Positions 1 to 41,962 are shown, counted from the first letter of the stretch. The stretch is 41,962 nt of DNA from Candidatus Saccharimonadota bacterium (GCA_017514665.1 JAFWIX010000004.1:1-41962), one strand, 5' to 3'. Translations and numbers: made by a program. Notes: generated by a model not told the origin, from the letters alone.

Positions 1-1365
1 CAAACTGATGCTCCATCTACCGCTTCTACCACCTCTATTACCTTTGCTGGTAAAGTCAACACTACCAAACCTTCTGGTACTTACTCTACTTCTGTTACCT
101 TTACTGCTATTACTAATGCTCCACCAGATTATACCGCTAGATTAGATACTGGCCAAACCGTTAACGCTAAACTAAAGTCTCTAGCTGCTGGAACTACTCA
201 GACCTATACCGCGCAAGACAATCTTGTCAAATCCATTGACGTCCACCTAGAAACATCTGCCCCTACCGGATTTATTCCATCTGAAGCCAACACCATTTCT
301 TCCTCTGAGTCTAAAAACCCAATCTACATCATCTTTGATAATACTAATGACGCTGGTATCATGCACTTCTATACTGAAGGAAATCAAATCTTCTTACCTT
401 CCGATTCATCTTATACGTTCTATCAATTCCGCTCCCTCTCCGACCTCTCTGACCTTTCTGATTGGGATACTTCCAGTGTGACAAATATGACTAATATGTT
501 CTCTTCTGCCGGCTACGACGCCACCACCTTCACCCTAGACCTTTCCGGCTGGAATACTTCTAACGTGACGGATATGGGTAGTATGTTCTATTCTGCCGGC
601 GACTCCGCCACCACTTGGTCCATCGGCGACCTCTCTTCTTGGAACACTTCTAACGTGACGGATATGGGTCAAATGTTCTCTTCTGCCGGCTACTCCGCCA
701 CCACCTGGTCTGTCGGTGACCTCTCTGATTGGAGTACTTCTAACGTAACGGATATGGGCAATATGTTCTATGATGCCGGCCACTCCGCCACCACCTGGTC
801 TGTCGGTGACCTCTCTGATTGGAGTACTTCTAACGTAACGGATATGGGCAATATGTTCTTTGCCGCCGGCTACTCCGCCACCACCTGGTCTGTCGGTGAC
901 CTCTCCGGTTGGAACACTTCTAATGTGACGAGTATGGACAATATGTTCAATAGTGCCGGCTACTCCGCCACCACCTTCACTCTAGACCTCTCTTCTTGGA
1001 ACACTTCTAGCGTGACGAATATGTACCGCATGTTCCGATACGCCGGCCGCTCCGCCACCACCTGGTCTGTCGGCGACCTCTCCAGTTGGAATACTTCCAA
1101 TGTGACGAATATGGGTGATATGTTCCGTTATGCCGGTGTCCCCGTCACCACCTTCACTCTAGACCTCTCTTCTTGGAATACTTCTAACGTGACAAATATG
1201 AATCGGATGTTCGAATCTGCCGGCCGCTCCGCCACCACCTGGTCTGTAACTATTCCTCCAACCAATGGGAATAATATTAGTAATACTACCAGTAATATGT
1301 ATGGCCAAACCACATCAGTATATGGTGAACCACCTAGCGGCAAATCTTTCACTCTAGCTCAATAA
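1..1365 (+). CDS. Secreted BspA/DUF285-repeat surface protein, 5' end outside window
   Basis: The frame is open from the first base and ends at TAA 1363-1365 (454 visible residues), so the signal peptide and most of the N-terminal module lie upstream. Residues ~1-40 match the end of the N-terminal module of the next two genes (pattern TFxGKxxxxKPSGTYSTSVTFTA). From about residue 155, nine 29-30-residue units follow with the core 'TSNVTxMxxMF', the signature of BspA-like DUF285 repeats, which form beta-solenoid/LRR-like surfaces in adhesins. No LPXTG-type motif or C-terminal membrane helix is visible; the protein ends in a Ser/Thr/Asn-rich tail. Codons in the repeat part are richer in C-ending codons than in the N-terminal part, which suggests a mosaic origin. 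Adhesion is inferred from the family. Confidence 0.85.
   Translation, partial: QTDAPSTASTTSITFAGKVNTTKPSGTYSTSVTFTAITNAPPDYTARLDTGQTVNAKLKSLAAGTTQTYTAQDNLVKSIDVHLETSAPTGFIPSEANTISSSESKNPIYIIFDNTNDAGIMHFYTEGNQIFLPSDSSYTFYQFRSLSDLSDLSDWDTSSVTNMTNMFSSAGYDATTFTLDLSGWNTSNVTDMGSMFYSAGDSATTWSIGDLSSWNTSNVTDMGQMFSSAGYSATTWSVGDLSDWSTSNVTDMGNMFYDAGHSATTWSVGDLSDWSTSNVTDMGNMFFAAGYSATTWSVGDLSGWNTSNVTSMDNMFNSAGYSATTFTLDLSSWNTSSVTNMYRMFRYAGRSATTWSVGDLSSWNTSNVTNMGDMFRYAGVPVTTFTLDLSSWNTSNVTNMNRMFESAGRSATTWSVTIPPTNGNNISNTTSNMYGQTTSVYGEPPSGKSFTLAQ
462..1247 (+). repeat. Tandem DUF285 coding repeats, ~87-90 bp units
   Basis: Nine consecutive units within the surface-protein gene each encode a 'W-T/S-TS-(N/S)VT-x-M-x-x-MF-x-x-AG' block. 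The units around 711-800 and 801-890 are nearly identical at the DNA level with a 90-bp period, so slippage or unequal recombination could change copy number. Units alternate between a TLDL and an SVGDL linker, which gives the 29- versus 30-residue lengths. Confidence 0.85.
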
Positions 1366-1421
1366 AGAGACAGATTTAATATATTTTTCTTTTTGTGTTT
1401 TTTATCATTTTAGTACAGGTG

Positions 1422-1465
1422 GCTACACGGTGGTTACAATGTACCACCGATGCGACATTTAATGA
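1422..1465. repeat. Solitary right arm of the intergenic inverted-repeat element
   Basis: This stretch, 55 bp after the stop of the first surface gene, contains GGTGGCTAC and ACCACCGATGCGACA. It closely matches the right arm of the complete element at 3732-3766. No matching left arm is visible upstream, where the coding region lies. It looks like the remnant of another copy of the element. Confidence 0.5.
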
Positions 1466-1501
1466 TAATAATAAAAAGAATTTGGAACGGATCTTAAAAA
1501 A

Positions 1502-1787
1502 TAGTGACTCATCGCTGTCCCATTGCATACATTAACTCATTTCAAATCTAAAAACTCACCATAAAACTCACAAATTCATAAGCATAAACACAAAATCACA
1601 AAAAAGCCCCATTTTACAGAGGTTAAAGTGATTGGAAAAAACTCACATACCCTCCAATAAATGGGTCTTGTTGCCAAGGTAGTGCATATGGGGGTGTCAT
1701 CAATTTGCGTTTCAAAAAATACACTTTTATACCAAAATAAACATAAACACCATAAACTGTACGAAACGTACCAGCGACGGGACATCT
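1502..1787. repeat. Intergenic repeat element, copy 1, with imperfect terminal inverted repeats
   Basis: The element lies between the first and second surface genes. The left arm (1502-1530, core CTCATCGCTGTCCC) is inverted imperfectly at 1769-1787 (core CAGCGACGGGAC). The left 190 bp are almost identical to copy 3 (5645-5830). They include the block AAAAAAGCCCCATTTTACA and several AAAACTCAC motifs. The right third has diverged. No ORF of note lies inside. It could be a MITE-like element, a structured RNA or a recombination site; the sequence alone does not decide. Confidence 0.7.
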
Positions 1788-1935
1788 ATTGTTTTCTCCT
1801 ATATAAGACATACTTAAAAGATACACTTAAATATATATAACAATATGTTACATATCTCAATGTTTATTAAAGATCAAAAAAATATATAACACTTTATTAC
1901 ATAACTATTATTTTCTAAAAAAGCTTAATAAGTAT

Positions 1936-1943
1936 GATATAAT
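1936..1943 (+). promoter_or_regulatory. Extended -10 promoter of the first FISUMP gene
   Basis: TGATATAAT ends at 1943, and the ATG follows after six nucleotides, so transcription should begin at or next to the start codon. No good -35 is visible 17 bp upstream. Confidence 0.6.
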
Positions 1944-1949
1944 AGTTAT

Positions 1950-3371
1950 ATGAAAAAGGTCATCACTATTTCTACTTCTGCATTGGCTATATTGTCGATG
2001 TTTTTTATTTCTCTAAGTACCTTTAATGTAGGTAGTTCTAACTTAGCCTATGCAGACTCCAACGCCAAAGCCGAACTCAACATTGATTCTATAATTAACA
2101 TTTCAGCACCAAACACAGTTACTATCAATTGTACTCCAGGCTCTACCGCAGCAACTGCTACTTTATGTACTGGCAATGCTACAGTTAGTGTTACTACTAA
2201 TAATATTACTGGCTTTACCTTACAAATGAATGCCGCCAATGGTTCTCCTACCGCTCTTACTAATACTGGTACTTCACCTAGCGCTACTCTACCCACTTTA
2301 TCTCAATCCTATACAGCTGCTAATTTCCCCACTAACTATTGGGGCTATACAGGAGGTTTAGATAAATCAGGAGAAACCGGTGGTTATGACTGTGCATCAA
2401 ACTATTGTCCTATCCTAGCCTACGAATCTACTCCATCAAATTATGCCCCTAATCACGTAATAAAAGTCACAGACGCTCCCGCTACTACATCAAATACCAC
2501 CCTTACCTTTGGCGCCAAGATTGATGTAAGTAAGCCTTCTGGGACTTATTCAACATCAGTTACTTTCACGGCTGTAACTAATTATGTTCCACCTACAAAA
2601 CTAGCTAACGGTGTTTCTATGCAAGAAGTCACAAGCTCAGTCTGTGCTAATTCCGATACTGATGTAATCTATACCGTAGTAGATAGTAGAGACGGCAAAG
2701 AATATACCGCAGCCAAACTCCAAGATGGCAATTGTTGGATGACCCAAAATCTTGCCCTAGGTGGCTCTACTGCTATGAATCTCACCCAAGCTGACTCTAA
2801 TGTAGGACCTTCTGGCTTCACTCTTCCTGCTTCTAGTGTGACTGAAGAAGATTGGGGCGAAGCCCTTCCCGATGAACCCAACTTCTTCGACTACGCTGGT
2901 AACTACCCCTCTCAGCAATCTACTACCAAGTATGGTAACTTCTACAACTGGCCTGCCGCTACTGCTGGCTCTGGCACCAGTGCCACCATTGATGGCGAAA
3001 AAGCCCCATACTCTATCTGCCCCAAGAACTGGCGCCTCCCCAGTTACGATGACTCTACTTATGAACCTGAGGCCTATACTATGCTTAATAACTACATTAC
3101 CACTGGTACCTGGGACGATTATAACCTCGGCTGGACCGGAGTTACTACCACTGATTTTACTAACGCTCCTGTTTCTCTCGTGTTCTCTGGTACCTTCATT
3201 GGCGATTTATTTGATCAAGGCGATTTAGGCTTCTGGTGGGATTCTGCCGGTGAGAGCAGCGACAAGGCAGCCGACCTGCAGATATACAGCGGTGGACACG
3301 TATACCCGTACACATCCGGTGGCCGTAAGGACGTCGGTATGTCAATTAGGTGTATGATATCCGGTTCGTAG
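1950..3371 (+). CDS. Secreted FISUMP-domain surface protein
   Basis: 473 residues. A signal peptide (about 1-35, cleavage after AYA in 'LAYADS') is followed by the shared N-terminal module (about 36-215), which contains 'YWGYTGGLDKS' and 'CASNYCP' and is nearly identical in the next gene. The C-terminal half is a FISUMP domain (Fibrobacter succinogenes major paralogous domain). It shows 'KLQDGNCWMTQNL', 'YGNFYNWPAA', 'CPKNWRLPS' and ends with 'SIRCMISGS', the C-type-lectin-like ending of that family. No sortase motif or C-terminal helix is present, so how it is held on the surface is unclear. The start is placed 6 nt after a TATAAT with no Shine-Dalgarno. The last ~140 bp use GC-rich codons unlike the front of the gene. 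A role in surface binding is inferred from the domain type. Confidence 0.85.
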   Translation: MKKVITISTSALAILSMFFISLSTFNVGSSNLAYADSNAKAELNIDSIINISAPNTVTINCTPGSTAATATLCTGNATVSVTTNNITGFTLQMNAANGSPTALTNTGTSPSATLPTLSQSYTAANFPTNYWGYTGGLDKSGETGGYDCASNYCPILAYESTPSNYAPNHVIKVTDAPATTSNTTLTFGAKIDVSKPSGTYSTSVTFTAVTNYVPPTKLANGVSMQEVTSSVCANSDTDVIYTVVDSRDGKEYTAAKLQDGNCWMTQNLALGGSTAMNLTQADSNVGPSGFTLPASSVTEEDWGEALPDEPNFFDYAGNYPSQQSTTKYGNFYNWPAATAGSGTSATIDGEKAPYSICPKNWRLPSYDDSTYEPEAYTMLNNYITTGTWDDYNLGWTGVTTTDFTNAPVSLVFSGTFIGDLFDQGDLGFWWDSAGESSDKAADLQIYSGGHVYPYTSGGRKDVGMSIRCMISGS

Positions 3372-3418
3372 TTAACACTTCCACCACCCGGCAACCTCAT
3401 TCCAGATCAATATTTCGC

Positions 3419-3480
3419 GACATTTTTCGTACACCAAAAAATACATTTTCCGAACGCGAACAAAAGTATCATCAAAAAAT
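3419..3480. repeat. 3'-flank repeat, copy a
   Basis: The block starting GACATTTTTCGTACACC and containing CATTTTCCGAACGC lies downstream of the first FISUMP gene. It is repeated with few changes at 5582-5645 downstream of the second one, in both cases directly before the inverted-repeat element. The two FISUMP cassettes therefore share their 3' flank as well as their N-terminal module, as expected from cassette duplication. Confidence 0.75.
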
Positions 3481-3766
3481 AGTGTCTCGTCGGTGTCCCA
3501 TTCCGTACATTTGCTTAAAAAACTCACTAGAAAATTAATAAATAGGGGGACTCTTGCTTTGATTTTCTAGAACCATCAAAAAAGCCCCATTTTACAGGGG
3601 TGAAACCGATTTAAAAAACTCACTGACACTCCAGCAGATGGAAATATTTGCCAAGATAGTGCATATGGGAGTGTCACAATAATCCGTTGCACTTTTTAGT
3701 TCATTTTTTCACTGTTATTAAAATACACAATAGGTGGCTACAACATACCACCGACGCGACACCTAA
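3481..3766. repeat. Intergenic repeat element, copy 2
   Basis: The left arm at 3481 (GTGTCTCGTCGGTG) is inverted at 3751-3763 (CACCGACGCGACAC) with one mismatch. The inner blocks AAAAAAGCCCCATTTTACA, AAAAAACTCAC and GTGCATATGGGAGTGTCAC are shared with copies 1 and 3. An inner 9-bp inverted repeat, TGACACTCC...GGAGTGTCA, spans about 3624-3676. The arms here read GTCGGTG where copy 3 reads ATCGCTG on both sides, so the arms change together. Confidence 0.7.
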
Positions 3767-3853
3767 CTTTTCATAAATTACAACGGATTTTATAACACGT
3801 CACCTCTGTAAATCATTTAACAGATCTTCTACTAATAATAAACTGGAAAAAAG

Positions 3854-3882
3854 TTGTCATATAAACAAAAGCATGATACAAT
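3854..3882 (+). promoter_or_regulatory. Promoter of the second FISUMP gene
   Basis: -35 TTGTCA at 3854-3859, a 17-bp spacer, and -10 TACAAT at 3877-3882 with an upstream TG. The leader of about 20 nt contains AAGG before the ATG at 3910, so unlike its paralogue this gene appears to have a short 5' UTR. Confidence 0.7.
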
Positions 3883-3909
3883 GAAAACATAATCAGTATA
3901 AGGCCAAAT

Positions 3910-5457
3910 ATGAATAAAACTAACAAGCTCAAAAATCTTATAGGGAATGGCAACAACTTTTTGATTATCCCAATTTCAGCTTTCACCGTCTTAGCGGTGT
4001 TTTTTATTGCTTTAAGTAGCTTAAGTGTCGGTAATTCTAGCTCGGTCTACGCCGATTCTTCCGCCTCTTCAGACACCGAAGTAAACCTAAACATTGATCC
4101 AGTCATTAATATCACTGCCCCACAAATCTCTACTATCAGCTGTGTATCTTTAAATACTCTATGTACTACTAACACTACTGTTACTACAGAAACCAATAAC
4201 CGCACCGGTTACACCTTACAGCTAAATGCTACTTCTGGTTATTCTAATAGTCTTACTAATGCTGCTACTAATGAAACTATTCCTACTCTAAGCCAATCTT
4301 ATGCTTCTGGATCCTTTCCTGTAAACTATTGGGGCTATACAGGAGGCTTAGATAAATCAAGTGAAACTGGAGGATATAACTGTGCATCAAACTACTGCCC
4401 AGTTCTAGCTTATCAATCTACTGAGTCTAACTATGCCCCAAATCATGCTATAAAAGCTACGAATGCTCCTTCCAGTGATACCACTACTATTACTTTTGGC
4501 GCTAAGGCTGATACCACTAAATCTTCTGGTACTTACTCTACATCAGTTACCTTTACGGCAGTAACTAACTTCGTACCAAATCCAGATGCTCCTGTTAACT
4601 GCCAGACTAAAGTACCTAGCGTTAATTACATGCAAGAAATAAACTCTACTAATGAATCTTCAATTCTCGCTGCTATGGTAGAAGATCAACCATACTATAT
4701 TAAAGACTTTCGTGATAAAGAAACCTACTGCATCAGCAAACTCAAAGACGGCAATCTCTGGATGTTAGACAACTTAAGATTAGACCTAGTTGCCTCTCAG
4801 AACAACATCACTTCATCAAACACTAACGCTTCAGATACTTACCTAAACTACCTTAAAGGCGTAAACACTGGTACTACTTCAGACCAATATCCCACTGCTG
4901 GAGTAAGCTATTGGACTAGTAGTTATAGTTACTCTGCTCCTCTTATTGCTATTAAAAACGCTAATAACGACAACTGGAATCCAGACACCGTGGCTTCCGT
5001 TACTTATGGTAATGGTAGTGGCAAGATTGGCATCTACTATAACTACTGCGCCGCCTCTGCTGGTTCATACTGTTGGGGTAATGGTACAAGCTACACTGGC
5101 TCTCCCTCTTCAGACCCTAAATCTGGCACTCTCTACGACATAGACGCCGATATCTGTCCGGCTGGTTGGCATATGCCTACTACTACTTCTGGTAGTGGTG
5201 AATATTACTACCTATACAACACCGCTTACTCCGCCGACCAAGCCAACTTCAGAAACGCCCTCTCTACGCCTCTCTCTGGCTACTTCGGCAATGGCTCGGC
5301 GAACGATCTGGGTTCGGGCGGCTACTTCTGGTCTTCTACTTGGAACAGTACGTACCGCATGAGAATCCTCTACGTCAATGCCAGCAGTGTGCTTCCCTCC
5401 AGTAACGACGGCCGCAACTACGGCAGCTCGTTGAGGTGTATACGGAGCGGGTCGTAG
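3910..5457 (+). CDS. Secreted FISUMP-domain surface protein, paralogue
   Basis: 515 residues. The signal peptide and cleavage site (about residue 49, 'SVYADS') sit after a longer basic N-terminus. Residues about 52-225 are the shared module, with 'SYASGSFPVNYWGYTGGLD' and 'CASNYCPVLAYQS' nearly identical to the preceding gene. Residues 226-515 form a FISUMP domain: 'CISKLKDGNLWMLDNLRL', 'YNYCAAS', 'CPAGWHMPT', 'YFWSSTWNS', ending 'SSLRCIRSGS'. The N-terminal part is AT-rich in codon choice, while from about 5220 the gene uses mostly G/C-ending codons. No sortase signal is seen. Together with its neighbour and the DUF285 gene it forms a modular family in which the front is conserved and the presented end varies. 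Confidence 0.85.
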   Translation: MNKTNKLKNLIGNGNNFLIIPISAFTVLAVFFIALSSLSVGNSSSVYADSSASSDTEVNLNIDPVINITAPQISTISCVSLNTLCTTNTTVTTETNNRTGYTLQLNATSGYSNSLTNAATNETIPTLSQSYASGSFPVNYWGYTGGLDKSSETGGYNCASNYCPVLAYQSTESNYAPNHAIKATNAPSSDTTTITFGAKADTTKSSGTYSTSVTFTAVTNFVPNPDAPVNCQTKVPSVNYMQEINSTNESSILAAMVEDQPYYIKDFRDKETYCISKLKDGNLWMLDNLRLDLVASQNNITSSNTNASDTYLNYLKGVNTGTTSDQYPTAGVSYWTSSYSYSAPLIAIKNANNDNWNPDTVASVTYGNGSGKIGIYYNYCAASAGSYCWGNGTSYTGSPSSDPKSGTLYDIDADICPAGWHMPTTTSGSGEYYYLYNTAYSADQANFRNALSTPLSGYFGNGSANDLGSGGYFWSSTWNSTYRMRILYVNASSVLPSSNDGRNYGSSLRCIRSGS

Positions 5458-5581
5458 CGATTTTAGTTAGCACCCTTGCCATTTAGCAACCTCATAACTC
5501 CTTAATAAACGGATCGTAGCGAGATCACTCTTTTGCCCTAACCATCGATATATTTCCTCACAATCTGCAGAACCATTATTT

Positions 5582-5645
5582 GACATTTTTCGTACACCAA
5601 AAAATGCATTTTCCGAACGCAAACAAAAAATGTCATCAAAAAAAT
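5582..5645. repeat. 3'-flank repeat, copy b
   Basis: Second copy of the block described at 3419-3480, following the second FISUMP gene after an insertion-like 120-bp stretch. In that stretch CGG(A/G)TCGTAGCGA occurs twice, at 5448-5461 (over the stop codon) and 5511-5524. Confidence 0.7.
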
Positions 5646-5919
5646 AGTGTCTCATCGCTGTCCCATTGCATACATTAACTCATTTCAGATCTAAAAACTC
5701 ACCATAAAACTCACAAATTCACAAGCACAAACACAAAATCACAAAAAAGCCCCATTTTACAGGGGTGAAAGTGATTGGAAAAAACTCACATACCCTCCAA
5801 TAAATGGGTCTTGCCGCCAAACTACTGCATATAGGAGTGTCACAAAAAGCCGTTGTAAAAATGAATTCTTTTTTAGCTCTTTTCCTGAAGTGGTCACAAT
5901 GGGACAGCGATGAGACACT
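5646..5919. repeat. Intergenic repeat element, copy 3, perfect 23-bp terminal inverted repeats
   Basis: The left arm 5646-5668 (core GTGTCTCATCGCTGTCCC) is repeated exactly in inverted orientation at 5897-5919 (core GGGACAGCGATGAGACAC). The interior matches copy 1 over most of the left two thirds. No target-site duplication is obvious at the borders. The right arm lies 84 bp before the transposase start, and an ATG at 5910 falls inside the arm. The perfect arms make this the best preserved copy. Confidence 0.8.
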
Positions 5920-5990
5920 TTGCCGAAAAACTTAATTTTTCCTGCAACGAAAAAAACGGCTTTTTAAAGTATAGCATTATGTTAATATCA

Positions 5991-5996
5991 TATAAT
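5991..5996 (+). promoter_or_regulatory. -10 element of the transposase gene
   Basis: TATAAT is followed by six nucleotides and the ATG at 6003. No Shine-Dalgarno is present, so a leaderless transcript is likely. There is no upstream TG here, unlike most promoters in the window. Confidence 0.5.
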
Positions 5997-6002
5997 ATTA
6001 GG

Positions 6003-7157
6003 ATGAAAAGAAAAATAAACTCCAACCAAAAATACAAAATAATAAAACTATATTATGAAGGTGAATCTGCTGAGGCATTATGTCGTAATTATCATATTGC
6101 CCATAGCACCCTTTATAAATGGATTGCAGATCATCCAAAAGAAAGTATGATCCGGGCTAGACTAAAAAAAGAAAAGCCAGTTAATGTCCCTTATTTAATG
6201 AGTCATGCAAAAAAATTAGAAGCAGAACTAGAATTCTTGCATCGTACTGTCACTAATAAAATACCCTTAAGGGAACGCATGAAGATTATAGACGACGAAT
6301 ATGGCAAAGAAAGCCTTAGAGTACAATGTGATGCCCTTGGCGTAAACCGGGCAACCTACCTAAATCGTAAATATCGCAATAAAAATGAAGATGCCTGGTT
6401 TATAAAACGTGAAGCTAGATATACTGAACTCATTCGTAAAATCTACGAAGAGAGTGGCCATGTTTACGGAGCAAGAAAGATTACCGCGATCATGCAAAAG
6501 AAAGGTTACCCCACTTCTGAGAAGTATGTCCGTAATCTTATGGCGCATGCCGGTTTAATTAGTGCAAGAAGTACTGCTCATAAAGCACATTTAGTAGTCG
6601 CGAGAAGGATGCGTGAAGCAGCTCATTCTAGCCAGACCTTTAAACCAATCGCCCCTAATCAGGTCTGGGTTAGTGATGTTACAGCTGTTTGTGTACGCGG
6701 CCATTACTATTTTGTCTGTGCGTATATAGACCTGTTTTCTAGAAAAGTAGTAGGGTATAGAGTAGGCAAAAGCAATAGCGTTCAATTAGTTAAAAGAGCT
6801 TTCGTCAAGGCTTTCAACGATAGACATCCAGATGGCCAGCTTATTATTCATACGGATAACGCATGCATTTATACTTCATACAGCTTTAACAAGACCTTAA
6901 GAGAATATAATGTAGAGCACTCTTTTTCTCGTCCAGGAACCCCTCACGATAATGCCGTAGCAGAGACTTTCTTTAATACTCTAAAACGCGAATCAATACT
7001 CCGCACAGATTACCCGCGTTCATATCGTGAGCTAAATAGCCGAGTGGATACATTTATAGAGTGGTATAATTCTAAAAGACTACACGAACACTTACGATAT
7101 ACAACGCCAGATGCCTTCGAAAAGTCTTATAAAGATAAATCTGCTGCCTCAGCTTAA
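6003..7157 (+). CDS. IS3-family transposase, fused OrfAB in one frame
   Basis: 384 residues from the ATG at 6003. An N-terminal helix-turn-helix (about 5-45, 'YEGESAEALCRNYHIAHSTLYKW') resembles OrfA. The C-terminal part is an rve integrase core with D225 ('VWVSDVTAV'), D285 ('IIHTDNACI') and E321 ('NAVAETFFNTLKRE'), giving the DD(35)E spacing of IS3 elements. IS3 members usually make OrfAB by -1 frameshifting; here the whole protein is one uninterrupted frame, as in a minority of the family. An in-frame ATG at 5910 is rejected as the start because it lies inside the inverted repeat arm. I could not find convincing terminal inverted repeats of the IS itself, so it may be a decayed or domesticated copy, although the reading frame is intact. 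Confidence 0.85.
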   Translation: MKRKINSNQKYKIIKLYYEGESAEALCRNYHIAHSTLYKWIADHPKESMIRARLKKEKPVNVPYLMSHAKKLEAELEFLHRTVTNKIPLRERMKIIDDEYGKESLRVQCDALGVNRATYLNRKYRNKNEDAWFIKREARYTELIRKIYEESGHVYGARKITAIMQKKGYPTSEKYVRNLMAHAGLISARSTAHKAHLVVARRMREAAHSSQTFKPIAPNQVWVSDVTAVCVRGHYYFVCAYIDLFSRKVVGYRVGKSNSVQLVKRAFVKAFNDRHPDGQLIIHTDNACIYTSYSFNKTLREYNVEHSFSRPGTPHDNAVAETFFNTLKRESILRTDYPRSYRELNSRVDTFIEWYNSKRLHEHLRYTTPDAFEKSYKDKSAASA

Positions 7158-7348
7158 TGGATAAGATGTCATTCATAAGTATTGGACATTTGTCCGATAT
7201 AACAGGGAAAAACCTCAGAACAAGGGGGTTCAGATTCCAACTTTTTTCATTTTTTTAACCCCATTTTTTCACTTTTTTATTCCACTGTCCAATCAACTAC
7301 CCCTGGAGACGTGGACATGGGGGTTCGGATCGCATACAGCGCATCAGT
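7158..7348. other. Intergenic stretch after the transposase
   Basis: No gene seen. It contains the palindrome GGACATTTGTCC (around 7183), an 8-bp inverted pair ATTGGACA...TGTCCAAT about 100 bp apart, and a direct repeat GGGGGTTC(A/G)GAT. These may be remnants of the right end of the insertion sequence, but no partner was found on the left side. Confidence 0.35.
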
Positions 7349-7433
7349 TGGTGCCCGGAGTGGGACTTGAACCCACACGAGTTTCCTCATTCGATTTTAA
7401 GTCGAACGCGTATACCAATTCCGCCATCCGGGC
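7349..7433 (-). tRNA. tRNA-Leu (anticodon TAA)
   Basis: The minus strand gives an 85-nt class II tRNA with a GCCCGGA/TCCGGGC acceptor stem, A discriminator, encoded CCA, a short variable arm and anticodon loop CTTAAAA. It bounds the surface-protein/IS island on the right. Confidence 0.95.
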
Positions 7434-7486
7434 TTACATCCATCTTATCATAAGTTTTCGATATTTCCAATATAGTAAGAAACAAT

Positions 7487-7494
7487 GATATAAT
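7487..7494 (+). promoter_or_regulatory. Extended -10 promoter of the phosphatase gene
   Basis: TGATATAAT ends at 7494; a second TATAAT lies at 7501-7506. An ATG at 7496 lies between them and is upstream of any likely transcription start, so the ATG at 7520 is favoured. Confidence 0.5.
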
Positions 7495-7519
7495 AATGCA
7501 TATAATTAAATTACATCGC

Positions 7520-8269
7520 ATGAAAATATTAAGTTCAAACACCTTGCAGGGCATCGGCAAATACAACAACGACATTTTGGGCCATTCAGAAAATTTTTGT
7601 TATGTGATGGATGGTGCGTCTGCGCTGTTTGCAGACAACCTCTTTTTTGAAACATCCGATTTATATGAGTACATGCAACTATTGAAAAAACACATCAAAG
7701 ATGGTGACACCAGCATCGATATATTCAGGAACGGCATCACAGAAAGCAACAAATTTCTTCCTGACATCAATAAATATCCAGAATACGAGTTGCCGACCTT
7801 CACAATCGCGGGCGTCAAAGAAAACACAGATAATTATGAACTGTATTTGTTGTGTGATTGTTTGATTTCCATACTATACCAAGATGGCAGAGTCGAAAAT
7901 CTTGAAGATTTGAGGTTTAACGAAATCAATACCAAGATTGAAGGAGAAATTGCCAAAATTGACGAATTAGATTTAGTCGAAGCAGAAAAAATAATCCGCA
8001 AAAGACCAATTTGGCAAAGATATCGCAAATTCGCCAATGCGCCTGACGGTTATCCAGTAGGTTCTACCAATCCTGAGAGTGTTCGCGTTGGCATTGTAAA
8101 AACTATTAATAAAGCTGACGTTGACAAAATTTTAATTTGCACAGACGGGTTGTTTAGTTCAATTGGTCTGCCAAATGACGCTTCGTATTTTGACGAACAT
8201 GACCTAGAAGATAAAATTGCTAAAAATCACAATCACGACGACCTTACGTATATATTAATCAAAGCATAA
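7520..8269 (+). CDS. PP2C-family serine/threonine phosphatase-like protein
   Basis: 249 residues from ATG 7520. The pattern of PP2C phosphatases is visible: 'GIGKYNNDI' (about 11-19), 'VMDGAS' (29-34), 'ICTDGL' near residue 214 and 'DDLTYI' at the C-terminus. These supply the metal-binding aspartates. The middle of the protein is divergent and includes a Lys/Glu-rich helix. There is no membrane segment or extra domain, so a cytosolic protein that dephosphorylates Ser/Thr residues is likely. It stands alone between tRNA-Leu and tRNA-Cys, and no kinase partner is next to it. A distant member of the PP2C-like group without activity cannot be excluded. Confidence 0.65.
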   Translation: MKILSSNTLQGIGKYNNDILGHSENFCYVMDGASALFADNLFFETSDLYEYMQLLKKHIKDGDTSIDIFRNGITESNKFLPDINKYPEYELPTFTIAGVKENTDNYELYLLCDCLISILYQDGRVENLEDLRFNEINTKIEGEIAKIDELDLVEAEKIIRKRPIWQRYRKFANAPDGYPVGSTNPESVRVGIVKTINKADVDKILICTDGLFSSIGLPNDASYFDEHDLEDKIAKNHNHDDLTYILIKA

Positions 8270-8274
8270 AAAAA

Positions 8275-8288
8275 TGGAGGCACCTACC
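8275..8288 (-). repeat. Partial copy of the tRNA-Cys 3' end
   Basis: TGGAGGCACCTACC matches the 3' end of tRNA-Cys (8321-8334, TGGAGGTACCTACC) including the CCA complement, with one mismatch. On the minus strand it lies 33 nt downstream of the tRNA. It could be an attachment-site or duplication remnant, or chance given the 14-nt length. Confidence 0.35.
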
Positions 8289-8320
8289 ACTCCTTGGGAC
8301 GCGGAAGGGGACCGACTTTA

Positions 8321-8394
8321 TGGAGGTACCTACCGGAATTGAACCGGTGTACGCGGTTTTGCAGACCGCTGCGTAACCACTCCGCCAAGGTACC
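8321..8394 (-). tRNA. tRNA-Cys (anticodon GCA)
   Basis: The minus strand gives a 74-nt tRNA with a GGTACCT/AGGTACC acceptor, U discriminator (a Cys identity base), encoded CCA and anticodon loop CTGCAAA. Confidence 0.95.
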
Positions 8395-8415
8395 ATAGAC
8401 TCATTTTATCATATT

Positions 8416-9336
8416 TTAAGCGGTTTGCATCAAAATTATCCCGATTACCGCCAGCACTACTGCTATCAAATGCACCGTTACGGTCTTGCGGTCGAGTTTT
8501 TCGCGCCCAAAACTTGGCCAGATAATTGTAAATGCTAGACCAAACATAAATACCGATATCGGCATCAAAGTCTTGGTAATTGCTGAGGACATCGCCATCG
8601 CCGGCGCAATAATCAAAGCTGAATAATTTACAAACTCATGCCCCAACCAAATCACAAAGTTCGTTGCGATTGCCAGCCAAGCTTTGAAGCCACCACGATA
8701 CATGACTATTTTGAAACGTCTGCGCCAAGCTTTGAATTTTACTGCCAACGCCACATCCACTAACCCGCGACCAATCATCACGTAAAACATCATGGTAATA
8801 AAATCAATTGTAGGCGCTAATTCTACAATGAGTGTATTTGCTAAAGTCCCCAAAGTGATTTTTATCAGCATCAAACCAATCATTTTTATTTTGTTGCCCT
8901 GGCTGCGCTTGCGTGACGACAAAACTATCAAAGCCGGTGCCGCCATCAGCACCGCGATTGCCACTAAATGTAAGAATGATACTTCGCTATGCAGTAACCA
9001 CCAACCCCACATCAAGTAGAAGATTGGCGATAATTGCTCTACAATCGCCACATTGGTGGATTCGTCTTTGGAAAGTGCAATATAATAGGGAATCAAACTT
9101 ACACCAAAAAGCATACCAGCTGCCACTAACCACAGTGCATTACCAACCGATATCGCTTGCAAGCCAAAGATTATTGCCACAATAATAGCAGCGATCAAAT
9201 AGCCAGGACCAGAGAAGATTTTGCGTGACTGCGGCAACCTGTCCTTAAAGAATACATCAGCAATATAGTTGTCAAAGAATACCCCTAATGCCATCAATAC
9301 CGCTGCAGCAATCGCCAATACCACCCAAAGTTCCAT
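8416..9336 (-). CDS. EamA/DMT-superfamily transporter-like membrane protein
   Basis: 306 residues with about ten hydrophobic segments arranged as two five-helix halves. It begins 'MELWVVLAIAAAVLMALGVF' and ends in a further helix, which is typical of EamA (drug/metabolite transporter) proteins. The substrate cannot be read from sequence. The start ATG is directly adjacent to the stop of the upstream lysozyme-like gene, with GAGGAG seven nucleotides before it inside that gene, so the two genes are translationally coupled in one transcript. Confidence 0.7.
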   Translation of the reverse strand: MELWVVLAIAAAVLMALGVFFDNYIADVFFKDRLPQSRKIFSGPGYLIAAIIVAIIFGLQAISVGNALWLVAAGMLFGVSLIPYYIALSKDESTNVAIVEQLSPIFYLMWGWWLLHSEVSFLHLVAIAVLMAAPALIVLSSRKRSQGNKIKMIGLMLIKITLGTLANTLIVELAPTIDFITMMFYVMIGRGLVDVALAVKFKAWRRRFKIVMYRGGFKAWLAIATNFVIWLGHEFVNYSALIIAPAMAMSSAITKTLMPISVFMFGLAFTIIWPSFGREKLDRKTVTVHLIAVVLAVIGIILMQTA

Positions 9337-9831
9337 TTACGACTCCTCGCCTTTCGCATCGTGCATCGCCTCGTCTAATGTGCGCCAAGTGTACTGCTTA
9401 TATTTGCCGGTAGTATAACCACTCCAAGGACTAAACCCACCTTTTTCGGTATAAATCTCATAAGCACAAGCCACATTAGTCGCTACATCATAGCCATCGC
9501 AATCTTCGCGCCCTGGCAATATGCGTACTTGAAATACTCCTACGCTATAGCCATAGTCGCGGCCATCCGCTTGGTATACTAAATCTTCATCGCCGTGCGC
9601 CTCGGCGTTGCACTGACTTTCGGCTTTCATCACCGCAGTCGCTAGTTCTTTGTCCCAGTCGTATTTATTGATTTCATTCTCGACTTTAGCGCAATCATCA
9701 AAAATCGGCATCGGTGGCACAATACGCGCCGTTGTCACAAAATCAGTCTGAGTCAGCAAAAACACTGCCACGCCAGTCAAAGCAGCTAGCACTACGCAAA
9801 TTACTAAGGATATTCTGCCTCGTTTTGCCAT
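9337..9831 (-). CDS. Membrane-anchored lysozyme/transglycosylase-like protein
   Basis: 164 residues from the ATG at 9831. One N-terminal membrane helix (about 8-27) precedes an extracytoplasmic domain of SLT/lysozyme-like type. 'VMKAESQCN' supplies a candidate catalytic Glu (E71), 'YGYSVGVFQVR' matches the G-hhQh motif, and 'VACAYEIY' with 'GFSPWSGY' closes the fold. Such enzymes cut peptidoglycan glycan strands. The longer in-frame start at 9936 is rejected because a TGTTATAAT promoter sits at 9839-9847, which leaves no leader before 9831. Four cysteines may form disulfides. Cell-wall remodelling or attack on neighbouring cells are both possible roles. Confidence 0.65.
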   Translation of the reverse strand: MAKRGRISLVICVVLAALTGVAVFLLTQTDFVTTARIVPPMPIFDDCAKVENEINKYDWDKELATAVMKAESQCNAEAHGDEDLVYQADGRDYGYSVGVFQVRILPGREDCDGYDVATNVACAYEIYTEKGGFSPWSGYTTGKYKQYTWRTLDEAMHDAKGEES

Positions 9832-9838
9832 ATACATT

Positions 9839-9847
9839 ATTATAACA
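9839..9847 (-). promoter_or_regulatory. Extended -10 promoter of the lysozyme-like gene
   Basis: TGTTATAAT read on the minus strand, seven nucleotides before the ATG at 9831. No clear -35. A leaderless start is implied. Confidence 0.55.
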
Positions 9848-9859
9848 CAAAAACCCATG

Positions 9860-9886
9860 AAAAAGGGCCGCCCCGAGAGACGACCC
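9860..9886 (-). terminator. Rho-independent terminator of the DUF1704-like gene
   Basis: On the minus strand GGGTCGTC pairs with GGGCGGCCC (8 bp with two G-U pairs) around a short loop and is followed by TTTTT. Confidence 0.7.
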
Positions 9887-9893
9887 CAAACCC

Positions 9894-11243
9894 CTAGAAG
9901 AAGGTGGACATATAATCGATAATGTCCACGCTGCAATCGATGGTATTAGTCAAATCGTTATCGTCCAGCCAGCCACCAATACAAGCATATTGCAACTCGC
10001 CAGGCTCGAGCGCTGCCAGATTCTCTAGGTAGAAAAACTCGTTTTCCGTCATGCTACCAGCTTTTAAGAACCCTTCCAGTTCATCTCCAGCCTTCAAGAA
10101 AGCATAGCCGACGAGTTTTCTGGTATTACTCTGTCCCAGGAATGCCTTTTCTGTTGCATCCCAAGTTTTTTCGCGAGCTTCGGTCTTGTCTAGGCCGAAC
10201 TTCAGGCAGCAACGGTAGATGTATTCTGCTGTTTCCGCAAAACTATGTTTGCGTCTCGTATAATCTACCGCCAGTGTTAGAAATGGCTCTGGTAATCCCG
10301 ACAACCCCTTGACATACACATAGGAATTCCTGGCGAATCCGTGATAATTGGATTCGTCCAAATCCTTCGCCAGAATTGGTACAATCGAAGCGAGCGGCGA
10401 ACCCTTCCCAATCATTTTAGATAGGATGGTTCTGGTTACCGCCATAGTCCTAAAGTGGCCCTCGACCTCTCGGCCGATTAACGCCAGCAATTCTTCGCCA
10501 TCAATCGAACAGCCTTCAGGTATGACTATTACAGACTTTCCATCTTCAAAAATTGTGTCGACTTTGTTATAGTCTCCGACTTTTGCTTCGAAGCCACCAT
10601 TGTTGTTAAAATAACAACACATAATCTGCTCCTTCAGCAAACGCAGTAACGCTGTCCTAAAGAGTTGCGCCGCAGATTCTGCGGAATATGCGTGTTTTCG
10701 CATCTGCTCACGCTTCTTAGCATTGATAGCGGTATACTGCTCGATGTCTTCGTATACCTCATGCCATCCATTTGCCGCTACTTCCTTGGCAAATCTGACG
10801 ATTTCCCGATCTGGGGAACTGTAGATTCTTGCAAGGTAGCCAGCCGCTTTTTCTGGGGTCCCGTTGAGGACTTCCTCTAAGAACGGCTCTAGGCAGAGGG
10901 CTTCATTTATTCTCGCAAAGAGCAGATGGTTTATAAACCGTGCTCTCGACGATTCTTCATCTTCGTCTTCCTCTAATTCTAACGGTCGAATGTTGACCAA
11001 GATATTTGACAGCTCTTGGATTATCAAATTCAAATCCCCTCGGCATTTTTCTATAGCCTCAGTGTCGTACTTAAATTCAGGGTTAAAAAATCCTCCTTCT
11101 TTTACAAAACACTCCTTTAGCTCAGCTGAATTTGTCGGTTTCAGCAACTTCTCTACATCAATATCCGTCCAAATTTTCGCTAAATCTTGCGATGGTTTTC
11201 CAGCAAGATCTTCGCTATATTCAAATAACTTGTCTTTAAGCAC
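9894..11243 (-). CDS. DUF1704/MATCAP-like metallopeptidase-fold protein, catalytic His substituted
   Basis: 449 residues. A largely helical N-terminal half with an acidic stretch ('LELEEDEDEE') leads to a region resembling DUF1704, the family that includes the tyrosine carboxypeptidase MATCAP. There is a helix with 'REVEGH' (about 258-263) where the family has HExxxH, then 'GSPLAS', and later 'AFLGQSNTRKLVGYAFLKAGDELEGFL', which resembles the conserved RGG...F.KD..YL.G segment. The first zinc-binding His is Arg here, so it may be inactive or bind metal differently. GTG 11243 is chosen because AAGGAG lies eight nucleotides before it; the GTG at 11252 overlaps that ribosome-binding site. It has its own strong promoter and terminator. 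The family call is tentative. Confidence 0.45.
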   Translation of the reverse strand: MLKDKLFEYSEDLAGKPSQDLAKIWTDIDVEKLLKPTNSAELKECFVKEGGFFNPEFKYDTEAIEKCRGDLNLIIQELSNILVNIRPLELEEDEDEESSRARFINHLLFARINEALCLEPFLEEVLNGTPEKAAGYLARIYSSPDREIVRFAKEVAANGWHEVYEDIEQYTAINAKKREQMRKHAYSAESAAQLFRTALLRLLKEQIMCCYFNNNGGFEAKVGDYNKVDTIFEDGKSVIVIPEGCSIDGEELLALIGREVEGHFRTMAVTRTILSKMIGKGSPLASIVPILAKDLDESNYHGFARNSYVYVKGLSGLPEPFLTLAVDYTRRKHSFAETAEYIYRCCLKFGLDKTEAREKTWDATEKAFLGQSNTRKLVGYAFLKAGDELEGFLKAGSMTENEFFYLENLAALEPGELQYACIGGWLDDNDLTNTIDCSVDIIDYMSTFF

Positions 11244-11296
11244 ATAGATCACTCCTTCCTCAGTTTTTTAAAGTGCTACTCCTTCTAGGTGATAGT

Positions 11297-11303
11297 GATA
11301 ACG
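11297..11303 (-). promoter_or_regulatory. Leader heptamer CGTTATC, site 1
   Basis: CGTTATC in the short leader of the DUF1704-like gene. The same heptamer occurs in the leaders of the two neighbouring minus-strand genes (12213-12219 and 12885-12891). It may be an operator or RNA motif. Confidence 0.35.
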
Positions 11304-11312
11304 AGTTTTACT

Positions 11313-11341
11313 ATTATACCACTCTTATGCTTAAAAGTCAA
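11313..11341 (-). promoter_or_regulatory. Promoter of the DUF1704-like gene
   Basis: On the minus strand: -35 TTGACT (11336-11341), a 17-bp spacer ending in TGG, and -10 TATAAT (11313-11318). The leader of about 65 nt carries two Shine-Dalgarno-like stretches, AGAAGGAG and GAGGAAGGAG. Confidence 0.8.
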
Positions 11342-11346
11342 ATAAA

Positions 11347-11378
11347 AAAGCCCCTTCACATAATCGCGAAAAGGCTTT
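11347..11378 (-). terminator. Terminator of the sigma-like gene
   Basis: The minus strand folds an 11-bp stem, AAAGCCTTTTC with GAAGGGGCTTT (two G-U pairs), with a 10-nt loop, followed by TTTTTTATTT. Confidence 0.85.
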
Positions 11379-11392
11379 AATTACAAAGGTTG

Positions 11393-12121
11393 TTAGATGT
11401 ACAGACAATCGAGGTAGCCCCCGTTGTCCGTGTAGCCGCCGTTCATCAGGAGTCTTTTCAGACGCCGTCTGGCGATTTCGGACTTCCGAGCCAGTTCCTG
11501 TCTTTGCGCCCAGGAAAAGCCTGACTTCTTCAGCGCCCGCTTATCACCATACAGCTTGGCAGTTGCTATTGCGTAATGGCGCTCTGCTTCCCATTTTTGA
11601 ATATGCATTTTTTCCGCACACTCTTCAAATGAATAAGCTTTTGAGTCGGTAATTCCGACCATCAGGCATAGTGCTTCTTTTTCTTTCGGTTCCAGAATTC
11701 CGTCAAGAATAGAAGAGAAGTTTTCCATTCTACTCTTCGAAAATTGGACTCTGCGCTCGTATTCCTTGGCCAATCCGTAAGTTCTTTTTATCGTGGGATC
11801 GGTTGTCTTCAGCACTTCTACGAGAAAAAGCCTCAAGAAGTAGGATTGCTTTGATTCTTCGAATATAAATCCAAGCCTCTTCACTCCTGTGGCAATTTCC
11901 TCTGCCATGAATTTGTCTACTCTTCCATGTTCGTGAAGAGCGTCGTAGTTGTCGTTTGCGGGATCATAAATTGCCCTGGTTGACATCACTACAAAATTCA
12001 CCGGCTCATTCCCCAGGTATCCTCTCGTTCTTTCGTCGAGACCCTGTTCTTCCGTCAAGGCGTCGTTTAGTTTTTCTATAAACTCCTCTCTTGACGTTAT
12101 TGATTCTATTGATCTTGTCAT
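11393..12121 (-). CDS. Protein with sigma-70 region-4-like helix-turn-helix
   Basis: 242 residues. The C-terminal half contains 'LEPKEKEALCLMVGI' followed by 'SFEECAEKMHIQKWEAERHYAIATAKL'. This follows the sigma-70 region 4 layout (L-T-x-x-E-x-x-V/A-L-x-L ... S-x-E-E-I-A-x-x-L-x-V-x ... A-x-x-K-L). The basic tail 'RRRLKRLLMNGG' could contact DNA or RNA. The N-terminal half has no recognised region 2, so it may be a divergent sigma factor or a phage-type HTH regulator. ATG 12121 is chosen because GGGGGG lies eight nucleotides upstream; an in-frame ATG at 12190 would force a perfect 13-bp hairpin into the coding region. The upstream region is an unusual structured leader. No domain shows an enzymatic activity. 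Confidence 0.5.
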   Translation of the reverse strand: MTRSIESITSREEFIEKLNDALTEEQGLDERTRGYLGNEPVNFVVMSTRAIYDPANDNYDALHEHGRVDKFMAEEIATGVKRLGFIFEESKQSYFLRLFLVEVLKTTDPTIKRTYGLAKEYERRVQFSKSRMENFSSILDGILEPKEKEALCLMVGITDSKAYSFEECAEKMHIQKWEAERHYAIATAKLYGDKRALKKSGFSWAQRQELARKSEIARRRLKRLLMNGGYTDNGGYLDCLYI

Positions 12122-12144
12122 ATGGTATTCCCCCCTTAGGAATT

Positions 12145-12176
12145 GCTCCTGACGGCCAGACGCGGCCGTCAGGAGC
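12145..12176 (-). promoter_or_regulatory. Perfect 13-bp hairpin in the leader of the sigma-like gene
   Basis: GCTCCTGACGGCC and GGCCGTCAGGAGC flank a 6-nt loop, 23 nt before the start codon and next to the G-rich ribosome-binding site. It is not followed by a T-tract on either strand, so it is not a simple terminator. A translation-control hairpin is likely. Confidence 0.6.
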
Positions 12177-12212
12177 TGTGTGGCATACAATGAGAAACTC
12201 TTTTTTCGAAGC

Positions 12213-12219
12213 GATAACG
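12213..12219 (-). promoter_or_regulatory. Leader heptamer CGTTATC, site 2
   Basis: Second occurrence of CGTTATC, between the extended Shine-Dalgarno-like sequence and the hairpin in the leader of the sigma-like gene. Confidence 0.3.
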
Positions 12220-12227
12220 TTTAGATA

Positions 12228-12241
12228 TTGGATCACCTCCT
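12228..12241 (-). promoter_or_regulatory. Extended Shine-Dalgarno-like sequence complementary to the 16S rRNA tail
   Basis: The minus strand reads AGGAGGTGATCCAA; the plus strand TTGGATCACCTCCT is identical to the usual 3' end of bacterial 16S rRNA. It overlaps the stop codon of the 9-codon ORF. No start codon lies at a normal distance (a GTG sits inside the motif), so it looks like a ribosome standby or regulatory site rather than an ordinary ribosome-binding site. Confidence 0.5.
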
Positions 12242-12271
12242 CTAGCTAGTATCGAGTAACAACGGTTTCAT
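12242..12271 (-). CDS. Putative 9-residue leader peptide MKPLLLDTS
   Basis: An ATG at 12271 is preceded by AAGGAGGTGA (12278-12287 on the complement) with a 6-nt spacer, the best Shine-Dalgarno in this block. It ends with TAG after nine codons, three of them consecutive Leu codons (TTG TTA CTC). It lies between the 181-residue gene and the hairpin before the sigma-like gene. Leader ORF, then hairpin, then main gene is the layout of translation attenuators, but this function is inferred. It is too short to be recognised by homology. Confidence 0.4.
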   Translation of the reverse strand: MKPLLLDTS

Positions 12272-12291
12272 ATATTTTCACCTCCTTATTA

Positions 12292-12837
12292 TTATTCTTC
12301 TTCCTCCAGTTCTAACGGTTTATAGTCTTCGTTGACTTCCTCAAAGAAGTCCGCGAAGTCATCAAATCTTGAACTTGGCGGGTCGTACTTTGACGTGCTC
12401 TTCAGCATTTCCCAGTTCAAAGGATTTGCCGATTCCCAAAGCTGCTGACCCACATTGCCCAAAGTGAAGGTAAATCCGTCACTAGTCGTAATCAAAGTGA
12501 CAAATTTATTGTTCTTTTTAAACCTAGACAGTAACCCTTCCTCCGCTTGTGGCAACAACCGATGTTCTATCTTGGCTATATTAAACGCCCAGAAAGAACA
12601 ACCGTTCTTTACATCTTCAAATGGGAAGTCATAAATTTTTCCGACGAAGGATATTCCGCCACTATCCAGGCCATCTTTAACTTCTTCTCTGTATTCTGGC
12701 TTGAGAATGCAGTTTTTATGCTCTACAATTGCCAGAAATACCGCAATTACGACTGGGTTTCGAGATTCAAAATCCGCCGCTGGGTACCGTATCTTCCAAT
12801 CCAGAAGATAGGCATATTTTCCATTCTTTTCACTCAT
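12292..12837 (-). CDS. Unrecognised acidic protein, first gene of the orphan block
   Basis: 181 residues, no family recognised. It begins 'MSEKNGKYAYLLDWKIRYP', has no membrane segment or signal peptide, contains 'TTSDGFTFTLGNVGQQLWES' in the middle and ends in an acidic tail 'PLELEEEE'. The tail recalls the 'PLELEEDEDEE' stretch of the DUF1704-like neighbour. GGGGGG eight nucleotides before the ATG serves as ribosome-binding site. It is transcribed from a strong promoter about 140 nt upstream and is likely co-transcribed with the leader ORF and the sigma-like gene, because no terminator is seen between them. Confidence 0.6.
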   Translation of the reverse strand: MSEKNGKYAYLLDWKIRYPAADFESRNPVVIAVFLAIVEHKNCILKPEYREEVKDGLDSGGISFVGKIYDFPFEDVKNGCSFWAFNIAKIEHRLLPQAEEGLLSRFKKNNKFVTLITTSDGFTFTLGNVGQQLWESANPLNWEMLKSTSKYDPPSSRFDDFADFFEEVNEDYKPLELEEEE

Positions 12838-12884
12838 TTTATTGTCCCCCCTCTCAGGTTTGAAAAATAACTTAACAGAAAAAT

Positions 12885-12891
12885 GATAACG
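12885..12891 (-). promoter_or_regulatory. Leader heptamer CGTTATC, site 3
   Basis: Third occurrence of CGTTATC, about 50 nt before the ATG at 12837 in the long leader of the unrecognised acidic gene. Confidence 0.3.
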
Positions 12892-12977
12892 ATTCTCAAA
12901 AGGTGTGAAAATATTGAAATAACAACCTTTTAAGCTGCAAAGAAAAAGCCTATAATTTCAGACTCTCTTCGGTGCCT

Positions 12978-13006
12978 ATTATATCACACTTTGCCTGAAA
13001 AATCAA
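12978..13006 (-). promoter_or_regulatory. Promoter of the orphan block
   Basis: Minus strand: -35 TTGATT (13001-13006), 17-bp spacer, TGA then -10 TATAAT (12978-12983). The 5' leader is about 135 nt. The -35 lies between the -35 and -10 of the divergent tRNA-Thr promoter. Confidence 0.8.
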
Positions 13007-13019
13007 GTTATGCTATAAT
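12991..13019 (+). promoter_or_regulatory. Promoter of tRNA-Thr
   Basis: -35 TTGCCT (12991-12996), 17-bp spacer ending in TGC, -10 TATAAT (13014-13019), nine nucleotides before the tRNA. Confidence 0.75.
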
Positions 13020-13027
13020 CTCCACAT

Positions 13028-13103
13028 GCCGACTTAGCTCAGCTGGTAGAGCAGCCGCCTTGTAAGCGGCAGGTCGTCGGTTCAAGTCCGACAGTCGGCT
13101 CCA
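13028..13103 (+). tRNA. tRNA-Thr (anticodon TGT)
   Basis: 76-nt cloverleaf with a GCCGACT/AGTCGGC acceptor, U discriminator, encoded CCA and anticodon loop CTTGTAA. Confidence 0.95.
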
Positions 13104-13156
13104 GATACCCTAAGGGGTTGATTATTTGATTATTTTATGCTACGATAAGGAGAATT

Positions 13157-13366
13157 ATGGCTAAAAAGAATAATACCAAGCGTAAATTAGTTGGGCTCGT
13201 CTCTGAAGAGTCTGGTATTCGTCAGTACTATACCAAGAAGAACACCATGAACACCCCCGACAAACTTTCTTTGCGCAAATATGACCCAGTTCTCCGCAAA
13301 CACGTCGTCTTTACTGAGACCAAAAAGAATCTCGGCCGCAACGAAGTCAAAGAAAAGAAGCGTTAA
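13157..13366 (+). CDS. rpmG: Large ribosomal subunit protein bL33
   Basis: 69 residues, '[20 protein letters not shown]' followed by '[31 protein letters not shown]', the bL33 pattern. It lacks the CxxC pairs of zinc-binding L33 variants. The C-terminus has an extra basic tail ('[14 protein letters not shown]'), making it longer than the usual ~50-55 residues. AAGGAG precedes the ATG by six nucleotides. It follows tRNA-Thr and probably shares its transcript. Confidence 0.9.
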
Positions 13367-13369
13367 GAA

Positions 13370-13424
13370 AACTGGACGGGTGACACCGCTTGGGGGAAAA
13401 TGCGGTGGCAGGACCCATCCAGTT
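13370..13424 (+). ncRNA. Conserved-looking two-stem hairpin between rpmG and tRNA-Trp
   Basis: The outer stem AACTGGACGGGT pairs with ACCCATCCAGTT (one mismatch). The inner stem CACCGC pairs with GCGGTG across a loop of about 12 nt, and an asymmetric internal loop (GA versus GCAGG) lies between. No T-tract follows; the tRNA-Trp promoter begins immediately. It may be a terminator-like processing signal of rpmG or a small structured RNA; I do not recognise a known family. Confidence 0.5.
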
Positions 13425-13425
13425 A

Positions 13426-13434
13426 TGCTATAAT
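13426..13434 (+). promoter_or_regulatory. Extended -10 promoter of tRNA-Trp/trpS
   Basis: TGCTATAAT, nine nucleotides before the tRNA. The -35 region falls inside the 3' half of the hairpin and is weak. Confidence 0.6.
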
Positions 13435-13443
13435 GTTTTTTAT

Positions 13444-13518
13444 AGGGGCGTAGTACAACGGCTAGTATAACGGTCTCCAAAACCGTCGATGCGAGTTCGA
13501 TTCTTGCCGCCCCTGCCA
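13444..13518 (+). tRNA. tRNA-Trp (anticodon CCA)
   Basis: 75 nt with an AGGGGCG/CGCCCCT acceptor, G discriminator (a Trp identity base), encoded CCA and anticodon loop CTCCAAA. It lies directly upstream of trpS, so tRNA and synthetase are probably made from one transcript. No UGA-reading tRNA-Trp is seen here, consistent with the standard code. Confidence 0.95.
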
Positions 13519-13537
13519 AATTAAATAGGGGATTACT

Positions 13538-14566
13538 ATGCAAACTATTCTTACCGGTATTCGTACCAACGAAGAACCTACCATCGGCAATTTTATCGGG
13601 TCATACGCACCCATGGTCAAAGCCGCCCACCAGCATGCTGGTAAATACGAAATCAACATGTTCGTTCCCGATCTTCACTCTTTTACTACCCCTATTAATC
13701 ACGCTGATTTTTACGACCAGACCTTAAAAGGTATTAAATATTATATCGCCGCTGGGCTTGATGTTAGCAATCCTCACATTCATGTTTATCGCAATTCACG
13801 CGTGCCGGCGCACGCTGAACTTTGCTGGATTTTAGATTGTTTTACTTACTTCGGTGAAGCCGCACGCATGACTCAGTTCAAAGAGAAGTCTGAAGAATTG
13901 AAGGAAAATGCCGTTTCAGTCGGCCTATTTAATTATCCGGTCTTGATGGCCGCTGACATCCTGCTTTATGACACTAAATACGTTCCTCTTGGTGAAGATC
14001 AATTCCAGCACTTAGAATTTTGCCGCGACATTGCCAGCCGTTTTAATCGTAAATTCAAGCAAGATATCTTTGCTATCCCGGTTTCTGAAGATGAGCAGAT
14101 CAAATTTATGGGCTTAGAAAACGGTCTGCGCATTCGCTCGCTTACCGATCCCAGTAAGAAAATGAGCAAGAGCAGCAAAGTCGAAAAATCCAAAATCTCA
14201 CTTTCTGATGACCCTAAAGTCGCCGCCAGCAAAATTATGTCCGCCACTACCGATAGCGTCGGTAAGATTAGCTTTGATATGTTTAATCAACCTGGCATTT
14301 CCAATCTTTTGCAAATTGAATCCGTAATCAGCGATGTGCCACTTCAGGATGTCATTAGTACTTGGGCGGGCGAGACTCACTACGGTGATCTTAAACAAAA
14401 GGTCGCCTCCTCAGTCAGCGAATTCCTCGAAGATTTCCAGAACAAAGTCGCCCAGATTAGCGATGCTGATGTCGAAAAAATACTCGAAAAGGGCGAAACC
14501 TACGCCAACGAAGTTGCCAATCAAAAGCTCCACGCCGTGCAAAAACTCGTGGGTCTGCGCCGATGA
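13538..14566 (+). CDS. trpS: Tryptophanyl-tRNA synthetase
   Basis: 342 residues, normal length. It charges tRNA-Trp with tryptophan in the cytosol. The class I signature 1 appears as 'TIGNFIGS' (15-22) and signature 2 as KMSKS (208-212). 'LMAADILLY' and 'VPLGEDQFQHLE' are typical TrpRS segments. The ribosome-binding site ATAGGGG repeats the 5' acceptor strand and flank of the preceding tRNA-Trp (13442-13448). The stop overlaps the next ATG (ATGA), so translation is coupled to the pseudouridine synthase. Confidence 0.95.
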   Translation: MQTILTGIRTNEEPTIGNFIGSYAPMVKAAHQHAGKYEINMFVPDLHSFTTPINHADFYDQTLKGIKYYIAAGLDVSNPHIHVYRNSRVPAHAELCWILDCFTYFGEAARMTQFKEKSEELKENAVSVGLFNYPVLMAADILLYDTKYVPLGEDQFQHLEFCRDIASRFNRKFKQDIFAIPVSEDEQIKFMGLENGLRIRSLTDPSKKMSKSSKVEKSKISLSDDPKVAASKIMSATTDSVGKISFDMFNQPGISNLLQIESVISDVPLQDVISTWAGETHYGDLKQKVASSVSEFLEDFQNKVAQISDADVEKILEKGETYANEVANQKLHAVQKLVGLRR

Positions 14567-15456
14567 TTAAATCTGCGGGCGCCATTCGTACTGGTAAAAA
14601 ATTCAGCAAACCTGCCATGTCGCGCGTCGTCAATGGCGACGTCGAATTAGCCGAGGCGCCAACCGCTCCTAAGAAAGTCCGCCTTGACCATCTGTTGGCC
14701 GAGCAATACCCTAAATACAATCGTTCTACTTTGCAGAAATTTATCAAACAAGGGTTTGTCACTGTCGATGGCGAAGTTGCTATGAAACCCAATCAATCCG
14801 TATTGCCGTCTGCTAAAATTGTTTTGAATTTGCCAGAAAATGACAGGGAATTACCCCAAATTCCGGTAATTTATGAAGATGATAATGTTTTAGTTTTAAA
14901 TAAGCCCGCTGGATTGCTCAGCATGGCCAAGGGTGAATATTGCCCCGAGCCGACTCTCGAAGATTACGGTTTATTAGTGCATCGTCTTGATCGTGACACT
15001 TCGGGCATAGTAATTTTAGCTAAAAACCCCGAAACTCAAAAAATGTTGCGTCGCCAATTTCAAGACCGCAAAGCCCATAAGACTTATTATGCCATCGTCG
15101 AGGGTCATCCTAAGGAATCGGAGGCCTTGATTGATTTACCGATTGAGCGCAATTTCAAACGTCCTAATACTTTCCTGGTCACGCCCAACGGCAAGGCTTC
15201 TCAGACGCACTACAAAGTTATGAAACAAAATGATAAATACTCACTGTTAGAGTTAAAACCCACTACTGGTCGCACGCATCAATTGCGCGTGCATTTGCAA
15301 TATCTTGGTACGCCGATTCTTGGCGATCGAGTCTATGGCTCGGAGTCTGACCGTCTTTATCTTCACGCTCACAGTCTTGAAATCACCATTCCTAAAGGTG
15401 AGCGTCGCACTTTTACCGCGCCTGTACCACCGGAGTTTGACGATGTTCTTCGATAA
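14563..15456 (+). CDS. RluA-family RNA pseudouridine synthase with S4 domain
   Basis: 297 residues. An N-terminal S4 RNA-binding domain (about 40-85, 'RLDHLLAEQYPKYNRSTLQKF') is followed by the RluA catalytic domain. The signature 'HRLDRDTSGIVILAK' contains the catalytic Asp, and 'GRTHQLRVHLQYLGTPILGD' follows. It converts specific uridines in rRNA (or tRNA) to pseudouridine; the exact target (RluD- or RluC-type) cannot be assigned. About 35 N-terminal residues precede the S4 domain. It overlaps trpS by 4 nt and the delta'-like gene by 14 nt. Confidence 0.9.
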   Translation: MIKSAGAIRTGKKFSKPAMSRVVNGDVELAEAPTAPKKVRLDHLLAEQYPKYNRSTLQKFIKQGFVTVDGEVAMKPNQSVLPSAKIVLNLPENDRELPQIPVIYEDDNVLVLNKPAGLLSMAKGEYCPEPTLEDYGLLVHRLDRDTSGIVILAKNPETQKMLRRQFQDRKAHKTYYAIVEGHPKESEALIDLPIERNFKRPNTFLVTPNGKASQTHYKVMKQNDKYSLLELKPTTGRTHQLRVHLQYLGTPILGDRVYGSESDRLYLHAHSLEITIPKGERRTFTAPVPPEFDDVLR

Positions 15457-16102
15457 TCTCGACCAAATTCCCGAGATTGCCCTCGGCACCGGCTGCTCAG
15501 TATTCGTAATTAATCAACTTGATGATAAGAATTTTGAGGGAGCATTTTTCTTATCGCCGGTCGATAAACCGTCCATTACTGTGGAGCAAGTACGTGATTT
15601 TACGGCACAATTCAACACTAAGCAATCTAAGGATATTTTTGCCGTCATCACCCCCGCCGACGCCATGAGCACTGCCGCTCAGAACGCTTTTCTTAAAAAT
15701 CTCGAAGAGCCCGCTCCGTATATTCATTATGTATTATTAACTAACAAACCCACCAAACTTCTCCCCACTATCCTTAGTCGTGCGCAGGTTTTTTATCACA
15801 AGAAAATTGATTCTCTTGACGCTGACCTCGCCGTCGATGCCGAAATTCGCAATCTCGCCAAACAATTCATCACCGCCAAACCGACTGAGTTGCCGGCTCT
15901 CGCCGATACTATCGCCAAGCAAAAAAATTCGCGCGAATATTCTCTGGAAGTCATCGCTATCGCCGTCGAGTTACTTTACAAGTCTTATTTCAAAACCAAA
16001 AATCCTGCCTTTCTCGAAAAAATTCCCAAATTCACCGAGCTTTACGATAATCTTGCCATGAACGGTCATATTAAGCTTCACCTTGTTGCTGATTTGTGTT
16101 AA
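15443..16102 (+). CDS. DNA polymerase III delta'-like (HolB) clamp-loader subunit, short form
   Basis: 219 residues from the ATG at 15443, which overlaps the preceding gene by 14 nt; a longer frame lies wholly within that gene. 'STAAQNAFLKNLEEPAPYIHYVLLTNKPTKLLPTILSRAQVF' is split by a few changes but clearly the HolB/DnaX sensor region ('NAFLKNLEEP', 'LLPTILSR'). The Walker A region is absent and the protein is shorter than typical delta' (~330 residues), which fits a subunit that does not bind ATP. It would work in the clamp loader with the replicative polymerase encoded at 33790. Some proteins of this type in reduced genomes are poorly defined, so the subunit label is tentative. Confidence 0.7.
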   Translation: MFFDNLDQIPEIALGTGCSVFVINQLDDKNFEGAFFLSPVDKPSITVEQVRDFTAQFNTKQSKDIFAVITPADAMSTAAQNAFLKNLEEPAPYIHYVLLTNKPTKLLPTILSRAQVFYHKKIDSLDADLAVDAEIRNLAKQFITAKPTELPALADTIAKQKNSREYSLEVIAIAVELLYKSYFKTKNPAFLEKIPKFTELYDNLAMNGHIKLHLVADLC

Positions 16103-16105
16103 AAT
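16097..16105 (+). promoter_or_regulatory. Extended -10 over the delta' stop codon
   Basis: TGTTAAAAT overlaps the TAA stop at 16100-16102, and the next ATG follows after six nucleotides, implying a leaderless TPR-gene transcript. Confidence 0.45.
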
Positions 16106-16111
16106 AAAGTC

Positions 16112-16852
16112 ATGATTGGTATTACCATTATCTTGCTATTTTGTGTTTATCTAGTTTTTTTATTTCCCGACACTCCCAAACCAGAGAAACAACCTAGCCA
16201 TAGTGCTAGATACACTGCTCAGATGCGCAAACTTTGGCAAATCGCTCAAGATTCCATGAAAGAACGCAAGCCACTCAGAGCTGAAAAGGCCTTGCTTACC
16301 ATTTTGAAATTTGATGAAAAAAATGCCGCCGCCTACAATCGTCTCGGTATTTTGTATGCCAAATCACAAAAATTCGACGAGGCGATTGAATGTTTTGAAA
16401 TTGCCCAGTCGCTTGATGATAATCCATCGTCTTTGCATAACGTGGGCTTGATTTATCTCGAAACCGGTGCTTATGAAAAAGCCGCCATGGCTTTTGAGCA
16501 AGCGCTCAAATTAGAAGGTGATTTGCCAGCTCGCTTTATCGCTCTTGCTAAGGCCAAGGAAAAACTCGGTAAACGCAAAGAAGCCATTGACGCGCTCGAA
16601 AGTGCTTACGAACTCGATCGTAGCGCCTCCACCCTGCGTCAAATTCTTGCTATTTACGAAGACGCTGGCGACACCGAAAATATCGCTGCTACCACTGCAC
16701 GCATTGAGCGTCATATCACCGATTCCGCTCTCGCCAAACAAAAGAAAACTCGCACGATTCGCTCCCGCACTGCTACACATTCCTCTGGCCGCCCCACCGC
16801 CAAGCCTCGTGCTACTTCTCCTACCCGGCCCAATCGTCGCAAAGTTATTTAA
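16112..16852 (+). CDS. Membrane-anchored TPR-repeat protein
   Basis: 246 residues. An N-terminal hydrophobic helix (2-18) is followed by three to four tetratricopeptide repeats (about 50-185), visible as 'AAAYNRLGILYAKSQKFDEAIECFE', split here as 'YNRLGILYAKSQKFDEAIE', and 'LHNVGLIYLETGAYEKAAMAF'. The tail is basic and rich in Arg/Ser/Thr/Pro. TPR domains mediate protein-protein contacts, so it is probably a scaffold on the cytoplasmic or outer face of the membrane; the partner is not known. The start lies 6 nt after a -10 and has no Shine-Dalgarno. Confidence 0.8.
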   Translation: MIGITIILLFCVYLVFLFPDTPKPEKQPSHSARYTAQMRKLWQIAQDSMKERKPLRAEKALLTILKFDEKNAAAYNRLGILYAKSQKFDEAIECFEIAQSLDDNPSSLHNVGLIYLETGAYEKAAMAFEQALKLEGDLPARFIALAKAKEKLGKRKEAIDALESAYELDRSASTLRQILAIYEDAGDTENIAATTARIERHITDSALAKQKKTRTIRSRTATHSSGRPTAKPRATSPTRPNRRKVI

Positions 16853-16865
16853 ATTATTGAATCTA

Positions 16866-16874
16866 TGTTATAAT
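16866..16874 (+). promoter_or_regulatory. Extended -10 promoter of tRNA-Ala
   Basis: TGTTATAAT, eight nucleotides before the tRNA. Confidence 0.65.
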
Positions 16875-16882
16875 CTGGCTAT

Positions 16883-16958
16883 GGGGCGTTAGCTCAGCTG
16901 ATAGAGCGCAGCATTCGCATTGCTGAGGTCGCGGGTTTGATTCCCGCACGCTCCACCA
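16883..16958 (+). tRNA. tRNA-Ala (anticodon CGC)
   Basis: 76 nt. The acceptor GGGGCGT/ACGCTCC contains the G3-U70 pair that identifies alanine tRNAs. The CCA is encoded and the anticodon loop is TTCGCAT. Confidence 0.95.
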
Positions 16959-16999
16959 AAAATGAAAATTTGAAAGCTTGCTTTCAAATTAGCATTTTT
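16958..16999 (+). terminator. Hairpin terminator after tRNA-Ala
   Basis: A perfect 10-bp inner stem, ATTTGAAAGC/GCTTTCAAAT, is extended by a 7-bp outer stem, AAAAATG/CATTTTT. It starts at the last base of the tRNA. Confidence 0.65.
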
Positions 17000-17020
17000 C
17001 CAGAGCGTAGCGTGAAGATT

Positions 17021-17040
17021 TTCCCGCACGCTCCACCAAA
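17021..17040 (+). repeat. Exact 20-bp duplicate of the tRNA-Ala 3' end
   Basis: TTCCCGCACGCTCCACCAAA at 16941-16960 recurs exactly 80 bp downstream. It includes the T-arm 3' half, acceptor strand, CCA and two flanking bases. It could be an attachment-site scar of a lost integrated element or the tail of a deleted second tRNA gene. Confidence 0.8.
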
Positions 17041-17055
17041 GTTTTTGAGGAACAT

Positions 17056-17700
17056 ATGCTTACTATAATCAACATCATCAAAGTTCTGCTAATCCTTGGC
17101 CTTTTTGTCTACGTTTTGAGCCGCAAAGACAAAGATTATCTTTTGAAAGCGGCTTTTTTGTTTACCCTTGCTTCAGATATCATTCTCGCTATTGCTGCGT
17201 CCGACGCGACCGAAGAGACACTTTTGCCTATCGGTACTATGGTTTTTTGTTTTGCTCAATTGGCTTATTTTTGTCGTCATTGTCCAAACAAAAATCTTGC
17301 CAAAGGTTATCTCTTTTGTAGCGCACTGGCAATTATTGTAATTTTTGTACTTTCAACTTTCTTCAGTGTTACGGTTGAAACCACAAGTACTTGTCCGCAG
17401 GGCGCTATGTGCGATCGCATCATCGACTCGCACACACAAACTACGATTATACCAATACAGCTAGCCATTGTTCTTTACGCTGCTATTTATGCTCTTACCG
17501 AAATTCTTAATTTTGTCTTTACTTTAAAACAAGACAAAAAGACTGCCCTCGGCTTTGCGCTGTTTATCACTTGCGATCTCTGTATCGCCCTTGGTTATAT
17601 TGGTATAGCGCCCGAAGCAATTACTAGTTGGCTGTGTTGGGTTTTTTACTTGCCTGCGCAAATTTTGCTTGCCATAAGCCCAAAACCTGTGTTAAAATAA
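17056..17700 (+). CDS. YhhN/TMEM86-like seven-helix membrane protein
   Basis: 214 residues with about seven hydrophobic helices. 'FTLASDIILA' and the late 'WVFYLPAQILLAIS' recall the YhhN family (G-x-F-x-x-S/A-D and Y-x-x-A-Q motifs), whose animal members are lysoplasmalogenases. The assignment rests on topology and these short motifs only. A loop around residues 110-125 contains two Cys. Ribosome-binding site GAGG precedes the ATG by five nucleotides. Its stop overlaps the promoter of the next gene. Confidence 0.4.
   Translation: MLTIINIIKVLLILGLFVYVLSRKDKDYLLKAAFLFTLASDIILAIAASDATEETLLPIGTMVFCFAQLAYFCRHCPNKNLAKGYLFCSALAIIVIFVLSTFFSVTVETTSTCPQGAMCDRIIDSHTQTTIIPIQLAIVLYAAIYALTEILNFVFTLKQDKKTALGFALFITCDLCIALGYIGIAPEAITSWLCWVFYLPAQILLAISPKPVLK
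17690..17698 (+). promoter_or_regulatory. Extended -10 at the end of the YhhN-like gene
   Basis: TGTTAAAAT with the next ATG nine nucleotides later, over the stop codon of the upstream gene. Confidence 0.4.
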
Positions 17701-17707
17701 AACTATT

Positions 17708-18193
17708 ATGGAAGGTAAAAAATCAATCTCACGCGCAATCTTGGTATTTGGCGCTCCTTGCAGCGGCAAATCCACTTTTTGCAAAAAATTCTCAAATCAA
17801 TTTAAGGCGCCGTATTACGATTTAAGCCAGCTCAAAGTCGAATACAATTTGTCTAGAAAACAAATTTTAATGCTGGTTGAACAAATCGCCAAGACTGGCA
17901 TCACTATTGTCATCGAAGGCGGCATCGATACAGAGCAGGACCGTCAAGAAATTCGCAACATTTTACGTAAGGCTGGCTATGAGCCATCACTAATCTGGAT
18001 TCAGACTGATGTATCTACTATCAAATCTCGTCTTAAGACTCGTCTCAAATCTGTTTCCAAAGCTAAGGCCGAATACGAGAACAAGGTCAAGCGTCTAGAG
18101 GCACCATCCGACGTTGAACCAACTATCATTCTTTCTGGTAAACATACCTATCCTACTCAAGCCAAGCACGTTCTAACTCAGCTTGCTGAATAA
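17708..18193 (+). CDS. Small P-loop NTPase/kinase (AAA_33-like)
   Basis: 161 residues. 'LVFGAPCSGKSTFCKKF' (about residues 12-28) is a Walker A motif. 'GITIVIEGGID' could be the Walker B-like strand, and the Arg-rich region 'TIKSRLKTRLKS' resembles a lid. The size and layout match small nucleoside or polynucleotide kinases and related ATP-dependent phosphotransferases. The substrate cannot be read. The stop shares one base with the start of the peptidase gene, so the pair is coupled. Confidence 0.65.
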   Translation: MEGKKSISRAILVFGAPCSGKSTFCKKFSNQFKAPYYDLSQLKVEYNLSRKQILMLVEQIAKTGITIVIEGGIDTEQDRQEIRNILRKAGYEPSLIWIQTDVSTIKSRLKTRLKSVSKAKAEYENKVKRLEAPSDVEPTIILSGKHTYPTQAKHVLTQLAE

Positions 18194-18741
18194 TGATTAT
18201 AGAAGATCCTGAATTTGGCGAAGTCATTGTGCGCCGCAATGCTCTAGCCAGATCTGCGCGTTTTTCGATTTCTACCTCTGGGCGATTACAAATGTCAGTA
18301 CCAAAATATACCAGCGACCGTGCGGTACGCAAATTTTTGAACTATAGCCGTTCGGCTATTCGTACGCAGTTGCCGATCAAAAATCCCACTACTCAACGCG
18401 CGCGTGATGCGAAAAAGAAATTATTAGCCAAAAAGGCTCGCGCCGAATTACCTTATCGTCTTGAATATCTCGCTATTAAACACGGCTACATTTACAATCA
18501 TTATCGATTATCTCATGCTAATACGCGCTGGGGTAGCTGTTCGTCTAATCGTACCATTTCTCTCAATATTGGCTTAATGAAATTACCACCGGTGTTACGT
18601 GATTACGTAATTTTACATGAACTAGCGCATCTCAATCATATGGATCATTCGCTTGCCTTTTGGGCCGAAGTCGCCAAACACGACCCTCATTATAAAGACC
18701 ATCGCCGTAAGCTCAAACATTTCTCACCAGGGGTTGACTAA
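18193..18741 (+). CDS. YgjP-like zinc metallopeptidase
   Basis: 182 residues. 'NTRWGSCSSNRTISLN' (about 110-125) and 'HELAHLNHMDHSLAFW' (142-157) are the two hallmarks of the YgjP/SprT-like group. H142, H146 and probably H152 are the zinc ligands and E143 the catalytic acid. The N-terminal third has a basic linker ('KKKLLAKKAR'). Proteins of this group are soluble and their substrates are mostly unknown. It overlaps the kinase gene by one base. Confidence 0.85.
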   Translation: MIIEDPEFGEVIVRRNALARSARFSISTSGRLQMSVPKYTSDRAVRKFLNYSRSAIRTQLPIKNPTTQRARDAKKKLLAKKARAELPYRLEYLAIKHGYIYNHYRLSHANTRWGSCSSNRTISLNIGLMKLPPVLRDYVILHELAHLNHMDHSLAFWAEVAKHDPHYKDHRRKLKHFSPGVD

Positions 18742-18762
18742 CTAAGAAATCTGTGGTATAAT
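18734..18762 (+). promoter_or_regulatory. Promoter of the first sortase gene
   Basis: -35 TTGACT (18734-18739, inside the end of the peptidase gene), 17-bp spacer ending TGG, -10 TATAAT (18757-18762). Confidence 0.8.
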
Positions 18763-18790
18763 CAGAACATAACCTTAATTGGGAGTGTGT

Positions 18791-19414
18791 ATGAGATATT
18801 TTGGTTTAACAGGGCTCCGTGCTCTGTTTCAGACAGTATGTTTCGGCTTCATCGGGGCAGTCGCCCTTGGTAGCCATATTTTTGGTTACCCCACTTCCGA
18901 AATTCGTGACACTGGCGGTATTAGTCGAGCCGCTGCTATAGCGACTATAGACACTGTTTCTGCAAATGACACCAAAGACATTGCCCGAACCTTTAAATCT
19001 ACTGGCGGTTCTAATTATTCTGCTCCCGTCGCTACAACCGCTAGCGCTCCAACTAGTAGCAACAAGACACTTTATTTTAACCAGCCAATTTCTCATATCG
19101 CCAACAAGGGCAATACTTATTGCACTTCTTATGATGCCGGCAATGGCATTATTCACTGCACTAGCTATGGCGGCAAATTATATTACGCCCATCGCAACCG
19201 CGCCTTCGCTGGACTTGCCAGTGCTAATATCGGCGATTTAATCGTCATTGACGGTCAGACTTTCCGTGTTGAAAGTCGCTTCCAACGTCGAGTTACTTCT
19301 GCTGATATGCCTACTATTATTACCGCCAGCAACAACGCCTATAGTGCCGCTTTCATGACTTGCGCCGGTCCCAATGATTCCGAACGCTTAGTGATTTATG
19401 CAAATCGCGTTTAA
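18791..19414 (+). CDS. Sortase-family transpeptidase 1
   Basis: 207 residues from ATG 18791, which has GGGAG six nucleotides upstream. An N-terminal membrane helix (about 10-28) and a Ser/Thr-rich linker lead to a sortase domain. The catalytic set is H134 ('YYAHRN'), C191 ('MTCAG') and R199 ('SERLVIYA'), with 'IGDLIVIDG' between. Sortases cleave LPXTG-like signals and link surface proteins to the wall. Two extra Cys (111, 123) may pair. The compact domain resembles class E/F-type or unclassified CPR sortases. A second sortase follows at once, and a PNTG-bearing candidate substrate is encoded at 24860. Confidence 0.85.
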   Translation: MRYFGLTGLRALFQTVCFGFIGAVALGSHIFGYPTSEIRDTGGISRAAAIATIDTVSANDTKDIARTFKSTGGSNYSAPVATTASAPTSSNKTLYFNQPISHIANKGNTYCTSYDAGNGIIHCTSYGGKLYYAHRNRAFAGLASANIGDLIVIDGQTFRVESRFQRRVTSADMPTIITASNNAYSAAFMTCAGPNDSERLVIYANRV

Positions 19415-19429
19415 TTTTTATTAGTCTTA

Positions 19430-19438
19430 TGTTATAAT
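19430..19438 (+). promoter_or_regulatory. Extended -10 promoter of the second sortase gene
   Basis: TGTTATAAT. The ATG at 19437 lies inside this -10, so it cannot be the start of a message made here. Confidence 0.6.
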
Positions 19439-19454
19439 GAGCACAAGGAGGAGT

Positions 19455-19970
19455 GTGCTCAAAAAATTTAATCCTTTTAATTGGTCTGCACGCACCGTTA
19501 AAATTGCTTTTGCGGTGTTCTGTGCTATTTTTGTACCAGTATATCTCATTATTGGTTTGCAGCCAGCTACCGCTGCCGATCCCACTGAGTTTAATTACGA
19601 CACCCTAAATATCGCCGACATTAATCTCATCGCGCCAGTTAAACCGATTACTCTAAATAGCGAACATCGCCTCGTTGCCCCTGATACTATCGCTGGCGCC
19701 TATTCTGATAGTGCCAACAAGACTCTTATTATTGGTCATTCATCTACTATTTTTGCTACTCTGCATACTGCTCAAGTTGGCGATATGATTGACTACGCCG
19801 ATAGCAAATATGTAATCACCGAAATAACTTATCAAAAAGTTGAAGACATCAATATGCGTGACGTGCTTGCATCAACTAGTCGTCCCACACTTGTATTGAT
19901 GACTTGTGCTGGCACTCCAGTCGATGGCAACTATCCTGAGCGCTTAATCATTACCGCGGAGGCTCTATAA
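19455..19970 (+). CDS. Sortase-family transpeptidase 2
   Basis: 171 residues from GTG 19455, chosen because AAGGAGG lies just before it (three-nucleotide spacing) and the upstream in-frame ATG is within the -10 box. A membrane helix (about 16-38, ending near an ATAAD cleavage-like site) precedes the sortase domain with H95 ('IIGHSS'), C151 ('LMTCAG') and R163 ('YPERLIITA'). It shares the layout of the preceding sortase but is clearly diverged. It may act on a different signal or in pilus-like polymerisation, but no pilin is seen nearby. The stop overlaps the ATG of the CapA-like gene by one base. Confidence 0.85.
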   Translation: MLKKFNPFNWSARTVKIAFAVFCAIFVPVYLIIGLQPATAADPTEFNYDTLNIADINLIAPVKPITLNSEHRLVAPDTIAGAYSDSANKTLIIGHSSTIFATLHTAQVGDMIDYADSKYVITEITYQKVEDINMRDVLASTSRPTLVLMTCAGTPVDGNYPERLIITAEAL

Positions 19971-21397
19971 TGGCAAGAAAATCCACCTTGTCTTTGCCGA
20001 TTGTCTTTATTCTCGTCGCCGCGCTTTCTTTTGTTGGTGTTTGGTGGGTCTCAGCTAATCTGATTAAGTCGGGCGAAGTCACTTACGATGAATCATTAAC
20101 CGACACCGAAAAAGCTTTCCTCGAAAACATTTTTACCGAAGAGGTTAAATTGAAAAATGACGTCACTATTTCCGCTGATACTAAGAGCACACCACCAGGA
20201 GATGACGACGACGGTTTCATCTATGACATTTTAGTGCCAGTAGCGGCTCCCAGCTACGAGGGAATTAGCATCGACAGCGCGTCATTGAACGCCGAATCAT
20301 CAGAGGTTACACTAATTTCAATTAACGAACTCAGCCCTCAGCAAAAATTACTCGCCATCGATGATAAGTATTATTTTGACGACCTCAGTTCTGGTGCGCT
20401 TTATCGTGTCTTTTATCTCGACAGCAAAGACCCCACTGAGGCTAGGGAACTAATTACCCCGCAATTACAGACTTTTCCAACCTCAGATAATACTCTTTCT
20501 TTCGCCCAGACCGGTGTCACTGCACTTTCGCGCGCCATGAATGCCAAACTTAACCAAGTTGGTGATGCTAGCTATTTTGCCGCCAACATCAAAGATTTTC
20601 TCAGCTCTAAAGATTATACGCATACTTCTAACGAGGCTTCTTTTTCCAATTCGGCGACTTCTGATAATATCTGCTCCAAGCCAGGCATGATTGATGCGCT
20701 CACCGCTATTGGTCTTGACGTCGTTGAACTTACTGGTAATCACAATCAAGATTGCGGCGACGAAGCCGCTAAGGAGACTATCGACATTTATAAGGAGCGC
20801 GATATTCAGGTCTTTGGCGGTGGCAAAACCGCCGCTGAAGCCGCCGAACCAGCCATTATAGATGCTAAAAATGCCAAAATTTCTCTCTTTGGTTACAATC
20901 TTTCTACTGGTGGTTATACTACCGATGATACCCCGGGCGCCAATTTCTACACCACCGAAAAAGCCAAGACCGACATCGAGGCCGCCAAAGCTCAGGGTGA
21001 TTTTGTTATCGTCGACGTCCAATTTTATGAATGTAGCGAATACGACACCTCTACCGAAAACACCGCTTGTGATGCTCCGGTGGCTGGCCAGACCGAATTG
21101 TTCCACGAAATCAGTGATCTTGGCGCTGATATCGTAGTAGGTACTTCTGCGCACCAACCGCAAATTTTTGAATTTTACAATAACAAACCAATCTTTTACG
21201 GTCTTGGCAATTTATTCTTTGATCAAAGTTGGTGGCCGGGTACTACTCGTAGTTTGATTTTAACTCACTATTTCATTGATGGTGAATATGTCCAAACCCG
21301 TATTTCGCCCACCGTTTACGACGGTAATCTTCAACCTACTCTAATGGATAAGGAGACTGCTACATGGTTTCTCGCGCGCATCAATCAACTCCGCTAA
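19970..21397 (+). CDS. CapA (PGA_cap)-like membrane-anchored protein
   Basis: 475 residues. An N-terminal membrane helix (about 8-28) is followed by an extracytoplasmic region and then a CapA-type calcineurin-like fold. 'VELTGNHNQDCG', 'GGGKTAAEA', 'DIVVGTSAHQPQ' and 'PIFYGLGNLFFD' match the family motifs (TGNH, G-x-G, hGxxxH, YxLGN). The usual first motif GDxM is replaced by 'AQTGVTALSR', so one metal ligand may be missing. The family is linked to poly-gamma-glutamate capsules and to other surface polymers; the true substrate here is unknown. It is coupled to the second sortase and overlaps the beta-lactamase-like gene by 34 nt. Confidence 0.75.
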   Translation: MARKSTLSLPIVFILVAALSFVGVWWVSANLIKSGEVTYDESLTDTEKAFLENIFTEEVKLKNDVTISADTKSTPPGDDDDGFIYDILVPVAAPSYEGISIDSASLNAESSEVTLISINELSPQQKLLAIDDKYYFDDLSSGALYRVFYLDSKDPTEARELITPQLQTFPTSDNTLSFAQTGVTALSRAMNAKLNQVGDASYFAANIKDFLSSKDYTHTSNEASFSNSATSDNICSKPGMIDALTAIGLDVVELTGNHNQDCGDEAAKETIDIYKERDIQVFGGGKTAAEAAEPAIIDAKNAKISLFGYNLSTGGYTTDDTPGANFYTTEKAKTDIEAAKAQGDFVIVDVQFYECSEYDTSTENTACDAPVAGQTELFHEISDLGADIVVGTSAHQPQIFEFYNNKPIFYGLGNLFFDQSWWPGTTRSLILTHYFIDGEYVQTRISPTVYDGNLQPTLMDKETATWFLARINQLR

Positions 21398-22290
21398 TAT
21401 TTGTTGGCGTTGCCATACTGAGCTTTGCGGCCTGTTTTGGCATTTCTGCGTTAATTACTTCCGAAGACGAAGGTGAAAGCGCGTCTTTGAACACCGAATC
21501 TACCCCTACAGAAGACGCTGTTGAAAAACCTGATTTTGTTGATTTGCAATCTACCCTTGACGAATGGGTTTCTAGCACTTCCGGCACTAAAGGTGTAGTT
21601 ATTTATGATCTTGACAGCGAACGGGTAGCTGCCGAATATCGGCCTGATGCGGATTTTAATACCGCCTCACTTTATAAGTTGTTTCCAGTCTATTTAGGTT
21701 ATATCAAAGTTGAAAACGGCGAACTTGATTCTAGTGCCAAAGCCGCCAGTGGTTATACGGTCGGAAAATGTCTTGATCTTGCAATTCGCGAATCTAATTC
21801 TACTTGTGCCGAATCGCTCATACAACTACTTGGTCCACGACAAGTGCAAAAGGCAGCCGAAGCGTGGGGGGCTAAAAACACCAATGTCAAAGGTCTGCAA
21901 TCTACTCCCGAAGATATCGTCAAGGTTTTGCAAAAATACTATCAACATTCCGAGTTGTCGGACGAAACCTATACCAAAATCCTAGATTCTATGTTAGAAC
22001 AACCACCTATTAATAATGGTTTATGTGACGGTCCTTGTGATTGGCGTCAAGGTTTGCCCAATGGTTTTAGTAACCAGTCTAAAGTTTACAATAAAGTCGG
22101 CTGGGAACATGGCGACGGGAATTATTGGAATCTTTATCATGACGCTGCGATTGTTGAAACCCCTAGTAATCTCGAAAATACCCCGCATCATTATGCAATT
22201 GTCGTCATGACTAGCAAGATTAATCCTACTAAAATTGCCGCTCTCGGAGAAAAAATCGAGAAAAAAGTACTTGATTCCGCTCATAATTAA
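21364..22290 (+). CDS. Beta-lactamase-like serine hydrolase (class A fold)
   Basis: 308 residues. An N-terminal helix (10-30) anchors an extracytoplasmic domain. 'TASLYKLF' holds the S-x-x-K pair (S102, K105), 'RESNSTCAE' corresponds to the SxN region, and 'VYNKVGWEH' to the KTG strand with Val in place of Thr. This fits the beta-lactamase2/penicillin-binding-like group. Because it sits with sortases and a CapA-like gene, a wall-processing carboxypeptidase or transpeptidase role is at least as likely as antibiotic resistance. Several Cys pairs are present. Confidence 0.75.
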   Translation: MVSRAHQSTPLIFVGVAILSFAACFGISALITSEDEGESASLNTESTPTEDAVEKPDFVDLQSTLDEWVSSTSGTKGVVIYDLDSERVAAEYRPDADFNTASLYKLFPVYLGYIKVENGELDSSAKAASGYTVGKCLDLAIRESNSTCAESLIQLLGPRQVQKAAEAWGAKNTNVKGLQSTPEDIVKVLQKYYQHSELSDETYTKILDSMLEQPPINNGLCDGPCDWRQGLPNGFSNQSKVYNKVGWEHGDGNYWNLYHDAAIVETPSNLENTPHHYAIVVMTSKINPTKIAALGEKIEKKVLDSAHN

Positions 22291-22299
22291 TGTTATAAT
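22271..22299 (+). promoter_or_regulatory. Promoter of tRNA-Gln
   Basis: -35 TTGATT (22271-22276, in the end of the preceding gene), 17-bp spacer ending TGT, -10 TATAAT (22294-22299). Confidence 0.7.
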
Positions 22300-22335
22300 C
22301 AACTAGGCTACTTACTATAGAGCATCTATGGGTCA

Positions 22336-22410
22336 TGGGATGTCGCCAAGTGGTAAGGCAGTGGGTTCTGGTCCCACCATTCGGGGGTTCGAATCCCTCC
22401 ATCCCAGCCA
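22336..22410 (+). tRNA. tRNA-Gln (anticodon CTG)
   Basis: 75 nt with a TGGGATG/CATCCCA acceptor, G discriminator, encoded CCA and anticodon loop TTCTGGT. Confidence 0.95.
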
Positions 22411-22474
22411 CTTTGTATAGAATTAGTCAGATCAACTGCGAGGTTAGACCTATGAAGTTAATTGGTAGAGTGTG

Positions 22475-22505
22475 AAAAAGAGAGCCTTCAAGGCTCCCTT
22501 TTTAT
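22475..22505. terminator. Bidirectional terminator between tRNA-Gln and the orphan gene
   Basis: GAGCC TTCAA GGCTC with GAAAAAG before and CCTTTTTA after, so it can end transcripts from both sides. The rest of 22411-22541 shows no gene. Confidence 0.75.
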
Positions 22506-22541
22506 TTTAAAAAAACTTAGTCTTAGTTCTCTAGTAAGATG

Positions 22542-23372
22542 TTAATAGTAACGTCCATCATCACTGCAATAGAACGCTTCTATTAGGCGGTAGTCAGCAC
22601 CGTACTTTTCTAGTAGTTCTTCGTAAAACGACTGATTTGTCGAATCCCAGTTGACCCCCTCGGCCTCTTTTAATTTGAGTGCGTTTTCAGCGAATGTGTC
22701 AATATCTATGACGCTTGCTGCACCGTTATCCAGTAAAACCGCCATAACTCGTACTAACCAAATTGGGTTAGTAGCATAGCCTATGACATCAAGATAACGT
22801 CTCGCAATGTCGTTGATAGTGTACTCAAAGTAATCGGAGTCCAAGATGTCTTCCAAGATGGATTCATACTGGTCGGGACTTATGCCGATTGCTTTTACGA
22901 CTATCGGGTCATTGATAATCTCAATCAGGTCGTCGCTGTCCAGATTAAAGCCTCTTACGAGATTCTCGAAGTGAGTATGCACGTATTCTGTGCAATTGAT
23001 TAAAAGGTATTTTCCTACCTCTACTTTGCCAAACTCCATACCGTACTGCGGGGCACGTTTATAAATAAAGAAATAAAATTCTTCATCTTTTACATACCCG
23101 TCAATTCGGTTGAGAATGATGTCTTGATTGAGTAGCCTACGCTTCCAAAAAGGTTGCATGGCAGACAGAAATTTTCTCGCCCCCTCTGGTTCGCGATGAT
23201 AATCCTTAATCCAGGGAGCAAAGATTTCCTCTGCTTTCCGAAGTAGTAATCTTACGTCGATTTCTTCTGCCAACAATTGTTCGCAAGCGTCAGCTAGGGT
23301 AAAATTTTCGTCAATTTTAGCGAAAACTTCTGCTATCCTTTTTCTTTGCTGTTTTCTTTGTTCTGGTGTCAT
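22542..23372 (-). CDS. Unrecognised soluble protein, orphan of the G-rich RBS group
   Basis: 276 residues from the ATG at 23372. No family recognised. It is rich in Glu, Asp and Leu and mostly helical by eye, begins 'MTPEQRKQQRKRIAEVF', contains 'LEDILDSDYFEYTINDIARR' and ends 'YCSDDGRYY'. There is no signal peptide or membrane helix. The start was chosen because GAGAGGGGG lies nine nucleotides upstream, the same layout as at 12837; ATGs at 23393 and 23381 sit at or before that motif. It is a single-gene unit with its own promoter, a ~90-nt leader and a terminator. Confidence 0.6.
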   Translation of the reverse strand: MTPEQRKQQRKRIAEVFAKIDENFTLADACEQLLAEEIDVRLLLRKAEEIFAPWIKDYHREPEGARKFLSAMQPFWKRRLLNQDIILNRIDGYVKDEEFYFFIYKRAPQYGMEFGKVEVGKYLLINCTEYVHTHFENLVRGFNLDSDDLIEIINDPIVVKAIGISPDQYESILEDILDSDYFEYTINDIARRYLDVIGYATNPIWLVRVMAVLLDNGAASVIDIDTFAENALKLKEAEGVNWDSTNQSFYEELLEKYGADYRLIEAFYCSDDGRYY

Positions 23373-23468
23373 TTGTTGCATCCCCCTCTCCATTACAAAA
23401 AACTAGCAATAACAAACAAAAATACTAAGATACTAAGTTTTTAATGTACTCCCACTTCCTTCTCTCTA

Positions 23469-23497
23469 ATTATGACACAAGTATGCAAAAAAGTAAA
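23469..23497 (-). promoter_or_regulatory. Promoter of the orphan gene
   Basis: Minus strand: -35 TTTACT (23492-23497), 17-bp spacer ending TGT, -10 CATAAT (23469-23474). Confidence 0.6.
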
Positions 23498-23521
23498 GTG
23501 AATATTTTTTATCAAAACCTC

Positions 23522-23550
23522 TTTACAATTTTTATAAAATCGTATAGAAT
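23522..23550 (+). promoter_or_regulatory. Promoter of tuf
   Basis: -35 TTTACA (23522-23527), 17-bp spacer, -10 TAGAAT (23545-23550), one of the few without an upstream TG. It leaves a leader of about 68 nt. Confidence 0.65.
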
Positions 23551-23563
23551 ATAAGGTGTAGAA

Positions 23564-23595
23564 GTCTGGAGCTGGTTTTTATTAGTGCTCCTGAC
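23564..23595 (+). promoter_or_regulatory. Hairpin in the tuf leader
   Basis: GTCTGGAGC pairs with GCTCCTGAC (one T-T mismatch) around a 14-nt T-rich loop, 30 nt before the start codon. Possibly a stability or translation-control element. Confidence 0.45.
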
Positions 23596-23624
23596 ATAAT
23601 AATAAAATAAGGAGAACAAATAGA

Positions 23625-24809
23625 ATGGCAAATTTCGACCGTTCCAAGCCACACATCAACGTCGGCACCATGGGTCACGTTGACCACGGCAAAACCACTC
23701 TTACCGCTGCTATTACCAGCGTCCTAGCAAAAAAGCTTCCTTCCGAAGTTAATAAATCCGTCGCCTATGATCAAATCGACAACGCTCCCGAAGAGAAGGC
23801 TCGTGGTATTACTATCGCCACTTCTCACCAAGAGTACGAAAGCGAAAAGCGTCACTACGCTCACGTCGATATGCCAGGTCACGCCGACTACATCAAGAAC
23901 ATGATTACCGGTGCCGCCCAGATTGATGGCGCCATCCTCGTAGTTGCTGCGAACGATGGTCCTCTGCCACAGACTCGCGAGCACGTTCTTTTGGCTCACC
24001 AGGTGAACGTACCAAAGATCATCGTCTTCTTGAACAAGATGGACCTTGCTGATCCAGAACTCGTTGAGCTCGTTGAGATGGACGTCCGCGAACTCTTGAA
24101 CAAATATGGTTTCGATGGCGACAACGCGCCTATCATCAAAGGTTCTGCTACCAAAGCTCTCGAAGGTGATCCTGAAAACGAAGAAGCTATCATGGAGCTC
24201 GTCAAAGCCATGGACGAATACTTTGACGTCCCAGAACACGATCTCGACAAACCATTCCTCATGCCAATCGAAGACGTCTTCTCTATCAAAGGCCGTGGTA
24301 CTGTTGCTACTGGTCGTATCGAGCAAGGTGTAGTCAAGATTAATGACGAAGTTGAAATCGTTGGTCTCAAAGACACCCAAAAATCCGTCGTTACCGGTAT
24401 TGAAGCCTTCCACAAGACTCTCGATCAAGGTCAAGCTGGCGACAATGCTGGTTTGCTCCTCCGTGGTATTGAGCGCGATCAAATCGAACGTGGTCAGGTG
24501 ATTGCCAAGCCAGGCTCCATTACCCCACACACCGAATTTGAAGCTGAAGTTTATATCCTGAAGAAAGAGGAAGGCGGTCGCCACACCCCATTTTCCAAGG
24601 GTTACAAGCCTCAATTCTACTTCCGCACCACCGATGTGACTGGTGAAGTTGAGCTTCCAGACGACAAGGAAATCGTCATGCCAGGTGACACCGTTACCTT
24701 TAAGGCAAAATTACTTGCTCCAATCGCTATGAACAACAACGACCGCTTTGCTATCCGCGAAGGCGGTAAGACTGTCGGTTCCGGCGTCATTACTAAGATT
24801 GTCAAGTAA
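23625..24809 (+). CDS. tuf: Translation elongation factor Tu
   Basis: 394 residues, full length. It carries aminoacyl-tRNA to the ribosome in the GTP form. G1 is GHVDHGKT (17-24), G2 'RGITIA', G3 'DMPGHADY' and G4 'NKMD'. The G3 motif has Met where most bacteria have Cys (DCPGH). Domains 2 and 3 are intact ('[15 protein letters not shown]' to '[11 protein letters not shown]'). AAGGAG lies 10 nt before the ATG. It is followed by its own terminator rather than by rpsJ, from which it is separated by an inverted surface-protein gene. Confidence 0.97.
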
Positions 24810-24821
24810 TCTGGCAAATAC

Positions 24822-24847
24822 AAAAAATGCCCATACGGGCATTTTTT
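24822..24847. terminator. Bidirectional terminator between tuf and the surface-protein gene
   Basis: AAAAAATGCCC ATAC GGGCATTTTTT, an 11-bp perfect stem with a tetraloop and T/A tracts on both sides. Confidence 0.9.
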
Positions 24848-24859
24848 GTTGTGTAGTGA

Positions 24860-26194
24860 TTATTTCTTAAAATCTACTTTCTTGTAATCAAAGCGATTCA
24901 AGAAGCGAATCAGGCATGCGGTTCCTAGTATGGCGCCAGCTACGAAAGCAGGTATTACTACTGCGTTCATCTCTCCAGTTGGTGCGCCAGTATTAGGTAC
25001 TGCTACCGGTTCTGGACTTTCTACTGTTTTATGTATAGCGGTGAATTCGATATTTTGAGTTACAACGACATCTTTTACTTGTTCTGATGTAATCGGGTCT
25101 CCTGCTTTGATGACAGTACCATCTTGCAATTCTACGTCTACATTTGCAATCCAATAAGTGAAATTATAATCTTCATTTGGCGTACTTTCAGATCCAGACG
25201 GATGATTGCCCGAGACAATATCTTCTTCGGTAATATCAGAGATTTCTCCATTTTCATCTGAAACATAAGTTACATTAAATTGTTTAGCATAATATGCTAC
25301 GCCACTAGCGGCGTGTCCAACAAAACCAAATACAAGATTAAGTCCTTGCTCTTGAGTGTTTCCATTTAATTTTACGTATATATTGCTACCACTATCAATT
25401 GCGAACGACCCTTGACTGTTGTATTGGGCATATATGTAGTTTCCGTTTGATGCATAGATATTTCTAAGATCTGAATCGGTAGGCTGCAATGCGGCGGCGT
25501 TTTTAGCATACATGTTACTGGGAGATAATTCGTTGCCGCTATTTAAAATTTTATACGATTGAGAAGCATCAATATCGGTTAAGCCGAAGAATAAATCGTT
25601 TGCCTTAAACACTGATTCGTTACCTTCTCTGTAAAGTTTGATGTTTGTCTCAATGAACATTTTTGTATCATCAGGAACCGTCAATTGGCCGACATTAGGG
25701 ACTGCTTGGGAGCATGTAGAGTCAGAATAAATTTGCCAACCACCCCAGATTACGCTAGTTGCAGGATTGGTAGCGACTCCGATGGCAAAGTTATTGGCAC
25801 TTTCTCCATCTATTATTGCTTTTTTGAAATCAATAGTTGCGGTGTACGGACCTTGTTTCACTGTATAGCCTATATTGTCTACCGCTTCAATTGAGTTACT
25901 TTTAGAAATTGTAACGTATTTGGCTGGTATACAACCGTCAATTTGGGAATTAATATATCCGCTCGCCCATTTATTTTGTGGTTTAAATACTTGACTTACG
26001 CCAGTAACTTTCATAAGTGGCGTCAGACCGCTAACCAAATCTGGTTCAATTTGTACATTGTCAGAACCAAGTTGGCTTCCAGCAGCCGAATAATCTATAT
26101 TATACGGATTAGCCGCAAAAGCATCAACGCCGCAGAAAGATGCGCCGATAACAGCCGCCGAAACGGTAGAGATGGTGATTCTTTTACTTAACAT
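24860..26194 (-). CDS. Sortase-anchored surface protein (PNTG motif)
   Basis: 444 residues. A signal peptide (about 1-27, ending 'DAFAA') is followed by a ~290-residue secreted region of unknown fold. Next is a beta-grasp-like segment ('VTYVSDENGEISDITEEDI' to 'IKAGDPITSEQVKDV') resembling InlB/SHIRT-type repeats. The C-terminus has 'VPNTGAP' (399-405), a membrane helix ('VVIPAFVAGAILGTACLI') and a basic tail: a sortase sorting signal of the PNTG form. It is the only protein in the window with this signal and so the natural candidate substrate for the two sortases. AAGGA precedes the ATG. It lies on the opposite strand between tuf and rpsJ. Confidence 0.85.
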   Translation of the reverse strand: MLSKRITISTVSAAVIGASFCGVDAFAANPYNIDYSAAGSQLGSDNVQIEPDLVSGLTPLMKVTGVSQVFKPQNKWASGYINSQIDGCIPAKYVTISKSNSIEAVDNIGYTVKQGPYTATIDFKKAIIDGESANNFAIGVATNPATSVIWGGWQIYSDSTCSQAVPNVGQLTVPDDTKMFIETNIKLYREGNESVFKANDLFFGLTDIDASQSYKILNSGNELSPSNMYAKNAAALQPTDSDLRNIYASNGNYIYAQYNSQGSFAIDSGSNIYVKLNGNTQEQGLNLVFGFVGHAASGVAYYAKQFNVTYVSDENGEISDITEEDIVSGNHPSGSESTPNEDYNFTYWIANVDVELQDGTVIKAGDPITSEQVKDVVVTQNIEFTAIHKTVESPEPVAVPNTGAPTGEMNAVVIPAFVAGAILGTACLIRFLNRFDYKKVDFKK

Positions 26195-26234
26195 TTATTT
26201 TCCTTTTTATTTTTATATGACCTATTACGCTTAA

Positions 26235-26263
26235 ATTATATATAATAAAACATCTTTTGTCAA
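26235..26263 (-). promoter_or_regulatory. Consensus promoter of the PNTG surface-protein gene
   Basis: Minus strand: TTGACA (26258-26263), 17 bp, TATAAT (26235-26240), a full consensus match that suggests strong expression. Confidence 0.85.
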
Positions 26264-26290
26264 GAGTTTATGACGAAAAAATGGCAAAGG

Positions 26291-26319
26291 TTGCTTTCGT
26301 AATAAAAGTGTGGTATAAC
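26291..26319 (+). promoter_or_regulatory. Promoter of rpsJ
   Basis: -35 TTGCTT (26291-26296), 17-bp spacer ending TGG, -10 TATAAC (26314-26319). The leader is about 88 nt and contains a short GTGG/CCAC hairpin and then GAAGGAAGG before the ATG. Confidence 0.65.
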
Positions 26320-26413
26320 AATAGTATATATTAATATTAATTATCTATCTCCGATAACTTATTGACGTGGCGTCTAGACCACATCTAAGATTACAGAGAA
26401 GGAAGGTCTAAAA

Positions 26414-26830
26414 ATGGCAGAAGCCAAAGAAACCACCAAAACTACAAAACCAGCCACTAAAAAACCCACCGCTAAGAAACCAGCAGCTAAGAAGCCTGCG
26501 GCCAAAAAACCAGTTAAAAACGAAGGCGGTCTCAAAATCCGTATCCGCCTCAAGGCATATGATCACCGCGTAATCGATCAAAGTGCTAAGCAGATTGTCG
26601 ATACTGCTATTCGTACTGGCGCCACAGTTAGCGGCCCAGTGCCTCTACCAACCAAACGCAGTACTTTTACCGTAGTTAAATCCCCACATGTTTACAAAAC
26701 TGGCGGCGAAGCTTTTGAAATGAAAATTCACAAACGCCTCATCGACATTAGCAACGCTTCTCCTAAGACTATCGATTCCCTACAAAATCTTTCTCTCCCT
26801 GCAGGTGTAGACCCAGAAATCAAAATGTAA
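26414..26830 (+). CDS. rpsJ: Small ribosomal subunit protein uS10 with lysine-rich N-terminal extension
   Basis: 138 residues. Residues 41-138 are a complete S10 ('[20 protein letters not shown]' to 'DPEIKM'), which binds 16S rRNA in the head of the 30S subunit and is also the partner of NusB in antitermination. Residues 1-40 are an added tail made of TKKP/AAKKP repeats, absent from the usual ~100-residue S10. The gene is alone: no rplC/rplD follow, so the classical S10 operon is broken here. Its stop abuts the -10 box of the next gene. Confidence 0.95.
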
Positions 26831-26836
26831 TATAAT
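26831..26836 (+). promoter_or_regulatory. -10 element of the envelope operon
   Basis: TATAAT begins directly after the rpsJ stop codon and ends six nucleotides before the ATG at 26843, so the operon message is probably leaderless. Confidence 0.5.
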
Positions 26837-26842
26837 AAGCTT

Positions 26843-28114
26843 ATGACATTTTTTGCTCGCTTTAAGAAACGTTTTTACTTCGTAGCGGCCAAATACTTCC
26901 GTTTTTTCGCCGACCGTTCTTTGCGGCGTTGGCGACCCAGAGTAATTGCGATTACCGGTTCGGTCGGTAAGACCACTATGTTGCATCTAGTAGAAGCCGA
27001 ATTAGGTGACAAGGCTCACTATTCGCACGATGCTAATTCGGCCTTTGGTATTGCTTTTGATATTCTCGGACTCAGCGGCATTAGAGGCAGCAAATTGCGT
27101 TGGTTATATCTGTTTCCAGCGGCATTAATTAAGTCATTTTATTATACGCGCCATGAAAAATTCTACGTGGTCGAAATCGATGGGGAACGCCCCCGCGAGA
27201 CTGAATTTCTCGCCGGCTGGCTTAAACCAGAAGTTACTCTGTGGATATCCCTTGGCTTATCACACGCTGTGCAATTTGAACAAGAAGTTAAGGCGGGCAA
27301 GTTCCCTGATCTTCAAGCGGCAATTTCACACGAATTTGCCACTTTGCCCAAAAATACCACCAGACAAGTCTTTATTGATGGCGATATTCCGCAAATGGTC
27401 GAAGCGACAGCCAACATTAAAGCCAAAGTTACCAAAGTTAAACAGTCTGAACTCAGGCGCTACTCGGTGTATCCGACTCGTACTGATTTTGTTTTTGAAG
27501 GCACCACTTTTCACTTTGCCCAACCACAACCACGTGATCTCACTATTCAACTATTAATGCTAGAAAGACTAGCTAAATACCTTAAAATTTCACTCAAAAC
27601 TGATTTTTCTAATACGCCATTTCCACCGGGGCGTAGCTCTTACCTTGAAGGTAGAAATGGCCTTAAAATTATCGATAGTAGCTATAACGCTCACCTAGTT
27701 AGTATGGAATCAATCCTTGATATGGCTAAACATTTAAAAGCTGGACACAAGTGGTTGATTATTGGTGATATTGTCGATCAGGGTTCAATTGAGGGCGAAG
27801 AGCATACTAAACTCGCCGATATGATTGCTGACGTAAAGCCAGAAAAGATTATCTTGGTTGGACGTCGTACTAAACGTTATACTGCGCCACGACTTAAAGA
27901 GCTTGGCTTTACCGTACAGACCACTCTCGACCCCAAGAAGGCTTTACGGTATATCGAAAAGAACACCGTTGGCGACGAAACTCTAATTTTTAAGGGCAGT
28001 CAATACCTAGAATGGATTATTGAAAAATTATTAAAGAATCCTGATGATGCTAGCAAGCTCTGTCGTCGTGAGCCTGCTGCCATCAAGCGCCGTAAAAAAC
28101 GAGGGTTAGATTAA
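26843..28114 (+). CDS. MurF-like Mur ligase
   Basis: 423 residues. 'AITGSVGKTTMLHLVEAEL' (36-54) is the Mur ligase P-loop. 'FPPGRSSYLEG...IDSSYNAHLVSM' and 'LIIGDIVDQG' match the C-terminal domain of MurF-type enzymes, which add D-Ala-D-Ala to UDP-MurNAc-tripeptide. The usual N-terminal UDP-MurNAc domain is missing or very short (only ~35 residues before the P-loop), so the acceptor may differ from a classical MurF substrate. First gene of five that overlap by 1-11 nt and together look like an envelope pathway. Confidence 0.75.
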   Translation: MTFFARFKKRFYFVAAKYFRFFADRSLRRWRPRVIAITGSVGKTTMLHLVEAELGDKAHYSHDANSAFGIAFDILGLSGIRGSKLRWLYLFPAALIKSFYYTRHEKFYVVEIDGERPRETEFLAGWLKPEVTLWISLGLSHAVQFEQEVKAGKFPDLQAAISHEFATLPKNTTRQVFIDGDIPQMVEATANIKAKVTKVKQSELRRYSVYPTRTDFVFEGTTFHFAQPQPRDLTIQLLMLERLAKYLKISLKTDFSNTPFPPGRSSYLEGRNGLKIIDSSYNAHLVSMESILDMAKHLKAGHKWLIIGDIVDQGSIEGEEHTKLADMIADVKPEKIILVGRRTKRYTAPRLKELGFTVQTTLDPKKALRYIEKNTVGDETLIFKGSQYLEWIIEKLLKNPDDASKLCRREPAAIKRRKKRGLD

Positions 28115-28791
28115 TGATACTTTATGTAATTCATGGCTGGACCTACACTACTAAACCCTGGACTAAAACCATAGCTCTATTAAAAGAGCACGGTGTTAAT
28201 GTCAAAATGCTCAACGTGCCAGGGCTCACTGAGCCATCTAGCAAAGTTTGGACTATTGACGATTATGTCAAATGGGCCGATCAGCACATTCCCGATGACG
28301 CTATTGCGCTTGGCCATAGCAACGGCGGTCGTATTTTGTTAAATCTTTGCAGCAAAAAGCCAGAGAAACTCAAACATTTAATCTTACTGGACTCAGCTGG
28401 CGTTTATGAAAAATCTGCCAAACGCGACATTATGCGCAAACTCAGCAAAACTTTTGCACCCCTCAAAAAAGTGCCATACTTACAAAAAGTGATTCATAAG
28501 TTGACTGGCGCGAATGATTACTCTAAAGCTCCTGAAAATATGAAACAAACCCTTGTTAACATGATTGACTCTGATAAGCAATTAGATCTTGCCAAGGTCA
28601 CTACGCCTACTAGTATTTTGTGGGGGCGCGCCGATACTGTGACACCGCCACGTCAAGCTGCAGTTATTCACCAGACTATTCCGGGCAGTACGCTCAAACT
28701 ATACAATGGCTGGACGCACGCGCCCTACCTCTCTCACCCCCAAGAACTCGAAAAAGCTATCATCGACGCGCTAAAAGAGGTAAAAAAATAA
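28114..28791 (+). CDS. Alpha/beta hydrolase
   Basis: 225 residues. Nucleophile elbow 'GHSNGG' (S69), acid in 'WGRADTVTP' (about D175) and base in 'GWTHAPY' (about H204) complete a catalytic triad; 'HGWTYTTKPW' near the start is the oxyanion region. The substrate is not known. It shares one base with the MurF-like gene and one with the aminotransferase gene, so a role in the same envelope pathway is inferred. Confidence 0.8.
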   Translation: MILYVIHGWTYTTKPWTKTIALLKEHGVNVKMLNVPGLTEPSSKVWTIDDYVKWADQHIPDDAIALGHSNGGRILLNLCSKKPEKLKHLILLDSAGVYEKSAKRDIMRKLSKTFAPLKKVPYLQKVIHKLTGANDYSKAPENMKQTLVNMIDSDKQLDLAKVTTPTSILWGRADTVTPPRQAAVIHQTIPGSTLKLYNGWTHAPYLSHPQELEKAIIDALKEVKK

Positions 28792-29888
28792 TGTGGTTTC
28801 TTGGCCAAGCTGCTAATTACAAACCAATCGATGTCTTGAAGCATACGTTTGCAGTTGGTGGCGTCAATGATTCCAAAGATTTAAGGCGTTATTTGGCGGT
28901 GCGTTATCAGTCCACGGCCGATAAAGTTGCTCTATTTCATAATGGCCGTTCGGCGTTAGCGCACGCGCTCAAACTACTCGCTTCGCCTCATTCTGAGGTA
29001 TTAATTAACGGCTTTACTTGTTATGCAGTGGTCGAAGCCGTACGCTCGGCCAATTTAATTCCGGTTTTTGCTGACATTAATCGAGAAACTTTACATTTTG
29101 ACGCTGCAGAGTTAGAGCAGGCAATCAAACAGCATCCCAAACTAAAAGTAATTATCATTCAGAATTCACTCGGCATCACAGTCGATATGGCCAAAATTGA
29201 AAAAATTGCCAAAAAGCATGAATTAATTATTATTGAAGATCTAGCTCATTGCACTGGCACTAAATATCCCGATGGTCGCGAAGTTGGTACAGTCGGTGAC
29301 GCCGCGGCCTTGTCTTTTGGCAAAGGTAAATCTATTGATATTATTTCAGGTGGTGCTTTGATTATGCGCGATATTACCGTAGTCCAGCCTGGTGAACGCC
29401 CACCATTTTCTGATTCCTTGCGTGATCGTTGGTATCCAGTACTAGGCGCGGTCATGCGCGGGGCTCGCCATCTCAAGGTTCACAAAATCATCACGGGCGG
29501 TTTTTTGAAGCTTGGTTTTATTGAGCGCTCCGCCGACGCAGTACTCGATCCCAAAGTTCGCCTCACGCACTGGCAAGCTCGCTTAGCACTTAACAAGCTC
29601 AAAGCTCGCCCCGCCCTCAAACGCGCACCTCTGCGCGAGCACTATTTAGTTAAAGATCGCGAAAAGGTATTAAGCGAGCTTGAAGAAAAGGGCTATATTT
29701 TCCAGGAAATTTGGTACGAAACTCCAGTTTCGCCAGCCCGTTATTATAAAAAAGTCCATTTTGACGAAGCTGAATGTCCCAATTCTACTGAAATTTCCGC
29801 TCACATCGTTAATTTGCCAGATTATTATTCTAAAGACGAATTAAAAGACGCCGTTAAAATTATTAAGGAGCATCAATATGAAAATTAG
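28791..29888 (+). CDS. DegT/DnrJ/EryC1/StrS-type PLP aminotransferase
   Basis: 365 residues from ATG 28791, directly on the stop of the hydrolase gene. 'NGRSALAHAL' binds phosphate, 'IIEDLAH' gives D150 that pairs with the PLP ring, and 'SFGKGKSID' (175-183) holds the Schiff-base lysine, probably K178. The family usually transaminates keto-sugars on nucleotide carriers. A product that goes into cell-wall or capsule sugars, or an amino acid for the cross-bridge, is plausible given the FemAB genes that follow with an 11-nt overlap. Confidence 0.8.
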   Translation: MWFLGQAANYKPIDVLKHTFAVGGVNDSKDLRRYLAVRYQSTADKVALFHNGRSALAHALKLLASPHSEVLINGFTCYAVVEAVRSANLIPVFADINRETLHFDAAELEQAIKQHPKLKVIIIQNSLGITVDMAKIEKIAKKHELIIIEDLAHCTGTKYPDGREVGTVGDAAALSFGKGKSIDIISGGALIMRDITVVQPGERPPFSDSLRDRWYPVLGAVMRGARHLKVHKIITGGFLKLGFIERSADAVLDPKVRLTHWQARLALNKLKARPALKRAPLREHYLVKDREKVLSELEEKGYIFQEIWYETPVSPARYYKKVHFDEAECPNSTEISAHIVNLPDYYSKDELKDAVKIIKEHQYEN

Positions 29889-30873
29889 CGACGACCAGCG
29901 CGCTAGTTGGCAAAAAATCATCAAAAAACACCCGGAAGCTAATTTTCTCCAGACCGAAGTTTGGGCTGAAGCCAATCGCCTTATGGGCTTTTTGCCATTA
30001 ATTGAAATTGCTGATCACGGTTTGTTTGTGGCTTTTGATAAACATGCCAAACGTGGTCATTATCTCGAGATTCCAGGCGGTCCCATCTTAGATTGGGATG
30101 ATAAAAAAGCTGTTGATGCGATTTTTACTACTATCAAAAAAGTTGCTGACGAGCACAACTGTGCTTTTGTGCGTATTCGTCCCCAAATCAAAGATTCCAA
30201 AGAAAATCGCCAAATGCTTGCTAAATTAGGCGCCAAGGTTGCGCCCATGCATCTCGCCGCCGAACATACCGTGATGATTGATCTTAATCCATCTGAAGAC
30301 GAGCTACTTGCCAATATGCGTCGTCAGACTCGCTATGAAGTGCGTCGCGCCAGTAAGCTCGAAATCAAAGTTGAAAAATCAAATGATAAGGCGATTTTTA
30401 CTGAGTTTCACAAAGTTCAAGTCGAGACTGCTGCTCGCCAGCACTTTATTCCACCTACTTTAGATGTTTTGATGGCGGAACGTGAAGCCTTTCAAGATGA
30501 CACGATGATTTATAAAGCTACTACCAAAGAAGGTGAGCCGATTGCTTACGGCCTAATTCTCACTGGCAACGGCGAAGGTGATTATTTTGAGGCTGCCAGC
30601 ACTGATCTTAATCGCAAACTCCCCGGTGCCTATGCTTTGCAATGGCAAGTCATCAGAGACCTCAAAAAACAGGGAATTAAGCGTTATAATCTTTGGGGGA
30701 TTGCTCCTAAAAATCAGCCTAATCATCGTTATGCTGGCGTCACTACGTTCAAAACTGGTTTTGGCGGCGAAGTCACCGAATTCATCCCTGCGCATGATAT
30801 CGTTATCGACCCGATCAGATATAAATTTAATCTCGCCGTCGAGACGGTGCGCAAAAAAAGGAGACACCTCTAA
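29878..30873 (+). CDS. FemAB/FemX-family peptidoglycan bridge aminoacyltransferase, copy 1
   Basis: 331 residues with the two-GNAT-domain layout of FemAB proteins: 'NFLQTEVWAEANRLMGF' at the N-terminus, 'GHYLEIPGGPILDW', 'TRYEVRRASKLEIKVEKS' and a late 'YNLWGIAPKNQPNHRYAGVTTFK', split in the middle by a variable stretch. Such enzymes transfer amino acids from aminoacyl-tRNA to lipid II to build the interpeptide bridge. The antiparallel coiled-coil arm of FemA is absent. It overlaps the aminotransferase by 11 nt and the second copy by one base. Confidence 0.85.
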   Translation: MKISDDQRASWQKIIKKHPEANFLQTEVWAEANRLMGFLPLIEIADHGLFVAFDKHAKRGHYLEIPGGPILDWDDKKAVDAIFTTIKKVADEHNCAFVRIRPQIKDSKENRQMLAKLGAKVAPMHLAAEHTVMIDLNPSEDELLANMRRQTRYEVRRASKLEIKVEKSNDKAIFTEFHKVQVETAARQHFIPPTLDVLMAEREAFQDDTMIYKATTKEGEPIAYGLILTGNGEGDYFEAASTDLNRKLPGAYALQWQVIRDLKKQGIKRYNLWGIAPKNQPNHRYAGVTTFKTGFGGEVTEFIPAHDIVIDPIRYKFNLAVETVRKKRRHL

Positions 30874-31892
30874 TGAAAATTATCGATGCCACTTCTCGCG
30901 CCAAATGGGACAAATTTGTCTCTAGCCACCCTGAAGCTAATTTTCTCCAATCCTGGGATTTTTATGAGTTTCACACTTCGCGTGGCAACACCATTGTGCG
31001 CCGCGTCGCAGTAGACGATAAAGACAAAATCATCGCCGCTTATGCCGGCGTGGTCGAGTTGGCCAAGCGTGGCCACCACCTCGCTATCGCCGGGGGTCCG
31101 ATTCTTGATTGGACTGACAAGAAGCTCGTCAAAGCAATCTTTGCCGACATCAAAGAGCAGGGTACTAACAATCACTGTGCTTTTGTTAGAGTCAGACCAC
31201 AACTTGAATTGTCTGACAAGTCATTAAAACTAATGAATGATTTAGGATTGCAAAAAGCCCCAATGTACTTGTCTGTTGAGTACGCGGGTATCTTGGATCT
31301 TAAAAAATCAGAAGAAGAGATTTTAGCTGGCGCTTCACAAGGCTTACGTCGTAAAATTCGTAAAGCCCAGAAAAATAACATTACTATCGAGAAGTCCGAA
31401 GATCCAGCTTCGGTCAAGACTTTTTATCAAATCCAATTACAGACTGCTGCCCGTCAAAAGTTCTACGCTTTTTCTGAAGATTTTCTTACCAAACAATTTA
31501 CCGCTTTCGCCAAAAATCACGAAGTTACTATGTATACCGCCAAGCTCGGCGATCAAGTATTAGCGCAAAACTTTATGATTTTTTATGGTAATGAGGCTAG
31601 TTATCATTATGGCGTCTCTTCCGATCTTGGCACTAAGTATTCCGCGGCACCACTTTTACATCTCGAAGCTATGCGCGATGCGCGCGCTCGCGGTATTAAT
31701 CGTTATAATTTCTGGGGCATCGTCGATTTAGATGACACCAAACACCGTTTTTACGGTGTTTCAAGTTTCAAGCGTAGTTTTGGCGTCACCGAATTAAAAT
31801 ATACTCCGGCCCACGATCTAGTCATTGACCACAAGCAATATTTAATCACTAAAATTATTGAAACTATTCGCAAAAAAGTGCGTCACGTGTGA
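30873..31892 (+). CDS. FemAB/FemX-family peptidoglycan bridge aminoacyltransferase, copy 2
   Basis: 339 residues and a clear paralogue of copy 1: 'NFLQSWDFYEFHTSRG', 'GHHLAIAGGPILDW', 'LRRKIRKAQKNNITIEKS' and 'YNFWGIVDLDDTKHRFYGVSSFK' sit at the same places. Tandem FemAB genes usually add successive residues of a cross-bridge, so a bridge of at least two residues is inferred. Its stop TGA lies in the extended -10 box of the next gene. Confidence 0.85.
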   Translation: MKIIDATSRAKWDKFVSSHPEANFLQSWDFYEFHTSRGNTIVRRVAVDDKDKIIAAYAGVVELAKRGHHLAIAGGPILDWTDKKLVKAIFADIKEQGTNNHCAFVRVRPQLELSDKSLKLMNDLGLQKAPMYLSVEYAGILDLKKSEEEILAGASQGLRRKIRKAQKNNITIEKSEDPASVKTFYQIQLQTAARQKFYAFSEDFLTKQFTAFAKNHEVTMYTAKLGDQVLAQNFMIFYGNEASYHYGVSSDLGTKYSAAPLLHLEAMRDARARGINRYNFWGIVDLDDTKHRFYGVSSFKRSFGVTELKYTPAHDLVIDHKQYLITKIIETIRKKVRHV

Positions 31893-31898
31893 TATAAT
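31890..31898 (+). promoter_or_regulatory. Extended -10 promoter of the HdeD-like gene
   Basis: TGATATAAT overlaps the stop codon of the second FemAB gene; AAAGGAGG and the ATG at 31919 follow. Confidence 0.6.
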
Positions 31899-31918
31899 TA
31901 AAACAAAGGAGGAATATT

Positions 31919-32551
31919 ATGTCCAAAATTCAACGTAAATATATCGATAGCCATTGGTTAGTCTTTGGCATCGAGGGTGTGGTTGCGCTAATCTTTGGTT
32001 GGTTTGTGCTCTTTTCAAATAGTCAGGACGCCACATTCCTCATTGCTACTGTTAGCTGCATGCTACTCATTCTCGGTTTGATTGAGCTCTTCAATGTTTT
32101 GCATCGTGAACATTTTCGTCGTACTTGGGGTTTTTCGGCCGTTATTGCTGTATTCGAACTAATTACCGCCTTAGCGCTATTCACTTCGCTTACACAAAAT
32201 CCCGCTATAGCTATGATTATACTTTCGGTTTACGCTCTAGTGCGAGGAGTATTTGAAATTTTGATTGCTGCCCGTTCAATTGATGATCTCACCGATCGCT
32301 TTATTTGGTTAGTCTGTGGTATTTGTGGCATTATTTTTGCCTTTATTGTCTTTAACTCCGGCCACTTCACTCCGGGCACTTTTGTCAAATTCTTTGGCTC
32401 CTACCTCATGGTTATTGGCCTTTCTAATCTTATTTACGGCGTACACAATCGTGACCAGAAAGAGGCAGACCGTGTCGCTCGTAGCGCTTCTCATAAGAAA
32501 TCTACCCCCAAAGTTTCGAAATCTCAAGGTAGATTGACAAAAAAGAAATAA
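31919..32551 (+). CDS. HdeD/DUF308-like membrane protein
   Basis: 210 residues with six hydrophobic helices in pairs ('WLVFGIEGVVALIFGWFVLF' first) and a basic, Ser/Lys-rich cytoplasmic tail. The layout and 'VRGVFEILIAAR' segment match HdeD-like DUF308 proteins, which are linked to acid resistance in enterobacteria but otherwise of unknown function. A strong AAAGGAGG ribosome-binding site is eight nucleotides upstream. Confidence 0.65.
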   Translation: MSKIQRKYIDSHWLVFGIEGVVALIFGWFVLFSNSQDATFLIATVSCMLLILGLIELFNVLHREHFRRTWGFSAVIAVFELITALALFTSLTQNPAIAMIILSVYALVRGVFEILIAARSIDDLTDRFIWLVCGICGIIFAFIVFNSGHFTPGTFVKFFGSYLMVIGLSNLIYGVHNRDQKEADRVARSASHKKSTPKVSKSQGRLTKKK

Positions 32552-32562
32552 TATGATATAAT
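32534..32562 (+). promoter_or_regulatory. Consensus promoter of the galU-dnaE operon
   Basis: TTGACA (32534-32539), 17-bp spacer ending TGA, TATAAT (32557-32562): full consensus plus extended -10. AAGGAG follows. Confidence 0.9.
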
Positions 32563-32576
32563 AAGGAGTTATCTAA

Positions 32577-33470
32577 ATGAGCCATAAAGTTCCTACCAAA
32601 GCTATCATCACCGACGCCGGTTTTGCTAGCCGCTTCTTGCCTATCACTAAGACCATTCCTAAAGCCATGACCCCGATGGGTGCTAAGCCAGTCATGCAAC
32701 TTTGCGTGGAAGAGTGCGTTGCTGCTGGGATTACCGAGATTATTATCGTTGCCACTCCGGGCACTAAGAGTAAAGAAATTTATGACGATTACTTCCACAG
32801 TCCATCCGAAAATGTCAGAATTTTGCTAGAAAAACAAGGCAAGGCCGAACGCTTTAATCCCGTCAAAGAAGTTCTGGACTTTCCTAAGATTACCGTAATC
32901 GAGCAAGACAAGAGTTTGCCCTATGGTAACGGTTCGCCAATTGTTAGTGCGCGTAGTTTTATTGGTGACGACGAAGCCTTTGTGGTGCTTTATAGCGATG
33001 ATTTAATCATGGGATCTAGTGACGTCAAGACTTTGATTGACGCTTTCAAAGAGCATCCCGATGCCAAAGGTATCATCGCCGCCCAAGAAATGCCACGCGA
33101 AGTTTGGCACAAATACGGCATGATTGCCATCAAAGATGAAGCCAAACACACCTTGAGCCACATTGTTGAAAAGCCCGAAACCCCAGAGTTATCGCCTAGC
33201 AACCTGACATCTTATGGTCGCTATTTACTAACTCCAGGTATATTTGAATACCTTAATTCCAATAACGTAGGCCTTGACGATGAGCTTTGGACTGCCGATG
33301 CTGTTACTAAATTGGCCGAAACTGGTGACGTCTACGTTGTCAAAAGCGAAGGTCGCTGGCTGACTACCGGCGATCCCAAAAATTATTTTCTCGCGTTGCT
33401 TCAGTATAACCTTGAAAATTCAGATTATACTGATGAAATAAAAGAGATTATTAAAGGAGGTAACAAATGA
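32577..33470 (+). CDS. galU: UTP-glucose-1-phosphate uridylyltransferase-like (GalU family)
   Basis: 297 residues. It makes UDP-glucose from UTP and glucose-1-phosphate for glycans and capsule. 'AGFASRFLPITKTIPKAMTP' corresponds to the family motif AGxGTRxLPxTKxxPKEMxP, with Ala-Ser in place of Gly-Thr. 'YGNGSPI', 'YSDDLIMG' and 'VEKPETPE' follow as in GalU. A related sugar nucleotidyltransferase with another substrate is possible. It overlaps the next small gene by ATGA and is transcribed with dnaE. Confidence 0.8.
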   Translation: MSHKVPTKAIITDAGFASRFLPITKTIPKAMTPMGAKPVMQLCVEECVAAGITEIIIVATPGTKSKEIYDDYFHSPSENVRILLEKQGKAERFNPVKEVLDFPKITVIEQDKSLPYGNGSPIVSARSFIGDDEAFVVLYSDDLIMGSSDVKTLIDAFKEHPDAKGIIAAQEMPREVWHKYGMIAIKDEAKHTLSHIVEKPETPELSPSNLTSYGRYLLTPGIFEYLNSNNVGLDDELWTADAVTKLAETGDVYVVKSEGRWLTTGDPKNYFLALLQYNLENSDYTDEIKEIIKGGNK

Positions 33471-33790
33471 ACTTAAACACAGCCGAATGGATCATCGCTA
33501 TCATTTTAGTCGTGACATTATTCGTATTTCTAGTTTTGGCGATTATTTTACTTGCCAAAATTATTGGCCTCACCAAAGACGCCAAACAAGTTATCGCCAC
33601 TAGCCAGCAAATTGCTGATAAGGCAGACGATGTTGCGGGCAATATTAAAGATATGACGTCAATCGGCGGTGTGGTCAAAACTTTCGCCAGTAGCTACGTC
33701 AACAACAAAACCGCCGCTTCAGCCGCTGAAGCGCGTAAAAGCAGAAGTAAAGCCAAGACCACTACTAAATCTAGCAAAGCCGAAAAATAA
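33467..33790 (+). CDS. Small single-pass membrane protein
   Basis: 107 residues. One N-terminal membrane helix (8-33) is followed by an amphipathic segment ('TKDAKQVIATSQQIADKADD') and a Lys/Ala/Ser-rich tail. The layout is like YtxH/DUF948-type proteins, but no clear family is recognised. Overlaps on both sides (4 nt and 1 nt) place it within the galU-dnaE operon. Confidence 0.7.
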   Translation: MNLNTAEWIIAIILVVTLFVFLVLAIILLAKIIGLTKDAKQVIATSQQIADKADDVAGNIKDMTSIGGVVKTFASSYVNNKTAASAAEARKSRSKAKTTTKSSKAEK

Positions 33791-36700
33791 TGGCTTTAAA
33801 GTCAAGTGATTTTGTCCATCTCCATAACCATACTCACTATTCTTTACTGGATGGTTTAACTAAAGTTCCGGAGCTAGTTGATTTTGTCAAAAATCACGGC
33901 ATGGAAGCGGTTGCGGTAACCGATCATGGCACCATGAGTGGGTTGGTGGAGCTTTACAAAACTTGTAAAGACAACGACATCAAGCCAATCCTCGGTCTTG
34001 AAGCTTATGTTGCTGCTCGTAAGCGTACTGACAAAGACCCCAGCAAAGACAAACCACGTTTTCATGTCACTTTATTGGCAATGAACAATAAAGGTTTCGA
34101 AAATCTTTGCCGTTTAATTACCGATGCCGAAATCAATGGTAAATACTATAAGCCGCGCACTGATCACGAAATGCTTGAAAAGTTCAGTGAAGGCATAATT
34201 TGCCTTTCAGGTTGTGCTGGTTCAGAAATTTCCGAAGCTATTGCCGATGGTGATGACAAACGCGCTCGCAAATTAATTGATTGGTACGCCAAGACCTTTA
34301 AGGGTCGTTTTTATCTTGAGATGCAAGATCATGGCCACCCTGATTCACCTACCCATTGGGACAAGCAGAACAAAATCAACCAATGGTTTATGGACCATGT
34401 CAAAGAATTAAATTTGCCGCTCGTTGTCACCTGTGACGCCCACTATCTCAAACACGAAGATCAAGAAGCACACGAAGTGTTGCTCTGTGTTGGCACTGGC
34501 TCTAATATTTCTGATACTGATCGCATGAGTCTCAAAGATTTTGAGCTCCACGTTATTCCGCCAGAAGACATTATCAAACGTTGGGGCAAAACTTGCCCTG
34601 AGGCTGTCAAAAACACCAAAAAAATCGCCGATTCATGTAATGTTGAGCTCGACCTTGATCGAATTTTAATTCCAAAATTTCCCGTACCAAAAGGCGAAAC
34701 CGAAAAATCTCATCTTGATACGTTAGTATTTCAGGGACTCGTTTATCGTTATGTTGGCAAAACCATCGAAGAAGCCGAAAAATTATCCATCAAAGATTGT
34801 CGCAAGCTTCTCGAAACGGTCGACCAAGAACGTGATGAATTACATAAAATTCTTCCTCGTATTGATTATGAGCTTTCAGTAGTCGATAAAATGGGCTACA
34901 ATGGTTACTTTTTGATTGTGCAAGATTTTATTAACTGGGGCAAATCGCAGCGCATTGTTTTTGGTCCCGGGCGTGGTTCGGCTGCTGGCTCTATCCTAGC
35001 TTATGCACTTAGAATCACCGATCTTGATCCACTCAAATATGATCTACTCTTTGAGCGTTTTTTGAATCCCGACCGTATTTCGATGCCCGATATTGATACC
35101 GATATTCAAGATACGCGCCGCGACGAAGTGATTGAATATTGTACTAATAAATATACCGAAAAAGACAAAGACGGCAATTTTCTCGAACCGCGCGTTTCTA
35201 ACATTGTCACATTTGGTAAAATGATGGCCAAAAACGCGGTGCGTGACGTGGCACGTGTACTCGAAGTGCCGTACGCCGAGGCCGATCGTCTTGCCAAAAT
35301 GGTGCCAGATCCCACCATGGGGCACCACGTTCATCTCGCCGACGCCATTAAAGATGTACCAGAATTAAAGCAAGAATACGAGACTAATCCTACGAGCAAA
35401 GAAGTCCTTGATTTTGCTATTCGTCTTGAGGGAACTATCAGAAATCACGGCGTTCACGCTTGTGGCGTAATTATCGCCCCTGATGATTTGGTCAAATTCT
35501 TACCACTTGAGGTTTCGCAAAAAGGCCCCCTAGCTGCGCAATTTCCGATGGGTACCGTAGAAGAGCTTGGCCTACTCAAAATGGATTTTCTCGGTCTCTC
35601 CAACCTTTCGGTTATCAACAATGCTTTACGTATGGTGCGCAAAGTTTATCACAACGATATTGATTTAGCGACTTTACCACTTGATGACAAGAAAACTTAC
35701 GAACTTTTCCAGCGCGCTGAGACTACTGGCGTTTTTCAGCTTGAATCTGCCGGTATGAAGCGTTATCTCAAAGATCTCAAAGCTTCTACTTTTGAAGATA
35801 TCATCGCTATGGTGGCGCTTTATCGTCCCGGCCCTATGCAATTTATTGATTCATTTATTCGTCGCAAGCATGGTCAGGAACCTATTACCTATTTGCATCC
35901 TGGACTCGAAAATGCTCTCAAAAGCACCTACGGAATTTTGATTTATCAGGAACAGTTCATGCAGATTTCTAAGGAATGGTGTGGTTTTACTGGTGGCCAA
36001 GCAGATACTTTACGTAAAGCAGTAGGTAAGAAGAAAATTGACTTGATGAAAAAAGTCAAACCCGAGTTCGTTGAAGGCGCTATCAAAGTTGGCGGTGCTA
36101 CCGAAGAAATTGCTGAGACTTTTTGGAATCAATTACTAGAATTTGCTAACTACTGTTTCAACAAGTCGCATGCTGCGTGCTATGCCTTGATTGCTTACTG
36201 GACTGCTTATCTCAAAGCTCATTATCCAGATGCCTTCATGGCGGCTTTGATGACAGCTGATATGAACTCTACCGATCGTTTGGCTATCGAAATGTCCGAA
36301 TGTCAACACATGGGCCTCAAAGTTCTTGGCCCTGATATCAATCAATCTTATGGTGATTTTGCGATTGTAGGCGGTGAAAACACAATTCGTTTTGGTCTCA
36401 GCGGCGTCAAAGGTATGGGGAAGTCCCTAATTGAAGATATTGTGATTCCTGAACGTGATGAAAATGGTCCCTTTAAGAGCATTTGTGATTTTGCTAAACG
36501 TGTCGACAGCACTAAATTTAACAAAAAATCCTGGGAAGCCGCTATTAAGACTGGCGCTTTTGATAAATTTGCTACGCGTTCCGATATTCTCTTTAACCTT
36601 GAAGCCATTCAAGCTTATGGCGCCAAAATCCAAAAAGATGCCCAGAATGGCCAAACTGATTTATTTGGCGCTTTTGGTGATGCTGGTCAAATTCCCGAAG

Positions 36701-37527
36701 TCGAAATCAAACCTGCCCCAATTCAGGCTTCCGAAAAAGAACAATTATTATGGGAGCGTGAATTAATGGGGCTTTATCTCTCGGCGCATCCTCTAGATAA
36801 ATACGATACTTACTTTGCCGAACAAACGCATAGTTATGATCTGATTAATAACGAAAACGATAATAAAATCATTACTATTGGTGGCATTATCTCATCTGTA
36901 CGTAATATTCTTACCAAGTCTAATACTCACATGGCTTTTGTAAAATTAGAAAATAAAACCTCCGATACCGAAGTGATTGTCTTTCCAGACTTATTTAGTA
37001 AAGTTGGTGGTAAAATCAAGCAAGATGCCGTCATCAAGGTGCGTGGACGCATCAATGCTACTGATCGTAGCGGTCGTCCTGCTACTGAAATTAAGATTAT
37101 TGCCGAAGATATTTCCGTTATCACTGACGAAGAGTTAGAAAATTATCGTCCTACTGGCAAAAAACTGCCAGGCTTAGAAGCCACCAAAACCCAGACCCGC
37201 TCTACTAATGTTAGTAAGGCTCGTAAATCTACTCATTCGACACTAAAACCAGATCCTAAGACACCTAAACTAGTTGTCAAGCCAGATACCTCACGTCCGC
37301 ACCCCGAACGTCTTTATGTATTATTAGAAAATCCTGATGATACTGAAGTTTTGAATAAAATTCGATATCTCTGCGGCGAACATCCAGGTGCACGCGAAAT
37401 TATTCTCGTGCTTAAGGATGGTGACGAGAAACGTCCACTCAGACTACCATTCCGCGTCGACGCCAATAATACACTAATTGCAGCACTTCAAGATTTGTTA
37501 GGTGCAGAAAAAGTTAAAATAAATTAA
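33790..37527 (+). CDS. dnaE: DNA polymerase III alpha subunit
   Basis: 1245 residues, slightly longer than the ~1160 of E. coli. It is the replicative polymerase. The N-terminal PHP domain is intact ('HLHNHTHYSLLDG', 'AVTDHGTMSG', 'VTCDAHYL'). The palm has 'GPGRGSAAGS' and 'MPDIDTDIQDTRRDEVIEY', with the catalytic aspartates, and later 'NKSHAACYALIAYWTAYLKA'. A helix-hairpin-helix region and an OB fold ('ITIGGIISSVRNI') precede a C-terminal tail of ~110 residues. The intact PHP motifs suggest proofreading could reside in this polypeptide. It starts on the stop of the small membrane protein gene. Confidence 0.97.
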   Translation: MALKSSDFVHLHNHTHYSLLDGLTKVPELVDFVKNHGMEAVAVTDHGTMSGLVELYKTCKDNDIKPILGLEAYVAARKRTDKDPSKDKPRFHVTLLAMNNKGFENLCRLITDAEINGKYYKPRTDHEMLEKFSEGIICLSGCAGSEISEAIADGDDKRARKLIDWYAKTFKGRFYLEMQDHGHPDSPTHWDKQNKINQWFMDHVKELNLPLVVTCDAHYLKHEDQEAHEVLLCVGTGSNISDTDRMSLKDFELHVIPPEDIIKRWGKTCPEAVKNTKKIADSCNVELDLDRILIPKFPVPKGETEKSHLDTLVFQGLVYRYVGKTIEEAEKLSIKDCRKLLETVDQERDELHKILPRIDYELSVVDKMGYNGYFLIVQDFINWGKSQRIVFGPGRGSAAGSILAYALRITDLDPLKYDLLFERFLNPDRISMPDIDTDIQDTRRDEVIEYCTNKYTEKDKDGNFLEPRVSNIVTFGKMMAKNAVRDVARVLEVPYAEADRLAKMVPDPTMGHHVHLADAIKDVPELKQEYETNPTSKEVLDFAIRLEGTIRNHGVHACGVIIAPDDLVKFLPLEVSQKGPLAAQFPMGTVEELGLLKMDFLGLSNLSVINNALRMVRKVYHNDIDLATLPLDDKKTYELFQRAETTGVFQLESAGMKRYLKDLKASTFEDIIAMVALYRPGPMQFIDSFIRRKHGQEPITYLHPGLENALKSTYGILIYQEQFMQISKEWCGFTGGQADTLRKAVGKKKIDLMKKVKPEFVEGAIKVGGATEEIAETFWNQLLEFANYCFNKSHAACYALIAYWTAYLKAHYPDAFMAALMTADMNSTDRLAIEMSECQHMGLKVLGPDINQSYGDFAIVGGENTIRFGLSGVKGMGKSLIEDIVIPERDENGPFKSICDFAKRVDSTKFNKKSWEAAIKTGAFDKFATRSDILFNLEAIQAYGAKIQKDAQNGQTDLFGAFGDAGQIPEVEIKPAPIQASEKEQLLWERELMGLYLSAHPLDKYDTYFAEQTHSYDLINNENDNKIITIGGIISSVRNILTKSNTHMAFVKLENKTSDTEVIVFPDLFSKVGGKIKQDAVIKVRGRINATDRSGRPATEIKIIAEDISVITDEELENYRPTGKKLPGLEATKTQTRSTNVSKARKSTHSTLKPDPKTPKLVVKPDTSRPHPERLYVLLENPDDTEVLNKIRYLCGEHPGAREIILVLKDGDEKRPLRLPFRVDANNTLIAALQDLLGAEKVKIN

Positions 37528-37553
37528 AAAAAAGGTTGTGTTTTTTGAATTTG

Positions 37554-37562
37554 TGTTATAAT
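37554..37562 (+). promoter_or_regulatory. Extended -10 promoter of the Ig-like surface protein gene
   Basis: TGTTATAAT with the ATG at 37569 six nucleotides later; no Shine-Dalgarno. Confidence 0.6.
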
Positions 37563-37568
37563 AGATAT

Positions 37569-38849
37569 ATGCGTAAGGGTTATGATAAAGAACAAAAACG
37601 CAATGGTAAGACAAAATCTTATATTTTTGGCTCGCTAACTTTAGCTGGACTATTAGCTGTAATGGGCCTAGTTAGCCCAAACGCTCATGCTGTAGATTGT
37701 ACGGACAGCGGCTCAAGTAGTGCGTCTTGTGACACCATTGTTAATTTAATTTTACCAAGTTTTATTTCTATTTCTGGTTCGCCCAGTGTTTATTTTGATG
37801 GCGGCAACGATTTGACCCCGGGCGTATTTTATACTAGCGGCGCCACAGTTTATGTCACTACCAATAGCGCAAATGGTTACACGTTGTCCATGCAGATGTC
37901 TGAAAACCAGATTTCTGGCTCTACTAATACTCTTTATTATAACTCTAGCGAATACATTCCCTCCATTACTTCCGTGCAAAAGCAATCTGATATAGAAAGC
38001 GATCCCACCACTGGTGGTTGGGGTTTTGCGCTTGATGCTACCAATTATCGTCCATTACCGACCGTCAATGGTAGCACTTACAATACTTTAAATCTCAAAC
38101 GCACTCACGGTGTAGCTAACAATGATGCCACCACTCTTACCTTTGGCGTTTTACCACCGACCGGCATTCAAAATGGTCTTTATCAAAATATTATCACTGT
38201 GACCGCTACTGCCAATGATGCCATCACCCTTACCGGCCTCAATATCAGCGGCACACCCACCAAGACGAGTTATCAAGATGGTGATCGTTTCGACCCAGAT
38301 GGTCTCACGGTCTATGCTGTTTATAGTGATGGCGTGCAGGTACTATTGACAGATACCCAATACGTAATTACTAACGGTAACCCTTTGGCCGGCGGACAAA
38401 CATCCGTAAAAATTCGCTATACCGATAATGGTAGCACCGTTGATAGCACAGTTAACGGTATCACGGTTAGCGGCGGATCGCCAAAGGGTTCTTCTGGCGA
38501 CAATGGCGGCGGCAGCGGCACCAAAGGGGTTACTGCTGCTCCATCTAACACTAGTGCTCGTGGTGTATCCAGCGGTTCTGGCGTTGCCAGTACTAATACT
38601 GCAGATGACACCGATACTTCTAGTGATTCTGGTTCCGGCAAGGCCGATCCGCAAGGCGTCTCCGATTCCTATGGTTCTAGCAGCTCCACTTCTAGAATCG
38701 GTGAAGATAATACGAGTCTAGCCATTGTGCTCGGCATCGCTACTGCTACTGCTGCTACCGGTATCGTTCTTCTCGCCGCTGCTAAGCGCCGTCGCGAAGA
38801 GGAAGAAGAGGAAGAAGACGGTAGCGGTGATATCACCCAAATGGGATAA
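37569..38849 (+). CDS. Surface protein: shared N-terminal module, Ig-like domain, C-terminal membrane anchor
   Basis: 426 residues from ATG 37569. A signal peptide (about 15-40, 'NAHAVDC') is followed by a module of ~180 residues that is a distant relative of the module in the 1950 and 3910 genes: '(V/T)TTNSANGYTLSMQM', 'GWGFALD', 'ATTLTFGVLPP', 'YQNIITVTAT'. Next comes a bacterial Ig-like (Big_3-type) domain, with 'YQDGDRFDPDGLTVYAVYSDG', split here as 'FDPDGLTVYAVYSDG'. A Ser/Gly/Asp-rich stalk leads to a membrane helix ('LAIVLGIATATAATGIVLLA') and a tail with seven consecutive Glu. There is no PNTG or LPXTG motif, so it is probably held by the helix. It follows dnaE on the same strand but has its own promoter. 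Confidence 0.8.
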   Translation: MRKGYDKEQKRNGKTKSYIFGSLTLAGLLAVMGLVSPNAHAVDCTDSGSSSASCDTIVNLILPSFISISGSPSVYFDGGNDLTPGVFYTSGATVYVTTNSANGYTLSMQMSENQISGSTNTLYYNSSEYIPSITSVQKQSDIESDPTTGGWGFALDATNYRPLPTVNGSTYNTLNLKRTHGVANNDATTLTFGVLPPTGIQNGLYQNIITVTATANDAITLTGLNISGTPTKTSYQDGDRFDPDGLTVYAVYSDGVQVLLTDTQYVITNGNPLAGGQTSVKIRYTDNGSTVDSTVNGITVSGGSPKGSSGDNGGGSGTKGVTAAPSNTSARGVSSGSGVASTNTADDTDTSSDSGSGKADPQGVSDSYGSSSSTSRIGEDNTSLAIVLGIATATAATGIVLLAAAKRRREEEEEEEDGSGDITQMG

Positions 38850-38857
38850 AAATTATA

Positions 38858-38889
38858 AAAGATAGTCGCAAAATTTAGCGACTATCTTT
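38858..38889. terminator. Bidirectional terminator
   Basis: AAAGATAGTCGC and GCGACTATCTTT form a 12-bp perfect stem with an 8-nt loop between the convergent surface-protein and methyltransferase genes. The methyltransferase stop codon lies in the loop. Confidence 0.9.
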
Positions 38890-39390
38890 TTTTGTCAATT
38901 CATAAATTGCAATACCGGTTGCTACGGACACATTGAACGATTCTTTTTTACCGCGCATTGGAATTTCTACAAAAATATCAATCAACTTATATAATTTAGA
39001 ATTAATTCCTTCAACTTCTTCACCCAGAATTAACGCTATTTTTTCGCCAATTTCGTCTTTCAGACTCGAATCGTTTAAGCGTTTTAATCTCACGTCTTGA
39101 ATATTGTTTTCTAGACCTACTATCTTGAACCCTTGTTTTTTCCACTCTGTTAAATCAGTAAATATATCACCAGACGAATAAATATTCAGAAGCTCTTCGG
39201 CGCCCAAAGCGGTTTTTGCAATCTGCTTATTTAATTTATCTCTCAGATGCGGCAATAAACTTTTATCATCATAACGTGGCGTATAACCAGATAATACTAC
39301 TTCATCTACACCAAAACCTTCACAAGTACGCAAAATTGCCCCCACATTATACGTAGAGCGAATATTATGCAAAACTACTTTTAAAATCAT
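38875..39390 (-). CDS. SpoU/TrmH-family RNA 2'-O-methyltransferase
   Basis: 171 residues. 'NIRSTYNVGAILRTCEGFGV' (motif 1), 'ALILGEEVEGI' (motif 2) and 'VEIPMRGKKESFNVSVATGIAIYEL' (motif 3) show the SPOUT knot with the SAM-binding Ser/Asn residues; motif 3 is quoted in parts: 'VEIPMRGKKESFNVSVATG'. It methylates ribose 2'-OH in rRNA or tRNA; the short form lacks an extra RNA-binding domain and the target cannot be named. It is a single-gene unit on the minus strand, divergent from leuS. Confidence 0.9.
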   Translation of the reverse strand: MILKVVLHNIRSTYNVGAILRTCEGFGVDEVVLSGYTPRYDDKSLLPHLRDKLNKQIAKTALGAEELLNIYSSGDIFTDLTEWKKQGFKIVGLENNIQDVRLKRLNDSSLKDEIGEKIALILGEEVEGINSKLYKLIDIFVEIPMRGKKESFNVSVATGIAIYELTKKDSR

Positions 39391-39420
39391 ACCCCTAGAA
39401 TATCACAAATCCCTGAAATG

Positions 39421-39429
39421 TGTTATAAT
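39421..39429 (+). promoter_or_regulatory. Extended -10 promoter of leuS
   Basis: TGTTATAAT (TATAAT 39424-39429) with the ATG seven nucleotides downstream and no Shine-Dalgarno, implying a leaderless leuS mRNA. Confidence 0.6.
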
Positions 39430-39436
39430 TATCCCT

Positions 39437-41698
39437 ATGAATAGATACGATCCGTTAAAAATCGAACAAAAATGGCAAAAAATCTGGGCCGACACCAAAG
39501 CGTTCAAAGCGACCGAAAACAGCAAAAAAGACAAGATGTTTCTCGCCGAAATGTTTCCATATCCTAGCGGCGCCGGACTTCACGTGGGCCATGTTCGTAA
39601 TTTTACCATCGTAGATGTTTTGACGCGCTATTATACACAAAAAGGTTTTAATGTGTTGCGTCCTTTTGGTTATGATACTTTTGGCTTGCCAGCAGAGAAT
39701 TACGCCATTAAGACTGGCATTTCGCCACAATCTGCTACCAAGACCAATATTGATAATTTCCGCAAACAGGCCAAGACTCTTGGTTTTGCTATCGATTGGT
39801 CGCGCGAAATCAATACTTCTGACCCCGAATATTATCGTTGGACTCAATGGTGTTTTTTGCAACTTTATAAAAAAGGTTTGGCTTACCAAAAAGAATCTTA
39901 TCAATGGTGGTGCCCAGTCGATCAAACCGTGCTTGCTAATGAGCAGGTTGAGAACGGTCGTTGTTGGCGTTGTGGCCACGAAGTCGAAAAGAAAAAAATG
40001 AAGCAATGGTTCTTCAAAATCACCGAATACGCAGATGAATTATTAAACGATATTGACTCGCTCGACTGGCCCGAAAAGATTAAAGTCATGCAAAAGAACT
40101 GGATTGGTCGCAGCGAAGGCGCTCTAATCGATTTCGAAATTGACGGCATAGACGGCGCGATTTCAGTATTCACTACTCGACCTGACACTATCTACGGCGC
40201 AACCTTCCTCGTCTTAGCCCCTGAACATCCCTTAGTTTCCAAACTAGTTAATCCTAAAACTCGCCAACAAGTCGACAAATATCGCACTCAGTCTTTGAAG
40301 AAATCCGAAATCGAACGTCAAGAAAATAAGCAAAAAACCGGTGTTTTTACTGGCAGCTATGGCATTAATCCTGCCACCAAAGAAAAAATCCCCATCTGGA
40401 TTGCCGACTATGTATTGATGGGTTATGGCACTGGTGCCATCATGGCGGTACCAGCTTATGACGAGCGTGACCGCGAATTTGCTGAAAAATTTGACTTGCC
40501 CATTGTCGAAGCTGAACTCTGTGATTTTGATGAATTTGGCGAGAAAAAGGTCAATTATCGCATGCGCGACTGGCTAATTTCACGTCAACGTTATTGGGGT
40601 TGCCCAATCCCGATTGCTTATGATAAAAAGGGCAATCCGCACCCGATCCCTGAAGATCAATTACCGGTTATGATTCCCGAAGTTTTGGACTATCAGCCAG
40701 ACAACACTGGTCATAGCGCACTCGCCAAAGCCAAAGATTGGCTCAAGGTTGAGATTGATGGCGAAGAAATGACTCGTGAGACTGATACTTTGGATGGTTA
40801 CGCTTGTTCGAGCTGGTATCTTTGGCGTTATGCTAGCCCGCATGACGATAAGTATGCTTGGAATCCCAAAGCTATTAAATATTGGGAGCCGCTAGATATT
40901 TATTGTGGCGGCGATCATGCCGTAGCGCACTTACTCTATATTCGTTTCTGGTGTAAGTTCTTTGCTGACCAAAACTTATTACCATTTCGTGAACCAATTA
41001 AAAAGCTACTTTACAATGGTTACATCAATGCACCCGATGGCAAAAAAATGAGTAAGAGCAAGGGTAATGTAGTTGATCCGCTCGAAGTGGTCAATAGCGG
41101 TTATGGCGCCGACACTTTGCGCACTTACGAAATGTTTATCGGCCCCTACGAACTTGACGCTACTTGGAATCCACGCGCCATCGGTGGTGTCTTCCGTTTC
41201 CTCAATCGTTGCTGGAGCCTGTGTTTTGATAATCCAGCTAAAGGCAAAAAAGACAATATTTCCATTCGCCACAAGACTGTCAAGAAAGTCACCGATGACC
41301 TGGAGCGTCATTCATTTAACACCGCCGTTGCCGCCCTCATGGAATACGTCAACGAGCTTTACAAAGCCACTCCAGAAAAGGAAGATTTAATCACACTTGC
41401 TAAGTTACTCAAGCCTTTTGCCCCGCATCTCGCTTCTGAAATGCTAGAGCATTTAGGCGTTGATGATACTTGGCCAACTTATGATGCTAAATATCTCGTC
41501 GCTGATACCGTCGAATTTGTCGTGCAAGTTAATGGCAAACTTCGTTCCCGTCTCCAAATCGCACTTGACGAAGTTCATGATGCCGACAAAATTACCGAGA
41601 TGGCTCTAAATGACTCGAACGTCAAAAAATTTGTTACCGATAAACCCAAGAAAATTATTATCCCCGACAAAGCTCATCTCGTCAATATAGTCGTTTAA
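39437..41698 (+). CDS. leuS: Leucyl-tRNA synthetase
   Basis: 753 residues, about 70-110 shorter than most bacterial LeuRS. It charges tRNA-Leu. 'YPSGAGLHVGHVRNF' carries the HIGH motif (about 49-52), 'WWCPVDQTVLANEQV' with 'CWRCGHEV' is the zinc-like insert, and 'KMSKSKGNVVDP' (about 537-548) the second signature. The CP1 editing domain is present but reduced ('FTTRPDTIYGATFLVLAPEH', 'YGTGAIMAVPAYDERD'), and the region just before KMSKS is short, which suggests that the leucine-specific insertion is missing. The tRNA-Leu in this window (7349) would be a substrate. Confidence 0.95.
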   Translation: MNRYDPLKIEQKWQKIWADTKAFKATENSKKDKMFLAEMFPYPSGAGLHVGHVRNFTIVDVLTRYYTQKGFNVLRPFGYDTFGLPAENYAIKTGISPQSATKTNIDNFRKQAKTLGFAIDWSREINTSDPEYYRWTQWCFLQLYKKGLAYQKESYQWWCPVDQTVLANEQVENGRCWRCGHEVEKKKMKQWFFKITEYADELLNDIDSLDWPEKIKVMQKNWIGRSEGALIDFEIDGIDGAISVFTTRPDTIYGATFLVLAPEHPLVSKLVNPKTRQQVDKYRTQSLKKSEIERQENKQKTGVFTGSYGINPATKEKIPIWIADYVLMGYGTGAIMAVPAYDERDREFAEKFDLPIVEAELCDFDEFGEKKVNYRMRDWLISRQRYWGCPIPIAYDKKGNPHPIPEDQLPVMIPEVLDYQPDNTGHSALAKAKDWLKVEIDGEEMTRETDTLDGYACSSWYLWRYASPHDDKYAWNPKAIKYWEPLDIYCGGDHAVAHLLYIRFWCKFFADQNLLPFREPIKKLLYNGYINAPDGKKMSKSKGNVVDPLEVVNSGYGADTLRTYEMFIGPYELDATWNPRAIGGVFRFLNRCWSLCFDNPAKGKKDNISIRHKTVKKVTDDLERHSFNTAVAALMEYVNELYKATPEKEDLITLAKLLKPFAPHLASEMLEHLGVDDTWPTYDAKYLVADTVEFVVQVNGKLRSRLQIALDEVHDADKITEMALNDSNVKKFVTDKPKKIIIPDKAHLVNIVV

Positions 41699-41702
41699 AT
41701 TG

Positions 41703-41731
41703 TTGACTTAGAAACATTTTTGTAATAAAAT
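41703..41731 (+). promoter_or_regulatory. Promoter of the 3'-truncated secreted protein gene
   Basis: -35 TTGACT (41703-41708), 17-bp spacer, -10 TAAAAT (41726-41731). A leader of about 30 nt ends with GGGG close to the ATG. Confidence 0.65.
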
Positions 41732-41766
41732 AAACACAAGTACATTTAACGAGGTTTTTGGGGTAA

Positions 41767-41962
41767 ATGATAAAAGTATCTAACTTTAATTTAGCACTAA
41801 AAGAAAAGGCTATTTTTGGTATATTTAGTGTTTTTAGTCTAACGGCAATTCTCTTGAGTTTCTTTATTTTTCCATCCTTTGTTTCAGAATCTTCCTATGC
41901 CGATCCCGTCCCTCCCGCTGCAGACCCTTCTATTTCTATCGTTCCAGCTGGTGGTATCAACC
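41767..41962 (+). CDS. Start of another secreted surface protein, 3' end outside window
   Basis: 65 codons are visible. A basic start and membrane-type signal ('FGIFSVFSLTAILLSFFIF') lead to 'SESSYADPVPP', the same S-x-x-YAD cleavage neighbourhood as in the 1950 and 3910 proteins. After the cleavage site the sequence is Pro/Ala/Ser-rich ('PSISIVPAGGIN'). It is probably a further member of the modular surface family, but the rest is not visible. Confidence 0.65.
   Translation, partial: MIKVSNFNLALKEKAIFGIFSVFSLTAILLSFFIFPSFVSESSYADPVPPAADPSISIVPAGGIN

Follow-up and report, generated by a model that had tools for sequence, protein, structure and literature searches.

The three adjacent genes at the start of the DNA analysed here (41,962 nt from a Candidatus Saccharimonadota bacterium, GCA_017514665.1, JAFWIX010000004.1:1-41962; the window) appear to belong to a family of dispersed secreted surface paralogs, each built of a signal peptide, a conserved N-terminal module of ~200 residues, predicted to be a beta-sandwich (N-module), and a swappable display domain. 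The variation of this family is best explained (probability about 0.78) by exchange of display domains combined with rewriting of the FISUMP tails by a diversity-generating retroelement (DGR), the repertoire having been inherited in a lineage that probably lacks the machine. At one level, duplication, insertion and homologous recombination would shift display domains behind the N-module; at the other, a template repeat would be reverse-transcribed with adenine errors and pasted into several dispersed FISUMP tails. For the latter, the signature is read in the source genome and the complete machine in species of the same genus, and the writing step is deduced from these sisters. The machine was not found in the assembly, so the repertoire was probably inherited, once DGR-written and now changed mainly by duplication and recombination. 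Among the variable partners that the display domains would bind, the host bacterium or competing surfaces are the most plausible.

Genes of the window and extent of the family

The source genome is a Saccharibacteria MAG (670,673 bp, 10 contigs, 95.65% complete), the window being its contig C10; its closest relatives on public record are MAGs of Candidatus Saccharibacteria, for the most part from the gut of ruminants. The following features were located in the window:

1-1365 (+): gene 1; 5' end cut by contig start, last 42 N-module residues inside the window
1-126 (+): gene 1, end of N-module (last 42 residues); profile match 2.7e-16
127-1365 (+): gene 1 C-part, solenoid of 9 DUF285/PARCEL units (about 30 residues each)
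1496-1790 (+): 3' flanking element, copy 1; 94% to copy 3
1950-3371 (+): gene 2; N-module, then FISUMP
1950-2591 (+): gene 2 N-module with signal peptide
2592-3371 (+): gene 2 C-part, FISUMP class B; TIGR02145 8.5e-14, 52.6 bits (cut-off 41.65)
about 3190-3371 (+): gene 2 hypervariable tail; class-B tail, against the template of the relative G005
3474-3775 (+): 3' flanking element, copy 2; 70% to copy 3; long-range terminal stem, fold z -3.4
3910-5457 (+): gene 3; N-module, then FISUMP
3910-4578 (+): gene 3 N-module with signal peptide, predicted beta-sandwich; model pLDDT 91.5, fold matches
4579-5457 (+): gene 3 C-part, FISUMP class A; TIGR02145 1.1e-10, 42.5 bits (cut-off 41.65)
5264-5457 (+): gene 3, putative DGR-type variable region; template-adenine bias against C8:2-538
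5639-5925 (+): 3' flanking element, copy 3; perfect 23-nt terminal inverted repeat, fold z -6.3
5910-7157 (+): IS3-family transposase; NF033516 272.7 bits (cut-off 160)
37536-38849 (+): secreted protein resembling the N-module (profile E<1e-5); Ser-rich stalk, membrane segment and acidic tail by sequence
41767-41962 (+): start of a family gene with a second N-module type; cut by contig end, runs into contig C4

A common front followed by DUF285 in gene 1 and by FISUMP in genes 2 and 3, as the sequence-only reading had proposed, was borne out by profile scores over the cut-offs; YWGYTGGLDKS and CASNYCP are present in genes 2 and 3, and gene 1 retains the module end (TDAP...SGTYSTSVTFTA.TN). Scores of the gene 1 C-part were above the curated cut-offs: PF03382 – 195 bits (cut-off 25); TIGR02167 – 143 bits (cut-off 30); its 9 DUF285 units compare with 5-8 in paralogs. 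The IS3 transposase was the only copy in the genome stretches examined (tblastn). The product of 37536-38849 is a possible membrane-anchored family member, judged from its sequence; the gene lies between those of DNA polymerase III alpha and leuS, and a similar protein is encoded in the relative G082 (L171:15674-16627).

The claimed shift in codon choice at the module border is real and stepwise, with a further rise in the tails: GC3 was 0.21-0.30 in N-modules and 0.41-0.54 in C-parts, and over the final ~185 nt it reached 0.58 in gene 2 and 0.76 in gene 3.

The "tandem array" proved to be three truly adjacent genes that are not isolated. The gene 3 N-module as query gave 24 places genome-wide (C8:18835 and C10:4 among them being two halves of one gene) and the family profile gave 26; about 22-24 N-module genes are dispersed over the 0.67-Mb MAG, and the family takes up roughly 35 kb, about 5% of the genome. 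What follows the module differs: FISUMP of class A (FWSSTW...) or of class B (WWSST...), a double FISUMP, DUF285, or a further domain. Some members (L055:8269-10899, L167:6299-8077) end in another domain with a variable-looking terminus, FWLLSPY...GVRPAISL. Contigs C2, C8, C10 (the window) and C4 are linked by end overlaps of 121, 133 and 141 nt; that of C8 with the window start (133 nt) has one mismatch, and C8 holds the rest of gene 1. The join of C4 to C1 rests on a 14-nt end overlap only. Several contig ends lie in family genes, and the 141-nt sequence at the junction of the window with C4 is present at both ends of C4.

The N-module, predicted alone with 30 homologs (pLDDT 91.5), gave as best match TLP-1a (TasA-like; Z 8.1, rmsd 4.4, 153 aligned, borderline), followed by Csu/Fim pilins (Z about 7; Csu Z 7.3). 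No Pfam family was matched at E 0.1, and so no TasA/pilin family at sequence level; the resemblance of the model to TasA-like and pilin folds is weak and suggestive. Many of the N-module matches in other genera of the order stand alone, in short frames of about 200-230 residues. The module would thus serve for assembly or anchoring, in the manner of TasA or pilins, and the fusions would display extra domains, in view of the predicted fold, the stand-alone frames and the stalked protein of 37536-38849.

Exchange of display domains and the 3' flanking element

Paralog pairs were compared by identity of the N-module and of the following 450 nt. N-modules of C7:229625 (FISUMP) and C8:11090 (DUF285) are 91% identical over 579 nt, after which identity falls to background at the border; C5:46268 and C4:15348 compared with C1:97453 gave 97% and 96% for the N-module and background for the C-part. 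Across mosaic pairs with unrelated C-parts, N-module identity was 86-97%. Reverse mosaics were also found: C8:11090 and C7:218078 – 73% (N), 89% (C); C2:47855 and C7:101868 – 73% (N), 85% (C); C4:15348 and C7:229625 – 64% (N), 80% (C). Sliding identity broke at the module border in most pairs. The suggested swapping of domains behind a conserved front is therefore upheld in both directions, and domain exchange is shown, at sequence level, as an evolutionary process; homologous recombination is its probable route.

The closest relative compared, G005 (a goat-jejunum MAG; another species, not a strain), departs from the same genes in the same order with uniform divergence. Flanking proteins are mostly 78-97% identical; an N-module gene of the source genome between C5:39687-41033 and C5:42553-45450 is replaced in G005 by 238 bp of gene-free sequence; a pair of N-module genes (C2:8470-11238) is absent from G005, though the flanks are conserved; and upstream of the C2:6553 homolog G005 has a class-B FISUMP end and the source genome class A (one flank only, at a G005 contig start).

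Repeated 3' flanks and intergenic elements, also reported from the sequence, were confirmed: 1496-1718 and 5639-5861 are 91% identical over 223 nt, a more diverged third copy lies at 3474, and the 23-nt arm occurs 4 times (0 expected by chance). The element (~290 nt) has six copies in the genome, three of them beyond the window (C8:816, C8:12851, C7:231219), each directly 3' of a family gene, in one orientation, behind differing C-parts. Compared with the 5639 copy (CATCGCTG), the 3474 copy (CGTCGGTG) seems to have changed in both arms together. An Rfam scan of 1-9000 gave only tRNAs above threshold, the element matching no known RNA family. The IS3 transposase (5910-7157) adjoins the 23-nt arm, with no recognisable second end. 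The element was considered as an IS3 mobile element and this was rejected: no second IS end, and six copies all in one orientation behind family genes. A common 3' flank on genes with unlike bodies fits the cassette picture without being proof of recombination there. The proposal of recombination through the intergenic repeats found no backing: all six copies lie 3' of family genes, but no recombinant junction was seen there.

Variation of the FISUMP tails and the DGR machine

In four class-A paralogs, differences at codon positions 1/2/3 numbered 63/42/122 upstream and 94/71/15 in the tail. The mean pairwise difference of class-A tails was 0.52 at adenine sites of the G082 template and 0.14 elsewhere (p about 1e-14); the same test on the 240 nt just upstream, used as control, gave 0.22 and 0.18 (p=0.21, no bias). 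An independent template, that of G075, gave the same adenine bias. The tails of gene 3 and C8:2-538 differ at 30/60 template-adenine sites and at 4/132 others (Fisher 2e-14; adenine sites defined by the sister species' template); upstream of the tail these genes are 87% identical (13% diverged). Such a pattern would be the trace of copying from a common template with adenine errors. By this adenine bias the last ~190 nt of class-A FISUMP genes (gene 3: 5264-5457) carry a DGR signature. The variable region of gene 3 lies in the FISUMP domain (profile match), while the matches listed in the fold search covered the N-module. DGR-type hypermutation of the FISUMP tail accounts for the GC-richest stretch of gene 3 and would be the main source of rapid variation, one missed by the sequence-only reading. 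Class-B tails (gene 2 included) are hypervariable with a weak adenine bias (0.63 against 0.40-0.44); they were set aside as clean DGR evidence, being too diverged for a clear bias. A hairpin with a GC-rich stretch, the candidate homing signal of a DGR, shows on visual inspection downstream of the variable regions in relatives and is not obvious in the source genome.

Three genomes of the same genus, G005, G075 and G082, contain intact cassettes in which a target and an accessory gene are found together with a reverse transcriptase and a template. Mismatches between template and variable region fell at template adenines as follows: G075 – 95% (of 21); G082 – 36/37; G005 – 96% of 27 in one cassette and 95% of 21 in a second. 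One of the two G005 cassettes acts on a class-B FISUMP tail, and some cassette targets bear the same N-module (G082 target, E 3e-9).

No reverse transcriptase was found in the source genome by the Pfam profile (PF00078, which matches 55 same-genus relatives) or by a genus-specific profile (used without positive control in that genome); nor was a template repeat found there by two patterns, one of which matches 23/90 genus genomes. The source genome would accordingly hold DGR-written targets and not a complete DGR, and be either a DGR relic or an assembly from which the cassette is missing; absence of the machine is likely and not proven, because the MAG is 95.65% complete and in 10 contigs. 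A cassette of G005 is located close to a gene that shares 92% identity with C1:94000-97311; in the source genome ~140 bp, with no cassette in it, separates that gene from the N-module gene C1:97453 behind it. This comparison favours cassette loss here or gain there; an assembly gap is possible.

A 7.4-kb contig of another, otherwise unrelated MAG (G053 contig C26; L172) is in places 98-100% identical to the source genome at protein level. It is probably mis-binned and may span much of the gap between C7 and C6. G053 was discarded as a near strain, the rest of it having no DNA-level match beyond C26.

Competing explanations and known systems

That an active DGR is hidden in an assembly gap or an unbinned element and acts in trans on dispersed targets, gene 3 included, is a less likely alternative. 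The gene 3 pair differs at 4/132 non-adenine sites in the tail as against 13% upstream, so that the tail would have been rewritten well after the duplication; moreover, variable and template repeats tend to break assemblies. On the other side, C2-C8-C10-C4-C1 are joined by overlaps of 121-141 nt (C4-C1, 14 nt), contig C26 of G053 appears to cover much of the C7-C6 gap with no reverse transcriptase in it, and the missing sequence would need to include two or more template types at once. An origin of the tail variation in ordinary diversifying selection with gene conversion, no retroelement having ever been involved, would agree with a source genome in which no reverse transcriptase or template was found; it is nevertheless very improbable. 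The differences fall at adenines of other species' templates and third codon positions are homogenised, while gene conversion should make every site uniform and selection should not leave silent sites untouched; besides, a full machine acts on the same domain in sister species.

Programmed surface switching, with the intergenic repeats or the conserved front as recombination sites, was the earlier interpretation and is now held to be improbable. The mosaic genes, the six element copies found only behind family genes in one orientation and the single IS3 transposase beside one copy speak for it; against this, no site-specific recombinase or expression-site arrangement was seen, and the dispersed genes all have a start and a signal peptide of their own. 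A switching system at population level finds no support in the sequence, the array being accompanied by a lone IS3 transposase and no recombinase. Assembly or binning chimeras, by which unrelated domains would have been fused, are scarcely credible: several contig ends do lie in family genes, but most members are intact open frames within long contigs (C5, 142 kb; C7, 272 kb), and fusions of the N-module with DUF285 or FISUMP recur in the independent MAGs G005, G053 and G082. Swapped display domains with inherited, probably DGR-written FISUMP tails are the preferred explanation.

An extension of this explanation is put forward tentatively: a two-tier episymbiont repertoire, in which a filament-forming N-module would polymerise display subunits, recombination would shuffle their display domains and a DGR, lost or hidden in the source genome and reaching its many scattered targets in trans, would write the hypervariable tips. 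One 0.7-Mb cell would then present dozens of variable binders for host recognition. A streamlined genome would devote about 5% to one family with shuffled, retroelement-written exposed parts. The family is a concrete list of candidate host-binding proteins; effects of a DGR may be read from its targets even in a genome that lacks the machine; and sister species that differ in carrying the cassette can be compared in a natural way.

Three components are already known: DGRs of Patescibacteria (PMC8144416), remote targets (PMC4891356) and PARCEL repeats (PMC2996958). The DGR of Treponema denticola diversifies several dispersed targets from one template (seven in ATCC 35405), several of them predicted lipoproteins, and some strains have targets without reverse transcriptase and template (PMC4891356). 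Remote multiple targets and targets without the machine are common to both systems; unlike those of T. denticola, the Saccharibacteria targets share a family N-module that also bears DUF285, and their host has a reduced genome. In clade 2 of the Patescibacteria DGRs, which is cell-encoded, the variable region lies in a C-type-lectin-like domain at the C-terminus, preceded by N-terminal domains of various kinds, and the survey states that remote targets would escape it (PMC8144416); in contrast to that survey, targets in the present family are mostly remote. PARCEL/DUF285 repeats vary in unit number in surface proteins of minimal-genome bacteria (PMC2996958); the same repeat family is here one of several exchangeable C-parts behind a common N-module. 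TasA-like and chaperone-usher pilins (TLP-1, 9ikj; TasA, 8aur; Csu, 7zl4) gave the best alignments of the predicted beta-sandwich, from which the N-module differs in having no Pfam family match and Z near 8. Open-access literature, covered in part, held only passing mentions of DGRs in Saccharibacteria and, within the same partial coverage, no close counterpart of the combined family. What appears to be new is the combination: a fixed front, exchangeable display folds and DGR-written tails, with the machine absent here and present in sister species.
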